Shown piece by piece: positions 1-56,329 of a stretch of 56,329 nucleotides of DNA. Positions within the stretch are counted from its first letter, which is position 1. Each line of letters starts with the position of its first letter. Location of the stretch: assembly GCA_027618475.1 (NCBI GenBank), contig JAQCEJ010000029.1, forward strand, positions 1 to 56,329, read 5' to 3'. Under the pieces are notes generated by a model. The model saw only the letters and a list, made by a program, of their open reading frames with translations, did no database searches and was not told the DNA's origin. The position numbers and the translations under genes were made by a program. The DNA is from Planctomycetota bacterium. Lineage in GTDB: Bacteria; Planctomycetota; Planctomycetia; Planctomycetales; Planctomycetaceae.

Positions 1-6
1 AGACCT

Positions 7-177
7 TCACGGAACTAGCGCCACCAGATTCGACCGCCCCGCGCCGCCATTTTGAACCGCCGTCAACACCAGCAGAAAGACACTGAGAATGAGAATGGTC
101 GAATGACTGATCAGTTGCCTGGTGCGAACTAACGGAATGTTCTTCAGGCGAAACGAAGTTTTGCGTTGACTGGACAT
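7..177 (-). CDS. small single-TM hypothetical protein
   Basis: A 56-residue protein with a basic N-terminus followed by one hydrophobic segment (about residues 23-41, rich in I, L, V and F) and a short polar tail. The start at 177 is chosen because a GGAGAGG ribosome-binding site lies about 8 bases before it; a longer reading from 342 would run through the terminator of the gene upstream. It resembles a signal anchor or a tiny membrane protein. I do not recognise a family. It is the last minus-strand gene at the window edge and may be co-oriented with genes outside the window. Confidence 0.5.
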   Translation of the reverse strand: MSSQRKTSFRLKNIPLVRTRQLISHSTILILSVFLLVLTAVQNGGAGRSNLVALVP

Positions 178-273
178 AGATTTTCCTCTCCCACAAGAGT
201 AGGTCATGTTTTTCGGGATGTCCAATCGGGATTGTCGAATTACGAGATTTCGATGGAAATCGCCGTATGTCAA

Positions 274-311
274 TAAAAACCGCTTCAACATCAGGCGATG
301 CCGAAGCGGTT
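274..311 (-). terminator. Rho-independent terminator after the Bax-inhibitor gene
   Basis: Read on the minus strand, AACCGCTTC pairs perfectly with GAAGCGGTT across a 16-base loop and runs straight into TTTTTATT. It lies 28 bases past the stop of the Bax inhibitor gene, where a transcript end is expected. Confidence 0.8.
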
Positions 312-338
312 GGTGAGCACAGAAACTGTCTGAAACGA

Positions 339-1061
339 TCAATCATCCCCAAAAATGGCGACCAGACGTAAGACATACCAGAACAACGTCGAGACTGAAG
401 CGAACAAAGCCAGAGACGCCGCGACATGTTGATCGGTTCGGTAATGATGCAACACGTTCGAGGTGTCGTACAGAATATATCCCGACATCAGCGCCACCAT
501 GGCGATAGCAAAACCGCTTCCCAGCGAGAAGCCGATAAACGCCGAAGCGAGCGCTAATCCGATAGCTGCGAAACCGCATAGCCACAGGAAGCCCCCCAGG
601 AAGGAAAAGTCCTGCTTTGTCATGAACACGAACGCGGTTAAACCGCCGAAGATCGAAAGTGTAATCAAGGCGGCGGTGGGAATGGCGTCGGGTGCGCCGA
701 TCAATTGAACGTAATATAGCAAGGGGACGAAAATCACCGCTTCAACGACAACGTACAAAGCCAAACCGAGGTATTGAATCCCCTCCGAAGCGCCGCTGGA
801 GGCCCATCGACTCGCCACCATGCTCACGACCATGTAAGCGATAATGACCGCCCACCAGTTCAGCGTCACGATGTTGAGAATTCCATCGCGAACGGTTCCA
901 TTCATAAAAAAGAATGCTTCCAACCCCATAAACGCGAGAATCGCACCGAACAAATGCAGATACGTCCGGCGGATGAACGCCATGCGCTGTTCGAGTGCCG
1001 CGTCGCTTGCGAAAAAATCGTTCGCCCCAAAATCATCGACATACTGTTCGGTATAGGCCAT
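339..1061 (-). CDS. Bax inhibitor-1/YccA family membrane protein
   Basis: A 240-residue integral membrane protein of the Bax inhibitor-1 (UPF0005, TMBIM/YccA) family, with about seven hydrophobic segments after a roughly 25-residue cytosolic N-terminus. Family features are the early ...R..FIRRTYLHLFGAIL... segment and the conserved C-terminal ILYDTSN motif. In characterised members such as YetJ, a pair of Asp residues acts as a pH-sensitive calcium-leak sensor. Here the first Asp (in YDTS) is present, but the usual second Asp in the last helix appears as FASVST, so the pair looks incomplete. The start at 1061 has an AGGAG site about 9 bases upstream. The gene is single and ends in a strong terminator. 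Confidence 0.9.
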   Translation of the reverse strand: MAYTEQYVDDFGANDFFASDAALEQRMAFIRRTYLHLFGAILAFMGLEAFFFMNGTVRDGILNIVTLNWWAVIIAYMVVSMVASRWASSGASEGIQYLGLALYVVVEAVIFVPLLYYVQLIGAPDAIPTAALITLSIFGGLTAFVFMTKQDFSFLGGFLWLCGFAAIGLALASAFIGFSLGSGFAIAMVALMSGYILYDTSNVLHHYRTDQHVAASLALFASVSTLFWYVLRLVAIFGDD

Positions 1062-1279
1062 GACGGTAACTCCTGAGAAAGAGGTGGATGCCCACAATCG
1101 ACAATGCGAAATTCATCCGCAGCAACGTCTTGAGATCAACTCAATGCGATATGCCTACCGAATTCCCAAACGGGCCGCGGAACACGGCAAACGAAAGATG
1201 ATGGACATTATGTCATTGTTGCATTGTTTTTCGCAATCGCAAATTACAAAAAACAGTGTCGATCTTTGTTGATGTCCAT

Positions 1280-2188
1280 TCAAAATTCGCCGAGGACTTC
1301 TCCTCCCCGAATAGTCCCCAAAGCCTGATACAATCGTGTGTCGATGTTCTCGCTGATGAACCTCACATGTCCGTCTCCCAAGACGAAATGGGCACCCCCT
1401 TCATGTGTACTACTGAAGTCGTCAAAGTGGGCATCGGGATGATTGGGTGTATGATCTTGTGAGCCAGTCACTCGCTGGAAGGCCTCTTCCCCTTCCGCAA
1501 CACGACCAACCCACGTCGAATACCAACCCAAAGTTACATTTGTGCGGCGTTCACCGACGATCAAAGTGTTACTTGTTCCATCTGTCAAATCCTTAAGTTT
1601 AATAACGCTGTTGTGAAAAAATGCGCCGTCACCAAGACATTGTCCGCCTGAAGAGACCGGAGGTGTCCCCGGTGCATTTTCACAACCATCAATTTCAATG
1701 GTCCCGAAATCTGCGACATAGTTCGCCGTTGGAAGTTCACAGATAACCGTACCCGGGCTGCCTTCTTCTTCGATCAAGAAACGATCGGGTTGAGAATCGG
1801 AAGGGCAGCGAAACATTGAAAGCGGCGTCAATCGAAACGCATCGTTAAGTGGATTCTCGATATTGACATGAGAATTGAACAGATTATACAGATTGGCCTG
1901 GTCGACATAGGGAAGTATCATCGTTCCCCATCCGGCACCATTGCTGCCGTCGTGAGGCGTCGGTACTCCTGCCGTGACGCCGATCCAACCAGAGGGAAAC
2001 GTGAGATGGGCATCGTGATAGTTGTGCAGCGCCAGTCCGATCTGCTTTAAATTATTGCGGCATTGCGTGCGGCGCGCCGCCTCCCGCGCCTGTTGTACAG
2101 CGGGGAGCAATAAGGCGATCAACACGGCGATAATGGCGATTACCACCAACAATTCGATTAAGGTAAATCCAGTTCGACGAGGGTTCAT
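1280..2188 (-). CDS. DUF1559 prepilin-like secreted protein
   Basis: A 302-residue protein with a classic type IV/II prepilin leader: a short basic stretch, then [20 protein letters not shown] at about residues 7-26, then the conserved planctomycete continuation with [12 protein letters not shown] and [15 protein letters not shown]. The C-terminus carries the family's typical [12 protein letters not shown] segment (H-X9-DG-CTERM type). Such proteins are massively expanded in planctomycetes and are thought to be processed by a prepilin peptidase and displayed at the envelope; their precise role is unknown. The start is uncertain: codons at 2188 and 2212 are both possible and neither has a strong ribosome-binding site. 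The region to its left up to 1097 holds no gene. Confidence 0.92.
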
Positions 2189-2365
2189 AACACACCATGT
2201 TTCTATATGCATTAAAGTAAATATGAAAATCAACGCAGAATAAAGACGTCCGTATCAGATGTGTCGGCGCAAGCGCTGACGTTACGGATCTCACGGAGAA
2301 AAACAGGAATATAAAATTCGCTGACGTGACGGCGCGCCGTTATCGGCGCAGCAACTCACTCGATG

Positions 2366-2803
2366 TCAGATGAATGGAGACATGTCGACAGGCGGACCTC
2401 GAATCGATATGGATGAGGTCGTCGCACAACGCCGCGCCGGCAGCGCGGGAAGGATCAGTTCAGCGATCTGTTCCCCGGTCAGCTCGATCGACGGGGGAAG
2501 CGTCGGTTGTGCCGCTGTCGCCATAAACTGGCAGACGACACAATGATCGCTTTCGCCGGGGAAATGAGAATGTGAATTTCCCTGGGGCCGATGCTGATGG
2601 TCTGGCGATTGGTGGTTGTGTGCATGATGACCATGACCATGATGATGATCGTGGTCATGAACGTGAGCCGATGGGGGCATCGCGGTCGACGCCGGATGCT
2701 CGTGAGCGATAAGATCATGCAACCCCGCCGGACCAACGACGGCATAAAAGCCATAGATGGCGAAAATCAGTCCGGAGAAGAATCGCGACCGCACGTACGT
2801 CAT
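2366..2803 (-). CDS. histidine-rich secreted/membrane metal-binding protein, DUF2946-like
   Basis: A 145-residue protein with an N-terminal hydrophobic segment (about residues 8-28), a strikingly His-rich stretch at about 47-83 (runs such as HDHDHHHGHGHHAHNH), then SDHCVVCQF at about 86-94, and a C-terminal SIRGPP motif near the end. The Cys-x2-Cys after the His tract and the closing RGPP resemble DUF2946-type proteins seen beside metal transport genes, but this assignment is tentative. The composition suggests zinc, copper or nickel binding outside the cytoplasm. It has its own promoter and an upstream 17-bp palindrome of the kind bound by Fur-family regulators, which supports metal control. 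There is no partner transporter next to it. Confidence 0.7.
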   Translation of the reverse strand: MTYVRSRFFSGLIFAIYGFYAVVGPAGLHDLIAHEHPASTAMPPSAHVHDHDHHHGHGHHAHNHQSPDHQHRPQGNSHSHFPGESDHCVVCQFMATAAQPTLPPSIELTGEQIAELILPALPARRCATTSSISIRGPPVDMSPFI

Positions 2804-2897
2804 GATCCGTGGAACGTTCCAGATATTGGGGTTAATCGCAGCTCGATATCAAATCTACGTCTATTCTTTGCCTGTCGTTGGAGATTTCGCTCCCTCC

Positions 2898-2926
2898 ATT
2901 ATCGAGATCGGGGAGACGATTTTCAA
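2898..2926 (-). promoter_or_regulatory. predicted sigma-70-like promoter of the His-rich gene
   Basis: On the minus strand a -35 box TTGAAA (2926-2921) is followed after exactly 17 bases by a -10 box GATAAT (2903-2898). This predicts a transcript start near 2891 and a leader of about 88 bases before the ATG at 2803. Near the ATG the leader holds a 12-base palindrome TGGAACGTTCCA (2810-2821). Confidence 0.55.
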
Positions 2927-2944
2927 GGTGGAATCTGAGTGTAT

Positions 2945-2961
2945 TTGCATAATATATGCAA
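2945..2961 (-). promoter_or_regulatory. 17-bp palindrome, candidate Fur/Zur-family operator
   Basis: TTGCATA-ATA-TATGCAA has perfect 7-base arms around a 3-base centre. It sits 18 bases upstream of the -35 box of the His-rich gene. The size, AT-rich character and TTGCA core resemble operators of the Fur superfamily (Fur, Zur, Mur, Nur), but the exact regulator cannot be told from the sequence. Confidence 0.5.
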
Positions 2962-3037
2962 TAAAGGCTGGTGAGTTCTGTTATGTAAACGACTATGATC
3001 GTGACTGGTGATTCTCAACATGATATACAGAAATGTG

Positions 3038-3613
3038 TTACGACGATTTGTCGCTTCCGGATTTCACGTGCCTTCCACTTCGCCACCGGGGAATAAATCC
3101 GGGCACGGTGTTACGATAGGCTCGATAATCGTCTCCAAATTGTTCTTCGAGAGTCTGTTCTTCACGTGGCCGCTTGATGAAGTACCAGACGGCTCCACCG
3201 ACGATTCCGCTAAACAGAGCCAATGGTGAGCCGAGAAAAATTCCCGAGGCGACTCCCTGCAGCACACCCGCCACAGCCATCGGATGGCGTATATGTCGAT
3301 AAGGTCCGAGGACGACCAGAAACATCGGACGACCGGACGTCAGCAAGGGCAGACCCGCACCACGTCGTGCGAGCGCAAACGATCCCCACAATGCCAAACC
3401 TCCGCCGATCACGAAGAGTATCAGTCCGATGACACGGCCCGTCGGACTGCCGAATTGCCACCCCTGCCAGTCGAGCCAGATTTCGACGCGCCATAACAGA
3501 CCCGGCCAGGCGACAAAATACAATCCCCAGAAGGTGAGCATCTGCAGCACCATCTTCGTTATGATGGCTCGTGTCGAACGAGCTGCCGGTTGACTTGTCG
3601 ATAACTGTGGCAT
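3038..3613 (-). CDS. isoprenylcysteine carboxyl methyltransferase-like membrane protein
   Basis: A 191-residue protein with four or five membrane segments. The hallmark of the ICMT/PEMT (NnrU-like) methyltransferase family is visible in the second half: GPYRHIRHPM near residue 102, a hydrophobic stretch, then an acidic E..FGDDYRAYRNTVPGFIPR segment near the C-terminus, which in the family forms the SAM and lipid-binding site. The substrate is unknown. The start at 3613 has no clear ribosome-binding site; a 90-bp dispersed repeat ends 10 bases or so upstream of it, so the repeat may have replaced the original leader. An internal Met at residue 21 is an alternative start. Confidence 0.8.
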   Translation of the reverse strand: MPQLSTSQPAARSTRAIITKMVLQMLTFWGLYFVAWPGLLWRVEIWLDWQGWQFGSPTGRVIGLILFVIGGGLALWGSFALARRGAGLPLLTSGRPMFLVVLGPYRHIRHPMAVAGVLQGVASGIFLGSPLALFSGIVGGAVWYFIKRPREEQTLEEQFGDDYRAYRNTVPGFIPRWRSGRHVKSGSDKSS

Positions 3614-3621
3614 GGGTGACT

Positions 3622-3711
3622 ACAAGCAGTTTCATAACCCTCTGGACGGCGGAGAATTCCGGACTATTTGGACGATTCTTCCGTCGCCAACCGGGTTATG
3701 AAACCAGTTCT
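3622..3711 (+). repeat. 90-bp palindromic dispersed repeat, copy A
   Basis: One of three copies of exactly 90 bases in this window. It begins ACAAGC, has GTTTCATAACC near the left end and its complement GGTTATGAAAC near the right end, and ends CCAGTTCT. The right 30 bases (GTCGCCAACCGGG... part) are identical in copies A, B and C, while the centre varies. It sits between the antiporter-like operon and the methyltransferase gene. Confidence 0.85.
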
Positions 3712-3745
3712 ATGGTTTCAATTGACGTCAAAATTGTGTTGTCTG

Positions 3746-5401
3746 TCACGGAGACACGATCCGCCTCAATACTCTGAGAAGTGCATCGGGCATCATGCCG
3801 ATCCCGATCGTGACGAATGCGGCCAGAATTGCCACCGACAACGCCGCTTGCCTCTTGTCCGAGGCAATCCGCCCGGCGGGAGCTTCAAAGAGTATCATTC
3901 GCAGTGGCTGCCAGAGTGTCTGCATGACTACGAATTGCGACACAATTGCTGCGAAACCCAAGATGAAAAAGCCACCATGCACCACCGGTAATCCTGAGCG
4001 CGGCTGAATCATCTGCACGCTCCATAAGCCACAGGCAATCTGCCACCGTCCCCAGAAACCGGCGGTCAACGGCAACCCACACAGGCTGAGCAATACAGCC
4101 GCGGCCAGACTTGCTGCGAGCGGCTGATGACGTAACAGGCCGCGCAAATCGTCCATGTAGGTCAACTCTCGTTCGTCGTTGAGAACGAATCGACATATGG
4201 CAGCAAATCCGATTATCGCTGTCAGATCGGCGATGATCAGGAACGGTACCACGCTTTCATTAAGCGGAAACATCAATTCGGTATTCGGAGCAAACTCCCC
4301 CATTTTTTTCTGGGCTGCGGCCAGAGCGATGCTCGTCATACACCAGCCGCTCTGCACGAGCATCAATCCCGCAAGAAATCGCCGCAAATGAATCTGCCTG
4401 CGGACGACATAACTTCCTAGCACAAATGACCAACCGGCGAGAATAATGAGTATCGTCGCCGAAGGGACGATGTGCCCCAGGGACGTTCCCACGACCACTG
4501 TTGTAACCGTGATCACAGCCGAGAGACTCTGCACGATCAACAACCACACCGACGACGAATAATCACCCGTTTCGGCGATGTCGAGTGTTTCGAGATGCAG
4601 CGGAATCGTCCAACCCGCTCCGACAATGACGAATAACAGACCGGCGATTCCCGGCAGCGAAGTCTGTTGCACTCCCGGATGAAAGTCCCGCAACTCCGAG
4701 AGCGACAGCGAAGGATTTCTCGTCCACAGAGCAAGAATCGCAAGTCCTGCGAACATGAACGCCATCGACCAGACTTCACGCCACATCAACATGACAACGG
4801 GGTCAACAGTTCGATCGGTCTCGTGAGAACGATTTCCCCAAAAATCGTTGCGAATTCGGTTCCAAAAGACATTCCATGCACCAGACGTGGTACCGAATTC
4901 CGAGGGATGTTCCGCAATCGACTCGGACGATTGTCGAAATCCGATGAGGATCGGCCAATGGCAAAGCCGTCCCGCTCCGAAAAGAACCCACAAGTTGGGT
5001 GCAGACGCGAGACTGCAAAGTCCTGCAAGCGAACAAATAACGAGAGGATTCCAGAGGCTCGAATTCTTCGATGAGATTACGGAAGGCGTTACGGATGTGG
5101 TGTCGAACGTCATCAGCACGATCAGGAATCCCGACGAGAGCACAATCGTCTGCCAGACCCGTCGCCATGTTTGCGCCGCTTCAACGGAGACATCGTCGCT
5201 TGCCGATGCCTGTTGTAGAGGAGACTTAATCAGCGACAAGTTTTCTGGCCAATGCACCGAAACACCAGCGAGCAAAATCAACATCAACGTGAATGTGCAT
5301 CCTGTTGATGTCGATGTGATCGCGAAACGACCGCATAACATCAATCCGGATCCGATCAGTAAAATCCAGATCGGCAACATATCGATGAGGTACGCGCTCA
5401 T
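3746..5401 (-). CDS. complex I NuoN-like antiporter subunit (divergent)
   Basis: A 551-residue protein with about 13-14 membrane segments. Its closest pattern is NuoN of NADH dehydrogenase: near residues 405-445 it has MDDLRGLLRHQPLAA...LSLCGLPLTAGFWGRW, matching the NuoN segment YxGLxxRxPxLA...LSLxGxPPTxGFxGK. Upstream, where NuoN has a Lys-bearing helix before PFHxWxPDxYxGAPT, this protein reads GWTIPLHLETLDIAETGDY, so the Lys and most of the motif are absent. It is the last gene of a three-gene operon and overlaps the preceding gene by ATGA. Its role as a proton pump is doubtful; membrane location is certain. Confidence 0.75.
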   Translation of the reverse strand: MSAYLIDMLPIWILLIGSGLMLCGRFAITSTSTGCTFTLMLILLAGVSVHWPENLSLIKSPLQQASASDDVSVEAAQTWRRVWQTIVLSSGFLIVLMTFDTTSVTPSVISSKNSSLWNPLVICSLAGLCSLASAPNLWVLFGAGRLCHWPILIGFRQSSESIAEHPSEFGTTSGAWNVFWNRIRNDFWGNRSHETDRTVDPVVMLMWREVWSMAFMFAGLAILALWTRNPSLSLSELRDFHPGVQQTSLPGIAGLLFVIVGAGWTIPLHLETLDIAETGDYSSSVWLLIVQSLSAVITVTTVVVGTSLGHIVPSATILIILAGWSFVLGSYVVRRQIHLRRFLAGLMLVQSGWCMTSIALAAAQKKMGEFAPNTELMFPLNESVVPFLIIADLTAIIGFAAICRFVLNDERELTYMDDLRGLLRHQPLAASLAAAVLLSLCGLPLTAGFWGRWQIACGLWSVQMIQPRSGLPVVHGGFFILGFAAIVSQFVVMQTLWQPLRMILFEAPAGRIASDKRQAALSVAILAAFVTIGIGMMPDALLRVLRRIVSP

Positions 5402-7143
5402 GGTTCTCGATCTCGCGGTACGGAATTCCCATCCAGTTGCTCGTCTTGTTCATTCCACCCGTTACTCTCCGTGACGGCGGGGGTGGAAACAGGCATTCCT
5501 GCAAGTGCGAGTTGTTCAGTCGACGGACGAAGTCGATTCAGCATCAGGGCCGGTTGCACTCCCACGAGAATCAAGCCGCCGGCGACAACCAACGCATAGG
5601 CGTAGGCCGCCCCGATGCCGATCGATGGCATCGAATCCTTACTTGTCGCTGTGATTTCGCTCGACGGGAGAACTTCATCATACGGCAATCGAGTCGCTCG
5701 CTGCCACAGTCTCCCTCCGAAGACAAGCCCCACGAGAGTCAGTAATACGATCTCCCCGGCAACGGGAGCGCCGAACAATCCCCAGAGTATCAACAATTGA
5801 CTGACAAAGCCGAGCGTTCCCGGCATGCCGCTTAACGAACCGAGGGCGACACGACCACACCATGACGGCACGGTGTTGTTCGCTGTCGGTTCCTGCAACT
5901 TTTGCCACACGAGCAGCGAAACCGACAAGCTGACATTGACGATTTGCAATAGCCCTCCCCAAAGCGCGGCGCGCTCGCCACAGATCAATGCGGCGAAACA
6001 GAGCCCTTGTTGTGCGATGAGGCCATATGAGATTGCTCCCAGAAACGACTGTTGACGAGCCATGACGGCCTGGGCATACAGAAAGCCGATCAGCCCGAGC
6101 AACCCGCTCCACCAGATGGTTGTTTCCTCCAACGGTCCGAACACCGGCAGTACGTATTGTACGAGTATGAATAGGCCGAGTTGCGATCCGACGCACATCC
6201 AGACGAAACGCAGACCGGATGACGATTGGCGCCAGAAGGAAATCCAGCGGCGGTGTAGCGGAAACATCGGCAACCAGGCCCATGCACCGACCAGACATGT
6301 CAATCCGATCGCCGGTGCCGTCTGTCGCCAGACCTGCTCGGCGACCGGATCGATGTATCGCAAGCTGACCAGATCGTGTCGCACGCGCGGCCAGACAAAT
6401 TCGGGTAGAAACGCACTCTCGCCACTCCACACTTGCATCCACGAAAACGCGTATACGATACCAATGAGCGCCAGACCACCAGCGAGAGTCCCCATACCCC
6501 ATCTCGCGACACACCGAGTCATAACATTGCGACGATCGACACCGCCGTGTGTCGCCAACAGAAACGCACTGAACCCGATCAGCATTCCCACACATGCAAT
6601 TAACCAGACGACATCCTGAGCCGAGAAGATTCCGAGCAGGCTGAAAGAACAACCGAGAAGGCAAACCGATGACACCGCGTGACTTTCGCCATATTTGGCT
6701 GGCGTGACAGGGGACAACAACGACGGAATCATCACGAGCGCCGTCATCACGACAAAACAAAGGCTCACGCCGTCGATGCCCCATGCCATGCGAACGATCG
6801 GTAACAGCGACATGGGGGAGGATAATTCGTCCTCCGCGTGTTGTTTTGCCGAGTGCTTCGGTTCGTGACGTACCGGGTCACCGATCCAGCGAAAGGCACC
6901 CTGCATCTGCACGGCGGGGATTTCCCGGATCGCGACACCGGACTGCAACAGCGACGTCGGAACGCGATACTGAATCACAAGCAGTCCCACGAACCCGGCA
7001 GTCAAGATCGCGTGTATCACCACCGCTTCCCGCAATGCCATCGCATTCGAACCTCCCCGCGAAATCAGGGCAATGGCGACCATGCCCACCAGCGGCGAGG
7101 TAATCGCAAGCAACAACAGGTACTGGTTCAACCCTTCCCACAC
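5398..7143 (-). CDS. complex I NuoM-like antiporter subunit (divergent)
   Basis: A 581-residue polytopic protein, related to NuoM. It keeps the WGIDGVSLCFVVMTALV segment near residue 120 (family: GIDGISLxFVxLTxxL) and PMFPLH in the middle. However, the family's KxPxxPLHTWLPDAHxxAP motif reads WAWLPMFPLHRRWISFWRQS, losing the helix-7 Lys and the LPDAH, and the DLKRLLAYSSxxHMG segment reads MARQQSFLGAISYGLIAQQG, losing the Asp, Lys and His. The start is taken as GTG at 7143, two bases after the stop of the gene before it; no ATG is available near the true N-terminus. It overlaps the NuoN-like gene by four bases. Confidence 0.75.
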   Translation of the reverse strand: MWEGLNQYLLLLAITSPLVGMVAIALISRGGSNAMALREAVVIHAILTAGFVGLLVIQYRVPTSLLQSGVAIREIPAVQMQGAFRWIGDPVRHEPKHSAKQHAEDELSSPMSLLPIVRMAWGIDGVSLCFVVMTALVMIPSLLSPVTPAKYGESHAVSSVCLLGCSFSLLGIFSAQDVVWLIACVGMLIGFSAFLLATHGGVDRRNVMTRCVARWGMGTLAGGLALIGIVYAFSWMQVWSGESAFLPEFVWPRVRHDLVSLRYIDPVAEQVWRQTAPAIGLTCLVGAWAWLPMFPLHRRWISFWRQSSSGLRFVWMCVGSQLGLFILVQYVLPVFGPLEETTIWWSGLLGLIGFLYAQAVMARQQSFLGAISYGLIAQQGLCFAALICGERAALWGGLLQIVNVSLSVSLLVWQKLQEPTANNTVPSWCGRVALGSLSGMPGTLGFVSQLLILWGLFGAPVAGEIVLLTLVGLVFGGRLWQRATRLPYDEVLPSSEITATSKDSMPSIGIGAAYAYALVVAGGLILVGVQPALMLNRLRPSTEQLALAGMPVSTPAVTESNGWNEQDEQLDGNSVPRDREP

Positions 7144-7145
7144 GG

Positions 7146-9101
7146 TTACCACTCCAGATACATCAGCAAGCCGAGCATGACGGCTGTCGTCAACAACACA
7201 GTGGCGGCATTCACTCGCATATTCCCATGCTCGAGACCGCCGAGAAAACTTTCGTTCCCGAGAGAACATACACGCCGGACAATCCGCCCGACCGTCGGCC
7301 AGGCGCGCTCTTCGCAGAACTCGCATAAATCCTGAAAAACATTGACGGGTTGTGCGACGAGCACTTTCCACACATCGGGCAGATAGGCTCCGTTTCGAAG
7401 TATCGACAACACCGGCTCAGCCGGTTTCTTAAGTGCCATTCGCCACTCGGGGTTTAAGCGGTACAGCAACCAGACGGCGACGGCTGCCATCGCCGCACTG
7501 CTGAGCGTGATGATAAAAACCGAGACATCGAACGAATCATTGAATTCCTGCTGAAGGGGATACAACACCCCGTGTAGGAATGTTAATCGCCAGGTACAGA
7601 AAATTCCGGCGAAGGTAAGCATGGAAGCCAACACCATCCAGGAATAACCCGACAACACAAAGGTCGCTTGGTCGTCATCGTCGCGATCGGTTTGCTGCAC
7701 GTTGCGGGCTTTGAGGCGTAGAAAACTCCAGCATAATCCACTAAGAACTACGAGTGTAATCCAGGGAAATACCCGGAAGATTGTTGCGGACATATCGGTG
7801 AATCCCGTTGCGGTCGCGACCTTCGCTTGAGTTGCCATCTCCGATCTCAGAAATCCGGGGCCATAAAATCCGCCCCACAACATTACAAAAAACGCCGAGG
7901 TCAGAAAAAGTGGAATGGTCCGATCGGGTGCGTGACGTTTTTCGGGAGGAGTGGGAGATGCGACCAATTCAGAGATGAGTCGTGCGCCCGCATCGAATCC
8001 GATCAGCATCAAACCCGCGAACATTGCGCGTGTTGACCCGCTCGAAAACAGCATGGCTATCAATCCCAGATATGCTGTGCTGCTGTACGAAAAAATCGCG
8101 CGACGATCCGTTCCGACCGCTGCGATAGCGACGGCGAGCACCGCCGTAAGGGCTCCCGCCAGTCCCAATAACTGACAGACCACACCACTCTGTTGCCAGA
8201 CCGGCGCGAGACGAAACAATAACCAGAATCCGAGCGGCCAGACGAGAAACGTCCGCAATAGACAATCGACCGACAAGTCCATCAGCTCGCGCGCTATAAA
8301 CGATGTCGGTTCGCGATCTGCATTCAATCGAACCGAGAACGGCAATACGAAGGGAAACTGCCGGGCGAACACGAGCGTGACCCCTGCCAGACACAACCCC
8401 AGCACCGGTATCGCCGCCGGATTGTCAGCGGCGATTTTCTGTTGTACTAACGGGTCGTTAAGCACGTCATACTCACTGCTGCCGTAAAACTGCCACGATA
8501 AGAGTAGAGACACCCACATCGCGAGTTCACCCCACCGCAGGGTGTCACCGATGGCTTGTCCCCCTGTGTCTTCTTGATACGGCCATTCGGGGTCGTCATG
8601 CACCCCGCTACGGCACAAGTGGTCGCAGAGCCGGGAAATGAGAATTCCGCAGACGAGCGTCAGCAACAGATTGGCCGACAACACGAACAGATCGACGATG
8701 CTGATTAACATGCCGCCGTACATCCAGGCTGAACGTTGACTTTCAGCAGGCGACGACATGCCGACTTTGAAACGCCGCATGGCGCAGGCTGAGAGCAGCG
8801 TTTCCCAGGCGAGAAACAACGCTGTCAACCGATCGAGCCGAAAGGAAAGGACAAGGTCGGGCAACACGTCGTCAGCCCAGAGAGCAAGCGACGGAACGGC
8901 GACATCGCTTGTCGGTGCCGATTCTGTCAACAGCCAAAAAACAACCAGCCCCACGCCGAGCAACGCCCGAATGCCCCACAGCGTATAAACCACCCGCAAC
9001 ATGCGAGAAGTACGGGGGGTCGCAAACGCACACGCCGCTGCCATCATCGCCGGCAAAGCGATTACCACGCAGACCGCACTCAAGATAACGAGACGCTCCA
9101 T
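7146..9101 (-). CDS. complex I NuoL-like antiporter subunit (divergent)
   Basis: A 651-residue membrane protein and first gene of the L-M-N operon. The family segment FxLDxLxxxxLxxxT is seen as FRLDRLTALFLAWETLLSA near residue 90, and DLKRVIAYSTMSQLGYM is seen as TDRRAIFSYSSTAYLGLIA. The next helix, which in NuoL contains HAFFKALLFL with the essential His and Lys, reads LMLIGFDAGARLI, so both are gone. The C-terminal third has further membrane segments and, near the end, a soluble-looking amphipathic stretch as in NuoL. The start at 9101 has GGGAA upstream. No NuoA-K genes are nearby, nor a DabA partner, so this is either a satellite of a complex elsewhere in the genome or a separate membrane module. 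Confidence 0.75.
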   Translation of the reverse strand: MERLVILSAVCVVIALPAMMAAACAFATPRTSRMLRVVYTLWGIRALLGVGLVVFWLLTESAPTSDVAVPSLALWADDVLPDLVLSFRLDRLTALFLAWETLLSACAMRRFKVGMSSPAESQRSAWMYGGMLISIVDLFVLSANLLLTLVCGILISRLCDHLCRSGVHDDPEWPYQEDTGGQAIGDTLRWGELAMWVSLLLSWQFYGSSEYDVLNDPLVQQKIAADNPAAIPVLGLCLAGVTLVFARQFPFVLPFSVRLNADREPTSFIARELMDLSVDCLLRTFLVWPLGFWLLFRLAPVWQQSGVVCQLLGLAGALTAVLAVAIAAVGTDRRAIFSYSSTAYLGLIAMLFSSGSTRAMFAGLMLIGFDAGARLISELVASPTPPEKRHAPDRTIPLFLTSAFFVMLWGGFYGPGFLRSEMATQAKVATATGFTDMSATIFRVFPWITLVVLSGLCWSFLRLKARNVQQTDRDDDDQATFVLSGYSWMVLASMLTFAGIFCTWRLTFLHGVLYPLQQEFNDSFDVSVFIITLSSAAMAAVAVWLLYRLNPEWRMALKKPAEPVLSILRNGAYLPDVWKVLVAQPVNVFQDLCEFCEERAWPTVGRIVRRVCSLGNESFLGGLEHGNMRVNAATVLLTTAVMLGLLMYLEW

Positions 9102-9279
9102 TCGGCCATTCCCGCAAACGACAGGGAACCGCAGTGACTGGCCGAACGAATCTACGACGTCCATTCTCCCCAAGCCACGGTTCAGATGGTAACGGAACGA
9201 GCATGGTTAGACGATGCTGGATGGCACTGACCGTCCGGTTTCGGAGATTGAAAGTGTCGGGTGTTGAGACTCCGAGCCA

Positions 9280-10554
9280 TCAATTCTCCGGTTTTTCGTT
9301 CAATATCACCTCGCCGCTGACAATCGCTCCCCGTTCGTCGGTAACGGTGATGAACCATGCCGTCGCGGTCTCAGGAAGAACGTCGAAGACGACCGCTGCT
9401 TCATTCCATTTTACTTGTATCGTCTCCCATTCGCGCATGTTGACAGGCTCCGATCCGGTCGTGTAGTGCAGCTCGGCCTTTGTCAGTTTCGTGTCGCTCT
9501 GGTAGACGATCTGAACTCTGCCGTCGTTTATCGCCATTGGCCCGATATGCGTCAATGATATTCCGTCTCGTAAATGTTGGTCGACAAACAGGCCGATTTC
9601 TTCGGGGGCCCAACCGGGAGGATGACCGTGCGGCATCTTCACGGTGATTCTGAGCCGTTTTTCGCCAGTGACCAGATCGTAACTTTTCTTGTAACTGTCG
9701 AGCGGATACGCAAAATCATTCGTACCGTTGACGAAGAGAATCGGCATAGAGACCGCCGGCAGATACCGCGAAGGATCCCACAGTTCGAGCCATCGGTTTC
9801 GTTCGTCGTCGGTCATTTTCGAAAGGCGGTCGACCCAGGCGCTGTTGTCCCCCAGAAAACCGCACCCATACACCGGAACGGCGGCTTTGAAGCGGCTGTC
9901 GACGCCGGCGACAATGCACGTCAGATAGCCTCCCCAACTAATCCCCGTCACCGCCGTGCGGTTCGCGTCGACTTCGGGAAAACTTCGAATGAGTGAATGA
10001 GCCCTTAAGACTGAGGCGACGGCATGATACGGCCATTGTTCTTCGGGAGGTTTGCCGATGCTGCCGAATTTTTCGTCATCTCCCTGGTTGGGGCCCCCCT
10101 CTTCGAGAGGCGTGCGGTTTTCCCGTTGATGCGCATTCTTTCCCTCGATGGGACGGTGCCCGGCGAGGTCCATCGCAATGGCAGCGTAACCGCGCTTAGC
10201 CCAGAGTTCGGCCCACTCGCGAAATGCGGTTCCTCCTCCACCATGCACGAGCACAACCGCTGGCAAGTGACCGTCGTTTGATGTATCTCCGGCCAGTGTT
10301 CCCGGCGTGGCATAGTAGGCGAAGACGCGAGTCGGGTGTCCGTCATACGGTTCTCCTGCATAGAAGAGCGACTGTACCGGGCTCGTCTCGTCGACCCATT
10401 CAAAATCCGGAGGTATGGAAAGGGCTTCCAGATCCCACGGAGTCGTTTCGGGGAGTTGTTCGGATCGAGAAATGGCATCTTCGCCGTGAACAACCGAAAC
10501 AAAAAACAGCAGCGATGCGAAGAACATCGAACGGGTAAGCACGGTATTCATCAT
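9280..10554 (-). CDS. secreted alpha/beta hydrolase (acetyl xylan esterase/dienelactone hydrolase-like)
   Basis: A 424-residue exported hydrolase. A signal peptide covers about residues 1-26 (hydrophobic SMFFASLLFFVSVV, cleavage near HG-ED). The fold signature is an oxyanion-hole HGGGG near residue 108, the nucleophile in GISWGG near residue 203, an Asp in NGTNDFAYP and a His in MPHGHPP. A C-terminal extension of about 90 residues beyond the catalytic His looks like a beta-rich accessory domain. The likely substrate is an ester on a carbohydrate, but this is inferred only from family resemblance. The start at 10554 (or the adjacent ATG at 10551) follows an AAGGA site. It is divergent from the TfoX gene. 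Confidence 0.85.
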   Translation of the reverse strand: MMNTVLTRSMFFASLLFFVSVVHGEDAISRSEQLPETTPWDLEALSIPPDFEWVDETSPVQSLFYAGEPYDGHPTRVFAYYATPGTLAGDTSNDGHLPAVVLVHGGGGTAFREWAELWAKRGYAAIAMDLAGHRPIEGKNAHQRENRTPLEEGGPNQGDDEKFGSIGKPPEEQWPYHAVASVLRAHSLIRSFPEVDANRTAVTGISWGGYLTCIVAGVDSRFKAAVPVYGCGFLGDNSAWVDRLSKMTDDERNRWLELWDPSRYLPAVSMPILFVNGTNDFAYPLDSYKKSYDLVTGEKRLRITVKMPHGHPPGWAPEEIGLFVDQHLRDGISLTHIGPMAINDGRVQIVYQSDTKLTKAELHYTTGSEPVNMREWETIQVKWNEAAVVFDVLPETATAWFITVTDERGAIVSGEVILNEKPEN

Positions 10555-10739
10555 CAGTGTCCTTTTCTCAACATTGCCCGCGGACTTTGACATGCGGGAA
10601 AAACGTATCGGCATGGCACGCGAGGAAATTGTAGCGTTTCGATCGGCGGTCGGCGATGCTCGTGCCTTACGCTTGAAAATCCCACGCACCATAATCAGAA
10701 TACATGTGTCCATTTCATGTGTTCAGCGGAGTAGGCAGA

Positions 10740-11075
10740 ATGGCGTATGACGAAAACCTGGCCAAACGCGTTCAGCCTTTGTTGTCGCGCAAGAAAGGAT
10801 TCTCTGCCAAAAAAATGTTCGGGGGGATGGGGTTTCTTCTCAACGGTCACATGTGCGTGGGTATCTGGAAGGACAAACTCATTGCCCGCGTCGGGCCCGA
10901 GAATTACAAGCAAGCCCTCGAAGAACCGACGGCACGCGAGTTCGATATCACAGGACGAGCCATGACCGGTTGGGTCATGATCGAACCGGATGGTCTCGCC
11001 AAAGAGAGCGAATTGAAACATTGGGTCGGCATCGCCGCCAAATTCGCCGGCTCGCTGCCGCCGAAAATCAAGTAA
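10740..11075 (+). CDS. TfoX N-terminal domain protein
   Basis: A 111-residue protein made of a single TfoX-N domain: AKRVQPLLSR near the start, then KKMFGGMGFLLNGHMCVGI (the family's RxMFGGxGxxxxGxMFA core), VGPENY and a C-terminal helix. The start at 10740 is picked by a GGAG site 8 bases upstream. The N-terminal domain of TfoX/Sxy is found alone in many bacteria without natural transformation; its function as a stand-alone protein is not known. It is transcribed away from the hydrolase gene; a 128-base spacer without a gene follows. Confidence 0.85.
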   Translation: MAYDENLAKRVQPLLSRKKGFSAKKMFGGMGFLLNGHMCVGIWKDKLIARVGPENYKQALEEPTAREFDITGRAMTGWVMIEPDGLAKESELKHWVGIAAKFAGSLPPKIK

Positions 11076-11203
11076 GGTACAAGTTTTTTTGCGGATCGAC
11101 ATACTCATGTCGCCTGGTCCAAATCGTTTCGATGCCGTCAGAACGGAGAATGATTTCCAAACGTTAATCATGCTTTCTTCACACAGATCGATCAGCATCC
11201 ATT

Positions 11204-11473
11204 ATGCCTCGCATCCATTTTACGCCCCATCTGAAAAATCATCTCGATTGCCCGCCGCAGGACGTCACAGCGGCGACGCTGCGCGAGGCACTCGAGATCG
11301 TCTTTCAAGCCAATCCCCGACTGCGGAGTTACCTGCTCGACGACCAGGGACATCTGAGAAAACACGTCACCGCGTTTATCGATTCCACGCCGATCAATGA
11401 CCGCGTGAACCTCAGCGACGATGTCAGCCGGGCGAAAGAAGTTTATTTGTTGCAAGCGTTGTCAGGAGGATGA
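11204..11473 (+). CDS. MoaD/ThiS-like ubiquitin-fold protein with C-terminal Gly-Gly
   Basis: An 89-residue beta-grasp protein. Features of MoaD/ThiS sulfur carriers are seen: a beta strand at the start (RIHFTPHL), a helix with TLREALEIVF near residue 25, LRSYLLDDQGHLRKHVTAFID, a loop with INDRVNLSDDV, and the terminal strand EVYLLQALSGG that ends exactly in Gly-Gly, the tail that is adenylated or thiocarboxylated in this family. No MoaE, ThiG or E1-like gene is adjacent; instead a beta-propeller gene follows 77 bases downstream on the same strand, with which it probably forms an operon. Confidence 0.8.
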   Translation: MPRIHFTPHLKNHLDCPPQDVTAATLREALEIVFQANPRLRSYLLDDQGHLRKHVTAFIDSTPINDRVNLSDDVSRAKEVYLLQALSGG

Positions 11474-11550
11474 AGCCTTTCGGTTAGCCGCGACGCAACG
11501 CGGAGCGCTTCGACTTTTAACCCTTCAATTTTCATCTCAAGAGGAACATC

Positions 11551-12663
11551 ATGAGCGATCGCATTCAAGTCGGTACCCGCAAGGGGTTATTTACACTCGT
11601 CCGCCACAACTCGAACTGGAAGGTCGACAAAGTCGATTTTCTCGGCTCGCCTGTCACCATGTGCCTGAAAGATCCCCGCAACAACTTTTCGTACGCCGTC
11701 CTTACGCTCGGACACTTCGGCTGCAAACTTCATCGCTCGGCTGACGATGGCAAGACGTGGGAAGAATGCGGTGTGCCGAAGTATCCTGAAGGGGCGGTGT
11801 TCGCCGGAATGCCCGGTGACGATGGCACGCCGACGACCAAACCTGCGAGCATGAAGGAAATCTGGATCCTCGAACCGGGGGGAACGGATCAACCGAATCT
11901 GCTCTGGGCCGGCACGATTCCAGGCGGACTCTTCCGCTCGAACGACAACGGCATGACGTGGGAACTCATCGAGTCGCTCTGGGACAACCCCGAACGGATG
12001 AAATGGTTCGGCGGCGGCAAAGACGAACCGGGCATCCATTCGATCTGCGTCGATCCGCGAGACAGCAAACACATTCAACTCGGCATCTCGTGCGGCGGCG
12101 TCTGGTCGACCAGTGACACCGGTGCCACATGGGAACGATTGGGCCAGGGGCTGCGCGCCGAATACATGCCCCCCGAACTCGCTTACGACACCGCGAGTCA
12201 GGATGGTCATCGCATGGTTCGTTGCAAGAGCGCTCCCGATAACCTCTGGATCCAACATCACAACGGTATCTTCAAGTCAACCGACGACGCTCACAATTGG
12301 ACAGAAATTAAGGATGTCAAACCGTCGACCTTTGGCTTCGGTGTCGCCGTCCATCCCAGCGACCCTCAGACAGCCTGGTTCGTCCCCGGCAAGAAGGATG
12401 AATTTCGCTATCCCGAAGAAGGCAAGCTCATCGTCACCCGCACGAAAGATGGCGGCCAGACGTTTGAACAAATCACCAACGGCCTGCCGCAAGACCACTG
12501 TTACGATCTGGTCTTCCGCCACGCTTTGGAAGTCGACGAAACCGGCGACAATCTCGTCTTCGGCTCGACGACCGGTGGAATCTGGACCAGCAACAACGGC
12601 GGCGACACATGGACGATGCTCCCCAATCGCCTCCCCCCGATTTACGTGACGCGGTTTTGCTGA
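11551..12663 (+). CDS. BNR/Asp-box beta-propeller protein
   Basis: A 370-residue protein with no signal peptide, built of repeated Asp-box motifs (S-x-D-x-G-x-T-W). Six are readable: SADDGKTW, SNDNGMTW, STSDTGATW, STDDAHNW, TKDGGQTF and SNNGGDTW, spaced as in a six- or seven-bladed sialidase/sortilin-type propeller. Proteins of this type are often labelled exo-alpha-sialidase, but the catalytic residues of sialidases are not evident, so an enzymatic role should not be assumed. An AGAGGAAC ribosome-binding site precedes the ATG. It ends 9 bases from the convergent acyltransferase gene. Pairing with the Gly-Gly MoaD/ThiS-like gene suggests a joint function. Confidence 0.82.
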   Translation: MSDRIQVGTRKGLFTLVRHNSNWKVDKVDFLGSPVTMCLKDPRNNFSYAVLTLGHFGCKLHRSADDGKTWEECGVPKYPEGAVFAGMPGDDGTPTTKPASMKEIWILEPGGTDQPNLLWAGTIPGGLFRSNDNGMTWELIESLWDNPERMKWFGGGKDEPGIHSICVDPRDSKHIQLGISCGGVWSTSDTGATWERLGQGLRAEYMPPELAYDTASQDGHRMVRCKSAPDNLWIQHHNGIFKSTDDAHNWTEIKDVKPSTFGFGVAVHPSDPQTAWFVPGKKDEFRYPEEGKLIVTRTKDGGQTFEQITNGLPQDHCYDLVFRHALEVDETGDNLVFGSTTGGIWTSNNGGDTWTMLPNRLPPIYVTRFC

Positions 12664-12672
12664 GAGTCACCG

Positions 12673-13800
12673 TCACAATCGAAAGAACAACTTCTTCACT
12701 TCCAGATACCTCAGAAAGAAATAGCAAACCCACAAATACGCCAGCGTGGAGGCGATGAGCACTCCTGCCGGAACATCGCGCGGGACGAACGGGCTGACCG
12801 CCTGGTCGACGAAACCGTGGATGATGTAACCCGCCAGCGCATTGACCCCCAGCGTACGGAACAGGCCGAGTTGATGGCCCTGTATGTCGCACCATGCGAT
12901 AAAAAACGCATACACCGCCAGCGAAATCCCCGCACCGAAAATCAAATACGTAATGCTCCCCGATCGCTGGCTCATCGTGAACAGGTTGCCATCCGGCGGC
13001 TTCGTCTCGACCGACACGAACGGCGGTGCAGCCAGTTCGAATGTGATTTTCGGCGATGTCTCTCCCCACCCTATCGGTGACAGATGCAGAGACGACAACA
13101 GATACGCCAACACCATCAAAACGGTGCCATGAGTCAGACACCAGCGACACGCAGCGAGTGCCGTGCTTTCGCGGACAACATCGTACGCCAGCGAACCGGC
13201 GAGCAGCGGAATCGTCCACGTCAGAAACCCGAGAGGCCCTCCGTCGATGCCGTTGGGAGCCGTGTTGACCCACTCATAATTGAACCAATACGACAGCCCG
13301 AAGTGAGCTAAACCCGACGCGACGGCGAACGAAACACGTGTCATTTTTCCGGCGGCGATCACTGGCAACACCCACAGCGACGTGACGGCGATGTGCGTCA
13401 ACGTCTGAAAGAGATTGCGCTTGAACTCCGAAACAAGCACATCGTGCAGATTTGACGTTTGCAGATCGGACCACGATTGAATTCCACTTCCCAGCGGATA
13501 GATCACAAACGCGAGCAACAGCAGACCGAGATTCCGGCGAATCACTTTCCCATACGCCGCCGATCGATCGCCTGATTCCAGCCGTCGCAAGAGCGTCAGA
13601 CGATAGGCAAACCCGACTGCAAACAAGAACTGCGGCATGATCGTATCGGCATAACTGCAATACGTGTGATGATGCTTGAGCACCAGCGGTGTAACGGCGA
13701 ATCCCCCCACAAAATTGACGACGAACATCCCGAAGACCGTGTAGCCGCGGAATTGATCGAGGGAGGTGATGCGTTGGGGTTTGGGTTCAAGTTGAGACAT
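12673..13800 (-). CDS. heparan-alpha-glucosaminide acetyltransferase-like membrane protein (DUF5009/DUF1624)
   Basis: A 375-residue protein with about ten membrane segments. The N-terminus has RITSLDQFRGYTVFGMFVVNF, matching the SLDxxRGxxVxxMxxVN opening of the HGSNAT/DUF1624-DUF5009 family, followed by HHHTYCSYADTIMPQFLFAVG. The C-terminus has LGVNALAGYIIHGF, another family hallmark. In animals HGSNAT transfers acetyl groups across a membrane to heparan sulfate; bacterial members probably acetylate envelope sugars. The start at 13800 has GAGGA about 10 bases upstream. A dispersed double-hairpin repeat lies in its leader region. Confidence 0.87.
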   Translation of the reverse strand: MSQLEPKPQRITSLDQFRGYTVFGMFVVNFVGGFAVTPLVLKHHHTYCSYADTIMPQFLFAVGFAYRLTLLRRLESGDRSAAYGKVIRRNLGLLLLAFVIYPLGSGIQSWSDLQTSNLHDVLVSEFKRNLFQTLTHIAVTSLWVLPVIAAGKMTRVSFAVASGLAHFGLSYWFNYEWVNTAPNGIDGGPLGFLTWTIPLLAGSLAYDVVRESTALAACRWCLTHGTVLMVLAYLLSSLHLSPIGWGETSPKITFELAAPPFVSVETKPPDGNLFTMSQRSGSITYLIFGAGISLAVYAFFIAWCDIQGHQLGLFRTLGVNALAGYIIHGFVDQAVSPFVPRDVPAGVLIASTLAYLWVCYFFLRYLEVKKLFFRL

Positions 13801-13812
13801 GAATTGATTGTC

Positions 13813-13864
13813 CTCGTTCCCAAACTCCCGCTTGGGAACGCAAGTCATCGCAGCTCCGCTGCGG
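13813..13864 (+). repeat. double-hairpin dispersed repeat, copy 1
   Basis: Two adjacent stem-loops: GTTCCCAA...TTGGGAAC (13816-13839) and CGCAGC-TCC-GCTGCG (13849-13863), joined by a short CAAGTC linker. Same architecture as copies at 15132, 36737 and, in part, 40161. The rest of the 13801-14041 spacer holds no gene. Confidence 0.75.
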
Positions 13865-14041
13865 CCGATCGCGTGGAATGAGATTCGCTACGGAAACCTA
13901 CCGAATTGCTGCTGACAAACCGCTGAAAATGATCGATGATCAGACTTGGTGTGCTACGTGTGGCTTGTCTACCCGTGTTTTTCAGATGCCTGACAACCAC
14001 ACTGTCCATTTTACAACGGGTGGCTAACCAAATAGGTGAAA

Positions 14042-15109
14042 TCACTTTGTCCCCAGCAACGCCGCCTTGTCCGCAGCCGATCGCGTTTTTACCGGCACTA
14101 ATTTCTGTGCCCGCTCGCTGTAGATGTCGCCGATGTAAATGTTCCCTTGCGAGTCTTCGGCGATGCAGTGGACTCCGAACGTTTCGCCCGGCTTGAGTTC
14201 TTCACCTTCAGCGAGTTCCGATTTGCGGACGCCGAGCGGCCAGGTCCAGAGTTGCTTGATCTTTCCTTCGGTCGTCAGCTGCATCAGCAGTTGATCTTTC
14301 ACTTCGGGATACTTTCCATCGCGCAGCCACCAGTGGGGACTCGAACCACAGACGAGAATGTCTCCCTCCGCCGTCATCGTCAGAGCCCACGGCATGATGA
14401 ACCCACTCCAGACATCGAGAACTTTGCCGCTCTGCTCGAAAACTTGAATGCGACCGACATTACGGTCGGCGACAAACAAGCGTCCTTTCGCATCGAGCAC
14501 GATCGAATGCGGCAACACAAACTCCCCCGGCTTCGTCCCGTATTTGCCCCACGTCTTGATGAATTTTCCCGTCTTGTCGAAATGCACGACGCGGCGATTG
14601 CCATAGCCGTCGGTGACGAAGATATCCCCCGCTGGCGTAATCGCCATATCCGTCGGACGATAAAAATGCGATTCATCTTCGCCCGACTGCTCGCGCGTGC
14701 CGAGCGTCAGTAGCAGCTCGCCCTCCGGCGTGAATTTCTGAATGACATGCGCGCGAAAGTCGGCGACCCAGACGTTACCTTCGCGATCGATTCGCAATTG
14801 ATGCGGCCCGATGAACATCCCCTTGCCCCACGTGCGGACGAACGTGCCGTCGGGACGGTAGATTTGAATCGGATCGTCCCCGCGCTGCAGCACCCAGATA
14901 TTGTCGTCGGCGTCAACGGCGATCCCCGCGACGCCGCCGGTGTGGGAGATTCCTTCGGGACGTAGGGGCCAAGTCGCGTCGACATCGTATTCGACGAATG
15001 TCGGATCAATGGCATCGTTGGGGGCGTCCTGGGCAATGGACGGCATAGCCGCGATGAACGTCGTCACAATCGTCGCCAAACAGAGCGTAACCGATTTCAT
15101 GATGCTCAT
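14042..15109 (-). CDS. secreted NHL-repeat protein (peptidyl-alpha-hydroxyglycine lyase-like)
   Basis: A 355-residue exported beta-propeller. A signal peptide spans about residues 1-26 (SVTLCLATIVTTFIAAMPSIA, cleavage before QDAP). Five or six NHL repeats follow, each with a D..GN(I/V)WV.D or similar strand: GIAVDADDNIWVLQ, QLRIDREGNVWVADF, DMAITPAGDIFVTDGYGNRRV, SIVLDAKGRLFVADRNVGRI, CIAEDSQGNIYIGDIY. The layout resembles the lyase half of peptidylglycine amidating monooxygenase, a common label for such planctomycete proteins, but activity is not assured. The start at 15109 or the ATG at 15100 are both possible. It is probably an independent unit. Confidence 0.85.
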   Translation of the reverse strand: MSIMKSVTLCLATIVTTFIAAMPSIAQDAPNDAIDPTFVEYDVDATWPLRPEGISHTGGVAGIAVDADDNIWVLQRGDDPIQIYRPDGTFVRTWGKGMFIGPHQLRIDREGNVWVADFRAHVIQKFTPEGELLLTLGTREQSGEDESHFYRPTDMAITPAGDIFVTDGYGNRRVVHFDKTGKFIKTWGKYGTKPGEFVLPHSIVLDAKGRLFVADRNVGRIQVFEQSGKVLDVWSGFIMPWALTMTAEGDILVCGSSPHWWLRDGKYPEVKDQLLMQLTTEGKIKQLWTWPLGVRKSELAEGEELKPGETFGVHCIAEDSQGNIYIGDIYSERAQKLVPVKTRSAADKAALLGTK

Positions 15110-15131
15110 GCTTCTTTCTCGTTATCTATAT

Positions 15132-15184
15132 CTTGTTCCCATGCTCCGCATGGGAACACCAGGTTTTCGAAGCTCCGCTTCGCA
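15132..15184 (+). repeat. double-hairpin dispersed repeat, copy 2
   Basis: GTTCCCAT...ATGGGAAC (15135-15157) followed by CGAAGC-TCC-GCTTCG (15168-15182). Compared with copy 1 both stems carry compensated changes, as expected if the structure rather than the sequence is kept. Confidence 0.75.
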
Positions 15185-15331
15185 TATTACACAATCGGAT
15201 TCCGTCCTGCGGCCACGTTCTTTCAACGGAAGATGGAATGAAGATACTCTATCTTAAACCGATTCGTTTCGGGAGAGGAGAGGGTATCTTTGACGTCTTA
15301 TACCCAGGCCGCATCTATGACCAGAACGCTC

Positions 15332-16711
<1,380 letters not shown>

Positions 16712-16776
16712 TAGATTCGCCACCACTTTTTCGTCTGCTCATTCGGTTCCCGATACTCGAATCGAGAACTGATCCC

Positions 16777-16806
16777 TTTAGACTACCTCTCGGATCGTGT
16801 TACAAT
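16777..16806 (+). promoter_or_regulatory. predicted promoter of the TPR membrane gene
   Basis: A -35 like TTTAGA (16777-16782) and a -10 TACAAT (16801-16806) are separated by 18 bases, about 50 bases before the ATG at 16858. It sits in the divergent spacer shared with the sulfatase gene. Confidence 0.35.
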
Positions 16807-16857
16807 ACAATCAGGTACAGTTTATCGTTTAAATCGCCTGAAATCCTGTCAATTCTC

Positions 16858-19017
16858 ATGTCGGCAAATACAGCAAACCTCTCGGGTCAGAATTCCGGCG
16901 GAAATGGCGGTGGTACCCTCGTACGCCCCTGGATTATCAACAGTAAGTGCGACCTGTTATTATTCGTAGGGACGCCGTTGTTGATTATACCCTTGCTGTC
17001 GATCGCGAGGACGACGTACAGCATCGAGCAGATCAGTCTGTTTGTTGTCGCGTTTGGTGCGATGGGGCATCATCTTCCCGGAATGATTCGCGCTTATGGC
17101 GACAGGGCGTTATTTTCTCGTTTTCGCGTTCGTTTTATCGTCGCGCCGATCTTTCTCTTGTCGGTCGCCATTTATTTTTCATTTCACCATTACAGCGGGT
17201 TGCTGCTGATCGCCCTCCTCTGGGCGTTCTGGCACGCGCTGATGCAGATCTATGGGTTCCTCAGAATTTATGATGCCAAGACGAAATCCCCCTCCCGGCT
17301 GAACTCGTGGATGGATTTTCTCATGTGTCTTTCGTGGTTTACAACCGGCTTTGTCTGGTCTCCGGGACGAATGACGCTGATCTTGGAGGGATTCTACAAA
17401 TCGGGGGGACCGCTGCTCGAACCGACCGCTGTTCACATCCTGCAGTCAACGGTGGGCATCGTCACGGGGGTAATTTCCTTATTCTATGTCGTGAATCTCC
17501 TGAGGGAGATGGGTCATGGGTACTATCCAAGCCCCGTCAAATTATTTCTGATGGGGATCAGTATTGCCTTTTGGTTTTATACCATGATGGGCGTCGAAAA
17601 TGTGATTCTGGGAATTGCCATGTTCGAAATCTTTCATGACGTGCAATACCTGTCTATCGTCTGGATCTTCAACCGGAATCGCGCAGAGAAAGACCCCGCC
17701 GCCGGACGGTTTACCCGATTTCTCTTTCGGCGGAGCGGTGTGATGCTGGGTCTCTACATCGGACTCGTATTCGCCTACGGATTTCTAGGACTGCTCCCTG
17801 AAATCGTCACGATGCAACGGCTCAATCAGGCGTTGGCGGCACTTTACGTGTCGTCCGGTTTGCTTCACTTTTATTACGATGGTTTTATCTGGAAGGTGAG
17901 AGAATCGACGACGCGAGCAGCGCTCAACCTCGATGATTCGGCAGCCCGTTCGTTGCGGACGCAGCATATTCCTGGATGGATCGTTCATGGTTCAAAATGG
18001 ATGGCATTTGTGATTCCCGTAGCATTGCTTGGTTGGACGGAGTCGCGAGGGGCAATGCCCAGGCTCGATCAGTTTCGAAACATCGTCGCCATTCTGCCGA
18101 ACAGTTGGTCGGCCCATCACGAACTGGGCCTCGAATTGATGCGCCTGGGCGACTTCGGTGCGGCGCTGGACCATTACCGTGAGGCCGTTCAACTGAACCC
18201 GGGGTCTGCCGTTGCGCAAAGCAAGCTCGGAAATCTGTATGCACAACGAAAGGATGACACGCGGGCGATTCGGCACTTAACAGAAGCGATTCGTCTCGAT
18301 CCGCAATTGGTCGATGCGCACTCCGATCTGGGGGTGATCTTTCTCTCCCGTGGAGAAATCAATCGAGCCGAAGAAGAATTTCAGGCGGCTATCACGCTTC
18401 ATCCCGAGAATGCGACGGCTCATAACAATCTGGCAAACGTCTTGCAGAATCAGGGGAAGATTCAGGCCGCAGAACGGCATTTTCGTCTGGCTGTCCGCCT
18501 GCAACCCGGCTATGCAGTGGCCCATAATAACCTGGGTCTGGTATTGCTCAGGCAGGAACGGTTCGGCGATGCGATCGAAGAATTTGAACAGGCGATGCGA
18601 TACCAGTCCCGCTATGCAGAGGCGTGTTACAACCGCGGTGTTGTCTTCTTTCGACAAGGAGACAGGGCAGCGGCACTGGCCTCCTATCGACAAGCTATCG
18701 AATGGGATCCCGATCTGGTGATGGCGCTCAACGGTCTGGCATGGATAATCGCGACAGATACGAAATCGATACACAACAGCATTCAGGAAGCGGTTGCCGC
18801 TTCGCAACACGCCGTCGAGTTGACGCGGTCCGAACAGCCGATCTGTCTAACCACACTGGCGACGGCATACGCCGCCGACGGTCAATTCGAACTCGCGACA
18901 AACACGGCGGAGCAGGCCCTGCAAATCGCACGACAAATGCAGGCGGTGGAATTGACCCGACAACTCGAATCTCACCTGGATCTGTATAAACGCGGTATTC
19001 GGGTGACCGAACCGTAA
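16858..19017 (+). CDS. multi-TM protein with C-terminal TPR repeats
   Basis: A 719-residue protein. Residues 1-25 are polar and Gly/Asn rich. About ten membrane segments fill residues 35-400, starting with [20 protein letters not shown] and including several His residues within helices ([44 protein letters not shown]). From about residue 416 to the end there are eight TPR repeats of 34 residues, several ideal, for example [22 protein letters not shown]. It resembles planctomycete membrane-TPR proteins of unknown role. The His-x-x-x pairs in the helices hint at a diiron or heme type membrane enzyme, but that is only a guess. No clear ribosome-binding site precedes the ATG. Confidence 0.85.
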
Positions 19018-19059
19018 CCGCCGGCGTCGTGCGCCGTGCAGGTACGAATCATCAGAGCC

Positions 19060-19089
19060 TTGCCGGTAGGTTGCATCGCTCCGTATACT
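19060..19089 (+). promoter_or_regulatory. predicted promoter of the tandem uvrA gene
   Basis: TTGCCG (19060-19065) and TATACT (19084-19089) are separated by 18 bases and lie about 50 bases before the ATG at 19140. No LexA-type palindrome was recognised in the same spacer. Confidence 0.45.
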
Positions 19090-19139
19090 TGGTGCCAGTG
19101 CCAACGTCGAAACTACTTAACCGCCGACCGCGTCGTCAT

Positions 19140-26162
<7,023 letters not shown>

Positions 26163-26169
26163 GGTTTTT

Positions 26170-26366
26170 GTCCACAGATTTTCGCAGATAAACGCAGATG
26201 TGCAGTCGTCATGCCAAAGAGGCATGGCCACAACCCCAGAAAAGAAAGAAAAGTAAAATCAGGCTTGATTTTGCCCTTCCCATTATTTGCGTGTCTGTTC
26301 CTGACTTCATCTTTGCCTTTTCATCTGCGGCAATCTGCGAACATCTGCGAACATCTGCGGACAGTC
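26170..26366 (+). repeat. foldback intergenic element with CGCAGAT arms
   Basis: The spacer after uvrA has a left arm with repeated CGCAGAT units (26172-26200) and a right arm with four ATCTGCG units about 11-12 bases apart (26322-26360), in inverted orientation. Between them are two further perfect stem-loops, CATGCC-AAAGA-GGCATG (26210-26226) and AAAATCA-GGCT-TGATTTT (26255-26272). No gene is visible here. Confidence 0.65.
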
Positions 26367-26388
26367 TTTCTTTGGAATGTGAATCAAC

Positions 26389-26961
26389 ATGAACCAGAAC
26401 ACTTCGATCCCGCGCAGTCACGAACTTCTTTCTCGGGGGAACAGTCGGTTACTCGTCATCGACGTACAAACCAAGCTGTTACCGCATATTCACGATTCGT
26501 CGGAGGTCATCGAGCGTTGCCGGCAACTTGTTCTCGGGGCGAAGACGCTCGGCGTGCCGACAGGGGCGACAGAACAATATCCGAAGGGGTTGGGACCGAC
26601 CGTGACAGAACTTGCGCCGCATCTGCCGTCGCCGATCGAGAAACTGACTTTCAGCGCGATGCCGGTGCTCGACTGGAATATCTCGAATGACGCCGATCGT
26701 TATCAGGTTGTCATCTGCGGCGTCGAAGCCCATGTTTGTGTTCTGCAGACGGCGTTCGATTTGATAGCGAGCGGCTTTCGCGTTTATCTCCCGGTGGATG
26801 CCGTCGGCAGCCGACATCAACGCGACCGCGACACCGCCGTCGAACGCCTCTCCGCCGCCGGGGCCACCATTTGCACGACCGAGTCGGTGTTATTCGAATG
26901 GTGCGAAACCGCCGCGGCGGTCGAATTCAAGGCGATCAGTCAACTTGTCACCGGTCGATGA
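26389..26961 (+). CDS. isochorismatase-family cysteine hydrolase
   Basis: A 190-residue cytosolic protein of the isochorismatase-like hydrolase family. The catalytic triad pattern is visible: Asp in LLVIDVQ near residue 25, Lys in EKLTFSAM near residue 86, and Cys in VICGVEAHVCVLQTAFDL near residue 118. The cis-peptide region GVEAHVC is typical. Family members cleave isochorismate, nicotinamide or other small amides; the substrate here is not determinable. The length is normal. It is flanked on both sides by foldback repeats and looks like a single-gene unit. Confidence 0.9.
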   Translation: MNQNTSIPRSHELLSRGNSRLLVIDVQTKLLPHIHDSSEVIERCRQLVLGAKTLGVPTGATEQYPKGLGPTVTELAPHLPSPIEKLTFSAMPVLDWNISNDADRYQVVICGVEAHVCVLQTAFDLIASGFRVYLPVDAVGSRHQRDRDTAVERLSAAGATICTTESVLFEWCETAAAVEFKAISQLVTGR

Positions 26962-26988
26962 AGACCAGAAGTTCCCTCTTTCGGAGGT

Positions 26989-27192
26989 AAAGGAACACGA
27001 AGTAAAATGGCCGCAAAAAAGCGCAAAAGGGCGCAAAACAAAGACAGACTTTCGATTTGAATTCGTCAACTTGTACTTGTATTGCGTTACTCCTTTTTGC
27101 GACTTTTGCGTTTTATGCGGCCAATTCGACTATTCCCTTCGATGCCGCCAATCGGTTAACGATTTCTTCGGCGTTTCTCTGTGTCTTGGTGT
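26989..27192 (+). repeat. foldback intergenic element with TGGCCGCAAAAAA arms
   Basis: Left arm at about 27008-27039 (TGGCCGCAAAAAAGCGCAAA then more GCGCAAAA) faces a right arm at 27093-27122 (TTTTTGCGACTTTTGCG then TGCGGCCA) in inverted orientation. The left flank has an AACACGAAG unit and the right flank a TTTCTCTGTGTCTTGGTG unit. About 20 bases of the left arm recur at 55955. No convincing gene lies in this 293-base spacer. Confidence 0.65.
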
Positions 27193-27254
27193 TGAATTCT
27201 TATAAAATACACCGATTCGAAATGATCCCTCATGCATGTCAAAAGGACATCACA

Positions 27255-28439
27255 ATGACCGCCGTTTCCACGCCCTCTCGAATTGATCCGCCGCGCCGTA
27301 TTTTGATGGGGCCGGGGCCGAGTGAAATTCCTTCACAGATTCTGGCGGCGCTCGCCGCGCCGACGGTGGGGCATCTCGATCCGTATTTTCTCAAAATCAT
27401 GGACGAAATGCAGACGATGCTGCGCTCGGTCTTCATGACGCACAACCAGTTGACGCTCGCCGTCAGCGGCACCGGCAGCGCGGGGATGGAAACCTGCGTC
27501 GTCAACCTCATCGAACCGGGCGATAAGATGCTCGTCTGTGTCAACGGCGTCTTCGGCGGACGGATGGCCGACGTCGCCGGTCGCGTCGGGGCCGAAGTCA
27601 CCACGATCGAACGGCCGTTCGGCGAGGTCTTTTCACCCGAAGAGATCGAAGCGGCAATCAAAAAATCGCGGCCCGAGGTCGTCGGCATCGTTCATGCAGA
27701 AACATCGACCGGCGCCTGGCAGCCGATCGAAGAGATATCGAAGATCGTACACGCCCACGGAGCATTGTTACTGGTCGACTGCGTGACGTCGCTCGGCGGC
27801 GTTCCGGTGCTCATCGACGACTGGGAAATCGATGCGGCGTACAGCGGGACGCAAAAATGTTTGAGTTGTCCGCCAGGTTTGTCGCCGGTGACGTTCAGCC
27901 CGAGAGCCATTGATGTTATCGACCGCCGTAAGACAAAGGTGTCGAGCTGGTATCTGGACATGAACCTCGTGAAGAACTACTGGGGGAGCGACCGGACGTA
28001 TCACCACACCGCTCCCATCAATATGAACTACGCCCTGCATGAAGCATTGCGTTTGGCATTAGTCGAAGGCCTCCCCGCACGACATGACCGACATCTACGC
28101 AATCATCTCGCCCTCAAAGCGGGCGTCAAAGCGATGGGGCTCGATTATTCGGTGAAAGAGCCGCATCAGTTGCCGATGCTCAATTCGGTGACGATCCCCG
28201 CAGGGGTCGACGATGCGGCGGTCCGCAAGCAATTGTTAAATCAATTCGGCATCGAAATCGGCGGGGGATTAGGCCCGCTGAAAGGAAAGACTTGGCGCAT
28301 CGGCCTGATGGGAGAAGCGAGCAGTGAACGAAACGTGCTCCTCTTCCTCGCCGCACTCGAGCGGTGCCTGCTGGATCAGAATTTCAAAGTAAGCCCCGGT
28401 GCCGGCGTCGCAGCGGCGAACGGCCAGTATCGAGGATAG
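27255..28439 (+). CDS. PLP-dependent aminotransferase, alanine/serine-glyoxylate type
   Basis: A 394-residue class V aminotransferase. The opening [16 protein letters not shown], the glycine-rich [11 protein letters not shown] near residue 70 that binds the PLP phosphate, [12 protein letters not shown] near residue 175 with the PLP-ring Asp, and [13 protein letters not shown] near residue 200 with the Schiff-base Lys are all as in alanine-glyoxylate/serine-pyruvate aminotransferases (including PucG-like purine enzymes). RIGLMGEAS near the end contains the substrate-carboxylate Arg. The start at 27255 follows AAAAGGA at good distance; an upstream in-frame stretch would read through the foldback repeat and is rejected. 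It is single in its unit. Confidence 0.93.
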
Positions 28440-28491
28440 GGTGGGGAACCTCGGCGAGATCGTATGAGCGGGTTTTTGTCTTGGGCATTTG

Positions 28492-28776
28492 TCAGACTTG
28501 TGTGATCTCGGCGCTTTTTTCGCACTCCGGTGCGATGAGTCGAATACAGAGTCGGGTTTTAAGTACCGCGAACAACGACAGAATTAAATAAAGCACTGAT
28601 CGCACGAGATGTGAAAGCGGGCCCGGAGCGTCAATGAGATAATCACTCGGATAATAACCCTGATAAACTTTTTTGAGAATATCCCACCCGTTTGCCACGA
28701 CATCTCCGAACGAGATGACGGCAAAGCATAAAAAGACAACCTTTATCAACACGTAAAGTGCGTCATAGGGCTTCAT
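28492..28776 (-). CDS. small two-TM hypothetical protein
   Basis: A 94-residue protein with two hydrophobic segments (about residues 7-26 and 58-78) separated by a polar, aromatic-rich loop with KKVYQGYYPSDYLID. I do not recognise a family. It converges on the aminotransferase gene with a 52-base gap. The start codon has no obvious ribosome-binding site, and hairpin repeats lie just upstream, so confidence that it is expressed is moderate. Its hydrophobicity pattern is coherent and unlike a chance antisense frame. Confidence 0.5.
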   Translation of the reverse strand: MKPYDALYVLIKVVFLCFAVISFGDVVANGWDILKKVYQGYYPSDYLIDAPGPLSHLVRSVLYLILSLFAVLKTRLCIRLIAPECEKSAEITQV

Positions 28777-28810
28777 GATGGATTTTCTCGAAAAAGAGGT
28801 CCAAGAATGT

Positions 28811-28903
28811 GCCGCCCCTTCAGGGCTCCCGTCTAGCTATCGCATACCCAGGGCGACGCTTACGCTCTGCCCTGGGCTAGTTTGTGGGTGCCCCTTCGGG
28901 GCG
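28811..28903 (+). repeat. GC-rich triple hairpin intergenic repeat
   Basis: Three stem-loops in 93 bases: a GCCC/GGGC hairpin (28812-28826), CCCAGGGC with GCCCTGGG (28847-28876), and GCCCC-TTC-GGGGC (28890-28902). A related set is seen at 40780-40823. It fills the spacer after the oxidoreductase gene and could stop transcription without a T-run. Confidence 0.6.
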
Positions 28904-28912
28904 GAAGAAACC

Positions 28913-30229
28913 TCACGCCCCCTTCGGCGTCCCCCAGTGCTCGCGGTATTCCCGCGTCACCAACTTGTTTGCTTCGTCGTCACCCAGAAACTGCTCGGTC
29001 TGCGGATCGAACTTCAGAGCCCGGCCGACTCTCACGGCAATGTTACCGAGATGACAGAGCGATGTGCTCAGGTGGCCGATCTCGATTTCGGCGTTGGGGG
29101 TGCCTCCGTTGCGGATGCAGTCGATGAAGTTCGTCACGTGGGCGGCATCGTCCTGGCCGCGCAGCGGGACGTCGACATCGATGCGGGCGTTCCGTTCGCC
29201 GAGCACTTGTAATTTCCCGCGACGGCTGGTGAAGAGCTGTCCTTTGGTGCCGTAGTATTCGACGCCGCTGTCGCAATTCTGCGGATAGTTCGTCGACCAG
29301 AGGCGTTGTTCGTAGATCAGCATTTTACGGCTGCCGGGTTTGCCGTCGCCGGGGTACTCGAACGTCACCTGCTGCGTATCGGGGAATTCCTGATCGTCGT
29401 CGAAGGCGTACTTGCCGCCGAGGGCCACGATGTTGGTAGGATGCGTGTCGACGCCGAGTCCCCACATGGCGTAATCGATATCGTGTACGCCGTCGTTGCC
29501 GAAGTCTCCGCAGCCGAAATGGTAGAACCAGTTCCACGTGCTGTGATGGCAGTTTGGTTGAAACGGTTTCATCGTCGCCGGTCCGACCCACAGATCGTAG
29601 TCGAACCCCGATGGCGGATCGGTCGGTTGGGCATGTCCGATCGAACCGCGACGTTGAATGTTCCACGTCTTCGCGGCGTAGACGTCGCCGATGATTCCTT
29701 CTTTCAGCATCTGTACCGCCAGTTGCGTCGTCGACGTCGAACGGGACTGCGTTCCATGCTGCACAACGCGATTGTTTCGACGAGCGGAATCGACGAGCAG
29801 TCGCCCTTCGCGGATGTTGTGCGAACAGGGCTTTTCAACGTAAACATGTTTGCCGGCGTCACACGCAAGAATCGATGCCGGGGCGTGCCAGTGGTTAGGT
29901 GTCGCCACGAGCACGGCGTCGAGCTTCTGATCGTCGAGAACCGTTCGCAGATCCGACACTGCGTGATCGGCGGGAATATCGAACGTCTCTGCGGCGGCCG
30001 CGAGACGACGGGTATCGGCGTCGCAAACCCAGGCGATTTCGACGCCGGGATTACTGACAAAGAGTTTGGCATCGTGCGTGCCACGTCCGCCACAGCCAAT
30101 GAGGGCAATACGAAGGCGATCGTTGGCACCGGCGGCACGCGCCGATGCAACGGCCCACTGACCGATTGCACCGGCAGCGAGACCCGTGGGAACATGATGC
30201 AAAAAATCGCGGCGATTGAGATCCGACAT
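28913..30229 (-). CDS. Gfo/Idh/MocA family oxidoreductase with Tat signal
   Basis: A 438-residue exported dehydrogenase. The N-terminus NRRDFLHHVPTGLAAGAIG is a twin-arginine signal (RRDFL, then a weakly hydrophobic stretch to ASARAA near residue 33). The NAD(P)-binding fold follows: LRIALIGCGGRGTHDAKL, VCDADTRR, VLVATPNHWHAPASI and the family's VEKPCSHNIREGR, whose Lys is catalytic. The C-terminal half has GVHDIDYAMWGLGVDTHPTNI. Such proteins are highly numerous in planctomycetes and act on sugars or sugar derivatives. The start at 30229 is fixed by AAGGAG upstream and the Tat motif. It borders the phage-derived cluster. Confidence 0.93.
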   Translation of the reverse strand: MSDLNRRDFLHHVPTGLAAGAIGQWAVASARAAGANDRLRIALIGCGGRGTHDAKLFVSNPGVEIAWVCDADTRRLAAAAETFDIPADHAVSDLRTVLDDQKLDAVLVATPNHWHAPASILACDAGKHVYVEKPCSHNIREGRLLVDSARRNNRVVQHGTQSRSTSTTQLAVQMLKEGIIGDVYAAKTWNIQRRGSIGHAQPTDPPSGFDYDLWVGPATMKPFQPNCHHSTWNWFYHFGCGDFGNDGVHDIDYAMWGLGVDTHPTNIVALGGKYAFDDDQEFPDTQQVTFEYPGDGKPGSRKMLIYEQRLWSTNYPQNCDSGVEYYGTKGQLFTSRRGKLQVLGERNARIDVDVPLRGQDDAAHVTNFIDCIRNGGTPNAEIEIGHLSTSLCHLGNIAVRVGRALKFDPQTEQFLGDDEANKLVTREYREHWGTPKGA

Positions 30230-30331
30230 GAGCCTGCTCCTTATCTCGATGGGGAGAGTGTGTTCGCGTTTATTATGATTCGACTCTCGCCCAAGAGCAA
30301 TGGCGATCAACTAGCCGAGGGTCGATGAGGT

Positions 30332-30493
30332 GCCTCCGTTAAATGGTGGTCCCCTCCGTTATGCATTTGTAGCTGGCCTCTGCGAGGCCGGATCGAGGTC
30401 GAAGACCTCGGCTGAGAAGTCCTCTTATCGCTGCGCGACCGGGACACAAAGCTGTCCCGGCCACCCAAAAGACCTCCACCATTTAACGGATGC
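30332..30493 (+). mobile_element. 162-bp inverted-repeat element with 18-bp ends (MITE-like)
   Basis: Ends GCCTCCGTTAAATGGTGG (30332-30349) and its inverted partner at 30476-30493 match at 17 of 18 positions. Inside are three more perfect stem-loops: GGCCTC-TGC-GAGGCC, GAGGTC-GAA-GACCTC and CCGGGACA/TGTCCCGG. There is no coding capacity. The stop codon of the frameshifted glycosyltransferase lies within the right end, so the element appears to cap that gene. No transposase with matching ends is present in the window. Confidence 0.65.
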
Positions 30494-31515
30494 ACCCGGG
30501 GATCGATGATTCCTCACAAGACGTCTGGGCGACTTCTAGTAACATCACTCGTAAGTCATGCCCGAACCGCGTGAATGAGAATGTCCGATCGGCGTGATCG
30601 CGGGCTTTCTCTGAACGACATTGGCATTCATACGGATCGACAATCGTGTGCAGCGCTGCGGTGAATTCGTCGAGATCACGACACAGAAAGCCGGTTCCCT
30701 CGACGATTTGTTCATTGAACCCGCCGCGCATCGACGATCGGAAGACAACCGGCACGCATTGCCTCGGCGGCGGTGCGCCCGAAGGATTCGGTCAATGTCG
30801 GATGGTGATAGAGCAGGGCATCCCAATTCCACAGATGCCGACGTTGTTTCCAGCAGGGGGCGAAGAACTGCGTTCGGCCGCGACAGGCCGTGTGAAGTTC
30901 AGACTGTAACGACGCAGGACAACCGACGAATTCCCACTTTATGTCTGCGAAGTCATCGCTCAGTCGTCGATAAAAACCTGTCAGTGTGCGCGGCCATTTA
31001 CGGAGCTGAGGCGTACAGAGTCGGCCGATGATGAGTTGTGTTCGTTGCTCGCGATCGACGTCATTCAATCGCAGAGGACGAGGAACGCCTTGCCAGACGA
31101 CCGTTCCTCGGCTTTCACCACATTGTGCGGCGAGCCAGTGAGAACAATACCAGCGAACGTCTTCATCGCCGGGGGGACTCAACGAGTGGACGTAACGAAT
31201 CGTCGGTACGCCGAGCGGGGCGTTCCATCGTGACGCCGGAGTATTGTGCAGAATGACGACGTCGGCATTGCAGTCGGCAACGGCGGCACCCGTGACATGG
31301 CTCCATTCGTAGAGTCGGCAATGAGCGAATGCCGTTCGCGTTTCGTCGGAGATCTTCGAGAGAAAGGCGATGTGATGCTCGCACATCGGCAGACTGCGCG
31401 TGATCGACCAGGCACACGCCGCCGTCCCGCCGGTGATTTCACCGACATTGCAGACTTGCAGCAGCCGCAATTGTTCAGGGGGCGATTCGACCTGGTCAGG
31501 AGGTCGGTGTATCAT
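30483..31515 (-). pseudogene. GT4-like glycosyltransferase, frameshifted
   Basis: The first part (start 31515, GGAG upstream) encodes about 266 residues with the glycosyltransferase-B features LLQVCNVGEITGGTAACAW near the N-terminus and TESFGRTAAEAMRAGCLPIVDA near the end, the E-x7-E region that binds the nucleotide sugar. It then meets a stop after DARRVQ. The -1/+1 shifted frame continues the family sequence as GGFNEQIVEGTGFLCRDLDEF to a stop at 30483, so a frameshift lies at about 30727-30737 (in GATGCGCGGCGGGTTC read on the minus strand). The last 8 or so codons come from the adjacent inverted-repeat element. It overlaps the GT2 gene by 20 bases. A sequencing error is possible. Confidence 0.75.
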
Positions 31516-32179
31516 CACGTCTCCATTTCGCGATGAAACGTCCCCGATCAGCTCGCCAGGCTTCTCCCCGTTGTGGCAGAGAGTGGGGGTCATGTGCGGT
31601 CCTATGTTCGAGGTGTTCGAGCGGCAGGTCGGGGAGAGCCAACAGAGTCGCGTGCTCTTGCCGGTTCTTCATCAATCGCATTTGTAAGTCGGTATCTGAC
31701 CAGTAGGTGGTGAGTTGCGAATCAAAACCGCCGTGCTGTTCCAGAGTGGAGCGTCCGATCGCAAAACACCACCCTTCGAGTACATGACGTATCGGGAGTT
31801 TCTCGAGCACCGCACGAGGTAAAAAATCCTCACGCCGCATGCGGAGTCCGGTCATCTGCACACAACCCGTGATGAGGGGAAACAACAATCGGTCGACCCA
31901 TGCTCCAAAAGAGAGCGTGTCGTTGTTGAGAAAGACAATCCATCGCGTCTTGGCCTCCTGCCAGCCGACGTTCCATGCCGCCGTGACGCCACGGTGAGGT
32001 TGACGCAACAGTGTGACGTGCGGGAGTCGTTCGATGTGAGACAACATCGACTCATCCGGCGAACCGTCGTCGACGGCGATCACCGGCCATCGCTTCGTAT
32101 CACATTCCCGCAGCGTTCTTATGCACGATAAGGTAAGGTCATGATGCCGATATTGCGGTATTACAATCGTCGCCGGCAT
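31496..32179 (-). CDS. GT2 family glycosyltransferase
   Basis: A GT-A fold glycosyltransferase of about 227 residues. The first strand ATIVIPQYRHHDLTLSCI, VIAVDDGSPDES, the gap-helix with GVTAAWNVGWQEAKTRWIVFLNNDT (the metal-binding LNND variant of DxD) and a C-terminal EGWCFAIGR...FDSQLTTYWSDTDLQMRL are classic for GT2 enzymes. The start is uncertain: 32179 (preceded by GGAAAG) begins right at the fold, while 32275 would overlap the gene before by 35 bases. It is the middle gene of a three-gene sugar cassette at the end of the phage-derived cluster. Confidence 0.83.
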   Translation of the reverse strand: MPATIVIPQYRHHDLTLSCIRTLRECDTKRWPVIAVDDGSPDESMLSHIERLPHVTLLRQPHRGVTAAWNVGWQEAKTRWIVFLNNDTLSFGAWVDRLLFPLITGCVQMTGLRMRREDFLPRAVLEKLPIRHVLEGWCFAIGRSTLEQHGGFDSQLTTYWSDTDLQMRLMKNRQEHATLLALPDLPLEHLEHRTAHDPHSLPQRGEAWRADRGRFIAKWRRDDTPTS

Positions 32180-32240
32180 CGAGTCGCTTTCCAGATCGGT
32201 TGGAGCGTAAACGTGCTTCACATCGAACCATTTCGTGATG

Positions 32241-33380
32241 TCATCCCTCCTCACAAATCGTCTCCGGCACGTCATGCATACGTTCCAGAGCGCGGACCAG
32301 TCGCGGTATGGAATGCGATGCCGGTTTCTCTGGTCCGATATGGCGTTCGACGACGATTTCACACTCGTCATCGAAACGACCAGGTTCGCCTGTTGGCGAT
32401 GTCTTACCCGTGGGTGGGATCCGACGGTACGGCAAAATGTCTTCTATGGGGCCGTACCGCGTGAGCACAGGTGTCTCGACGTGTTGATATCTTCCGCGCA
32501 GCGATGCCGGAGCGACCGTTCCGATATCGGCCTCGATCTCTCGCAAGAGTTTCCGGAGCGGTTGATAAGCGAAGTAATCGTTCAATCGGCTGTGCGGCGT
32601 GACGGAAACGATCTTCAGACCTGCTGTCGCCATCGACCGGCGACTTAACCGCAACGCCTGAACGATCCGCAGGTAGTGCTCGTCGGTGCGCATCGCCGCG
32701 CGAATCGTTTTGCGCTCGTCGAAGTGATAATGCGGACCGGCGACGCATCGATCGAGTGCATCCGTCGTCAGGCCGGCACGTTCGCAGTGGTGCACGAAAT
32801 CGCGCAGGCGGCCAAAGGGTGAGAATTTTACTCCGTAAGTGGAAGCAAGCCGAATCTGCTCGCGCGAAGGTTGCACGCGCATGTCGCACCCGGCGAGCAG
32901 GAGTTTGCGGAATCCCAGTCGATAGAGAATCTCGATCGCCTGCACAAACGAGTCGGCCCAGTCGACAATCTTCGAGTGACCGGGGTCGAGAAAATCCGCA
33001 AATCCTCGACCGACGTCCCGGTCAAAAAAGGTGATGTTCGGGGCTTCACAGACTTTGAATGTCGTTTCGGGGATGAAATCACCGGCTCGTCGGCGTGGGA
33101 CGAATTTCATGATGCCCGGGTCGAGATAGATCGACTGCAAAAACCGCGAGGAGGGGTCGTACGCCGTCCAGAAGTTCGGTCGAATGAGTCCGACACCGGA
33201 AAGATTGATTCCCATTTTGGGGATCGGCGATTTTCTGATGTCATCGACAGGAAGTGACGCCAGCGACGGCCCGCCGCCGATAATCCAGCACGACGACGGG
33301 ATCGGTCCCGCATAGGTTCCTTCGAGAGCGACCGGCGAGACGGTCTGGTCGGTGGCGATCCGTTGGAATATCGGAAGCAT
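32241..33380 (-). CDS. DUF115/MptE-like Rossmann protein, putative sugar-modification gene
   Basis: A 379-residue protein whose N-terminal half reads CWIIGGGPSLASLP, then KMGINLSG, LIRPNFWTAYDPSSRF and LLLAGCDMRV. This pattern (GxGPSL with a following lysine-asparagine strand and a Rossmann-like core) is typical of the DUF115/MptE-like family, seen in flagellin-glycosylation islands and in many phage genomes. The C-terminal 120 residues look unrelated and are rich in Arg and Pro. The start at 33380 has AAAGG upstream. It follows the tail gene after a 145-base spacer filled by a purine/pyrimidine foldback. Confidence 0.65.
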   Translation of the reverse strand: MLPIFQRIATDQTVSPVALEGTYAGPIPSSCWIIGGGPSLASLPVDDIRKSPIPKMGINLSGVGLIRPNFWTAYDPSSRFLQSIYLDPGIMKFVPRRRAGDFIPETTFKVCEAPNITFFDRDVGRGFADFLDPGHSKIVDWADSFVQAIEILYRLGFRKLLLAGCDMRVQPSREQIRLASTYGVKFSPFGRLRDFVHHCERAGLTTDALDRCVAGPHYHFDERKTIRAAMRTDEHYLRIVQALRLSRRSMATAGLKIVSVTPHSRLNDYFAYQPLRKLLREIEADIGTVAPASLRGRYQHVETPVLTRYGPIEDILPYRRIPPTGKTSPTGEPGRFDDECEIVVERHIGPEKPASHSIPRLVRALERMHDVPETICEEG

Positions 33381-33416
33381 GATGTGCCTTTGTGTTGCGG
33401 ATGTGAATCGTAAGAA

Positions 33417-33527
33417 ATTGAGGGGGAGGGTGGGAGAGGGGGGGAGTGGGAGTGAAATGCACAGCGGCACATGATTTTTCTCCCTCTCCCTCTCTCCCCT
33501 TCTCCCCCTCTCCCCCTCCTTCTTCCT
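33417..33527 (-). repeat. purine/pyrimidine foldback
   Basis: A G/A-only tract (about 33417-33454) faces a C/T-only tract (about 33475-33527) with a 20-base mixed loop. The two arms are largely complementary in inverted orientation. It overlaps the end of the tail gene by a few bases. A smaller example flanks the 90-bp repeat at 38.5 kb. Confidence 0.55.
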
Positions 33528-35106
33528 ACAGCGAGCCGTCGTGTACGATGTGCGAGAACGATTGTTCCGCAGGGTTCGGGTTACCGGTAAACAGAATTGA
33601 CGTGACCGGACAGACCTCGAGCGGGTAACGAAACTTCGTCGACGATTCACCGTTACTCGCCGATAATTGCCATCGCTGTTGCGTACATTGAAAGGTGAAC
33701 CACCACCCTTCTCCCGCACTCGGCATCGGCAACGTCGAGGTCGACAGCCACGCCCCTGCGGCGGAATCATAGACAAGCGAAACCTCTTCGCCGGTCGGTT
33801 GATAACGCAAATACAATTCGGCAGGTACAAGACTGCAACAGGGCGTATCGACGAAATCACCGCTTGAGAATTCTTCGCCCGGCTCATCCGAATTCGATAC
33901 GAGTTCGCCCCCTTCACCCGCAGCCGGTATCAACGGCAACTCCCAACGGGACGAGGCCGACGAGACGGTCCATACGTCGCGCGGATCGGCCGGTCCGAGT
34001 TCGAGTTGAAACACCGGCACATGATCGAATAACACGCGGACGCGATCAATTGCCGAGCGAACAAGCAGACTGCCGTCTTGGGCCAGAACTTCAACACGCC
34101 CTTCCCACGGCTTGAGCAACGCGATATCGCCGCGAACCGATATTCGATAGCGCGAACTCGGCTCGGCGTAGATGCGGAAGAACCCCTCGATGAATTCCCG
34201 GGCATCGGTCTGAGAGCGAATCCAGGGAACATGCAGCTGCAAGCGGCGGTCGCCGTACATCCCTCGGCTGGAGGGCTCGATATAATTCCCTTGCCAGCGA
34301 TGTGCGTTTCGCGTACCGACGGCGTCATCGAGCGGCGGACCGTAGATGTAGTCGCCGACAAGTAATACCCGATTGAAAATCAGTTCGCGATCTTGAAATT
34401 CTGTGAGCGATAATACGTCGACCGCTTCGCGATAACTTGCCATAAGTGCCGAACGCGGTCGGAGGAAGAAGAACTCTCCCTGTTCATCAACTCCCCACGA
34501 TGCGTTGTTGCTGCGATATGCGAGTTCCTGCACGATCGACCATGCCGAGTCTTCGCCGCGAAATTTGATGCTGTCGATCGCCGCTGCGTGTAACGCTGCT
34601 TCGATAAGTTCGGCGTCCCATTGAATGTGCGTTTGCGGGACAACGTATTGTGCCAGCAACAGCGAAACGAGCTCGTGTGCATCGTTCAACGAATCGATTG
34701 TCTCGTCGGAATAATCGGGATCGAACGAGAAGACATCGGTTCGCCCGTATCGATGCGGCGGCGTGCCATCCGCAGCCGCTCGGCTGAATCCCCCCGGAAA
34801 GACATCACGCAGTTCGGTACTCATTCCCTGCAACGCAAACGAAATCCCGGCCGGGCTGTGTGCCTGCCGACGATCGACTCGACCGAGATACCATCGTTCG
34901 CCCGTATCGTATTCGAAGGCGAGCCAGTCGCCCAACGCGACGGAGTGGCGTTCTACGAATGCATCATGCAGTGACAATTCACCGCGTCCGCAACCTCCCT
35001 GACGTAATAGCTCGAACCAGCATCCGGCAATGGCACGATCAGAAAGGTGATCGATTTCCGTCGTCGCATCCGCCGCATAATGAATGATACGTCGGGTGAA
35101 GGCCAT
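33526..35106 (-). CDS. phage tail/baseplate-like protein
   Basis: A 526-residue protein without membrane segments, last structural gene of the phage-derived cluster. It starts AFTRRIIHYAADATTEIDHLSDRA, has a long mixed alpha/beta region with WSIVQELAYRSNNASWGVDEQGEFFFLRPRS (a pattern reminiscent of phage baseplate hub or gp27/gp44-like proteins), and ends in a beta-rich C-terminal 130 residues with a repeated W-rich character. The exact role (hub, distal tail or receptor-binding) cannot be fixed. The start at 35106 has GGGAG about 8 bases upstream; a longer frame from 35286 would begin within the spacer. The spacing to the gene before is 103 bases. Confidence 0.65.
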   Translation of the reverse strand: MAFTRRIIHYAADATTEIDHLSDRAIAGCWFELLRQGGCGRGELSLHDAFVERHSVALGDWLAFEYDTGERWYLGRVDRRQAHSPAGISFALQGMSTELRDVFPGGFSRAAADGTPPHRYGRTDVFSFDPDYSDETIDSLNDAHELVSLLLAQYVVPQTHIQWDAELIEAALHAAAIDSIKFRGEDSAWSIVQELAYRSNNASWGVDEQGEFFFLRPRSALMASYREAVDVLSLTEFQDRELIFNRVLLVGDYIYGPPLDDAVGTRNAHRWQGNYIEPSSRGMYGDRRLQLHVPWIRSQTDAREFIEGFFRIYAEPSSRYRISVRGDIALLKPWEGRVEVLAQDGSLLVRSAIDRVRVLFDHVPVFQLELGPADPRDVWTVSSASSRWELPLIPAAGEGGELVSNSDEPGEEFSSGDFVDTPCCSLVPAELYLRYQPTGEEVSLVYDSAAGAWLSTSTLPMPSAGEGWWFTFQCTQQRWQLSASNGESSTKFRYPLEVCPVTSILFTGNPNPAEQSFSHIVHDGSL

Positions 35107-35209
35107 GCGGGAACTCCCGTGTTGACTGAGTTCGTACTCGTGAAAATGAAAAAGTTTGCCGCGATGCGAAGGGGCTGTGCTGCAGTTCGCTATCTTGTCT
35201 CTTGATCTT

Positions 35210-35662
35210 TCACGCTTCATCCGCCGTGGCGTACAACACGGGATCTTCTGCATGAATGACAAGCGAGTAACCGAAGAGATGCACATCAGAGAGGTCGTAT
35301 GCGAAACGTATTGTCGAACAGTGCTGAAACCGGCGATATGTCTCTGTCAATTCATCGTAATAGATATACAACGAATACTTTTGGAGTTCGTCTCCCACAT
35401 GCAGCGCCGTACGTAACTCTTCGAGAGCGGCGAACATTTCCTCTTCGGACGCCGTCAGTTCACCCGCTCTCGTGCCGAATTGGCCCGTCAGCGTGATTTC
35501 AACGCCGTTTTGCGAATGCCCTGCGAGCTGATCCCCCGCTTTGAGCGGCACCTTGAATCGCTGAACGTCCCAGACATCTTCGATGACGAGCTTCGTCACC
35601 GGACGCGGCAGTTCGTACCGTTCGCCGGCGAGTGAAACAGCGGGTTGAAAAATGAACGACAT
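35210..35662 (-). CDS. phage tail-associated protein
   Basis: A 150-residue soluble protein: FIFQPAVSLAGERYELPRPVTKLVIEDVWDVQRFKVPLKAGDQLAGHSQNGVEITL begins with a strand-rich domain, as in distal tail or tail assembly proteins, and it continues with GEL..SEEEMFAALEELRTAL and a closing beta segment. No family is recognised with certainty. Position between tail-tube-like and baseplate-like genes supports a tail role. The ribosome-binding site is weak (AGAAG). Confidence 0.6.
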   Translation of the reverse strand: MSFIFQPAVSLAGERYELPRPVTKLVIEDVWDVQRFKVPLKAGDQLAGHSQNGVEITLTGQFGTRAGELTASEEEMFAALEELRTALHVGDELQKYSLYIYYDELTETYRRFQHCSTIRFAYDLSDVHLFGYSLVIHAEDPVLYATADEA

Positions 35663-35729
35663 GTGCTTCTTCTCGCTCCCTCATATTTTCTTGTTCTCAG
35701 GTTTCGCTTCACCGAGAACACATTGTCGA

Positions 35730-36242
35730 TTATGGTGTCCGAAACACCGTCGGCCTCGGTTCGAAGTCGAATCCTTTGAATACGATCTCGTTACGGTCGG
35801 GTGATTCGCGGAGCGTCAACGTGTCTTTGTAGACCTTGCCGAAGACGATCGATTCCGACGCTTCGCCTGCCGGATCGTGGATCGTGAATTCGAAGAGAAG
35901 CGTCTCCTGTTCTCCGTCGGCGGATGTGCTGACGACGCCGAGTCCCGACAGAAAATTCAGCAACTCGTACAACTGCAGCGCATCGGCGACGTCGTCTGAT
36001 CTCCCGATAAGTTGTGTCCAATAGGCGGAAAAAGAGAGTTCGACAGGTTCTTCATCTCCTCGGCGAAGATGTCCCCGATGAATCGAGCCGCGATCTCTGA
36101 CGAGAACGGTCTGCGTTCGTTCGGTCCACGAAAGATCCCCCTTGTCGAAATGGATCGTCAGCGCGATCGGATCGGGGGATGAGCCATCTTGAATGACCAG
36201 CGTTCCGTGGCGAAGATTGCGAATGATATTGGTCGTCGTCAC
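35730..36242 (-). CDS. phage tail-tube-like protein
   Basis: A 170-residue, beta-rich protein: LVIQDGSSPDPIALTIHFDKGDLSWTERTQTVLVRDRGSI, then RGDEEPVELSFSAYWTQL, and LLFEFTIHDPAGEASESIVFGKVYKDTLTLRESPDRNEIVFKGF. The alternation of exposed strands with a conserved final G/F-rich strand resembles tail-tube subunits of siphophage-type tails. Its ATG overlaps the stop of the gene before (ATGA at 36239-36242), so the two are translationally coupled. No tape-measure gene follows, which is unusual for a tube-forming system. Confidence 0.6.
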   Translation of the reverse strand: MTTTNIIRNLRHGTLVIQDGSSPDPIALTIHFDKGDLSWTERTQTVLVRDRGSIHRGHLRRGDEEPVELSFSAYWTQLIGRSDDVADALQLYELLNFLSGLGVVSTSADGEQETLLFEFTIHDPAGEASESIVFGKVYKDTLTLRESPDRNEIVFKGFDFEPRPTVFRTP

Positions 36243-36697
36243 GCTGAAACCTCCTGCACGATGCCCTTGACGGTGATCGTCACCCGTTGCAGATCAACGC
36301 CATGGACTTCGCGGTCGTGCCGCGTGTGATTCTGCACATGCCCATCGAGCATTTGCGCATAGCCCAGCAGCAGTTCCGTACTGTCTGGTGCGTAAAGCGG
36401 AATCGTCGTTTGTGTGAAGATGGCGAGTGTCGTATTGGCGAGCCTGTTGATCCGAGAGAAATCTGTCGATCGGCGGACGAAAAGATTCACCTTCAACACG
36501 ATGTCGCCGCGCGGTGGACTCGAATCGCGACCGATACACCGCGAGAATTCATTCAGTTCGAGATCGACCCATTCGGCGAGATTCTGAGTATCAATGACGA
36601 TGCCCGGATAGGCCGTAACGACATCGTGTGGAAAGTTCAGTTCCCAGTAATCGAACAGATTACCGATGAGGGTGGTAAGGTCGAGGGTTGAGGTCAT
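36239..36697 (-). CDS. phage tail-terminator/minor tail-like protein
   Basis: A 152-residue protein, TLIGNLFDYWELNFPHDVVTAYPGIVIDTQNLAEWVDLELNEFSR near the N-terminus, then DIVLKVNLFVRRSTDFSRINRLANTTLAIF. The layout (helix, strand, WVxxE(L/I)xEF, strand, helix) matches tail-terminator proteins of the gpU/gp17-like type that cap the tail at the head interface. It precedes the tail-tube-like gene and overlaps it by four bases. A dispersed double-hairpin repeat lies just upstream. Confidence 0.6.
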   Translation of the reverse strand: MTSTLDLTTLIGNLFDYWELNFPHDVVTAYPGIVIDTQNLAEWVDLELNEFSRCIGRDSSPPRGDIVLKVNLFVRRSTDFSRINRLANTTLAIFTQTTIPLYAPDSTELLLGYAQMLDGHVQNHTRHDREVHGVDLQRVTITVKGIVQEVSA

Positions 36698-36736
36698 GGT
36701 TTACGGTCTTAAGGTAAGAGCGGTTGATGCAGCATT

Positions 36737-36788
36737 GGCGAAGCGGAGCTTCGAAGACTTGCGTCCCCAAGCGGAGCTTGGGAACGAG
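36737..36788 (-). repeat. double-hairpin dispersed repeat, copy 3
   Basis: On the minus strand: GTTCCCAAGC...TTGGGGAC (36785-36763) followed by CGAAGC-TCC-GCTTCG (36753-36739). Same order as copies 1 and 2 but in the opposite orientation, and placed between two genes of the phage-derived cluster. Confidence 0.75.
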
Positions 36789-36828
36789 GTGATTGCCGAA
36801 ACAGAATTGGGAAACGAAGCCTGATATT

Positions 36829-37185
36829 TCAACACCGTCGGCAGATCAGTTCGCAATACGGTTCCTTCTCGCGGCGATGGAATGACACCAACCGATATTC
36901 GTGACCGTCGAAGAGGACGCGGCTGGTTGTGGTTTCGGCAGGAAGTTCTTCGGGTTTGATCCAGACGACGAGTTCCGTTCCGAGGGCCTGTCCCGCTGTT
37001 GATTTCAGCACGTTCGATTTTCCCTGGCCGATGATCGCCGTCAGTTCGGTGTCGGTGAATTCTTCAGTTGTCTGCTGCGTCAGCGGGTCGAATGTGGTTG
37101 CCACTTCACGAAAGACGATCGAGACACCCCAATCGGCAAAGCACTGATCGCGGTCGTCATTCATGAGTTCTTGTGGCAGAGACAT
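36829..37185 (-). CDS. phage head-tail connector-like protein
   Basis: A 118-residue protein, DWGVSIVFREVATTFDPLTQQTTEEFTDTELTAIIGQGKSNVLKSTAGQALGTELVVWIKPEELP...RVLFDGHEYRLVSFHRREKEPYCELICRRC. It has the pattern of small phage head-closure proteins: a strand with VxFRE or similar, a central beta barrel, and a final F-x-G-x-x-Y-x-V segment. The start at 37185 has AGAGGAA about 10 bases upstream. It lies between the small-gene cassette and the tail-terminator-like gene, where a connector is expected. Confidence 0.6.
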   Translation of the reverse strand: MSLPQELMNDDRDQCFADWGVSIVFREVATTFDPLTQQTTEEFTDTELTAIIGQGKSNVLKSTAGQALGTELVVWIKPEELPAETTTSRVLFDGHEYRLVSFHRREKEPYCELICRRC

Positions 37186-37316
37186 AATTCAGCATTCCTC
37201 TCGCGTGATGGTTGACAGGTGGGTCGAAAGGACGGAACAACCCGGAGAAAGGGGTGTAAATGTACTCGGTGTTTCTTTTGGTTCTTGCCTTCCAGCTCGT
37301 GGTCACACTGATTTCT

Positions 37317-37547
37317 TCACAGCGCTCGTTCGAGAAGATGGCTGAATACGGCACCAACGAGAAACGTCAGAATCGCCAGGATCGGGGTCAATTTGTGTTG
37401 CCAGCGTTCAATAAACCGCAAGCGGGTTTCATGATCGTCCCCTCGTTGCAAGGCGGAGGCGATCGAAACGCGCAGGTTTTCGAGATGCACGTTGATCGAC
37501 TGTAACGATTCTTGAATTCGCTCGAGACGTTCTTCGAGAAGGCTCAT
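37317..37547 (-). CDS. XhlA-like coiled-coil/TM protein
   Basis: A 76-residue protein: a coiled-coil N-terminus (LLEERLERIQESLQSINVHLENLRVSI) then HETRLRFIERWQHKL and one membrane segment at about residues 53-70. The layout matches hemolysin XhlA-like proteins that sit in phage lysis regions next to holins. Its ATG overlaps the preceding stop by ATGA. Confidence 0.6.
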   Translation of the reverse strand: MSLLEERLERIQESLQSINVHLENLRVSIASALQRGDDHETRLRFIERWQHKLTPILAILTFLVGAVFSHLLERAL

Positions 37548-37852
37548 GCCGAACCTCCGTCGTCGTACTGCGAGATCTGCCAGCCTGGCTGCGATTGCAG
37601 GAGACGTTCATAATGATGTCGGGCAGCGATCAATGCCTGCAAATTCGCTCCCCGGTCGGAACTTCCCGCCACATGCCCCGGGAGCGAATATTTCAGTGCA
37701 GCGAGCTTGCCGTCGCGCAGCAGATTCATGATGTCGAGATCGATCTGCGCGAGAATGGCAACGATCTGAGTTTCGGAGATCGGCGATCCGGAGAGGGAAT
37801 CCAGCGAAGTCAGTTCAGGCATGGCGCGGCTCCAGCAATCGGTTTTGGTCAA
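37544..37852 (-). CDS. gpW-like head completion protein (tentative)
   Basis: A 102-residue protein (or 92 residues from the ATG at 37822). Residues 48-85, IMNLLRDGKLAALKYSLPGHVAGSSDRGANLQALIAARHHY in part, fit the gpW layout: helix with a GK turn, a short beta hairpin carrying residues such as ALKYSLPG, then a second helix. gpW plugs the portal before the tail binds. The gene is bounded by ATGA overlaps on both sides, so it is translated with the small membrane genes. The family call is by pattern only. Confidence 0.45.
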   Translation of the reverse strand: MTKTDCWSRAMPELTSLDSLSGSPISETQIVAILAQIDLDIMNLLRDGKLAALKYSLPGHVAGSSDRGANLQALIAARHHYERLLQSQPGWQISQYDDGGSA

Positions 37853-38070
37853 TCGTCATGTTCACGCTCTTTGTCGAACGTATCATCAAGCAGGGGGACG
37901 ATCTCCTGCATCACCGCCGGGGGGACGAACCAGCCTTCGGCGGGTGCGGGGTCCCCCTTTTTTAGTGGAATGACCGCGCGATCGCCGGGAATGTATTCGA
38001 CCCGCTCACGGGGGTGGACGCAGCCGGCCGCTCCGCCCACGCAACAACCAGCGATTAAGGCGGTCAGCAT
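37849..38070 (-). CDS. small lipoprotein, possible o-spanin-like
   Basis: A 73-residue protein with a lipoprotein signal: hydrophobic ALIAGCCVGGAA followed by a GC at the lipobox (Cys near residue 17), then a short Pro-rich polar domain with YIPGDRAVIPLKKGDPAPAEG. It overlaps the gene before it by 65 bases in another frame, the way Rz and Rz1 genes overlap in phage lysis cassettes. Its own function is not established. The start at 38070 is chosen for the lipobox; a longer start would bury it. Confidence 0.55.
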   Translation of the reverse strand: MLTALIAGCCVGGAAGCVHPRERVEYIPGDRAVIPLKKGDPAPAEGWFVPPAVMQEIVPLLDDTFDKEREHDD

Positions 38071-38233
38071 GATTCTGATTCGGCTTCGCCGCGGCGGACT
38101 GCAGTTCCTCGACGCGTTCCATTTTTGCGGTATGGTCACGATGGTTCTCCCGACGATTGAGCCAGGCAAAGACCTGTCCTATCGCGAAGACGACGGAGGC
38201 GACGAACGATTGAATGAGCAGTGCGATCTTCAT
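38006..38233 (-). CDS. small TM protein, possible i-spanin-like
   Basis: A 75-residue protein: an N-terminal membrane anchor (about residues 5-24, LLIQSFVASVVFAIGQVFAW) and a basic, polar C-terminal part that would be helical in its first half. Position directly ahead of and overlapping the lipoprotein gene suggests an inner-membrane spanin partner, though it is shorter than usual Rz. Its ATG overlaps the stop of the preceding gene (ATGA at 38230-38233). Confidence 0.5.
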   Translation of the reverse strand: MKIALLIQSFVASVVFAIGQVFAWLNRRENHRDHTAKMERVEELQSAAAKPNQNHADRLNRWLLRGRSGRLRPPP

Positions 38234-38454
38234 TGATTGTCTGCCACGTACTTGCGAAAGGCGTTGACGGCGATCGAACCGAGTCCGGCGATGGTCGCAC
38301 CGAGCATCGTGCTCTGATCGAGATGCGGCAGCACCTGTGTGCTGAGATAAGCGACAATTCCCCCCGCCGCCGCAAGCAACGCCCCGCGCGTGATCGAGGC
38401 GAGGTCGGTGCTGTTGAGTGTAAAGCGCGGGGAACCGGGGTTTGAGAGGGGCAT
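38230..38454 (-). CDS. small holin-like membrane protein
   Basis: A 74-residue protein with a Gly/Ala-rich hydrophobic stretch (about residues 21-41, TRGALLAAAGGIVAYLSTQVL) and a weaker second one (about 50-62, LGATIAGLGSIAV), ending in a charged tail. Size and layout suit a small holin. CGGAG lies upstream of the ATG. It opens a run of five small genes with four-base or longer overlaps. No endolysin gene is present beside it. Confidence 0.55.
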   Translation of the reverse strand: MPLSNPGSPRFTLNSTDLASITRGALLAAAGGIVAYLSTQVLPHLDQSTMLGATIAGLGSIAVNAFRKYVADNQ

Positions 38455-38519
38455 GGTTTGCTCCGTGGTTGTAGAGAGGGGGAGAGTGGGGGTGAAGACA
38501 AGAAGGTAAAAAGATTCTT

Positions 38520-38609
38520 AGAACTGGTTTCATAACCCGGTTGGCGACCGAATAGACGTTCTAATGATCCTGAAATACTCGAAGTCCAGAGGGTTATGAA
38601 ACAGCTTGT
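38520..38609 (-). repeat. 90-bp palindromic dispersed repeat, copy B
   Basis: A third-orientation copy of the 90-base repeat: read on the minus strand it begins ACAAGCTGTTTCATAACCC and ends GAAACCAGTTCT. The last 30 bases are identical to copies A and C. It lies between the capsid gene and the holin-like gene of the phage-derived cluster and is itself bracketed by inverted G/A and C/T tracts (38471-38485, 38612-38628). The whole 38455-38782 spacer has no gene. Confidence 0.85.
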
Positions 38610-38782
38610 AGTCTCTCTCTCCCCCTCTGGTTCATTGGCAATAAGGAGTTGATTCTAAAAAAGGGGTCGATCGCCTCCGTGCGATTCGTGATGAAGAATC
38701 ACGAGCAACATCCTGTCGCCGACCCTGGGATGGGGCTTTGGTTTATCGAATGTCGGGAGAGGCTTATGCCTCCTGCTCGCTG

Positions 38783-39979
38783 TCAGGCGCCGTCGACTTT
38801 GGTGACGCAGAGCGTATCGACTGCCGAGATCCCACCGAAGTATCTCACCTTCACACGAAGGACAACGTCACGATCGAAGGCCGCTTCGCTGTCCGACTTC
38901 TGCAGGAACGTCTGCACCGGCCAGATTTCGGTCCAGACGAACTGGCGGCGGAAGTCGCCGAGATACCAGTCGTTCGCCGCCTGGCCACCCTGTTCGTCGA
39001 TGAACGGCGAACTGAGCACTTTCACAATTCCCTGCACGGGATTAGCAAACCGCGTTTCACGACTGTCGGCCGTTATCGAGACTTCCGTCGAATGAATGAC
39101 GCTGTGACCGGTCCCGCGCAATCGTTCGGGGACGAGCAGTTGTCGTACGGGCATCACGATCGGCCGACCGTCACCGTCGATGCGGTCGTCGACAACTTCG
39201 GTCGCGCGGTAATGCAACACCTGTTCGATGTCGGTCCAGTCGACCAGTGGGACTGCGGCAGCAAACGATGTCGAAGTGGTGTTCCCGGCTCCGATCCAGT
39301 TGCGATGCGAACCATCAGATTTGTATAGCGGGGTCCCGGTTCCATTCGGACGATACACAAATTTCCCGGTCGCGACATCGGCATCGGTGACCCCCCGGAT
39401 GATCGTCCTCTCTCGCTCCTGACGCAGATAGTAGCCGAGCGCTTTCGCACGGCGATTGATTTCACCGGTCTGATCGAAGGCGATCAGTTCTTCCTGAATC
39501 GAAAGAATGCGGCCGCGCTTCGTCTCTGCGGTGGTGACGTACTTTTCTTCAAACGTCGATTCTTCGTACGGGTGTCCTTCGCTGACGTCGGTCGGACCGG
39601 CAAGGGCTTTGAATCCGGCAATGCGTTGGTTTCGCAATCGGCTCGGCATGATCGAGACGAGTTGATCGCCGATGAAACCGGAATCTTCTTCGTACCCTTC
39701 GATCACTTTGCGGCCGATCAGTTCGCCGGTGACGATTTGAAACAATGCCGTCGACACTCCGGGGTTCGACTCGCGGAGGGCGAGCGTCACCTGTTCGGCG
39801 GCGGGAGTGAAGTCGCGCAGCGATCTCAATTGCGGCAAAACACCGCAGGCATCGGCAAGTTCGTAATAACTGAAATCGTCGACCGCGAGTTTCCTTTCAT
39901 TGAGCAGTCCACAGATCTTGTGATAGAACCCCTCGGCACCGAGAGATTCGATAAGTGTTTTGACGTTTTGTCCTTGCAT
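38783..39979 (-). CDS. phage major capsid protein
   Basis: A 398-residue protein with the expected size and position for a major capsid subunit, downstream of protease and decoration genes. It starts QGQNVKTLIESLGAEGFYHKICGLLNERKL, has a central YEESTFEEKYVTTAETKRGRILSIQEELIAFDQTGEINRRAKALGYYLRQERERTIIRGV segment typical of HK97-fold capsids of the Mu gpT-like branch (the E-loop and spine-helix region), and ends in a beta-rich P-domain with RFANPVQGIVKVLSSPFI and RYFGGISAVDTLCV. A GAAAG site precedes the ATG. It looks intact. Confidence 0.8.
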   Translation of the reverse strand: MQGQNVKTLIESLGAEGFYHKICGLLNERKLAVDDFSYYELADACGVLPQLRSLRDFTPAAEQVTLALRESNPGVSTALFQIVTGELIGRKVIEGYEEDSGFIGDQLVSIMPSRLRNQRIAGFKALAGPTDVSEGHPYEESTFEEKYVTTAETKRGRILSIQEELIAFDQTGEINRRAKALGYYLRQERERTIIRGVTDADVATGKFVYRPNGTGTPLYKSDGSHRNWIGAGNTTSTSFAAAVPLVDWTDIEQVLHYRATEVVDDRIDGDGRPIVMPVRQLLVPERLRGTGHSVIHSTEVSITADSRETRFANPVQGIVKVLSSPFIDEQGGQAANDWYLGDFRRQFVWTEIWPVQTFLQKSDSEAAFDRDVVLRVKVRYFGGISAVDTLCVTKVDGA

Positions 39980-40020
39980 GAGATCGCTTTCGTTTGAAGT
40001 GAGTGTGATGAGTTGGTCTT

Positions 40021-40160
40021 TTTCTCCCTCTCCCGCTGGGAGAGGGCCGGGGTGAGGGTGCTATTGATCTCGTTCTATTTCTGTCAAACGCGAACTTCGA
40101 ACGACGTTGAAAGGCACCCTCATCCGGCCTGCGGCCACCTTCTCCCGGGAGGAGAAGGAT
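40021..40160 (+). repeat. inverted CCCTC-type intergenic repeat
   Basis: The left arm (40021-40060) has TTCTCCCTCTCCCGCTGGGA and then GGGGTGAGGGTGC; the right arm (40112-40158) has GGCACCCTCATCCGGCC and TTCTCCCGGGAGGAGAA. The arms are inverted relative to each other. The type is widespread in environmental bacteria. Confidence 0.65.
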
Positions 40161-40184
40161 TTGTTCTCGAAGCTCCGCTTCGCG
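40161..40184 (+). repeat. partial double-hairpin repeat, copy 4
   Basis: Only the second stem, CGAAGC-TCC-GCTTCG (40168-40182), is kept, ending 3 bases before the stop codon of the decoration-like gene. Confidence 0.6.
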
Positions 40185-40185
40185 A

Positions 40186-40668
40186 CTAACCGACAGCGGC
40201 GTTGGCGTTCGCCGAGCCTGTGTAGAACGCCGATGCAAACGTGACGCGAAGACTCGTCGCTGTGGCGGCCTTGTATTCAGCGGCACGGGCGATGGCGAGC
40301 GTTCCGCTGGCGACCGCTTCGAGTTGCTGATTGAGTAGCACATTCTCTCCGCTGTCGGGCCCCAGTTCGTCGCCGACTTCGTACGTCCCCGCTGCGACCT
40401 GGAATTCGTAAATCGACAAGGGACTGACGTCGACCGAGATGTCTCCGGTTTCGCCGTCAGCCGAGGGTTGTTGCGCCACGCCGAGGAATTGAGTGGCGAA
40501 CGCCGATTGTGTCGTGGCCAGATCGCTGGTCCATTCGAAGTCCGATGCCGGTTTGACGTCGTCACCGTCGAGGAAGACAAGGTCTCCCGCTTCGATCACG
40601 GTCTCGGCATCGACCCGTACTTTGATGAGATGGACTTGTCCGCTGCGAAAACGCAAACGATTGGGCAT
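40186..40668 (-). CDS. phage head decoration-like protein
   Basis: A 160-residue beta-rich protein. RFRSGQVHLIKVRVDAETVIEAGDLVFLDGDDVKPASDF... with FLGVAQQPSADGETGDISVDVSPLSIYEFQVAAGTYEVGDELG matches the small barrel of DUF2190/gpD-like decoration proteins, including the G-D-I-x-V-x-x-x-G/S segment. It lies between the protease gene and the capsid gene, the usual place. The ATG follows AAGGA. Confidence 0.65.
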   Translation of the reverse strand: MPNRLRFRSGQVHLIKVRVDAETVIEAGDLVFLDGDDVKPASDFEWTSDLATTQSAFATQFLGVAQQPSADGETGDISVDVSPLSIYEFQVAAGTYEVGDELGPDSGENVLLNQQLEAVASGTLAIARAAEYKAATATSLRVTFASAFYTGSANANAAVG

Positions 40669-40699
40669 GGTTTTTGTCCTTGTATGAAATTGGGTTGAG

Positions 40700-40825
40700 G
40701 CCCGGCAGGGCCGTCACAACGAATGCCGGAAAACATGTTGCACCCCTGCCGGGGCTTGAAATCCTCATGACACCGATTTCCCGGGCTTCGCCCGGGGCTA
40801 CATTGTGCTGGCCCTACTGGGCCGG
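40700..40825 (+). repeat. GC-rich hairpin intergenic repeat
   Basis: Stem-loops CCCGGGC-TTC-GCCCGGG (40780-40796) and GGCCC-TACT-GGGCC (40810-40823), preceded by CCGGCAGGGCC and CCTGCCGGGG segments. It resembles the hairpin set at 28811-28903. The 245-base spacer has no gene. Confidence 0.55.
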
Positions 40826-40913
40826 AAAATCTGTGGGGAATAGCAATCTGTTCAACATCTAACAGCACGGGCGCAGGTTCTTGGTTCTACTCTTTCTCCC
40901 AAGGGGAATGGGA

Positions 40914-41879
40914 TCATCCATAACCTGCCAATACCGATGTCGGTTGACGACGGAATGTTGACAGGATCGAGAGTTCGTCGTGCGAAGTCGTCGTGCGGAG
41001 CCGCTCGCGACTCGCCGGGAGCAGACGGCGGGTTTCTTCGATCAGACGAAGACGATCGACACAGAGTTGCCGGCGGGTCATCGCTTCGGAGGCATTCCTC
41101 AGCACTTGGCGAAAACATTCGGTGACGGCGAACTCGGGGAGGCCGGAATGCGCGAGCAGATGATCGATTTCCGCTTCCGGCGTTTTCAGGGAATTCCGGT
41201 CGGAGCCCGTCGTCTCTTGAGATTGATCCGGCGAACTCTCCAGCATTCGTAACAGGGCGGGCCAGTGACGCATCATATCTTCAAACGTCGCTTTCCACGA
41301 AGAGGGAATGTCGCAGGTGGATTCGGTCTCTATCGAATCGTCATTGTCATTCGCATCGTGTTGATTCTCACGCAGCGATGTCGTCGTCGCCGGGAAGACC
41401 ACGGCGTCGACGCTGACGACATTCTGGATCTGTTCGACGACGTCCCCTTGTGAGTTTTTGCGGACGAGAACGATGTGGCTCATACCGACCCCTGGTGCAT
41501 TGGCGCTCGCGAGGGCAAGAAACGTTCGCCCCGCCTCGGTATCGACGACCTGAATGTCGCCACGGATTCGCCCTTCGGCGAAGCGAGGTTCGACAATCGA
41601 CCCGACCAAATCGCGCGTACTTCGTTCGAGGGGACGTGCGAGATTCGCCGCGTGGTCTAAAAAGACAGGTTTTCCGGCATAAAGCGAAACGGCGGTTCGG
41701 AGAGCCTGCTCGCTGTAACGGTAACCGTTCCGCGATTCGAGCCCGGCGAGTGCGACGTTGCGAATCAGTCGTGCCGTTTCATCGATGAGAACTTCCGGTG
41801 CATGCCAGTCGTTGATTCGTTCGGTCAGTTGCTGAGCCGGTGGCAGATCGTCGCAGGTGTTGAGTTCAGTCGTTGTCAT
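40914..41879 (-). CDS. phage prohead protease with scaffold-like C-terminus
   Basis: A 321-residue protein. The N-terminal 160 residues fit prohead proteases: NVALAGLESRNGYRYSEQALRTA, a catalytic-type His in PVFLDHAANLARPLE (His76), a second strand with GRIRGDIQVVDTEAG, and a Ser in APGVGMSHIV (Ser134) followed by VVSVDAVVFPATTTS, as in MEROPS U35-like enzymes. The rest (about 175-321) is polar, acidic and helical, like a scaffold. A GGGAG site precedes the ATG. Protease and scaffold in one chain is a known head-assembly arrangement. Confidence 0.7.
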   Translation of the reverse strand: MTTTELNTCDDLPPAQQLTERINDWHAPEVLIDETARLIRNVALAGLESRNGYRYSEQALRTAVSLYAGKPVFLDHAANLARPLERSTRDLVGSIVEPRFAEGRIRGDIQVVDTEAGRTFLALASANAPGVGMSHIVLVRKNSQGDVVEQIQNVVSVDAVVFPATTTSLRENQHDANDNDDSIETESTCDIPSSWKATFEDMMRHWPALLRMLESSPDQSQETTGSDRNSLKTPEAEIDHLLAHSGLPEFAVTECFRQVLRNASEAMTRRQLCVDRLRLIEETRRLLPASRERLRTTTSHDELSILSTFRRQPTSVLAGYG

Positions 41880-42014
41880 GTTTCACTCCCTTCATAAGCT
41901 GGGGATGTGGTTGCGCGTGACGAGCCGGAAAATGGCATCATTTCGATATCGGGTGAGTGGTGCTTGCTCGACACGATGAGCGAAGCGGGACACAGGAGCG
42001 GGTGAAGTTCCGGT

Positions 42015-43385
42015 TCACCCTTCGCCGTTTAGTTCACTCTGCATCGCGGCGGGGTCGACGCCGTCGCGACGTGCGACTTCAGCACGGCTGAGAATGCGGG
42101 CCTCGACAAGCTTGACGTCGGCGAGACGTTCTTGCGGGCGATCGCGATTGACGACTTGTGGAAACGTCCATTTCATCTCGACCCGCTCGAAGAAGTCGTC
42201 GGGGAGCAGACGCATGGCAATCGCTTCCCGCATGGCCCATTCCCAGATCGCACCGAATTCAACGGCGAAGAATTCCTGTTCGCTTTGAAAGAGTTTGACC
42301 GCCGGTCCTTCGGCGACCAGCGTCGAGGAAAAATTGGCGTTGGCGGCATCCGAGGTCAGCATGAACTCCGGCAGCCCGAACCCCGCTGCCAGCGCTAACA
42401 GCAAAATGCGTCCCAGCGGCACGGCATCGCTGAAGTTCGTATCGGGCTGCAGGAATTTGAGATCGGTTCCCGAGGAGGTTGTCACGATCGTCCCCGGCTT
42501 GACTCGTTCTTTGCGAGAGACGCCGTCGGTCGAGCCGTCATTCGCCAGAGTGTCGGCATAAGCAGAGACCTGCGATGGTGCCCCTTGAACCTTTCGCCAG
42601 AGGACGATCGAAGCTTGCAGCTTGCGAGCCTGCAACTCTGTCGCGAGCCAGCCATCGTAAGTTCGGAGAGCGGCGATGATCGACGAAAAGACCGAGACGC
42701 CGCGCTGTTGATTCGAGTCGGCACCGATGCGGGTATGAAACATCAATTCGGCGGGAATGACTTCCCACAATTCGAGCGATGCAGGATCGCGTGAGAGATA
42801 GGCGAGGGGGGTTTCTTCGTCGAGTTCAAGCGTGCGGATTCCGTCGTGGTCGGGTTCCTCGCGCGTCGGGCCGATCTGTTCGGGATCGACGAAGCGGACG
42901 CACGGAGGCCAGGTCGGTTGCGGGAACTTGCGGAGAAAGCATTCGCCGTCACGCCATGTCCGTCGGGCGAATTCTCGATACGAAAAATGGCGATGGTTGT
43001 GCCGCAGGAAGAGGCCCCAGAGTCGTTCGGCGGTCCGACAGAGTTCTTGGGTACCGGGATCATCGCACCGCGATGTCAGGCCGAGTCGAAGTCCCGGCCC
43101 GGCGACGTAAATTTCGAGAAGGCGAAGCGCGTTACGGGCATACGGGTTTTCGGCGACAAGTTGTCGGGCATAGTGACGGAGTTCGTCCCGTTCGACCTGG
43201 GATACGCCGTTCGCGGCAGACGATGTCGAAGCCGTTCCGCCGAGCGGCCACCAGCGAGTCGATTCTTCGAGCGGGGGACGCCGACCGGTCGATTCGACCA
43301 TGCCGAGCAGTTGTTCCTGCAATTTGCGTTGATAGCGAGCCCGCAAACGAACGGTGGCGAACGTGTCGCGCAGATAGGTCAGCAT
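42015..43385 (-). CDS. phage portal protein (lambda-type)
   Basis: A 456-residue portal protein. Recognisable are the N-terminal RDELRHYARQLVAENPYARNALRLLEIYVAGPGL, HFSYREFARRTWRDGECFLRKF, the mid-section WEVIPAELMFHTRIGADSNQQRGVSVFSSIIAALRTYDGWLATELQARKLQASIVLWRK, and the C-terminal MKWTFPQVVNRDRPQERLADVKLVEARILSRAEVARRDGVDP, which fit lambda gpB-like portals that form the DNA entry ring. The ATG at 43385 has GGAG 8 bases upstream. It is the first gene of the phage-derived cluster and sits 116 bases from ftsH. No terminase gene is present upstream. Confidence 0.88.
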   Translation of the reverse strand: MLTYLRDTFATVRLRARYQRKLQEQLLGMVESTGRRPPLEESTRWWPLGGTASTSSAANGVSQVERDELRHYARQLVAENPYARNALRLLEIYVAGPGLRLGLTSRCDDPGTQELCRTAERLWGLFLRHNHRHFSYREFARRTWRDGECFLRKFPQPTWPPCVRFVDPEQIGPTREEPDHDGIRTLELDEETPLAYLSRDPASLELWEVIPAELMFHTRIGADSNQQRGVSVFSSIIAALRTYDGWLATELQARKLQASIVLWRKVQGAPSQVSAYADTLANDGSTDGVSRKERVKPGTIVTTSSGTDLKFLQPDTNFSDAVPLGRILLLALAAGFGLPEFMLTSDAANANFSSTLVAEGPAVKLFQSEQEFFAVEFGAIWEWAMREAIAMRLLPDDFFERVEMKWTFPQVVNRDRPQERLADVKLVEARILSRAEVARRDGVDPAAMQSELNGEG

Positions 43386-43501
43386 ATGGTTCACTCCTCA
43401 ATAGCAGGAGGAGTGGTTGCGCGACAGGGTCAATTGACGAACTACGCGCAGTATTTCGATGGCACGTTGCCGTTCGTCATTTGACCTTCGTCAATTCCCG
43501 T

Positions 43502-45562
43502 TCATGCTCCTTCAACGGCGTCTTGCGGAGGAGCGTCTGTGTCGGGTTCATCGTTCTCGTCGGAATCGGTCGCGGTAGCCACAAACGTACCGGGCTTAAT
43601 TTGCGGGCCCTTTTTGTACTGATCGAGGATTTCTTTTAACTGGTCGCTATCCATCACTTCGGTTTCGATCAGCCGTGTGGCCATGTGTTCGAGAATCTCT
43701 CGGCGACTGGCGAGAATGTCGTGTACGCTCGCGGCGGCTTCGTCGATTATGCGCTTGATTTCGAGATCGATTTCGCGAATCGTATCTTCGCTATGCTGCT
43801 GTTCGGACGCGGCAACCGACGTTCCCAGAAACGGTGAGCGCGTTGTTTCGCTGTAATGGACGCGGCCCAGTTTCGGGCTCATACCAAAATCGGTGACCAT
43901 ACGGCGGGCGATGTCGGTGGCCCGCTGCAAGTCGTTTTGTGCACCGCTCGACGTTTCGTTAAAGACCTGCGCTTCGGCGGTGATGCCCCCGAGCAGAACG
44001 CAAATGCGGTTTTCGAGTTCCGACTGAGTGACAAGTTGCCGTTCGTCTTCGGGGCGTTGCAACATGTAACCGAGTGCGCCGAAACCTCGAGGAATGATCG
44101 AAATCTTATGCACGGGGTCGGTATTCGGCAGACTGCATGCTACGAGCGCGTGTCCGCATTCGTGATAAGCGACCCGCCGTTTTTCGTCTTCAGGAATAAT
44201 GCGATTCTGTTTTTCAAGTCCGGCGACAACTCGCTCGATCCCTTCGTCGAACTCCTTCATCGTGACTTTCGATTTGTTTTTGCGGGCCGCCAAGAGGGCC
44301 GCTTCGTTGACCAGATTCGCGAGATCGGCACCGACAAACCCCGGCGTCAACTTGGCAATATGATGCAGATTGACGTTGCTGTCCATTTTGATTTTGGCGG
44401 CATGGACTTTGAGAATGGCAAACCGACCGTTGATATCGGGACGGTCGACAAGCACGTGACGGTCGAAGCGTCCGGGACGGAGCAGGGCGGGGTCGAGCGT
44501 TTCGGGACGGTTGGTCGCCCCCATCACGATCACGCTTTGATCGGAGCCGAAGCCGTCCATCTCGACCAGCAAAGCGTTGAGAGTTTGTTCGCGTTCGTCG
44601 TGTCCTCCCGGCATGCCGCTGCCGCGTACTTTGCCGAGGGCGTCGAGTTCGTCGATAAAGATGATCGCGGGAGAACGTTGCCCCGCCTGTTGAAACATGT
44701 CGCGTACACGGGCCGCCCCGACGCCGACGAACATCTCGACAAAGTCGGAACCCGACAGACTGTAAAACGGGACTCCCGCTTCCCCGGCAACGGCTTTGGC
44801 GAGCAGCGTTTTGCCGGTACCGGGAGGCCCGACCAGGAGAACGCCACGAGGAATGCGTCCCCCCAGCGCCTGGTACTTTCCGGGATTTTTCAAAAACTCG
44901 ACGACTTCGCGGAGTTCTTCCACCGCCTCCTCGATGCCGGCCACGTCGTCAAACGTGATCCCCACCTCTTCTTGCGCGAAAAGTTTGCCGCGGCTGCGGC
45001 CAAATGACATCGCTGTCCCCGCGCCGCTGATACGGCGAAAGAGGAAGATCATAAACATCACGATGATCAGCGGAATGATCAACAGCGTCAGTAACCCTTG
45101 CCATTCCGAGGGGGCTTCTTCGTAGCCGTAGTTGATTCCCTTATCCTGTAGCTTTTGCTCGAGTTTACTCTGCTGGTCATCGGAGATGCCGACGGTTGGC
45201 ACAAAGTACGTTTTGATGGCGGTGGCGGACTCGGTGGTCGTGCTGTTGGGAAGCGGTTTTGGCTGGTCCTGAAAACGGATTTCGGATTTGCCGATGTTGA
45301 CCTCAAAAACATTGGTCTTATCGAAGCGCGGGTTATCTCCATTTAAACCGGTCAGGAATTCGCTGAATTTGACTTCCTTTCCGCGCTGCTGGTTATTCAC
45401 CATCGAGAAGATCACCATTCCCACGACGAGAAAGACGATCATGTACCAGAACATGTTGTTCGGCGGCGTACGCTCGGGCTTTTTCGAATTCTGACCTTGC
45501 GGACGCGAAGGGGGGGGATCTCCCTCAGGGGCCTTGGGAGGTGGAACTTCGGGTTGTGACAT
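43502..45562 (-). CDS. ftsH: ATP-dependent zinc metalloprotease FtsH
   Basis: A 686-residue membrane protease that degrades damaged or regulatory proteins. After a Pro-rich N-terminal tail (residues 1-33) there are two membrane segments (about 38-55 and 160-180) with the periplasmic domain between. The AAA module has GPPGTGKT near residue 245, [11 protein letters not shown] and the second-region of homology [20 protein letters not shown]. The zinc site is HECGH near residue 466 with a later Asp. The start at 45562 has only a weak AAAGA site; an in-frame ATG at 45685 would add 41 atypical residues. A promoter lies still further upstream. Confidence 0.96.
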
Positions 45563-45732
45563 GTCGGTCTTTACTGCGTTAGGTTTAGCGAATGCGGACG
45601 TTGCGGTATCGCTGCGAGCGGAGAAATTGACCAATTGACATAAAAATTGCAGACACTGTTTTCGAGTTGCTCTCGCCGACATCAAAGACGATTCTTCCGG
45701 CGATCTTGTGAAATCACAGTCTGCCAGAGGGA

Positions 45733-45761
45733 ACTGTATGTCGTTCTCGACAAATGGTCAA
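45733..45761 (-). promoter_or_regulatory. predicted promoter upstream of ftsH
   Basis: TTGACC (45761-45756) and TACAGT (45738-45733) are 17 bases apart on the minus strand. This would give a leader of about 165 bases before the ATG at 45562. The 343-base spacer 45563-45905 shows no gene. Confidence 0.4.
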
Positions 45762-45905
45762 CTTCGATGCCTTATTTGAGGGGTGTGACCCGCACAATCA
45801 GGCCAAAATCCCATCGCAGATCCTCGGCGTGTGCATGCATTTCTCTGCATGACGACAAGGGTTACGTCAACACAAATGGGCCGTTCGACGGGAATCGAGT
45901 CGAAG

Positions 45906-46901
45906 TCAGTCGCCAAACGCCGAATCAAACGCTCGCCCGGATGGTGGAAAATCGACATTCTTGCAATACTGGCACGCCTCGCGCGCCCCATGTTCGCGGT
46001 CCATGCCGCTGTCTTCCCACTCGACCGACAACGGACCTGTATAATTCACGGCATTCAAAGCGCGAATGATTTCCTCGAAGCGGACACCCCCGCGGCCGAC
46101 GCTGCGGAAATCCCAACCGCGGCGAGGATCACCGAACGGCAGATGGCTCGTCAGAATTCCTGTCTTTCCATTCAGCGTGGTTGATGCGTCTTTCATATGC
46201 ACGTGATAAATCCGATTCGGAAAGGCCCGAATGAATTCCACGGGATCGACTCCCTGCCAGATCAGATGGCTGGGATCGAAATTGAAACCGAATTCTTCGC
46301 GTTGATCGAGAACCTGCAACGCCCGCTCCGCCGAATAGATATCGAAAGCGATTTCGGTCGGATGCACCTCGAGAGCGAACTTGACGCCGCAGTCCTGAAA
46401 GACGTCGAGAATCGGATTGAATCGCTCGGCGAGCAATTCGAAACCGGCATCGATCATCGAGCGGGGGGTCGGCGGAAAATCGTAAATGTACTGCCAGATG
46501 CTCGATCCCGTAAAACCGTTGACAACGCCGATGCCGAGTTTCTGTGCAGCGCGAGCCGTGTTTTTCATTTCTTCGATGGCACGCTGATTCACCCCTTCCG
46601 GCTTGCCGTCTCCCCAGACGTATTCGGGGAGAATCGCCTTGTGACGGGCGTCGATGGGATCAAGCACCGCCTGCCCGACGAGATGATTCGAAATCGCGAA
46701 AAGCTGCAGGTCGTATTTTTCGAGAAGTTCGCGTTTACGGGCGCAATAGGTGTCGTCGGAGAGGGCTTTATCGACTTCGAAATGATCGCCCCAGCAGGCG
46801 AGTTCGAGTCCGTCGTATCCGAAGTCGCGCGCTTTTTTGCAGATGTCTTCGAGAGTCAAGTCAGCCCACTGGCCGGTAAAAAGTGTGACGGGACGAACCA
46901 T
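45906..46901 (-). CDS. sugar phosphate isomerase/epimerase-like TIM barrel
   Basis: A 331-residue AP-endonuclease-2 type TIM barrel. It has [40 protein letters not shown] at the N-terminus, [30 protein letters not shown] with the metal-binding Glu, [15 protein letters not shown] with Asp and His, VHMKDA and, near the end, [10 protein letters not shown]. The metal-binding pattern Glu-Asp-His-Glu is complete. Such proteins in planctomycetes often act on sugars or inositol. The start at 46901 is preferred for AAAGGG upstream over 46919. A 90-bp repeat lies 60 bases upstream. Confidence 0.9.
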
Positions 46902-46964
46902 TGCGAATGCCCTTTCCATCGAGATGTGTATGCACAGAGAGGTCGTGACGAACATTCTTCAACG

Positions 46965-47054
46965 ACAAGCCGTTTCATAACCTTCTGGGCGCTGGGTGTT
47001 TCAGGGCCATTCGAACGTTGATTCTGTCGCCAACCGGGTTATGAAACCAGTTCT
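46965..47054 (+). repeat. 90-bp palindromic dispersed repeat, copy C
   Basis: Exactly 90 bases, beginning ACAAGCCGTTTCATAACC and ending GAAACCAGTTCT, with the last 30 bases identical to copy A. It lies in the spacer between the TIM-barrel gene and the UPF0210 gene. Confidence 0.85.
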
Positions 47055-47181
47055 CGTCAATGAACATTTCAAAGTAGACGAGCCGACGGCGAATGTCAAT
47101 CAATCGCCAACGCACGACAGACCCCAGGGTTGTCGTTAAAGTTTATCTATTTTGAAGTTCGCGCAGGTGCCTCGATTTGGT

Positions 47182-48555
47182 TCAGTTCCGCAAACTCTGA
47201 AGCGGAGCCGGGATTTTTCCGCCATGTTTGACGAAACGGGCACTCTGGCCGGTGTTGTGAATCGGCATAATTGCCGACGCCCCGAACAATCCGCCGAACG
47301 AGACGAACTCGCCAGCCCCTTTGCCAGGAATCGGAATAATGCGGGTCGCCGTCGTTTTGTGATTGTAGACACCGATTGCCATCTCATCGGCGATCAGGGC
47401 GGCGAGCGTTTCGGGGGACGTATCACCGGGAACGGGAATCATGTCGAGACCGACCGAGCAGACGCTCGTCATCGCTTCGAGTTTTTCAAGCGTCAGATAT
47501 CCTTCCTGAGCGGCGGCGGCAAGCGCCGAATCTTCCATCACCGGGACGAAGGCCCCCGACAGGCCGCCGACCGAGGATGAGGCAAATAACCCCCCCTTCT
47601 TAACGGCGTCGTTGAGCATGGCGACAACAGCCGTGGAACCCGGCGCTCCGATACGATCGATTCCCAGGAGTTGCAGAATTTCGCCGATGCTGTCCCCGGC
47701 TTTAGGTGTAGGGGCAAGCGACAGGTCGACGATGCCGAACGCGACACCCAGTCGGGCGGCGACTTCGCGGCCGATCAATTCGCCGACGCGCGTGATGCGG
47801 AACGCCGTGCTTTTGATTTCCTCGGCGAGTTCGTTCAATCGGCACGCTGGTTGAGAGGCGAGCAAACGTTCGAGCGCCTGCTTGATGACCCCCGGCCCGC
47901 TTACACCGATGTGAATGACGGTGTCGGGTTCTCCCTCGCCGAGAAATGCACCCGCCATGAACGGGTTATTCTCAGGAGCATTCGCAAAAATAACGAGTTT
48001 GGCGGCACCGAACCCCCCTCGGTCTTTCGTCGCATCGGCAATTTCGATCAGCTTTTGGCCGAGCAGGGCAATCGCATCCATGTTGATGCCCGCCTTGCTG
48101 GTCGCCACGTTGACCGAAGCGCAGACACGATCGGTTTGCGAAAGGACGAGTGGCAGACTTTCGATCAGAGAACGTGCCCCGGCGGTCATTCCCCCGTGTA
48201 CCATCGCCGAGAATCCTCCGATGAGGTCGACGTCGACGTCTGCGGCGGCGGCATCCAGCGTTTTCGCCAGTTGCAGCATTTCATCCGTGCCGAAACCGTC
48301 GGCGACGCGGGCAATCGGCGTAATTGACAGCCGCTTATTGACGATCGGAATACCATACCGGCGGGCGACCAGGGCACACGTCTCGGCGAGCTGCTCGGCC
48401 GATCTGGCGATACGCTCGTGCACGAGTTTGCACATTGTGTCGGGGTTACGGTCGGTGCATCCCGAAAGGTTGATGCCCATCGTAATTGTGCGGACATCGA
48501 GGTTTTCCTGCTTGACCATCCGCAATGTCGAGAGAATATCTTCGGTTCGAATCAT
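47182..48555 (-). CDS. UPF0210 (PFL/DUF711) family protein
   Basis: A 457-residue protein of the UPF0210 family: IRTEDILSTLRMVKQENLDVRTITMGINLSGC at the N-terminus, VNKRLSITPIARVADG, and GGFSAMVHGGMTAGARSLI, GINMDAIALLGQKL, and NPFMAGAFLGEGEPDTVIHIGVSGPGVI are all conserved in the family, as is FGGLFGASAIMPIHN near the C-terminus. It is related to the glycyl-radical enzyme fold but lacks the radical Gly loop; its function is unknown. It is preceded on the same strand by an ACT-domain gene, the conserved family neighbour. Confidence 0.92.
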   Translation of the reverse strand: MIRTEDILSTLRMVKQENLDVRTITMGINLSGCTDRNPDTMCKLVHERIARSAEQLAETCALVARRYGIPIVNKRLSITPIARVADGFGTDEMLQLAKTLDAAAADVDVDLIGGFSAMVHGGMTAGARSLIESLPLVLSQTDRVCASVNVATSKAGINMDAIALLGQKLIEIADATKDRGGFGAAKLVIFANAPENNPFMAGAFLGEGEPDTVIHIGVSGPGVIKQALERLLASQPACRLNELAEEIKSTAFRITRVGELIGREVAARLGVAFGIVDLSLAPTPKAGDSIGEILQLLGIDRIGAPGSTAVVAMLNDAVKKGGLFASSSVGGLSGAFVPVMEDSALAAAAQEGYLTLEKLEAMTSVCSVGLDMIPVPGDTSPETLAALIADEMAIGVYNHKTTATRIIPIPGKGAGEFVSFGGLFGASAIMPIHNTGQSARFVKHGGKIPAPLQSLRN

Positions 48556-48574
48556 TGATGTGATGTCTTCTGTT

Positions 48575-48664
48575 AAAACGGATTGATTATCCCGGTTGGC
48601 GATCGAATCGGCGTCCGAACGGTCTCATCGATTTCGCCGCTACCGGTCTGATAATAGTGTGTAG
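48575..48664 (-). repeat. decayed copy D of the 90-bp repeat
   Basis: The spacer between the ACT gene and the UPF0210 gene aligns over about 90 bases with the minus orientation of copies A-C. CCCGGTTGGCGAYCGAAT is kept, while the GTTTCATAACC ends are changed to GATTGATTATCC and a GATAATAGTG segment. Confidence 0.55.
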
Positions 48665-48683
48665 CGAGCTTAGATGTCGCCGT

Positions 48684-49286
48684 TTAATGCGACGGTACTT
48701 TCTTTGTCGGCAAACGAAACGCCAGGCGCACCGGTTGCAGATCGTGCGTGGCGGCGAAAATGTTTTCGTGTTGAAACGCGGCCGAGAGTCCTTCGGTCGA
48801 CCCGAGTTGTTCGAGTTCCTGCGTGAGTTCGTGCGTTTCGATTCCGGTAGGAACCGCCAGTTCCATCACCAGCAAAAATTCGTGGCGTTGATCATCACGA
48901 ATGGCGTGCAGGTCGGTGATATCGATGCCGACCTCTTCGAGCCGCGTCGAGATCCGTCGGATGATGCCACGCTGATCCTGCCCGGTAACCGTGAGAAAAT
49001 ATTTTTCGACGCTTTCTTGGGGATAGTTGAAGAGCTTTTCCCGTGCCGGCTCTTTGGTGGTGACATCAACCTTGAACGGTTCGCAGACTTTCTCGATATG
49101 CGAGACGATGTCTGCTCCCTGGCAGTGGTCGGGGAAGTCGGCGGCGAGAATGATGGTGAAAAACTGCTGCATGACGGTCTGGCTTACTTCTTGAATGTCC
49201 CCTTTGAGGTCGTCGAGGGCTTCAGTCAGGGCCGCCATGATGCCGACCTGATTGGCCGCCATGAGGCTGACGATAAACCGTTTCAT
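48684..49286 (-). CDS. ACT-domain regulatory protein (UPF0237/GcvR-like)
   Basis: A 200-residue protein with two ACT domains. The first (about 3-75) begins RFIVSLMAANQVGIMAALTEALDDLKGDIQEVSQTVMQQFFTIILA, the second (about 93-170) begins KYFLTVTGQDQRGIIRRISTRLEEVGIDITDLHAIRD. ACT domains bind amino acids or other small ligands. The family partner of UPF0210 is usually a single ACT domain of about 90 residues; here the double form resembles GcvR. The start at 49286 has AAGGA about 10 bases before it. The gene is upstream of the UPF0210 gene in the same orientation. Confidence 0.85.
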   Translation of the reverse strand: MKRFIVSLMAANQVGIMAALTEALDDLKGDIQEVSQTVMQQFFTIILAADFPDHCQGADIVSHIEKVCEPFKVDVTTKEPAREKLFNYPQESVEKYFLTVTGQDQRGIIRRISTRLEEVGIDITDLHAIRDDQRHEFLLVMELAVPTGIETHELTQELEQLGSTEGLSAAFQHENIFAATHDLQPVRLAFRLPTKKVPSH

Positions 49287-49366
49287 CGGCAAAGTTCCTT
49301 TGTCCGGCACGTTAAAGTGAGTACAGTATGATGAATGTTCGTCGAATTTGAATTACGGAGGACCAA

Positions 49367-50902
49367 ATGGTTCGGGTTGTTTCGTTATCGGTCTTGTTGG
49401 CGCTGATCGTTTTTCTGGGACTGATGTTTTTTCAGGTCGTTGCCCCGTTTCTGCTCCCGCTGTTTCTGGCCGGAGTGACGGCCGTCCTCTGCCAGCCCTT
49501 GTTCGTTTATTTTCTGCGGCGGACAAAAGAACGGGTCATGGTCTCAGCAGGGGTTACCACGACGGTTGTTCTGCTTGCTATTCTAGTGCCGTTATCGGTG
49601 GGCACAATCATGGCGGCGGCCCAATTGTACGTTCTTTCTCAAGATGCGTTCACACAGACCAACTGGAACCGTTCGCTGGAATGGGTCAAACACGAACTCG
49701 ATTTCGATGCCATTTACAACCGGGCCGAGCCTTATTTATTACCGCTGGTCTTTCCTGACCTGACCGTTCCCGCTCCGAATGTCGACACGAATATTACACC
49801 CGATTTGTCGGACGATGATCCTCCCGTCGAAGCATGGCGACCTTTCGACCCGATCCCCGAAGATACACCGGAAGATGTGCAACTGGCGTTGGAAAAAATC
49901 GAAGAAAACATTGCCAGGCCGATCGTCGAGGTCGAAGTGCAAAAGCGGCTCGACGCCTTCAAAGAACAGTCTCGCACCAATATGCAGAATGCGCTGTTGT
50001 CGCTGTCGCAGCGTACGCTCAACTTTGCCGGAGCGACCGTCAATACAACGCTCGATCTGCTCGGCACGCTGATCACCGGTTTGCTTGGTTTCATCATGTT
50101 TGCCATTGCTCTTTTCTTTTTTCTGGCCGATGGTCCGAAGATGCTGACCACCATGCAGGAACTGATTCCGGTCCATAAAGAGTATCAACGCGAACTCTGG
50201 ACGAAATTCGAGAGCGTCATTCGAGCGGTCGTGCTGGCAACGTTCATGTCGGCCATCTGTCAGGGACTGCTGACGGCGCTGGCGCTTTATCTCTCGGGGT
50301 TTCGACATTTCTTCATCATCTGGCTGCTCGCAACCGCCTCGTCGCTCATTCCTCTGGCCGGGAACTGGATCGTCTGGGGACCGTGTGCCGTCTGGCTGGC
50401 GTACAGCGGTTCGTGGGGAACGGCGGTGGCGTTGGCCCTCTTCGGTATTCTGGTCATCAGCACCATCGATAACGTCATCAAAACGTATGTTCTGCAGAGT
50501 GACGCCAAGCTGCATCCGTTGCTGGCGTTCGTGAGTGTGCTGGGGGGTCTTAAAGCGATGGGGCTTGCGGGTATTTTCGTCGCTCCGGTTGTCGCCTCGT
50601 GCCTGCATGCCCTCGTGAAAATCTTCAACGCCGAACTCAAGGCGTTCTCGAAACAGAAATTCGGCGCACAAACGGAAATCGAATCATCGTCGCTGCTGCA
50701 TGCCGAATTCGGCGAGCCGGAGCCTGACAATGCGACGTCGGACGATGCGATAGCCGCGACGATCACCGAAACGCAACCCCCCTCTTCGTCGAATCAAGAA
50801 TCGCCGTCGAATCCCCAGCCACCCGCCGCAAACCGCTCTCAAAAGCCGCCACAGGCCACGGTGAAGCAGAGTAAGACGCGCAGTCGACGTCGCAAGAAGT
50901 GA
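49367..50902 (+). CDS. AI-2E family transporter (YdiK/PerM-like permease)
   Basis: A 511-residue permease with a cluster of membrane segments at about 1-35 and 55-90, a long hydrophilic insert (about 95-215), then more membrane segments to about 425. The family features LLGFIMFAIALFFFLADG and GFRHFFIIWLLATASSLIPLAGNWIVWGP, and DNVIKTYVLQSDAKLHPLLAFVSVLGGLKAMGLAGIF near residue 365, are clear. The C-terminal 80 residues are polar and end in a very basic tail. Members have been linked to export of AI-2 or to Na/H exchange, so the substrate is uncertain. A GGAGGACC site precedes the ATG. It converges with metH. Confidence 0.88.
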   Translation: MVRVVSLSVLLALIVFLGLMFFQVVAPFLLPLFLAGVTAVLCQPLFVYFLRRTKERVMVSAGVTTTVVLLAILVPLSVGTIMAAAQLYVLSQDAFTQTNWNRSLEWVKHELDFDAIYNRAEPYLLPLVFPDLTVPAPNVDTNITPDLSDDDPPVEAWRPFDPIPEDTPEDVQLALEKIEENIARPIVEVEVQKRLDAFKEQSRTNMQNALLSLSQRTLNFAGATVNTTLDLLGTLITGLLGFIMFAIALFFFLADGPKMLTTMQELIPVHKEYQRELWTKFESVIRAVVLATFMSAICQGLLTALALYLSGFRHFFIIWLLATASSLIPLAGNWIVWGPCAVWLAYSGSWGTAVALALFGILVISTIDNVIKTYVLQSDAKLHPLLAFVSVLGGLKAMGLAGIFVAPVVASCLHALVKIFNAELKAFSKQKFGAQTEIESSSLLHAEFGEPEPDNATSDDAIAATITETQPPSSSNQESPSNPQPPAANRSQKPPQATVKQSKTRSRRRKK

Positions 50903-51066
50903 GTCCAGTTCTTTTGGGCCACGCTGATTCGTCTGGATATGGTGCGATTCCGATCGGCATGCAACCCAACACCTCACCGACATCGCAGGGATCTATCGAG
51001 CGAGCATCAATAAGATTTACACCGTTTCGTCGTTCTAAGGAATGGCCCGGTGATCGGAAACGATGT

Positions 51067-54000
51067 CTACGGCTCGTACCCCAAATTCGGTCCCAGCCAG
51101 CGTTCGACTTCGGCGATCGTCATTCCTGTGCGCTGGGCATATGACTCGACTTGATCTTGCGTGATGCGGTCGACCGAAAAATATCGTGCCTCGGGATGGG
51201 CGAAGTACAAACCGCTGACGGATGCCGCCGGGTACATCGCGTACGATTCGGTGAGATGAATGCCGGTTTTTTTCTCGGCGTCCAGAATCTCAAAGAGCGT
51301 TTTCTTCGGGGTGTGGTCGGGACAGGCGGGATAACCAAACGCGGGGCGAATCCCTCTGTATTTTTCGTCGATCAACTCGTCGGGCGACAATTCTTCGTCG
51401 AGGCCGTAACCCCATTCGTTTCTCACGCGGGCGTGCAACATCTCGGCGAACGCCTCGGCGAGTCGGTCGGCGAGTGCCTTCACCAGAATCGCGTTGTAAT
51501 CGTCGTGATGTGTTTCGAACTCTTTGACGAATTCATCGCAACCCAGGCCGGTTGTGACGGCAAAGGCTCCGATAAAATCGGACCGCCCGCTCTCGACTGG
51601 GGCGATGTAATCGGCAAGCGAACGAAAGTCTTTTTGTCCCTTACGTTCCCATTGCTGACGGAGCATCGGAAAACGGGCGAACTCGTTATTATGCGTCTCG
51701 TCGGTATACAATATAACGTCATCACCGTCGCTGGCGGCGGGCCAGAAGCCATAGATCCCCTTCGCGTTGAGACGCTTCTCGGCGATGATCTGCTTGAGCA
51801 ACGTCTGTGCGTCGTCGAACAGTTTTTTCGCTTCGGGACCGACGTGCGGGTCTTCGAAGATTCGCGGATACTTGCCGCGAAGTTCCCACGTGGCAAAGAA
51901 CGGCGACCAGTCGATATAGGGGACGATCTCTGCGAGCGGTGGATTGATCTCGCGTAATCCGAGGAACTCCGGTTTGTCGATACGGACGGTCTGCCAGTCG
52001 GTTGAAAACCGTCTCGCCAATGCCTCGGCATAGGGTGTGAGCGTCTTTTGTTGCCGATCGGCGAAACTCTTGCGGTCTTTCTCTTGCCACGCGAGGTTCT
52101 CTTCGACGAACTTCGCTTTGCGTTCGGGATTCAGCAGCTGCTCGACCACCGGAACAGAAACCGACGCATCGAGCACATGCACCGTCGGCTCGTCGTACGA
52201 CGGGGCGATTTTCACCGACGTATGTTTCGAACTCGTCGTCGCTCCGCCAATGAGCAGAGGTATCTTGAGATGATTGCGCTGCATCTCGCGGGCGACGTGC
52301 ACCATCTCGTCGAGTGACGGCGTGATCAAGCCGCTCAAACCGATGATGTCGGCTTTCTTGTCGGCCGCGACTTCGAGGATTTTTTCACAGGGAACCATCA
52401 CGCCGAGATCGATGACTTCGAAATTGTTGCAGCGGAGCACGATGCCGACGATGTTCTTGCCGATGTCGTGTACGTCACCTTTGACGGTCGCCATCACAAT
52501 CGTCGCGCGGGAGCCACTGTTTCCGGCCGCCTCGGCTTCCATATACGGCGTGAGCCACGCCACCGCCTTTTTCATCACGCGGGCGCTTTTGACGACCTGC
52601 GGAAGGAACATTTTCCCTGCCCCGAACAGTTCGCCGACGATTCCCATCCCGTCCATCAGCGGGCCTTGAATGACATCGAGCGGCCGTGGATATTTTTGCC
52701 GTGCTTCTTCGGTATCTTCATCGATGTAATCGGTGACTCCTTTGAGCAGTGCATGTTTCAGTCGTTCTTCGACCGGGGCATTGCGCCATTCGGCGATCGT
52801 TTTGGTTTCTTCCGCCGACTGCCCCAAGGCCTTCAGGCGTTCGGACAATTCTATCAGCCGTTCGGTCGCATCGGGCCGGCGATTGAGCAGCACGTCTTCG
52901 ACATGTTCTTTCAGAACGGGTTCGATTTCTTCGTAGACGGCGAGTTGCCCGGCGTTGACGATCCCCATGTCGAGACCAGCGTCGATGGCGTGATATAAAA
53001 ACGCCGCATTCATCGCTTCGCGAACGACGTCGTTGCCGCGAAATGAGAACGAGACGTTGCTCACGCCGCCGGAGGTTTTCGCATCGGGACAGAGTGTCTT
53101 GAGTTGCCGAACCGATTCAAAAAAGGCATTCGCATAGTCGGAGTGTTCTTCGATGCCGGTGCCGACGGTAAGAATGTTCGTGTCGAAGATGATGTCTTCG
53201 GGGCGGATCCCCGCTTCTTTCGTGAGCAGGTCGTAAGCCCGCTTGCAGATGGCGACCTTGCGGTCGGCTTCGACGGCCTGTCCTTCTTCGTCGAAGGCCA
53301 TCACGACGACGGCTGCGCCGAGCCGACGGGCTTCTTTAGCCTGTTCGAGAAATTTCTCGGGCCCTTCCTTCATGCTGATCGAATTAACGATGCACTTCCC
53401 CTGCGCGCATTTCAGTCCGGCGACGATCACTTCGAACTTCGAACTGTCGACCATCAACGGAACCGTCGTGAGATCGGGTTCGGCAGCGAGCAGATTCAGG
53501 AACTTCCTCATTGCGGCTTCGCTGTCGATGAGCCCTTCATCCATGTTGACGTCGAGGATGTTGGCCCCTCCCTCGATTTGCTGCTTGGCGACCGACAGGG
53601 CCTCGTCGTAATTTTCCTGTTTGATGAGGCGGGCAAATTTTTTCGATCCGGTGACGTTCGTTCGTTCGCCGACCAAAATGAATGTCGACTCGGGGCGGAT
53701 TTCCAGCCGTTCGGTCCCGCTGTAGTTCGAATAGTGCGGTACGTCTGAAATCTTGTGCGGTTTGAATCCTTGAACCGCTTCGCCGATGGCGCGAATGTGG
53801 GCGGGCGTCGAACCGCAACAGCCGCCGACCATATTCACCCAGCCGTTTTTGGCGAATTCGTGCAGATGCCCGGCCATTTCGGCGGGAGTCATGTCGAATG
53901 TTCCCATTTCGTTCGGCAGGCCGGCATTCGGGTAACAACTGATATAGCGGTCGGCGGTCTGCGAAAGATTTTCGATATACGACCGCATCTGATTCGGTCC

Positions 54001-54792
54001 GACGCCGCAGTTGAGACCGATGCTGAGCATCGGAAAGTGTGAGAGCGACGACCAGAACGCTTCGATCGATTGAGCCGTCAACGTGCGGCCGCCATCGAAG
54101 ATGGTTCCCGAGACCATCACTGGCAGGCGGACGCCGTTGTCTTCGAAGAACCGATCGATGGCGTAGAGGCACGCTTTCATATTCAGCGTGTCGAACGACG
54201 TTTCGGGGAGCAGAATGTCGACCCCTCCTTCGACGAGGCCTTTGATCTGCAACGTATACGCCGCGACGACTTCGTCGAATGTGACGGCTCGTTTGCCGGG
54301 ATCGTTGACGTCGGGGGAGATGCCGAGCGAGCGGTCCATCGGTCCGATACTGCCGGCGACGAAGCGGGGTTTCGATGGATTTTTGCGCGTGAATTCGTCG
54401 GCGGCATTTCGCGCCAACCGGGCGGCGGCGATGTTGATTTCGGTTGTCAGATCGACAAGGTCGAAGCCGCGCAGCGACACGCCGTTGGCGTTGAAGGTAT
54501 CGGTCTCGATGATGTCGGCCCCGGCGTCGAGATACGCGCGGTGAATTTCTTCGATCTTCTGCGGTTGCGTGAGGACGAGGATATCGCAGCAGTTTTTGAG
54601 ATTGGTCGAATGCTCGGCGAATTGCTTTCCGCGAAAGAAGGCTTCGTCGGGATCGCTGGAGAGAATTAAAGCCCCCATCGAGCCGTCGAGAAGGAGAATA
54701 CGCTCGGCGAGAAGTTCTTGAAGGCGGGACGGTGTCTGGTTGATATTAGGCAAAGTCTTTTCCGAATCGGTTGAATGAGTTCGAGATGACAT
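51067..54792 (-). CDS. metH: cobalamin-dependent methionine synthase
   Basis: A 1241-residue enzyme, full length for the B12-dependent family, that moves a methyl group from methyl-tetrahydrofolate to homocysteine. Domain order: homocysteine-binding (about 1-330, with zinc ligands in NCGVGPN and GGCCGST), pterin-binding (from about 365, [16 protein letters not shown]), B12 cap, B12-binding (DVHDIGKN near residue 770 with the cobalt-ligand His, then [13 protein letters not shown]), and the SAM-dependent reactivation domain (about 900-1241, with [18 protein letters not shown]). All key motifs are present. The start at 54792 has GAGGG upstream. It follows metF and has its own promoter. Confidence 0.97.
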
Positions 54793-54819
54793 GTTGGCCC
54801 TCGATGTTGAAACCTCTGC

Positions 54820-54848
54820 ATTATAGTGCAATACAGAGACTTACCCAA
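54820..54848 (-). promoter_or_regulatory. predicted promoter of metH
   Basis: TTGGGT (54848-54843) and a consensus TATAAT (54825-54820) are separated by 17 bases. The predicted start near 54813 leaves only about 20 bases before the ATG at 54792, so a leader riboswitch is unlikely for this transcript. Confidence 0.6.
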
Positions 54849-54929
54849 GAGGCCACGTTTTGAGTGAGTGAAAACGGTTCTTTTGGACGAGCATTTTGGG
54901 CTGACAGCAGATGAAATGATCGACACAGT

Positions 54930-54963
54930 GGCGAACGGCAAAGTTCGCCGGCGCGTGACGCGC
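54930..54963 (-). other. stem-loops between metF and metH
   Basis: GGCGAAC/GTTCGCC with a 6-base loop (54930-54949) and GCGCG/CGCGC with a 3-base loop (54951-54963) lie just after the metF stop. They could slow or end the metF transcript, but no T-run follows. Confidence 0.45.
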
Positions 54964-54984
54964 AGCGTCGGACGCACGTCGTCA

Positions 54985-55869
54985 TTACAGGACCGCGGTC
55001 CGTCCCATAGCTTCGAGTATGCGTTCGCACGCCTGCGAGCGATTCAGCGCATAAAAATGAATACCGGGGACACCGGCATCGACCAGTTCACGGCATTGCT
55101 TAATCGCGTGCTCGACGCCGATCTCGAATTGGGCATCCGGGTCGTCTTGCACAGCTTCCAGGCGGCTTGCCAGTTCTTGCGGAATCAAGGCGCCGCACAT
55201 CGCCGTGATCCGTTTGATGCGGGCGAATTCGGTAATCGGCATGATACCGGGGACGATCGGCACGTTAATTCCCGCCTGTCCACAGGCATCGCGGAACTTG
55301 TAGAAGCTGTCGTTACCAAAAAACAACTGCGTGAAGACAGCGTCGGCTCCCTTGTCGACCTTTTCGCGCAGCCGGGTAATATCGATTTCGAGAGATTCGG
55401 CTTCCGGATGTTTCTCGGGATAACCGGCGACGCCGATTCCATTGTCGGCAAACGTTTCACGTATCAGCGACACCAGCTCGTGTGCATAACGAAAACCGCC
55501 GGCAACCGGTTCGAACGACGCCTGCCCCTGAGGAGGGTCGCCCCGCAAGGCCATGATGTTGCCGATTCCCGATTCGCTGGCAAAGTTGAGCCAATTGAGC
55601 AGTTCTTCGCGCGTGCCTCCCATGCAGGTGAAATGTGCCGTAGAAGCGATCTTGTACCGCTTCTGAATCTCGACGCAGAGTTCGACCGTCCGTTTGCTGG
55701 TTGTTCCACCAGCGCCGTATGTGCACGAGACAAAATCCGGCTGATAGACGGCTAGGCGGTCGAGGGTTTCGAAAAGCGCAGAATCTCCCTGGGGAGTTTT
55801 CGGTGGAAAAATCTCGATCGACAGACCCCACGAGGAGCCGCCATAAACATCTTTAATCCGCTGGGGCAT
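54985..55869 (-). CDS. metF: methylenetetrahydrofolate reductase
   Basis: A 294-residue TIM-barrel flavoprotein that makes methyl-tetrahydrofolate, the methyl donor for Met[12 protein letters not shown] at the N-terminus carries the catalytic Glu, followed by [69 protein letters not shown] and [15 protein letters not shown], all standard. The length is normal for the bacterial form. The start at 55869 is chosen for GAGGTGG upstream; the ATG at 55884 overlaps this site. It lies directly before metH on the same strand. Confidence 0.96.
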
Positions 55870-55941
55870 GTAGAGCCACCTCATTTCGACAGTTAGAAAT
55901 TGAAAGTTGCGTAATTCTTTAGCCGACTGAAGTCATCGAGA

Positions 55942-56118
55942 GCCACGAAGAAGAATGGCCGCAAAAAAACGCAAAAGTCGCACAACAAGTCATGTTCACT
56001 CTCCGCGATCTCTGCGTTTCCATGAATTTCAAAGCTGATGACTTGAAACGCAGAGATCGCAGAGTTCAGACAAGATTGGGTTTCATCTGCTCGGTTATTT
56101 TCTCGGTGTCTCTGTGGT
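55942..56118 (+). repeat. foldback intergenic element with CTCTGCGATCTCTGCG arms
   Basis: Bases 56001-56020 and 56045-56064 form an inverted repeat with 19 of 20 pairs around a 24-base loop. To its left is an AATGGCCGCAAAAAA unit (55954-55969) shared with the element at 26.99 kb, and to its right a CTCGGTGTCTCTGTGG unit. The 460-base end of the window from 55870 has no gene that I can support. Confidence 0.65.
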
Positions 56119-56329
56119 AAAAAAATGCGTTTTCTTGTTGACGGCTTAGCGCCTATGCATGAAACGGTCGTCTAACCGATCCGAGTGCACTGCATTCGGC
56201 TAAATTGTTACAAAGTTGCCGCTCCATCTTAGTTAAACCGGCAGTCGTCAACAACCGCTTGCTTTCGCCTGGTCAGGGGGATCGGGTATAACACAATGGG
56301 TCGGGTGGCGGGGGCGCACCGCAGGAAGC

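Follow-up and report, generated by a model that had tools for sequence, protein, structure and literature searches.

The window, by which we mean the whole stretch of 56,329 nucleotides that was analysed, is contig C24 of a planctomycete genome sequence of 5.93 Mb in 218 contigs (G000). Within it are three copies of a short palindromic element, with these features:

3621 to 3712, plus strand: MITE copy 1, an 88-bp element (3623 to 3710) with TA at 3621-3622 and at 3711-3712; from the sequence and the family profile
3623 to 3640, plus strand: left terminal inverted repeat of copy 1, CAAGCAGTTTCATAACCC; from the sequence, column conservation and similar IS5-family ends
3693 to 3710, minus strand: right terminal inverted repeat of copy 1, GAACTGGTTTCATAACCC in the inward reading; from the sequence and column conservation
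38519 to 38610, minus strand (opposite orientation): MITE copy 2, with TA on both sides; from the sequence
46965 to 47054, plus strand: MITE copy 3, flanked by GA/TC, not TA/TA; from the sequence

An earlier note on this DNA had placed the copies at 3622-3711, 38520-38609 (opposite orientation) and 46965-47054, each of 90 bases, with GTTTCATAACC inverted near both ends, a common right end of about 30 bases and differing centres. This description stands. GTTTCATAACC is inverted near both ends of every one of the three copies, the right end is an identical 29 bases, GTCGCCAACCGGGTTATGAAACCAGTTCT, in all three when read in one direction, and the centres do differ. The natural unit is refined here from 90 to 88 bp (3623-3710 in copy 1), lying between two TA dinucleotides. 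The window contains 9 matches to GTTTCATAAC at up to one mismatch, and the 6 that are exact all lie inside the three copies; the mean in the shuffled window is 2.49, and 9 or more matches were reached in 0 of 100 shuffles.

The element is not confined to the window. In the whole genome GTTTCATAACC has 236 exact occurrences and its reversed control 3. The 76-bp core GTTTCATAACC-N45-CGCCAACCGGGTTATGAAAC has 126 copies with up to 3 mismatches, where the reversed control has 0. In the 88-bp unit these 76 bp run from the outer edge of one GTTTCA box to that of the other. Loci L001 to L108 comprise 99 of the 100 places listed out of these 126 (C27:11514 was left out), together with end sites that have no perfect partner. 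A family profile built from 100 copies finds 138 non-overlapping matches in these loci, fragments included, all of them distinct. Columns 8-26 and 64-89 of the profile are conserved and columns 27-62 are more variable. Could the copies simply lie in recently duplicated segments, as the first description had considered? They are at different places, and among the 138 only 3 pairs have a common 25-mer in 40 bases of flank; two of these pairs are neighbouring matches in one locus and the other is between two contigs. There are further copies in relatives as well as in this genome.

The family has terminal inverted repeats, both in the three window copies and in the profile, many dispersed copies, and no coding capacity. 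No frame is open through all copies, the best being open end to end in 59 of 106 copies from this genome, and the copies have no 3-base periodicity. The unit is a MITE of 88 bp that is found mostly between genes. Just 5 of the 138 copies are inside called genes, with 33 more unplaceable for want of a neighbour; called genes make up 72% of the bases, a lower bound, as the home-made gene caller missed some window genes. In loci L001 to L123 no solitary GTTTCATAACC sites form the ends of a full IS. The sole site there outside a copy is L032:194, and the two at L112 are part of the copy at an interrupted Y1 transposase locus. One 20-mer of the right end had 0 matches in viral contigs.

TA is present on both sides of 76 of 117 full-length copies in this genome. 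Among the other 41, four have an identical dinucleotide on both sides, where 0.77 would be expected (P 0.0054). Among 44 copies taken from six further genomes, 24 have TA/TA and 20 lack it. The consensus of the left flank is T-N-A-C-T|A and that of the right flank T|A, with background reached within about 5-8 bases. The left flank is the more constrained, with C before the TA in 73% of cases, and after the TA on the other side G in 34% and A in 34%. The two flanks are not mirror images, and palindromic matches between the flanks beside TA are fewer than expected (23 observed, 38.7 expected).

At least two genes are interrupted by the element, and a third probably is. The three cases were chosen from 43 junction-spanning frames, most of the others looking like chance frames. 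In each, the flanks were joined with one TA kept, such that exactly 90 bp (the element and one TA) was left out. The first restored product is a Y1/IS200 transposase (IS200-type tnpA), which Pfam matches over residues 5-114 at E 1.3e-21, the junction following residue 10. The second is a four-helix-bundle protein, matched by TIGR02436 over 19-122 at E 1.4e-18 with the junction at 80. The third is a REP-type tyrosine transposase-like protein, whose NCBIfam match (87-190, junction 125) has E 5.8e-6, below the curated cut-off, and which has no match in Pfam. In the actual sequence the element introduces a stop in the IS200-type tnpA and in the REP-type transposase-like gene. Since 90 is a multiple of three, a model without duplication (88 or 92 bp) would put all three genes out of frame. 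Target-site duplication is seen in the TA/TA flanks, in the excess of identical non-TA dinucleotides and in these restored genes. At L059 (C206, copy 4519-4594) the element is read through in frame in the four-helix-bundle gene, which is of the 23S rRNA intervening-sequence type, adding 30 residues.

Relatives were searched at several levels. The strict pattern is present in 9 of 170 genomes of the family, this one included, and in 6 of 58 genera, with a control of 0; the exact paired pattern had no match among 39 relatives. With up to 3 mismatches, 12 of the 297 genomes of the class have a match, the reversed control of this search having one match each in G003, G123, G125 and G243. Those clearly of MITE type are this genome, G018, G023, G024, G243, G290 and G302. 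The match in G098 is doubtful, and G033, G040, G093 and G260 seem to owe theirs to chance or to unrelated repeats. The ends in relatives are mostly GTTTCAAAACC, both sides being altered together, a joint change that would be explained by one protein recognising both ends. Centres are alike among G018, G023, G243 and G290 (identity 0.45-0.62, z 3.8-8.0). The likeness is weaker between G000 and G024 (0.40, z 3.2) and between G302 and G024 (0.37, z 2.1), and the centres of G000 compared with those of G243, G023, G290 or G302 are at the shuffled level. At L231 (G290, C361) a second repeat start, CACCAGACAGTTTCAAAA, directly follows a copy, perhaps as a tandem arrangement.

Length is kept across these genomes even where the centres are no longer alike. 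Among 128 near-complete copies in this genome 111 are exactly 90 bp and 8 are 89 bp. When 61-91 bp was allowed, the exact-ended copies of eight relatives had the 76-bp spacing in 96 of 107 cases, a count that requires exact ends and is biased to well-kept copies: G018 5/5, G023 23/23, G024 6/11, G243 28/30, G290 4/4 and G302 11/15 (77 of 88 in these six), G343 5/5 and G373 14/14, G024 being clearly less uniform than the others. None of the 17 length variants in this genome has a sister of the same length at fewer than 11 substitutions, compared with 58 of 111 standard-length copies that have a sister within 4; one standard-length copy has a gain and a loss that cancel. This contrast favours a length rule, though as a suggestion only, most variants also being old copies. 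Under such a rule the lineage would be length-locked: the machinery would gauge the distance from end to end and only 88-bp copies would give offspring, while the centre drifts freely across genera. We consider this unlikely. A universal length across phyla is ruled out by the other lengths of elements with these ends, which among the matches listed are 80-81, 89, 104, 115, 122-125, 134-135, 143-147 and 286 bp; a fixed length would therefore belong to this MITE lineage only. Were the rule real, the family would provide natural copies with fixed spacing and a free centre for the study of end pairing by a transposase, in DNA shorter than its bending length.

What moves these copies? G024 contains an autonomous element of the IS5 family, 878 bp long, which has TAGAGGCGGTTTCAAAAC ends and is flanked by TA at each of them; its two overlapping frames are each above the NCBIfam IS5_3 cut-off. 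Two MITE copies of the same genome (L218 and L219) start with TAGAGGTGGTTTCAAAACC. An 895-bp IS5-family element on an Anaerolineae contig has ends TAGAAGCTGTTTCATAACCCC and frames for DUF4096 and DDE_Tnp_1, and in the DDE part it shares 52% identity with the G024 element. The MITE ends match those of two IS5-family elements. PMC3281130 describes IS5/IS427 elements with lengths of 832-865 bp, 2-bp direct repeats in most of them, two overlapping ORFs and a frameshift motif. Of 22 DUF4096 loci in eight genomes, only that of G024 fits the MITE-end pattern at both ends with no more than 2 mismatches at each. At L246 in G018 a broken DUF4096 gene is located between two poorer end matches with 3 mismatches each, and one similar end only is found at L237, L250 and L251 (G018) and at L249 (G098). 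The three DUF4096 (IS5-type) loci of this genome, in its assembly of 218 contigs, have other ends, none matching the MITE, and G290, in which the MITE is present, has no DUF4096 match. A repeated IS may be missing from so divided an assembly; a partner IS in this genome would carry the ends TASAASYNGTTTCATAACC.

The best explanation is a gene-less MITE family at TA sites whose movement is most likely the work of a common IS5-type transposase, and to this we give a probability of about 0.88. It draws on the copy number, the ends, the TA/TA flanks, the insertions in genes, the relatives with matching ends and the one autonomous IS5 element, its ends nearly identical, in a related genome. An IS5-type transposase would move, or would have moved, the copies in this genome, and the ends and length would be requirements of transposition. 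Mobilisation by an IS5/IS427 transposase is a candidate assignment made from the ends. The earlier suggestion of a protein-binding site would then hold for the ends, as those recognised by the transposase. The one-sided constraint of the flanks and the deficit of palindromic matches are not predicted by a simple symmetric TA target, and count against this explanation. So do the 41 of 117 copies here and the 20 of 44 in other genera that lack TA/TA, and the lack of matching ends at the three DUF4096 loci and the one DDE_3 locus of this genome.

That same one-sidedness would fit a Y1 target, read on one side, and so bears on a REP-like palindrome moved as a single-stranded hairpin by a Y1/HUH tyrosine transposase, either a RAYT or a relative flanked by terminal inverted repeats. 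The arms of the element can fold and there are 14 Y1 transposase genes in this genome. However, in a profile scan of the 14 loci, which took in flanks of 1.5 kb (shorter at L116 and L119), only one adjoined a copy, and its gene is interrupted by that copy; copies do not flank a Y1 gene there. The broken REP-type gene at C104 is outside these 14 loci. The unit of 88 bp with long terminal repeats also differs from REPs, which PMC3733652 gives as 20-40 bp, and it has no GTAG tag inside. An occasional GTAG at one end is composed of the TG of the unit, the flanking TA and the G of the target, as seen in the profile columns. The excess of identical dinucleotides where the flank is not TA, and the presence of similar ends on DDE-type IS5 elements, likewise argue against a Y1 transposase, which we regard as very improbable. 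The earlier view of a mobilised REP/MITE-like unit is kept for the MITE and is without support for the REP, no RAYT association having been seen. Equally improbable is a TA-duplicating MITE of an IS630/Tc1-mariner-type transposase instead of IS5. TA duplication is typical of IS630 too, and this genome has one DDE_3 (IS630-type) gene, but similar ends are absent from the DDE_3 locus and present on two IS5-family elements.

Could the copies instead be kept for a host function, as a structured RNA, bidirectional terminator or processing site? They are mostly intergenic, and folding of the whole element as RNA gives z -5.7 for copy 1 and -3.6 for copy 2, but -1.1 for copy 3. The earlier note had called the unit structured and proposed a covariation analysis of its middle. 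Taken alone, 26 representatives from this genome do show a slight tendency of the centre to fold in one direction (mean z -0.44), and the pairs 28-61 and 34-56, two of the strongest signals, are near a hairpin diagonal. Over 52 representatives of seven genomes, however, the centre folds no better than shuffles, the mean z being -0.06 (s.e. 0.19) in the forward reading and -0.01 (s.e. 0.13) in the reverse one, and covariation signals are weak at most, so a structured middle is not supported. Rfam had no match in the window at the gathering score. Nor is there a clear departure from chance in orientation and gene context: 29 copies are in the same direction as tandem genes and 40 opposite, and the tandem, divergent and convergent counts of 69, 23 and 8 (100 of 138 copies placed) track the gap bases of 62.7, 24.5 and 11.4 kb. 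An RNA function is scarcely credible, and less so than either of the other transposases.

The family resembles MITEs of IS5-family (IS427-group) IS in its IS5-like ends, TA duplication, lack of a gene and many intergenic copies, and differs from them in that length is kept despite diverged centres and in that no partner IS was found in its own genome. ERIC, Correia/NEMIS, RUP and Nezha are short and non-coding with terminal repeats, several at TA; they are in other hosts, and their end sequences are not known to be related to those of the planctomycete MITE. All four are named in PMC3733652. Palindromic, intergenic, high-copy REP/BIME with RAYT, also covered there, are similar to the planctomycete element, but it is longer and TA-duplicating, without RAYT linkage seen. 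With the Rickettsia palindromic elements (RPE), described in the same paper, it shares a 90-bp net insertion, equal to 30 codons, and one in-frame read-through copy, but this is the one convincing case and most planctomycete copies are intergenic. No description of the family was found among open PMC papers, judged by title, and four end sequences sought as letters in those papers gave matches that are, by title, on other subjects. The MITE family thereby added for the Planctomycetota is numerous and long-lived, and its ends tie it to a transposase family.

In a one-end scan of named genomes the same end turns up across many phyla and, among the matches listed, often has a partner within 80-147 bp. 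End pairs about 2.2 kb apart (L136 and L147) were considered as a partner IS and rejected, the enclosed frames being unlike transposases by eye. Acidobacteriaceae JASHRF01 has separate short elements with TAGAAGYNGTTTCATAACCC ends, several of 123 bp (L137, L139, L158, L167 and L172, among others), and further short elements with the same ends are present in Desulfobacterales and Phycisphaerales. In Phycisphaerae JANQQK01/JANQSF01 at least 11 contigs (L135, L138, L142, L144, L145, L150, L153, L169, L170, L175 and L176) have the same end no more than about 100 bases from where they stop, the pattern to be expected if a high-copy IS breaks the assembly.
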